From the NCBI GenBank assembly GCA_026770585.1, contig MU646381.1:239247-264079 (forward strand): a stretch of 24,833 nucleotides of DNA, given 5' to 3'. Numbering within the stretch: the first letter of the stretch is position 1; every line of letters begins with the position of its first letter. Made by a program: the position numbers and the translations under genes. The DNA is from Baffinella frigidus (lineage: Eukaryota; Cryptophyceae; Cryptomonadales; Baffinellaceae). The notes beneath the pieces are model-generated. The model searched no databases. It was not told the origin of the DNA and saw only the letters and a program-made list of their open reading frames with translations. Positions 1 through 24,833 of the stretch are shown here, piece after piece.

Positions 1-70
1 CTCTCTCTCTCTCTCTCTCTCTATCTCGCTCTCTATCTCGCTCCCACGCTCGCGCGCTCTCTCTCTCTCT
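1..70 (+). repeat. CT microsatellite at window start
   Basis: CT dinucleotides with CTCG and CTAT interruptions, continuing beyond the window. Confidence 0.95.
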
Positions 71-150
71 CGCACCGTGTCATCGAAGCTCGCGCTGATG
101 ATCTGTTTCCCGTTGTCGCTGAACTGCACCCAGTGTGCACGGATTAGCGT
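71..150 (-). CDS. Partial WD40 blade at left edge
   Basis: The frame reads [27 protein letters not shown] and then enters a CT/GA microsatellite that continues to the window edge. The blade is shortened before the W-V-Q-F-S strand. The KIWD end is not visible: it is either beyond the microsatellite or lost. A second, damaged copy of its middle is at 245-293. Confidence 0.5.
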
Positions 151-3100
151 TCCACTTAGCAGCAACCAAAGATATCCCCCCTCGGATTCTCGGGGAAAAT
201 TCCGGTTGAAATCCATAGCAATAGATAAGATTCTAGTACAAATCGATGATCTGTCCCCCGCTGAACTGCACCCAGTTTGCACGGATCAACGTTTAGGGAT
301 TAGGGTTGAGGGTTTAGGGATCAGGATTTGGGGTTTAGAGAGATTAAGGTTTAGAGGTTAGGGATTAGGGTTTAGGGTTTAGGGGTTAGGGTTTAGGGTT
401 TGGGGATTAGGGGTTAGGGATTAGGGTTTAGGGTTTGGGGTTTAGGGTTCGGGGGTTAGGGTTTAGAAATTTGGGTTTAGCAATAAGGGATTAGGGATTA
501 GGGATTAGGGATTAGGGATTAGGGATTAGGGGTGAGGGATTAGGGATTGGGGATTAGGGGTTAGGGATTAGGGATTGGGGATTAGGGGTTAGGGATTAGG
601 GGTTAGGGATTAGGGATTGGGGATTAGGGATTAGGGATTATGGATTAGGGATTAGGGGTTAGGGATTAGGGATTAGGGGTTAGGGATCAGGGGTTAGGGA
701 TTAGGGATCCGGGATTAGGGATTCGGGGACCTCGACTCGGGTGACCGACTTGGTGTGCCCCCGTAGTGTGCACACCTGGGGTTTCGGGTTTAGGGTTTAG
801 GGTTTAGGGTTTAGGGTATAGGGTTTAGGGTATAGGGTTTCGGGTCTCGGGTTTAGGATTTTGGGTTTTGGGTTCGGGTTTCGGGTTTCGGGTTTCGGGT
901 TTCGGGTGTAGGGTTTAGACCAGGCCCCCAAACGTCAGCGCAATCTTCACCTCTGGCACCCCCCTAACAATATACCAAGGGGGGGGGGGGCAACCGACGC
1001 ATCTCAACACCAGATCCCCCTCAGAGTTAATCTCAGAGTTAATCTCAGAAGATAACTAAATCAGTTCCGGCACCCTCCGAACACCACACGGTGGACTACG
1101 GGCCTTTCATCAAAAGTCAAATTGCCCCGATGTAATTAACTTTAAGGCTTTCCTGGTGCAACTTTAGTCACGTTACCCCCCAGAATCTGGGGTCCCCGAA
1201 ACCCTCGTAGTCAACCGAGTGGAACATACAAAAGGGAGAAACTGCCACTTCTCAACACCATTTCCCCACCAGAGTTAATCTCAACAGACAACTGAATCAC
1301 TTCCTTTTCAATAGGAGGTTGGATAGGAGCCTTTAGTTAGGGCATAGTAAACTTAATTGGGCCTTCTAATTAAATCAAACCGCTAATTACGGAACTGATT
1401 TGGTTATCCTGGGAGATGAAAGTGCACCATGGCACCCGTCGCGGCGTTGCGGATCTTGATTTCCCTGTCTCTCGACCCGCACACGACCCACTTCCCGTCC
1501 GGAGAGAAACAGATCGACTTGACTTCGTACAATTTCCGCACCGTGCACACCTGCCACACCACGCCAGGCAATTACTGGGAATTTCAGGACGCAACGTTTA
1601 ATTTCGTGGTACTAAATGAGTGTGCGGTCCCACGTGAGAGGCAGCTCCTCGTCCTTTCCACGTCCGATTTGCTACCCCGAACTTCGGACCCGGGTACAAA
1701 ATTTAAAACAAGACTTGTATCTGAAATTCCGACTTATGACCTGGCGTGGAGAGGCGGATCAAACACCCTTTTTAAAACCCGGGGAGCTGTACGAGTGAGG
1801 TAGAGTGTAGCAATTTTTACATGTGTGGTCACGTGTCGGCCCGCTTTTCGGAGAGACACGTGACCAACTCCGTACAACCCGCCTACAATCGACATGTAAC
1901 AAAGGTGCCTGGGTAGCCTCGTGTGTGCCAGCAACCCTCATCTGAGACCGCATCCAGGATAAGCCCAGCAGGCCACGCCAGGCGATTAGTGGGAGTTTCA
2001 AGACGCAACGTTTCGTTTTCGTGGTATAAATGAGTGTGCCCAGAACTTGGAACAAGCAATTCCTCGTCCTTTCCACGTCCATTCCGGACACAAAAGTTCG
2101 GATCCGGGTATTTTTTTTAAAATACGACTTGCATCTGAATTTCCGACTTGTGACCTGGCGTGAAAAATGCCCGCAGCATACCCTAGACCCTAGACCCTGA
2201 ACCCCACCACCCTACACACGCACTTTCAACAAGAAGAATGCGAGAACCTCACCAAACACCCCCACCACCCCGCCACCCGCAAAGCACTCCCGCACAGCTG
2301 CTCACCTCAGACAGGACCTCACGTGCCGTGGGCTTATATCTCCTTATAGTGAACGTGACTGTGTGTCAAGTCACTTGGGTCATCCTACACGGGGTAGTAT
2401 CCCCAGACAGCGCCGGTCCCGCCCCAAACCAAAAGTGTCTCCTTCCACACCCTCGCCTTACAAAGGCCACCCTCCATGGTCGCATCCTGAGGGTGGTAAA
2501 GTGGAGGTGTCCACTTTAGCCATGCCAACATCCTACATATAGGTGCTTATCCGGTGGATATGAACTCCCCTTTTGGGCGAAAAGGCTGTGGCCGCGTGGT
2601 CCTTATAGCTCTTGTCACTGAGGCGGGCCCGTTTCTTAAGGCTCATAGACCTTTGTATCACTCAACTCAAGGCTGAAGGGCCTCATTTAGGACCTGTATC
2701 GAGAGTAATAAAGAAGAAGAAGAAGGGTGCTCGCTGCAGTCGTAAACCTCTTTTCCCGTCTCGACGTCCCAGATCGTGACGTCTGCTCCCTACGGTAGGC
2801 AACACCGTAGGGTCCTACGCAACTACCCGGATCCGAACGCACCTCGGCCCCGGTCTCGGCGTTCCAGATCTTCACGGTATTGTCCCCCGCCCAGCTGACG
2901 ACGCGCGTGCCGTCTCGAGAGAACGCAACCTTTTTTTAGGGTTCAGGGTTTAGGGTTTAGGGTTTAGGGTTTAGTGTTTAGTGTTTATGGTTTATGATTT
3001 ATGATTTATGGTTTATGGTTTATGGTTTATGCTTTAGGGTTCAGGGTTTAGGGTTCAGGGTGTATGGTGTACCAGCTTAACACCTGCCGTATGCGCCGCG

Positions 3101-6100
3101 ACAGGGCACGCCAGATTGACCTCCAGCAAGAGACATCCCCCAGTACCCGGGAACATGGCTGCCATCTCGGATCGATCTTCCATCGTGCAGATGCATCCGT
3201 CCTTGCAGTCGTGCGTCCTTGAAGTCCACACCTAATCCGGAAACATCGTTTGATTTGATGAAACTGGGCAGCAAAAGTTTCTACACATAAGGCTCCTACT
3301 AGTGATAGTAAAGAAAATGGGCAGTAAATTCCTTGTAGGCGTGAGTCCTCGACGTCCTTACCTGAGAAACACAAGACTTCGGGTACGGGTACGAAGACCG
3401 GGTACGGGCACCCTACGGTAGGCAATAGCGTAGAGTCCTACGCAACTACCCGGATCCGAACGCATCTACCCGGATCCGAACACGCCTCAGCGAGAAACAC
3501 TGCTAAGTGGACAGCCGTGACGGTCACTGCTCCATAGCCGACAAGGAACCTTGCATCAGCAGAATTGTTCTGGGTCGGGTCGGGCGTAATTTCGACGAAA
3601 TCGCGCCGTTTGGTGACATGTTACGGGTGGGTGATGCTGACTGGGCATACAATTCATGCCTGAGATAGCATAAAAGATCGTTTTCTGGAATTTCCCGACC
3701 CGACCCCGCATCGAAGCCAACCCAAATTCTACAATACTTCTTCAATGGATCCGCATCTCTCGACGTCTCAGTCTTCACGAGCCCGTCAGCCGACCCGTCT
3801 CTTCGGGTACGGGTACGAAGACCGGGTACGGGCACCCTACGGTAGGCAATAGCGTAGGGTCCTACGCAACCACCCGGATCCGAACGCACCTCAGCTCCGG
3901 TCTCGGCGTTCCACATCTTCACGAGCCTTCGGGTACGGGTAATAAGACCGGGTACGGGCACCCTACGGTAGGCAACAGCGTAGGGTCATACGCAACTACC
4001 CGGATCCGGACGCAACTACCCGGATCCGGACGCACCTCGGCGCCGGTCTCGGCGTTCCACATCTTCACGAGCTGGTCATCCGACCCTGGTCGAGGGTTTA
4101 GTGTTCAGGGTTTAGTGTTCAGTATTTCGTGTTGAGGAGTTGGGGGATAGGGGTCGGAGGTTGTTTGTAAGGGTTTATAATTCAGTTTTCACGGTTAAGG
4201 GTTTCGGGTTTGGGGTTTCGGGAGGAACCGCTGACGACGCGCTTCCCGTCTGCAGAGATGGCGATCGACCTGACCGTCCCCGAGTGGCCCGCCGCAGGGC
4301 ACCCCTTGTTCACACCTCGCTGTTGAAGAACGAGGGCGGTGCAGATGCAGACGCCCTCGCCTGAGTGTCCGATCGAAACCACCTGTGATCGAAACGTTTT
4401 CATTGATCGAAATCCGTCCGTCTAAACGATTAGTATAAACGTCTAGCTAAACGATTAGTAGCACCTGTGGCTGACCACGGCAGGTCATTACTGGGAATTT
4501 CAGGACGCACCGGTTCGTTTCGCGGTACTAAATGGCACGTAGCCACCATCGATTTGACAGCTACTCGTCCTTTCCACGTCCGATCCGAATACAAAATTTC
4601 GGGTCCGGGTACAATTTTTTAAAAAAGACTTGCAGCTGAAATTCCGACTTATGACCTGGCGTGGAATGAAAACGTTTTGATCAAACGGCACCCCATCGGC
4701 AGGGTGAGAGTTACACCCAGAGGGCACTGGCAGGTGGAGTGCCCTGTCAGCGTGCGCAGAGAGAGGGGGAGAGAGGGAGGGAGGGAGGGAGGGAGGGAGA
4801 GGGAGGGAGGGAGAGAGAGAGAGAGAGAGAGCGCAGCTGCAAAGCACACACCAATCAGACCCCTTCCAAAACAATGCCTGCGTGCAAAACGCCCGCACAA
4901 AACACTTGCAACACAAAGAATGTCAGAAACCTCACCAAACACCCCCATTTCCTCACCACCCGCAATGCACTCCCAAAACTCTCCTCACCTCCTTGCCCTC
5001 ATCCGGGGACATGTTTAATTCAAAGGAAAATGAATCCCTATTTGTTCATAGGACTTGGACGAAGGTTAATTAGGGCCCTAAGTAAATTTGATTAGGGCCA
5101 GAATCCGGTTTGATAGGCCATTTTCTTTTTAAATTAAACATGTTCCCGGATGAGCCCGTCTCGACGTCCCAGATCTTCACGAGCCCGTCAGCCGACCCGT
5201 CTCTTCGGGTACGGGTACGGAGACCGGGTACGGGCACCCTACGGTAGGCAACAGCGTAGGGTCCTACGCAACTACCCGGATCCGAACGCACCTCAGCTCC
5301 AGTCTCGACGTCCCAAATCTTGACGGTATTGTCCCTCGAAGCGCTGACGACGCGCTTCCCATCAGGGGAGAAGGCAAAGGAGGTGACCGCGCCCGTGTGC
5401 CCCCCCACCTTGCAGTCACGGTTCACTTGGACGCGACCGTTTTGGTTCAAGGAGCACGTGCAGTTGGCAGAGCAGGCGTGACCGAGCGTCAGCGCCTGCC
5501 AAAGCGCCCCACGTCACCACTCACGACTCCAGGCCACTCCGCCTTCACGACCAAAGCCTCTGCCGAGCGAGGACGTGATTCACTTTTCAAGATTTTTTAA
5601 AAAGTTCACCTGAATTGTAAAGGAAATGGACTTTTAAGATGAAAAAGCTTGGACCGGATTTCCGGTCCTGGCTTTTAAATGAACCCCGTGTTGCCTCGAC
5701 AGCGGCTCTGGATGCATGTTCCTTCTCCATGGTGCAGGTGCAGTTGCCGGAGTAGGTGTGACCAAGCGTCAGCACTTGCCAAAGTGGAGGCGTCCACTTT
5801 ACTGCCAAAGTGGAGGCGTCCACTTTAGCACCCAGCGTGAGCACCTGCCAAACCGTCCCACATCACCACTCAGGATACCCTTTAGCCGGTTTCTGTGGTC
5901 CACAGGTTATGAGCTAGGGAAGATTTCATATGGAAACACTTCTAATTTATAAACCTGGTTTCAATGAAAGTTACAACACGTTTGCTTTAATATTACTAAT
6001 AAAGATCGTTCTGTGTAGTAAATTTCATGGAATCCAGTTAATAAATTATAAATGTTTGCGTATGAGATTTGACTGCTGCGGTCCTCTGCACCGGGGGGCT

Positions 6101-9100
6101 TGATGTGATCCGAAAGGAAGCATGGCCTTTCTGCAGAACCAGTTCCAGTGTCCGCCTATCGTGGGAGTTAAAAGAACCTAAAGGACCTAAAGACTCCCCC
6201 ACATCAGCAGCATGCGAATCTGCTAAAGCACACTGCGGGATACGAAGGGAGTTTCGGCCCAAATCGGGCCACCTTTCCGTTGCCTTATCCGTAGGAACCC
6301 CCCTATGTCCCTACGGGTTGCCTACCGTAGGGTCCTAGGTCTTATCGCTTAGGGATATTCAAAATCCCTTCGAAATCCGCTGTGTGGATAGTGTGTTGGA
6401 CATGTGGAAAAGTCAACTTAACTTGGGGCAATTAACTTTAAGAATTTTCTAGTGCAAATTTGGTCACGTACCACGCGGAATTCCGCGTAGTGGAAACCCT
6501 CGTAGTTCACCTAGTGGTCACCACATCTTCAGCACGTCTGCAATACACCATGCTGTACCACTTCCCAAACGTTCCGAGGCGGGCTCGTTTTTAAGGCTCG
6601 TAGACTTTTGTTTCACTCAACTCCAGGCTTAAGGGCATATCTAAGCCCTTCATCGAGAGTAATCAGGAAGAGGAAAAGAGTAATCAAGAAGAGGAAAAGA
6701 AAAGACTTCCCAAACAAACACTTGTCCCGCACCATACCACTCGAGAATGCTGCATCACCCTATTTACATGTGGGGTCGTACAAATTTGTACCAGCATAAC
6801 GTTAATTGTCTTCAGGTAAGTTGACTTTTGATGAGAGGTTCGTAGTCCACCGTGTGGAGTATGTTCTCAGATTACCTGAGCCCCGGTCTCGGCGTTCCAA
6901 AGCCTGAGGAAATTGTCGTAAATTGATTCGCTGACGACGCGCTTCCCGTCCGGCGAAAAAACGACAGAGACGTGTGAGTCCCACGTCAGCGTCCACTCCT
7001 GCAAAAAACACCCTCGAATCACACACTCTCCCCCAACCACTCAGCAGGTACGGTTGACCCACACGAGAACGCTAGAGGGGCCTTTTTCAAACCGAACATT
7101 TAAAATCTTTGCTACACAAATTCCAAAATTTGTACCAGAACATGGTAAAAGTAACCTCGCGCCTGGTATATTTGTTTCCGGGCGCGAGGTTGCGTTGCCT
7201 TATCCTGGTACAAATTTTTACAACCCCACATTTAAAAAGGCCCCTCTAGCATCCTCGATTGGACTTCGAGAATCTATCCAGAGTTGATTCTCACCCGGGA
7301 AACAAGCCAGTCCGCAAATCTCGCCAAAGTCGAGAGTGGGACGTCTCAAAGCCAAAGTGGAACCTCTGTTAATTTAAGTAACAGTGGAAACCCCGGGCGA
7401 AAAGGACAAGGGTGGCTGCGAAGTGAACACTTCGCACCCTCTCCCTCCTAACAGCGCCGAATCGTGGCACCACATCTACCTCTCAGGACCCACTGAAACA
7501 CGATCGAGCGGTTTTCGCAACTGGGGGCCACTCACCGATATGAAATCATGAACAAGTGGCCGGAATTGGAGCCCTTGTTCGTAATTTCATGTCTGTTGGT
7601 GGGTCACCAACTGTTCACTGCTAGCCACAAGATTTTGTAATAGTCAACTTTGTAAAAAACGGGAGAACGGTGTAGTAAAATGGACGCCCCTGGGGCGTTG
7701 TGGATTCTAAAGTGGACATTTTCAAGGGGGGTTGACTTTAACAAAAAATCCTGGCTAGCAGTGCAGTTGCGAAAACCGCTCTAGCTCACCGCAGGGTCCG
7801 TTTCGGCGTTCCAGATCTTCACGAGATTGTCCGCCGACCCGCTGACGACGCGCTTCCCGTCTGGAGATATCGCGACCGCGTGGACATTTTTTGAGTGCCC
7901 CGTCAGCGTGCGCTCCTGCAATACAATACACCCAAGATTCAGCGACAAAACATCCCTCAGACACCACCCGAGGCCAGAAAAGGAAATATTTTAAAATCGG
8001 GGTTCCTTTACAAGTGGGGCGGTATGTAGCAATTTTCGCACGAATTTGGGGAATTCTAGCTCTGTCCCACTTCGATTTCGTCTCATCATCAATTCGCCCC
8101 CCCAAAATTTATCGGGTGAGTGAGAAATTTCGGGGGGGGCGAATTGATGATGAGACGAAATCGAAGTGGGATAGAGCTAGGAATTGGAGATATCCTGACG
8201 CCTGATCCGTCAGGAACGTGACCAACCCCGCCCGTGACTGGTACAAACGCAACAACCCACATTTAAGAAATACCCCCCCTTCCAGCCTCGAGTGGCAAGC
8301 TTCAGTCCGGCAAAAAGGCACACGAACCCCCCGCTGCTCGCGATACATCATTGTACAGCAGCGTACCACGGCACGTGAGGCTGGCTGACTATTCTCAAGT
8401 TGAAATGCTTGGTCTTTGCAGTTAACCTGGTCCGAGACTGGCTGGCTATTCTTAAGTTGACATGCTTTGGATGTGGTACAAATCCGCGCGGAAAAGAGCC
8501 CGGGCTCTAGACCAAATTGGTGAGCCCGAATAGTCTGCGACAGAGCTAGACAGTAGCGCTCGGGAACGTTGCACACCAGGGCACACCAACCTCCCCTTGG
8601 ACCACTTCCAAAGGACAGAATGCTCGAAACCTCACGAAACACCCGAATCGCCTCACTGTCAGGAACAAGTACGGACACCCGTTTTCTTCAGAGACCTCGA
8701 CGTTGCACACGGATGACAGGCGCGCTATCCCTCAAGTGACCAGTAGGCTCATACGCCCTACCGTAGGGCCCTATGACCTGCCTAGGACTTCCACGGGCGA
8801 TTATTTGCCCGTTGGTCACTTAAGGGATGCAGTGCGGACGTGTCAACCACCAGTACTCGGCTTCCTCGGAGGCCTACGAGATGGGCCAGGTACCCTCAAC
8901 GCACTCCCACAAAGTTCCACGCCAGATGGGAGGTGGGAGTTGATATTTTTTAACCGCATCTGAAAGCGGTTGTTGACTTTTGAAAACCACTACCCTCAGA
9001 GGGAATTGACTTTTGGTGACCCCTTCCAAGGCTCTGGCGTGGCTGCTCACCAAGGCGCCCGTCGCAACGTCCCAGATCCTGACAAGCTTGTCATGCGACC

Positions 9101-9623
9101 CGCTGACGACGCGCTTCCCGTCCAGAGAGAATGTGACCGAGGAAATTTCGGCCGTATGCCCGCTCCAGGTGCGTACCTGCGAGACAAAAAATCTGCAATG
9201 AAACTTCTCGCAAAAAACATTCGTGGTCAATAGAGCGATGGTGGTACATGTTGGCCGCTTTTCAGTTTGCCGGTTTGCCGGTTTGCTGATTTCATTTGAA
9301 CCAGAAAGTTAACTAAACGCCCTTCAAAACGCATCGTTTCGAGACTTCTGATACAAATCAAATGAGCAAACCGCCAAACCGGCAACCCGAAAAGCGGCCA
9401 ACATATAACACCATCGCTCTAGCGTAGGGTCCTCCGCAACTACCCGGATCCGTACGCACCTCGGAGCATGCATCGGTGTCCCAGAAAACAAGAGCCAGCG
9501 TGAACCCCCGAAAACAAACACCCCCATCACCTCGCCTCCCGCAACGCACTCCCGCAAAGCTGCTCACCTCCGCTCCAGTGATGGTGCCCCAGATCCTGAC
9601 GTTCTTGAACGACTTAACACAGG

Positions 9624-9696
<73 letters not shown>

Positions 9697-9704
9697 TCTC
9701 TCTC

Positions 9705-9740
<36 letters not shown>

Positions 9741-12700
9741 CACTCCCACAGAGCTGCTCACCTCAGCTCCAGTAGCGGTGTCCCCGATCTTGACGTGCAT
9801 GGGCAAGTTAACTTTTGAAGAAAGGTCCGTAGTCGACCGTGTGGGTAGGTCACCTTGGCGCCAGTAGCGGTGTCCCAGATCTTGACGGTCATGTCGTTGC
9901 CTCCACTGACGACCAACTTCCCGTCTGGCGAGAAATCGACGCAGTTCACTGGCTCCTCGTGACCTTTGAGCGTGCGCTCCTGCAAGACAAAACTTCATCA
10001 GATAGGGGCTCCTGCGGTGCATCCACGATTAAGCGACGAAATGTCCCCCAGAAAATCTTCGGTCCTGCAAAAAGGCACACGGCACCTCCAGCGTCAACAA
10101 CTTCATCAGATAACGTATTGCAGAAAACATGCGTGCATCCCCAGAAACATGCTCCTAACAGCGTGTGCCCCTCCAACGCAAAACATTGCCACCGGAGAGA
10201 GAGAGTTATTCATTGACAACCAACTGGTGCGGATCCACTTGATCACCGAGATGGTTGTAGCGGACCGGCCTCGTGCCATGGGTGTTTGCTTTCCCGTTTC
10301 CCGGTAGCCTTATATCTACCTTCCTACCACCAGCCCTCAGAGTGGGAGCAGATCGTCTTTTTAAACCCCCTGAATTTGTACTGGAGGCCGCCGGAATCCG
10401 GCGGCCTGTGGTACAAATCAGGGGTCTCGACCAAGAGGATTTGCTCCCACTCTGAGGGCTGGTAGTAACTGCTACCACACCATCTTCTCAGACCACTTCC
10501 AACACCACGCTCGCTCGAAATCCCTCGCAAAACACCCGCCTCATTTCGACACCATGAACTTATCTCGAAAAAGGAGCTCTCAAACTCGGTTTCTTAAGTC
10601 AATTCCCCTTCAAATATGTTAACTCATTCTTTTCTCTACACAAAAGTTGACACATTTGAAGGGGAATTGACTTAAGAAAACGAGTTTTAGAACTCCTTTT
10701 CTGAGATAAGAACACACGCACACAAGGTCTAGATCTGCCTGAGTTTAATTCCGGCTCGTCCTAAGAGCCGTTTATTCGCCCTTGTGTACTGGATTTCTGC
10801 TCTAGAATACTTTTAGGGACGAACCAGAATTAAACTCAGGCAGAGATAGAAGGTGCTCAGGTCACTGTTTCCGTGTGCCCGTCTTGACGAGCTTGTCAGA
10901 CGACTTCGGGTACGGGTACGAAGACCGGATACGGCCACCCTACGGTAGGTGGTACCGTAGGGTCCTACGCAACTACCCGGATCCGAACGCACCAGTTCAC
11001 GGTCTCCGTGTGCCCATCCAGGGTGCATATCTGCCAAACCAACAAGGAAAGGGTCTAGCCATGAACCCCTTTCCGGGTGAAGTGCCCCCTCAGGCGAAGT
11101 GCCCCGCCAGCGTGCATAACTGCAAACCACGCTCCTACCAGAAACCTCGGCGCCACACATCTGTGTCATGTGTGGCGCTCAGGTTTCTGATAGGAGCGTG
11201 TACCACGCCAGGGCATAAGTCAAAAATTTATTTTTACGCCCATCTACGAGTTAAGATGATTTTCACCCGGGAAACACGCCAAAAGTCAAGGAATTGGAGC
11301 CTTTTGCCGGCGGTATAATGTTTCATCTGTACCACGAAACACTTTTAGCGCGAAACGTTGCGTTTGAAGTCCCCACTTATGATCTGGCGTGGCCACCTGT
11401 TCACAACTTTAAACTATCGATGCAACATGGGCTTCGTTCAAAAGCTGAGACCAGAAATCCGGTCTCAGCTTTTTTCTTTTAAAAGTCCATTTCCCTTAGG
11501 ATTCAGGTGATTTTTCATTAAAACCTTTAAATGGAATGACGTCCTCGCTTGGCAGCGGTTCCAAACACACTCCTGGCGCACCTGGTGCTCAACCTTGGTG
11601 CATTCCCAGAAACATGCTCCTAACAACTCGGTGCAAGCCACGAAAACCCCTACCTGCGCACCTCGGCTCCTTTCTCGGTGTCCCAGATCATCACAAGGCA
11701 GCCCCACGACAATTCGGGTACGGGTACGAAGACCGGGTACGGCCACTCTACCGTAGGCAATAGCGTAGGGTCCTACCCAACTACCCGGATCCGAACGCAC
11801 CTCGGCCACGACCCGCTGACGACGCGCTTCCCGTCCGACGAGTGGGAGTTATCAAAACCTAAAGGACTTATCTTCGTATACGGTGTATACCTGGTGATAT
11901 ACGACTCTGGGTAGGTGACTCTCCAGAGCATCTTGTGCTCGTGTATTTCGCCTCCAACATCATACGTATCAAAAACTAAAGGACTTGAAAGGAAACAGAG
12001 CAGCGTACCTCAGCACCCGTCTCGGTGATCCAGATCTTCACGAGCCTTCGGGTACGGGTACGAAGACCGGGTACGGGCACCCTACGGTAGGCAATAGCGT
12101 AGGGTCCTACGCAACTACCCGGATCCGAACGCACCTCGACCCCGGTCTCGGCGTTTCAGATCTTGACGTATGAACCCTACGGTAGGCAACAGCTTAGGGT
12201 CCTACGCAACTACCCGGATCCGAACGCACCTCGGCTCCGGTCTCAACGTCCCAGATCTTCACGGTGCCATCGTGTGACCCTGGTTGAGGGTTTAGGGTTC
12301 AGGGTTTAGTGTTTATGAGTTAGGGGATCGGGGTTGGAGGTTGTTTGTGAGGGTTTAGAATTCAGTTTTTACGGTTTCGGGTTTGGGGTTTCGGGAGGAA
12401 CCGCTGACGACGCGCTTCCCGTCCGCCGAGATCGCCACCGAGTTCGCCCCTGCTTCAGGGTGTGGAATTTAGGGTGCAGGGTGCAGGGTGCGGGGTGTAG
12501 GGTGTAGGGTAAAGGGTTTAGGGTTTAGGGTTAACGTTTAAGGGTTTCAGGTTTGGGGTTTGGGGTTTGGGGTTTAGGGTTTCGGGTTTAGGTTTGGGGT
12601 TTGGGGTTTGGGGTTTGGGGTTTAGAGTTTAGGGTTTAGGGTGCAGGGTTGACGGTTTGGGGTTTAGGTTTTATGGTTCAGGGCTTAGGATTTAGAGTAT

Positions 12701-15700
12701 ATAGTTTAGGGTTCAGGGCTTGGGGTTTAGGGTTCAGCGTTTTGGGTTTTGGGTTTGAGGTTTAGGGTTTAGGGTTTGGGGTTTGGGGTTTGGAGTTTGT
12801 GGCTTGGGATTTAGGGTTTGGGGTTTTGGGTTTGGATTTTTGGATTTAGGGTTTAGAGTTTGGGGTTCGGGGTTTAGGGTTTGGGGTTCAGGGTTTGAGG
12901 TTTGGGGTTAAGGGATTAGGATTAAGGGTTTGGGGTTGGGGGTTTAGGTTTGAGGTTTTGGGGTTTAGGGTTTAGGGTTTAGGGTTTAGGGTTTAGGNNN
13001 NNNNNNNNNNNNNNNNNNNNNNNNNNNNNNNNNNNNNNNNNNNNNNNNNNNNNNNNNNNNNNNNNNNNNNNNNNNNNNNNNNNNNNNNNNNNNNNNNNNN
13101 NNNNNNNNNNNNNNNNNNNNNNNNNNNNNNNNNNNNNNNNNNNNNNNNNNNNNNNNNNNNNNNNNNNNNNNNNNNNNNNNNNNNNNNNNNNNNNNNNNNN
13201 NNNNNNNNNNNNNNNNNNNNNNNNNNNNNNNNNNNNNNNNNNNNNNNNNNNNNNNNNNNNNNNNNNNNNNNNNNNNNNNNNNNNNNNNNNNNNNNNNNNN
13301 NNNNNNNNNNNNNNNNNNNNNNNNNNNNNNNNNNNNNNNNNNNNNNNNNNNNNNNNNNNNNNNNNNNNNNNNNNNNNNNNNNNNNNNNNNNNNNNNNNNN
13401 NNNNNNNNNNNNNNNNNNNNNNNNNNNNNNNNNNNNNNNNNNNNNNNNNNNNNNNNNNNNNNNNNNNNNNNNNNNNNNNNNNNNNNNNNNNNNNNNNNNN
13501 NNNNNNNNNNNNNNNNNNNNNNNNNNNNNNNNNNNNNNNNNNNNNNNNNNNNNNNNNNNNNNNNNNNNNNNNNNNNNNNNNNNNNNNNNNNNNNNNNNNN
13601 NNNNNNNNNNNNNNNNNNNNNNNNNNNNNNNNNNNNNNNNNNNNNNNNNNNNNNNNNNNNNNNNNNNNNNNNNNNNNNNNNNNNNNNNNNNNNNNNNNNN
13701 NNNNNNNNNNNNNNNNNNNNNNNNNNNNNNNNNNNNNNNNNNNNNNNNNNNNNNNNNNNNNNNNNNNNNNNNNNNNNNNNNNNNNNNNNNNNNNNNNNNN
13801 NNNNNNNNNNNNNNNNNNNNNNNNNNNNNNNNNNNNNNNNNNNNNNNNNNNNNNNNNNNNNNNNNNNNNNNNNNNNNNNNAGAGAGAGAGTGAGTGAGAG
13901 AGAGAGGGAGAGGGAGAGAGAGTGAGAGTGCGTGAGAGAGAGAGACAGAGAGCAAGAGAGCGAGAGCGAGAGCGAGCGAGAGAGAGAGATAGAGAGGTCA
14001 CTGTGCACCTCGGCTCCTTAGTCGGATAGCGAGGGGGGAAACGGGTCGGGCACGAATTAGGCAAATTGGACGTGACCTTTACCAGTCGCGTCCAGTTCGT
14101 ACAGGAAAAAACTGCCCAGCTGGGAAGGTTGTCCATAAATTGCCCGAATGATTTGCCCCCTCGCTATTCGAGCAACGCTCGCGACCTCAGCTCTACCCCC
14201 ACAGCACTCCCACGAAGCTCTACACCGCACTCCCTCAAAGCCCGTATCTTCGGGTACGGGTACGAAGACCGGGTACGGGCACCCTACGGTAGGCAATAGC
14301 GTAGGGTCTTACGCAACTACCCGGATCCGAACGCACCTCGGCGCCGGTCTCGGTGTTCCAGATCTTCACGAGTCGGTCCTCGTGCGCTGGTTCAGGGTTC
14401 AGGGTTTAGTGTTCACTGTTTAGTGTTTAGTGTGTAGGGGTTAGGGGTTAGGGGTTGGAGGTTGTTTGCTAGGGTTTAGGATTTAGGGTTTAGGGTTTAG
14501 GGTTTAGGGTTTAGGGTTTAGGGTTTAGGGTTTAGGGCTTAGGGTTTAGGGTTTAGGGTTTAGGGTTTAGGGCTTCGGGTTTCGGGTTTCGGGTTCCGGG
14601 TTTCGGGAGAAACCGCTGACGATGCGCGTCCCGTCCAGAGAGAATGCCACGGAGAACACTGCGCCTGCGTCTCCGTTCAGCTTGCGCACCTGCACAACGC
14701 ATTGAGCTGAGAAAGACATCCAGAACTGCACGCTTTCCTGCACAACCCATGATGGTGCTTTGGTGCTTTAGTGCTTTGTATTACACTCACATCGAAGACC
14801 ACGCCCGCCTCACTCTTGAGGGGACGGACACAATCTACGGATGAGCTCCTCGACCCCACCCACCCGGGTCCGGCCGAGCTCCCTTTTCACGCACCTTTTT
14901 GAGCCGAGAAAGGCATCCAGAACTGCACGTTTTCGGCGCAAGATTCACCAACACGATCAACTCGTTGGTTTTGAGGTCAGGATTCCCTCGGGCGGACGCT
15001 GGATTCTGTTCGCGTGGGCGGGAAGGGTCGCAGAGAGAGCGAGAGAGCGAGAGAGCGAGCGAGAGAGAGAGAGAGAAAGAGAGAGAGTACCCCGCGTTTG
15101 CGTGACCGGTCAGCTGTCGACTTAGTGTTAGGACAAGTTGACCCCCTTAAAACGTCGACCCCCTTAAAGTTCAATGTTTTAAGGGGGTCGACTGTTATTG
15201 ACGGCGTCAATCACAGCGAATGGAGGGAGGAGCCGCTCCTCGCCCTGCCACGCCAGATTCTTGGAAGGGGTCGCCAAAAGTCAATTCCCCGGAAGGAATG
15301 AGGGCAAATGGTTTACTTTGGGCATAGTTGAACGCCAAAATTGGCGTTCCCAAGAGGAGCTACCCCCTCCAGCAGTCTGGCGTGGTTTGCTGATCGCACA
15401 GAGCAGGAATCACAATTCTGGCTCGAGAGTTCTGTTCCGCCAGAGGACAGCTCCAAGATGGTAGTTGTACGGATCCGGGTAGTTGCGTAGGACCCTACGC
15501 TATTGCCTACCGTAGGGTGCCCGTACCCGGTCTTCGTACCCGTACCCGGTCTTCGTACCCGTACCCGAAGTCTTCGCACCGCGTCCAAGGCCATGCTCAT
15601 CCGGCAAGTATTTTTCTTTTAAAATTATGAATGAAAATTACTACACAAGTGCTTGCAATGTATCATCATTTTATGCCTAACATAACATGTCTACCCTTAT

Positions 15701-18700
15701 CTTCGGCGCTGGAAGCCGTAAGAAGCGAGACAGATTCTGTCGTGTTCCGAAACTACGTGCAAAGACCCGTGCACCCCGGCCACTCGAGGCTAGAAATGTG
15801 ACTATTTTAAACCAGGGATTCGTTTCCAAGTGAAGAAAAAAAAGAGAGGTGTGGTAATTTTCTCACAAATGGGGGCGTTTGGTCACGTTACTGGGGGAAT
15901 TCCCCCAGTAACGTGACCAAGCCTGCCCGTGACTGGTACTAAATTTAACAATCCCACATTTAAAATACTCCCTCTTCCAGCCTCGAGTGAGGAGCTGCGG
16001 TTCCCCGCTACGGGTTTCCACGAGAGGGCATGCCGTCGGAAGCTCTGAGGGCGAGATTTGACCATCACTTTGACCAGAAGCTGGCCAGTTTGACCGGGGG
16101 CTGGCCAGGCCCCAGCCCTCCATGCGGGGAAATCTCATACGGACGAGTATCCATGTTGAATACGACCTGGTAACGAAAATTACTACACACCGGTTTTACT
16201 ATTACTTGTATGCACCAATTGTGTAGTAATTTTCGTTGCCAGATCGTCCGGATCGTATTCAACTTGAATAATCGGCAGGATCAAATCATCCCCAAAAATG
16301 TGACGGGAAAGCAACCTTTGGGACTCCTCTCAAGTACACACCACGCCAGAGGGCTCGAGGGAAACTGACGCCTTATCCACGTCAGATCTGACGTTGTCAA
16401 CTTAAGCATTCAAGGGAGTTCCCCTGAAAGATGTCAAAAGTGGATGTTTCAAGCCCTCTGGCGTGGCAGGGACAGCATCGCGCCTCAGTTCTCGTCTCGG
16501 CGTTCCAGATCTTCACGAGCCTTCGGGTACGGGTACGAAGACCGGGTACGGGCACCCTACGGTAGGCAATAGCGTAGGGTCCTACGCAACTACCCGGATC
16601 CGTACAACTACCCGGATCCGATCGCACCTCAGTTCTCGTCGTGGCGTCCCAGATCTTCACGAAGCCGTCCAACGAACCTGGTTTAGGGTTGAGAGTTTAG
16701 GGTTTAGGGTTTAGGGTTTAGAGTTTAGGGTTTAGGGCTTAGGGGTAAGGGGTAAGGGGTTAGGGGTTAGGGGTTAGGGGCTAGGGGTTAGGGGTTAGGG
16801 GTTAGGGGTTATTTGTCAGGGTTTAGGGTTTAGGGGTTAGGGTCTAGGGTTTGAGGTTTAGGGTTTAGGGTCTAGGGTTTAGGGTTGAGGGTCTAGGGTT
16901 TCGGGACTGACCGCTGACGAAGTACTTCCCGTCTCGAGAAAACGCGACCGCGGACACCTGCCACGCCAGAGGGTTCCAAGGGGTCGCCAAAAGTCAATTG
17001 CCTTTCAAGGCAGTGCTTTTCAAAAGTTGCCACCCCTTATCACAGAGGTTTAAAACAATTCACCCCTCCTCCACTCTGGCGTGGTGCCGAGACAAGAACT
17101 GAGGTGCGATCGGATCCGGGTAGTTGTACGGATCCGGGGAGTTGCGTAAGACCCTACGCTATTGCCTACCGTAGGGGGCCCGTACCGTGCATGTATGCCC
17201 GCCCAGTGTACACTCCGGATTCCCGACGACGCCTGAACAACCTTGTGTGCAGACGCAGGGGCGTCGGGTTTCGTGCCGCGGGCTGGTCCAGACCTGCGAG
17301 CCACGCCAGAGTGCAGTAGGGTGTTGATTTTTTTAAACCGCGTCTGAGAGCGGTTGTTGACTTTTGAAAATCACTGCCCTGAGGAGGAATTGACTTTTGG
17401 CGACCCCTTCCAAGGCTCTGGCGTGGAGGAATGACGGTTCAGGGATGCTGATTCAGGGATTACGATCCAGACAGAGCTGGGGACGCACTGCCACTCGAGA
17501 ATGCTCGAGGATCCTTTTTACATGCAGGGTTCTAAAAAATTGTACCAGGATAGGGCATTCCTACCTCGCGCCTGGTATAATTTGTACTGCCGTGGCCAAT
17601 TTTACATGAAAGTTACCACACAAATACTTACCTGTAAAACACCTCACTTTTAAATAGACCCCTCTAGCATTCTGGTGTGGTGGGCAAGCAGCCGTCGGCG
17701 ACGCGGCGCCTGACCTGCGAGGCATTACGATTCAGGGTTTTCATTTCGCCAGATATTTAAAATAAATGCTCGAAATGCATACGTTTGGCGTGAGAAGTTG
17801 CCAGTTTGGCCACTTCAGGCAGAATCTGACGCTAACAGTTTGCCTTTTGAGCATTCAATTTAAATGCCTGGTGGGATGAGATGACGATTCAGACAGAGCT
17901 AGGAACGACTAGCGTATCACTCAACTCAAGGCTACAGGCCCTATATTAGGACCTGTATCAAGAGTAATGAAGAAGAAGAAGAAGAAGATACCTACGATCA
18001 ACGTCTGCGACAGCTGCGACAGCGCCCACACATCAATGCACACCTGTGTGCATTGACACCCGTGTGCATTGACACCCGTGTGCATTGACACCCGTGTGCA
18101 TTGACACCCGTGTGCATTGACACCCGTGTGCATTGACACCCGTGTGCATTGATCAATGTGAGAGAATCCACTGCTAGCCACAAGATTTTTATTCTATCAA
18201 CTTTGAAGCTATTTCACAGCACGTGTAGTAAACTGGACCCCCCTGAGGGGTCCGAGATTCTCAAGTGGCCAGTTTCAAAGGGGGTTGACTTGAGCAAAAA
18301 TCCTGGCAAAAAGCAGTGGAATGGGACGCGTGTGCACATCTTCATAGGCTAACAGACCAAAAATGGGGTAGTTAGGCCTACGGTATTGACTACGGTAGGC
18401 CGTGGGGGCCTGGGGGGGCTCCTACGAAAAACCCTACGGCCTACCGTAGGTAATACCGTAGGTCTAACTACCCCTTTTTTGGTCCGTTACTCTATTAACC
18501 TGCAAACCACTCGCGAATCAGCCGTGAATAATCTCAGACATGTAGCTCTGCCAGAGTAAATCTGGGCACGTCATTATTAGTTTTAGAGAAGGGGCTCCAG
18601 TACACATTAAATACATTTAGTCTTCTAAATGTATTGTATTACGTGCCCAACTTTACCCGGACAGAGCTAGGACATCTAGCTCTGTCCCACTTGGATTTGG

Positions 18701-20670: not shown

Positions 20671-21042
20671 GCCCCCGAACTGCTTTCGACGGTACGCCTA
20701 CGGTCAGAGGCTGCACCTAGCTCCGGATTCCAGGGTCCTGTCACGGTGAGATGTTCAGAATCCTGGCCGAGGGGGGTATGTCAAAAGTCGACACACGGGA
20801 TCACCTCACCACGCCACAGCCCACCGGCCAGCGGGGGAAATGCTGCCCAGGGGGTGTCCCAATTTCCCCCGTGTTCCGAAAAAAAAATTCCCGAAAAAAC
20901 ACCCAGATTTTGCCTGTCCCCAGTTTCCCCACCAAAGTTGGTGCCTCCCCTCAAGCGCCCTGCAAGCGCTCCAAGCCTCCAACGTCGTCCTCCTGGCCCT
21001 CGTGGGTGCCGCTGCCCTGTCCGGCGTTCTGCTTCTCTCCAG

Positions 21043-21215
21043 GTGATTACATTGCCGCGGCAGCAAGGAGGAGGATGGAAGCGGGAGGGAAGAGAGGAGC
21101 CGTCCGTCCGAGAGAAAAAAGGGGCCGTCCTCCCAAGGACGCGGGGGGAGATGCTGACGTCCCTGATGACCCGGATAAGGAGTTTGGAGAGCTGGCGATC
21201 GGCGTCGGCGAGCAG
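21043..21215 (+). CDS. Plausible plus-strand exon with an AT-hook core
   Basis: After TTCTCTCCAG the frame reads D-Y-I-A-A-A-A-R-R-R-M-E-A-G-G-K-R-G-A, then REKRGRPPKDAGGD, an acidic stretch (VPDDPDKEFGE) and GEQ before donor CAG|GTGCGT at 21216. RGRPPK matches the AT-hook core (R-G-R-P flanked by basic residues), which binds the minor groove of AT-rich DNA. The exon is 57 codons plus two bases. Its polypyrimidine-AG acceptor and GTGCGT donor match the exon grammar used by the WD40 gene. I cannot identify the neighbouring exons on either side. It could be a chance open frame in GC-rich DNA; the AT-hook and good splice sites argue for it. Confidence 0.35.
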
Positions 21216-21476
21216 GTGCGTCAAATAAACAGCGCGGGCTACGAAGGGATTTCGTGAATAACCACGAATGGGTTATTCACTATGGATTATTCCCATAGGA
21301 CCCTACCGTAGGCAACACCGTGGAGACATAGGCAGGTCCTACGGACATGCCAACCGTTTCTTGGTGGCTCAGCCACCAAGAATCGCTTCGCAGCCCGCTG
21401 CATGGATAGACCCTAAACCCTAACACTGTGTGGCCACGTGCATCATCTCCGGCAGCCAGAAACTGGCATGCACCAC
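21216..21476. other. Non-coding, possible intron with hairpins
   Basis: Starts with a candidate donor GTGCGT. Small hairpins: GAATAACCACGAATGGGTTATTC (21256 onward) and TTCTTGGTGGCTCAGCCACCAAGAA (21357 onward). A CCTACCGTAGGC motif and two CCCTAA units near 21411 are also present. Confidence 0.45.
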
Positions 21477-21589
21477 CACCAACCCTCACGGGAGGACCAA
21501 ATCATCGATTTTAAAATCTCGAATTTACCTGGGCAGATAAGTTTGAGATGTTAAAATCGACGATTTGGTCCTCCCGTGAGGGTTGGTGG
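21477..21589. mobile_element. Foldback element, CCACCAACCCTCACG ends
   Basis: Near-perfect 113-bp hairpin with arms of about 45 bp, running to GATTTTAAAATC on each side. Confidence 0.88.
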
Positions 21590-21667
21590 CGGGGTCACTG
21601 GTGCATGCACACACAGGGCAGGTGGGGGGTTGTTTTGCCATGCCAGCATTCGGACTGACGGCTCCAA

Positions 21668-21806
21668 TTCCATACGCAAACACAAACTGGATTTCAATCA
21701 TAATTACTACACGTCTATTTTAATATTACTATTAAAGATCGTTTTGTGTAGTAAATTTCATTGAATCCAGTTCATAAATTAGAAGTGTTTGCGTATGAAA
21801 TTTCCG
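21668..21806. mobile_element. Foldback element, AATTACTACAC-core type
   Basis: Arms CCATACGCAAACAC / GTGTTTGCGTATG. The core matches 5920-6072 closely (TTAATATTACTA, AAAGATCGTT, GTGTAGTAAATTTCAT). Confidence 0.8.
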
Positions 21807-21834
21807 GCAGAATCTGAAGGATCGGCTCCAAGTG

Positions 21835-21971
21835 CACTGCCAGGCCGGAGATTTTGTAAAAGTCAATTCACCCACAAAATCTGTCAACTTAGAAACGAGG
21901 TACCCAGATTGGGTACTTCAAAATCGGTTTTCGCCTTGAGTCGACAACACAAAAACTCCGCCCTGGCAGTG
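21835..21971. mobile_element. Foldback element, CACTGCCAGG ends, AAGTG duplication
   Basis: Arms CACTGCCAGGCCGGAG and CTCCGCCCTGGCAGTG. AAGTG flanks both ends (21830-21834 and 21972-21976). The centre has a TACCCAGATTGGGTA hairpin. Confidence 0.8.
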
Positions 21972-21976
21972 AAGTG

Positions 21977-22206
21977 TACAAAACGTGATGCCCAAATAAC
22001 CCACCCCGGTTCCCTCCACCAGCAACCCGAAGCAGCTTAAAGCGATTTTTTCTCCTGTAGTAATTTTCACCTAAATCGGAGGAATGTCTCGCTTCACGAC
22101 CCGATCTCCTGTGCGAAATTCCCAGGTCCCTAGGGATTTCCTACCGTAGGGTCCTAAAGATAAAATCATTTTCTTCCTTAGGAGGATCCGTGTTAAGTTG
22201 CTTCGG
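21977..22206. other. Non-coding, nothing assigned
   Basis: Contains a lone TGTAGTAATTTTCACC arm (22057) and TTCCTACCGTAGGGTCC (22138). No exon seen. Confidence 0.35.
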
Positions 22207-22332
22207 CCACGCCAGAGTCTTGGAAGGGGTCGCCAAAAGTCAATTTCCCCTCAGCGCAATGATTTTCAAAAGTCATCACCGTACCCTGCTCCGTTCCCAA
22301 TTGAATGAAGCCCCTCGAACACTGTGGCGTGG
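22207..22332. mobile_element. Short CCACGCCAGAG foldback element
   Basis: 126 bp, ends CCACGCCAGAGTC and CACTGTGGCGTGG, body as at 15248 and 16961. Here it is not next to a recognisable exon. Confidence 0.8.
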
Positions 22333-22544
22333 GGGCGGCTGGCGGCTGCTTGCGGGGTTCGAGAATCCAGAGTGGATTCCCCGGGGGATACCTTGGGGAC
22401 CCCTTCAGACAGTGTGAGTGTAAGGCGGGATACCACATGACATAAATACAAGGAGTACAACAATGCACGCTCCAGAGCGTGACCGTGGGTGAGCCTCATA
22501 ACTTCAAGGGAATACCTTGGAGACCCGCCGCGAGTGCCCCTTCA

Positions 22545-22625
22545 GAAGGCCGTGGGTGTGCCTCATAACCTGAAGGCTGTGGGTGTGCCTCATAACCTGA
22601 AGGCTGTGGGTGTGCCTCATAAGCC
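22545..22625 (+). repeat. 27-bp tandem repeat, three copies
   Basis: Unit AAGGCTGTGGGTGTGCCTCATAACCTG; the first copy has GCCGTGG and the last ends in AAGCC. A diverged extra copy is at about 22480-22505. Confidence 0.9.
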
Positions 22626-22696
22626 TCGCGCGATTCCATGCGGAAGGGGCAGTGTGGTTCCGTACCACGCGTCTCGGGGGCCGCTGATTACCTCCT

Positions 22697-22832
22697 ATCC
22701 GGGGAAACCTATTTTTCTGTCGTTTGATTCCATTGAAAATTACTGCACGAATGCTTTAAGATTGCTAGTAAGAACGAATTGTGTAGTAATTTTCATTGCC
22801 ATCAAATGAAAGCAAAATCAGTTTCCCCGGAT
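22697..22832. mobile_element. Foldback element, AATTACTACAC-core type
   Basis: Outer arms ATCCGGGGAAAC / GTTTCCCCGGAT; inner AAAATTACTGCAC / GTGTAGTAATTTT. Confidence 0.78.
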
Positions 22833-22845
22833 AAGCTCTGCCTCC

Positions 22846-22983
22846 CACTTAGCCGGCGCCGAGTTCCTTTCCCCCCGGATATCCGGGGGGAAAGCGGTTA
22901 GAATTCCATAGCAATGGATAAGATTCTAGTACACATAGTTTAGATGGACTGTATCCGTGAAGACCCCGGTGGCTGCTAAGTGG
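22846..22983. mobile_element. Foldback element, CCACTTAGC ends
   Basis: Ends CCACTTAGCCGGC and GGTGGCTGCTAAGTGG with a CCCCCCGGATATCCGGGGGG palindrome inside. The segment CCATAGCAATGGATAAGATTCTAGTACA recurs at 211-240 in a partial copy (151-244). Confidence 0.65.
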
Positions 22984-23289
22984 CTTCAATTCGACTCATC
23001 ATGTCCCCAGAAGTTTTCACGCCACCAGGTGACGGATTTGTATCACAAAACAAGAACGTCAACTTCCGGTCTCGTCAAATGACGAGACCAATTCATCTGA
23101 GACGGAGCTAGGCTGAGCGTGGCGAAGTGGTTGTTTTGACTTATGACGAAATGGCACGGGGCACAGGTTACTGTCTTCGACCCGAAAGACAGAATGTTCC
23201 GGCAAGCTACGATCAAGATTCTGGAGGGAGACCTGGCGTGGGTCAGCTTTATGGGCTGGAACAAATCGTGAGCAATTTCCAATAACCCT
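22984..23289. other. Non-coding, nothing firm
   Basis: CGGTCTCGTCAAATGACGAGACC is a small hairpin (23069 onward). A truncated CTGAGACGGAGCTAGGC (23097) may be an end of the CTAGCTCTGTCC family. No exon assigned. Confidence 0.35.
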
Positions 23290-23400
23290 TAAACGTTAAG
23301 ACCTACGACTCTACGGTAGGTAGCCCGTAGGGGCGTAGGGGGGTTCCTGCGGATAAGGTAACGGAAAGGTGGCCCGATTTGGGCCGATAATCCCTTCAGC
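23290..23400 (-). repeat. Dispersed repeat with CCTACGGTAGG palindrome
   Basis: Opposite-strand relative of 6245-6350 and 24281-24370 (CGGAAAGGTGGCCCGATTTGGGCC, GTAGGGGGGTTCC). Confidence 0.7.
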
Positions 23401-23455
23401 TGAGGCAAATCGTGAGAGTCCCCCGTGCGGCGGTTGACTAACCCGGGCAGGGGTT

Positions 23456-23592
23456 GTCTTCTTCTTCTTCTTCTTCTTCTTTATTACTCTCGATACAGGT
23501 CCTAAATGAGGCCCTTGAGCCTTGAGTTGAGTAATACAAAAGTCTGTGAGCGTTAAGAAACGGGCCCGCCTCAGAGACAAGAGCTATAATGG
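23456..23592 (-). mobile_element. SINE-like repeat, longest AAG tail
   Basis: Full-length relative of 2602-2727 on the minus strand, with about eight CTT/AAG units at its 3' end. Confidence 0.65.
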
Positions 23593-23725
23593 GTTGTACC
23601 GGGAGGTTACTCACCCGAGCAGGCTTGGTACCAGGGAAAGCACAAGTTAGTCAACTCTTGTGGGACTCTTCAAATGGTGCGTCCCGTCTTCCCGCCCGAG
23701 CCCTTTTCGCGGCCTTTGGGAACAA

Positions 23726-23896
23726 CCACTCGAGAATATAAGAGGGACCTATTTACAAGTGGGGTTGTAAATATTTGAACCATGATAGGGTGTTCCAACC
23801 TCGCGTCTGGGCTAGAATGGCTCCAAAGGCAATGCACGTTACTGCACAAAAGCTACATCGCGGTTTTAAATAGGGCCCTCTAGCATTCTCGTGTGG
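23726..23896. mobile_element. Foldback element, CCACTCGAGAATGCT type
   Basis: Ends CCACTCGAGAATATAAGAGGG and CCCTCTAGCATTCTCGTGTGG. It carries CAACCTCGCGTCTGG inside, as do its relatives. Confidence 0.78.
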
Positions 23897-23908
23897 AAGG
23901 TCCCATTC

Positions 23909-24066
23909 CACTGCTAGCCAGGATATTTTACCTGAAGTTAACTTGGCTGGTCCTCGTCAGTAAGTTGCCATGTCGTTTGGATGGACCTGCTCCCCGAGCA
24001 GGCATTTGCCTTGAGTCACAGATTTTCAGGGGCAGTTGCTCAGGCAAAATGTTCTGGCTGGCAGTG
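23909..24066. mobile_element. CACTGCTAGCC foldback with 5-bp CATTC duplication
   Basis: Ends CACTGCTAGCCAGGAT and TTCTGGCTGGCAGTG. CATTC flanks both sides (23904-23908 and 24067-24071). Confidence 0.85.
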
Positions 24067-24071
24067 CATTC

Positions 24072-24280
24072 CTGATCTTCTCCTGAGATAATGCACCACT
24101 TTGTAAACCCCAACCCCCAGCCCCCCAACCCTAAACCTTGAACCAGGTTCGACGAGTGGCAACCCGTGAGCGAACTGACGCGCCCCGAGATCGTCAAAGC
24201 CAACCCCCCCCTGCCCGCGCCCTCTCTCTCCATCCTCTCCAAGTCCTCATCCGGTTCAGAGCCCCACCCCCCCACACAGC
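24072..24280. other. Non-coding, nothing assigned
   Basis: C-rich, with an AACCCTAAACC motif near 24126 in the opposite sense to the intronic tracts. Open frames are Pro/Arg-rich and unconvincing. Confidence 0.35.
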
Positions 24281-24420
24281 TTTTCGGCCCAAATCGTGCC
24301 ACCTTTTCGTTACCTTATCCATGGGAACCCCCCTATGCCCCTACGGGGTGCCTACCGTAGGGTCGTAGGTCTTATCGCTTAGGGGTTATTCAAAAATCCC
24401 TTCGAAGCCCGCTGTGTGGG
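24281..24420 (+). repeat. Dispersed repeat with CCTACCGTAGG palindrome
   Basis: Close copy of 6245-6425 on the same strand. Confidence 0.8.
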
Positions 24421-24715
24421 TGCCACTGTTGCCTCGAAACCACCCGGCCAGATTCTGCACCACTGCGGAAAGCCACGGAGAGCTCTTGGGGGGTTATTCA
24501 AAAGTCAATTTGCAAAGGGAAAACGATATTCAAAAGTCAATTTTCAATCGAAAATGGATCCACGGGTGACCCAACGGCTCCAAGAACGGGGCTGGGATAA
24601 CCCTGGAAGGGCCCTGCGTGGTGTTCCGAGCAGCCTCTGTGCCAGGAGAAGCTAATATTAGTCAATCGGCATGGGGCATGGTGAGACCATGCTGGAGAGA
24701 GGGAAAGAGCACGCG

Positions 24716-24716
<1 letters not shown>
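24421..24716. other. Non-coding, nothing assigned
   Basis: ATTCAAAAGTCAATTT-type segments occur twice (about 24497 and 24529). No exon signature. Confidence 0.35.
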
Positions 24717-24750
<34 letters not shown>

Positions 24751-24763
24751 CGCCCGAGGTGCC

Positions 24764-24806
<43 letters not shown>
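24717..24806 (+). repeat. CT microsatellite (two blocks)
   Basis: CT runs at about 24717-24747 and 24764-24806, split by a short unique stretch. Confidence 0.95.
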
Positions 24807-24833
24807 GAGCGGGGGGCAACCAGAAGACGCCGG

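Follow-up and report, generated by a model that had tools for sequence, protein, structure and literature searches.

Telomere-like repeats as probable introns in WD40 and motor-protein genes of Baffinella frigidus

The origin of new introns is an old question, for which candidate answers include transposon-like introners and break repair. The present study analyzes a window of 24,833 nucleotides from Baffinella frigidus, in which four WD40 blades are each split by a tract of CCCTAAA-like repeat, and asks whether such tracts are introns and how they arose. The reading of telomere-like tracts as introns is strongly supported, because their removal restores the blades, dynein and kinesin genes behave alike, and a deposited protein matches on either side of such tracts. 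The fuller reading, which we consider probable, is that these are spliceosomal GT-AG introns with a telomere-like body that is C-rich in the transcript, one of them copied along with its blade in this window and others of independent origin elsewhere.

All four candidate introns (A to D, Table 1) are phase-1 GT-AG intervals on the minus strand, at exactly the coordinates proposed in an earlier note on this DNA. All begin with G|GT and finish with ACCAG|; the acceptor word CCCTNAACCAG, proposed as common to all, occurs in three of the four because intron A ends differently. The placement of the split between V-S-G and S likewise stands for A, B, and D and has to give way to VSA|H in C. Only intron D has a length divisible by 3, and stops are present in all three frames of each intron, D included. 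The claim that removal restores a blade was borne out in 4/4 cases, with spliced blades A, B, C, and D scoring 38.2, 37.5, 32.3, and 35.3 bits against PF00400, for which the Pfam cut-off is 27 bits, compared with 23.4 bits for A and 18.9 bits for C, the two scored, when read through unspliced to the first stop. Blades without an intron are indeed present in the window, at five places. The split-blade observation is not due to chance, because a genome search for the previously proposed donor word, allowing at most 2 mismatches, gave 73 occurrences versus 10 for the reversed pattern, and the phenomenon is larger in scale than first described. None of the best 120 proteins listed is identical to the window locus, and Rfam gave zero matches at gathering scores. 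The locus also contains partial duplicate exons in repeated units (a 95-bp array), and ghost exons resembling these occur in other loci as well.

Table 1. Split and unsplit WD40 blades, candidate introns, and further telomere-like tracts in the window
Feature	Position	Strand	Remarks
Intron A	4086-4228	-	143 bp, phase 1, telomere-like body, GTTCCTCCCGAAACC...CCCTCGACCAG
Intron B	12280-12401	-	122 bp, near-copy of intron A
Intron C	14387-14613	-	227 bp, middle nearly pure CCCTAAA
Intron D	16678-16911	-	234 bp, donor GTCAGT
Blade A, first half	4229-4304	-	Upstream limit approximate, read by eye
Blade A, second half	4036-4085	-	17 residues
Blade B, first half	12402-12449	-	Acceptor GCAG|GGGCG by eye, after another telomere-like tract
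Blade B, second half	12230-12279	-	17 residues
Blade C, first half	14614-14689	-	26 residues
Blade C, second half	14337-14386	-	17 residues; joined codon Ala
Blade D, first half	16912-16957	-	Acceptor GGCAG read by eye
Blade D, second half	16628-16677	-	17 residues
Unsplit WD40 blade	9872-9979	-	56.4 bits
Unsplit WD40 blade	5310-5405		
Unsplit WD40 blade	7808-7915		
Unsplit WD40 blade	9069-9179		
Unsplit WD40 blade	19172-19267		
Telomere-like tract	12468-12998	-	Before blade B; runs into N gap (to 13880)
Telomere-like tract	2935-3061	-	Then TAAAAAAAG|GTTGCGTTC (12-residue reading)
Telomere-like tract	779-918	-	Then CCCAG and 15-residue reading
Telomere-like tract	291-728	-	Directly after 15-residue reading

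The same arrangement was found in unrelated motor-protein genes, where eight telomere-like junctions join exons gap-free against solved homologues. In a dynein heavy chain gene (C13), two telomere-like introns lie within an ungapped 84-residue match (E 6.6e-18), and three more junctions, HP|LF, NKK|VVY, and DNK|VLT, are gap-free against the outer-arm gamma chain 7kzm, the solved homologue used for comparison (E 2.3e-27); the borders DK|VE and SG|KST were excluded from the junction set, as they were blurred by ghost copies or gaps. A kinesin gene (C506), one of 45 matches and chosen for a donor-like word already listed inside it, has junctions MG|EAH, SSR|SHT, and LAT|VIQ that are gap-free against KIF3B (E 2.9e-23), with partly non-telomeric sequence in the last of these introns. 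Two other kinesins (C101 and C23) were selected for several kinesin exons, and in C23 the SSRSH residues are uninterrupted where the C506 gene is cut.

A second WD40 locus (L056) is matched exactly over 389/395 residues by a deposited B. frigidus protein (P0232), in six exact blocks with telomere-like tracts in three of the gaps (tblastn). By this mapping, the underlying gene model would excise such tracts, with an acceptor at one junction other than that assigned here. Three blades of L056 are interrupted, at three sites differing from the one used in the window (spliced scores 53.2, 44.3, and 40.5 bits), so that four distinct blade sites carry tracts across the two WD40 genes; one intron includes a non-telomeric stretch (L056 3650-4050), and one split is flanked by perfect 9-bp repeats, GGTCAGTTG, the single clear case of a target-site repeat. 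Among nine other WD40 regions examined, five were without a tract and only one had more than one.

The tracts are tandem telomere-type repeats at internal sites, as are interstitial telomeric sequences, and a control with a permuted unit (distance 4 from the telomere unit) found zero tracts in random regions. They are degenerate, with exact CCCTAAA in 408/1434 counted units and several common variants. Telomeres or telomerase may be their source; of the host telomere, ten contig starts consist of N and ten right ends each contain at most one exact TTTAGGG. Tracts at loci with a protein-defined strand were C-rich in the transcript in 61/66 cases and reversed in five, two of which are in the window. 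Sense tracts contain 1.89 AG and 0.97 GT per 100 bp, versus 9.52 and 12.90 for the opposite strand, and the values for CTRA(A/C) are 4.61 versus 0.01. GT and AG ends were present at 15/15 junctions chosen for clear homology, and at most of these repeat-like sequence extends from within about 10 nt of the donor through to the acceptor.

This composition and strand bias fit the earlier suggestion that splicing signals may come from the repeat itself. Telomere-type repeat DNA would be inserted into an exon, probably during break repair, with a flanking G|GT becoming the donor and the junction of repeat and downstream exon providing a CAG acceptor. The C-rich repeat would contribute branch-like CTAAA or CTGAC and a pyrimidine-rich stretch, and clean splicing in the cell would be expected because AG and GT are nearly absent from this strand, which also bears branch-like CTAAA. 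Inserts in the opposite direction, full of AG and GT, would be lost, and selection of this kind may have produced the bias. We advance more tentatively, as possible, the broader proposal that telomeric DNA continually supplies new introns genome-wide, being recurrently inserted into exons and, in the C-rich direction, becoming introns at once because that strand offers an AG-free body bearing branch points.

An alternative explanation could be that older, ordinary introns were later filled by expanding telomere-like minisatellites, with the strand bias reflecting those expansions compatible with splicing. This would account for the mixing of telomere-like and other sequence in some introns, for the degenerate units and their common variants, and for lengths in A to D that vary mainly through repeat-like blocks, but not readily for repeat that spans most of the 15 chosen junctions almost from donor to acceptor, for paralogous blades without an intron, for four occupied blade sites in two WD40 genes, or for the kinesin site cut in C506 and intact in its paralogue on C23. 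Target-site repeats point both ways, as the one perfect 9-bp case speaks for insertion while splice-consistent repeats of at least 5 bases numbered 2 versus 0.96 expected in 182 tracts, which is no general excess and would suit expansion. Non-telomeric words of at least 8 nt common to both 36-nt flanks were found at 23/163 tracts versus approximately 3.2 expected, but this excess was rejected as a target-site signal since many words lie away from the edges and resemble duplicated exon pieces. Both flank tests excluded tracts near locus ends or touching N, the overlapping loci L007, L009-L011, and L038, and also L001-L004 and L008 (nested within other loci or overlapping them); the splice-consistent test further excluded L061-L080. 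Because flanking target repeats show no general excess, insertion is something that we infer, and we favor it over expansion within older introns, which appears rather unlikely. It would be very improbable that the WD40 locus is instead a decaying pseudogene whose tracts are plain interstitial repeats, never spliced; its partial duplicate exons and 95-bp array, with similar ghost exons in other loci, could suggest this, but excising the tracts brings every one of the four blades back into frame, conserved genes for dynein and kinesin share the structure, and the deposited protein maps across such tracts.

Within the window, the earlier note had left a choice between one split blade that was copied and telomeric DNA that entered one site repeatedly. 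Copying is the better fit for the four blades, as CAAACAACCTCCRACCCC is found inside the repeat of introns A, B, and C, with CAAATAACCCC as its counterpart in D. Because internal words are shared, A, B, and C are best read as descendants of one insertion, copied along with the blade, and D probably has the same descent. Repeated entry fits the genome at large, with three other blade sites and unrelated genes. That one codon was hit four times independently, through preference for a target such as G|G in GTCAGCGG, seems doubtful even though intron D has a different donor, GTCAGT, and at two dynein and two L056 sites the insertion likewise lies directly behind the initial G of a Gly codon. This would not explain the unusual internal word common to A, B, and C and nearly to D, or the word ACAAAYAACC, whose three minus-strand copies in the window lie within A, B, and D and which is absent from the window plus strand. 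The proposed tree of blades left the four split blades ungrouped, in keeping with separate insertions, but with 69 columns, 14/21 inner branches open, and 4 changes required for split blades versus a shuffled mean of 3.8, it is too short to decide either way.

Several known systems are comparable. Like the interstitial telomeric sequences described at double-strand breaks in primates, rodents, and horse in the sections of PMC7215372 drawn on here, the tracts are short telomere-type repeats at chromosome-internal sites, and the 9-bp repeat at L056 resembles the staggered-break insertion with flanking duplication described there. Those sections report zero human examples in exons and 31% in existing introns, leaving an effect on splicing for testing, whereas in the present genes the intron seems to consist of the repeat itself. 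For some mammalian interstitial telomeric sequences, PMC7215372 also reports adjacent fragments of telomerase RNA. Introners, as treated in the consulted part of PMC9860276, are similarly numerous introns of a single sequence type, spread over unrelated genes within a genome and with splice sites at their ends, and some families have target-site duplications or DNA-transposon terminal inverted repeats while others do not; unlike them, the body here is a simple telomere-type repeat, without an excess of target-site duplications. Compared by eye, intron bodies of unrelated loci have only the simple repeat in common. An 89-bp intron unit was rejected as an introner; it probably travels with blades, because 43/47 matches listed share a contig with a WD40 match (the others being on C3, C274, C437, and C798; 40/142 candidates scored). 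The use of AGGT-like sequence at the edges recalls the reviewed route of intron gain by exon insert or duplicate, but the filler here is telomere-type DNA, and the word telomere has 0 occurrences in the main text of that review. Telomere-like repeats as introns are apparently undescribed in the literature searched.

The finding of telomere-like DNA in WD40 and unrelated motor-protein genes suggests a new raw material for introns. If true, a simple telomere-type repeat acts as an intron without prior evolution of splicing signals, and the strand bias makes this idea directly testable by reversal of the repeat. Unequal recombination between introns that share one repeat might also account for the duplicated exons lying between them.

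All four telomere-like intervals that the earlier note had read as introns in WD40 blades of the window (A to D) lie at exactly the coordinates it gave, in a gene on the minus strand, and are in phase 1 as claimed, each opening G/GT and closing ACCAG/ (slash, splice point). Stop codons are present in all frames of each, and splicing restores the blade as proposed, every joined unit exceeding the WD40 cut-off of 27 bits, compared with 23.4 bits for unspliced read-through of A and 18.9 for C, the two scored. The junction described as V-S-G and S stands in three of the four but not in C, which reads VSA/H; similarly the acceptor consensus holds in three, A being one base off. Visual inspection showed long MITE-like inverted-repeat elements, of types CCACGCCAG...CTGGCGTGG and CTAGCTCTGTCCC, interspersed with the exons of this gene, and one end of such an element provides the acceptor ahead of blade D.

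Features of the window and of the second WD40 locus, L056 (contig C29)
Feature	Location	Length (bp)	Junction	Phase	Spliced WD40 score (bits)
Intron A	window 4086-4228	143		1	38.2
Intron B	window 12280-12401	122		1	37.5
Intron C	window 14387-14613	227		1	32.3
Intron D	window 16678-16911	234		1	35.3
Inter-blade intron unit (89 bp)	window 3790-4035, 12040-12235, 14250-14340, 16520-16625
Inverted-repeat elements (by eye)	window ~15248-15386, 16341-16467, 16961-17084, 18670-18835, 19458-19613
Array, about seven 16-bp units ACACCCGTGTGCATTG	window 18040-18152
Intron of split blade 1	L056	401	QVYS/VAF	0	53.2
Intron of split blade 2	L056	222	TLTG/QLNAVY	1	44.3
Intron of split blade 3	L056	72		1	40.5
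Frame departure of protein P0232, acceptor apparently inside downstream 9-bp repeat	L056 sense 5024-5394

Dynein and kinesin genes contain similar introns. A locus on contig C13 (L018) contains dynein heavy chain exons and two telomere-like introns, each in phase 1 and after DG, and its exons, joined over these and two other introns, match structurally solved dynein heavy chains, the best match being ungapped across 84 residues (E 6.6e-18). Locus L040, farther along C13, carries 17 sense tracts totalling 3,064 bp and no antisense tracts, with exons between them encoding the dynein AAA region; its junctions HP/LF, NKK/VVY and DNK/VLT are gap-free against the outer-arm gamma chain 7kzm, in an alignment whose gaps elsewhere fall where exons are missing or uncertain in the reading. 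From 45 matches to PF00225, three kinesin stretches were fetched, that on C506 because it was listed as containing a site of the donor word (the sequence shared, with a variant in D, at the 5′ end of the window introns) and those on C101 and C23 not so chosen; sense and antisense tracts numbered 10 and 1, 3 and 0, and 7 and 0, respectively. In the C506 kinesin (L058) telomere-like introns cut the NEKSSR/SH motif, MG/EAH and LAT/VIQ, and the joined protein is gap-free at all three against KIF3B (E 2.9e-23); the SSRSH stretch of the C23 kinesin (L060) is uninterrupted. Partial duplicate exons occur inside introns of L018 (KARDAADKLNQQ twice, with a third copy of its continuation), L019 (RTLKPGG three times), L040 (VGPTLSG twice), L058 (the VDLAGSES start three times, a telomere-like tract ahead of each) and the window, and unequal recombination between similar introns could be their source. 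Among other WD40 genes telomere-like introns are patchy: nine regions of known strand (52.9 kb) hold seven sense and two antisense tracts, L056 accounts for six of the seven, and five regions lack tracts altogether.

When as many as two mismatches are allowed, the donor word has 73 sites in the searched assembly, compared with 10 for the reversed pattern; that assembly, in which the window belongs to contig C79, is 382 Mb with numerous N stretches, and PMC9756366 gives a larger 534.5 Mb in 10,880 scaffolds for Baffinella CCMP2293. Many of the 30 sites fetched for inspection appeared by eye to be flanked by coding-like sequence. Across 28 loci with at least two tracts (the window, two WD40 loci and a remainder picked via the donor word), every tract ran in one direction in 21, as did 260 of 298 within-locus pairs. 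In a random sample of eight 10-kb regions, four entirely N, which is small and may not represent the genome, 14 tracts covered 2,757 bp, or 16% of 16,788 readable bases, where a permuted control unit gave none.

The C-rich strand was in the transcript for 61 of 66 tracts at the 16 loci with strand known from protein (binomial p 2.6e-13, overstated as tracts within one gene are non-independent), and for 44 of 48 after removal of L018 and C506, which were picked via the donor word with strand read from protein. In the window itself the split was 9 to 2, or 9 to 0 under a stricter length limit. Per 100 bp, sense tracts contain 1.89 AG, 0.97 GT and 4.61 CTRA(A/C), compared with 9.52, 12.90 and 0.01 on the other strand, so that a C-rich insert brings pyrimidines and branch-like sites and contains few decoys. 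GT directly followed 35 of 117 tract-end CAG or AAG, compared with a background of 8.7% for all CAG and AAG in these loci, an excess expected for AG/GT borders. Spliceosome site choice is the basis for linking decoy content to strand bias: an AG at the end of a C-rich insert could serve as acceptor, a G-rich insert would present decoys in each unit, and we infer that this content causes the bias.

For A to D, sequence comparison makes a single insertion, later copied along with the blade, the most likely origin, D being its least certain member. The body of B is a near copy of that of A, CAAACAACCTCCRACCCC is common to A, B and C with CAAATAACCCCTAACCCC as its counterpart in D, and ACAAAYAACC is confined on the window minus strand to A, B and D and is absent from its plus strand. 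A blade tree, proposed in the earlier note, was without resolution. A recurring intron unit of roughly 89 bp, which contains a hairpin (GTGCGTTCGGATCCGGGTAG...CCCGAAG), lies between partial blade exons; 43 of its 47 listed genome matches, mostly of 93–100% identity, are on contigs also carrying WD40 matches, which suggests that introns in WD40 loci travel with blades.

Given that the tracts are introns, insertion of telomere-type DNA rather than expansion is probable. Insertion is favored by intron bodies that consist of repeat almost from donor to acceptor, by four distinct sites among homologous blades, by paralogues lacking the split, and by one clean flanking repeat, at TLTG/QLNAVY of L056, where perfect 9-bp copies of GGTCAGTTG flank the tract and splicing G/GTCAGT..CCCAG/GTCAGT leaves one copy. 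Against it count the mixed introns, the degenerate units (408 of 1434 exact) and the lack of any general excess of splice-consistent flanking repeats of at least 5 bases (2 of 182 tracts, 0.96 expected). Titles and abstract openings among the literature matches listed contained no description of telomere-repeat introns. PMC7215372 states that no exon held a human ITS and left any effect on splicing to later tests, the main text of a catalogue of intron-gain mechanisms (PMC3443670) lacks the word telomere, and that of PMC9860276 lacks cryptomonad, cryptophyte, Guillardia and telomere.

A deposited B. frigidus protein, P0232 (395 aa), matches L056 in six exact blocks over residues 1-389, which makes the genome that of this cryptophyte or of a near-identical strain; its gene model is inferred from these mapping positions. 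It joins QVYS/VAF exactly and skips two further tracts, and at TLTG/QLNAVY its model apparently keeps the donor and moves the acceptor five bases downstream, taking the protein out of the WD40 frame. Errors at telomere-like introns may also affect other deposited protein sequences from this genome.
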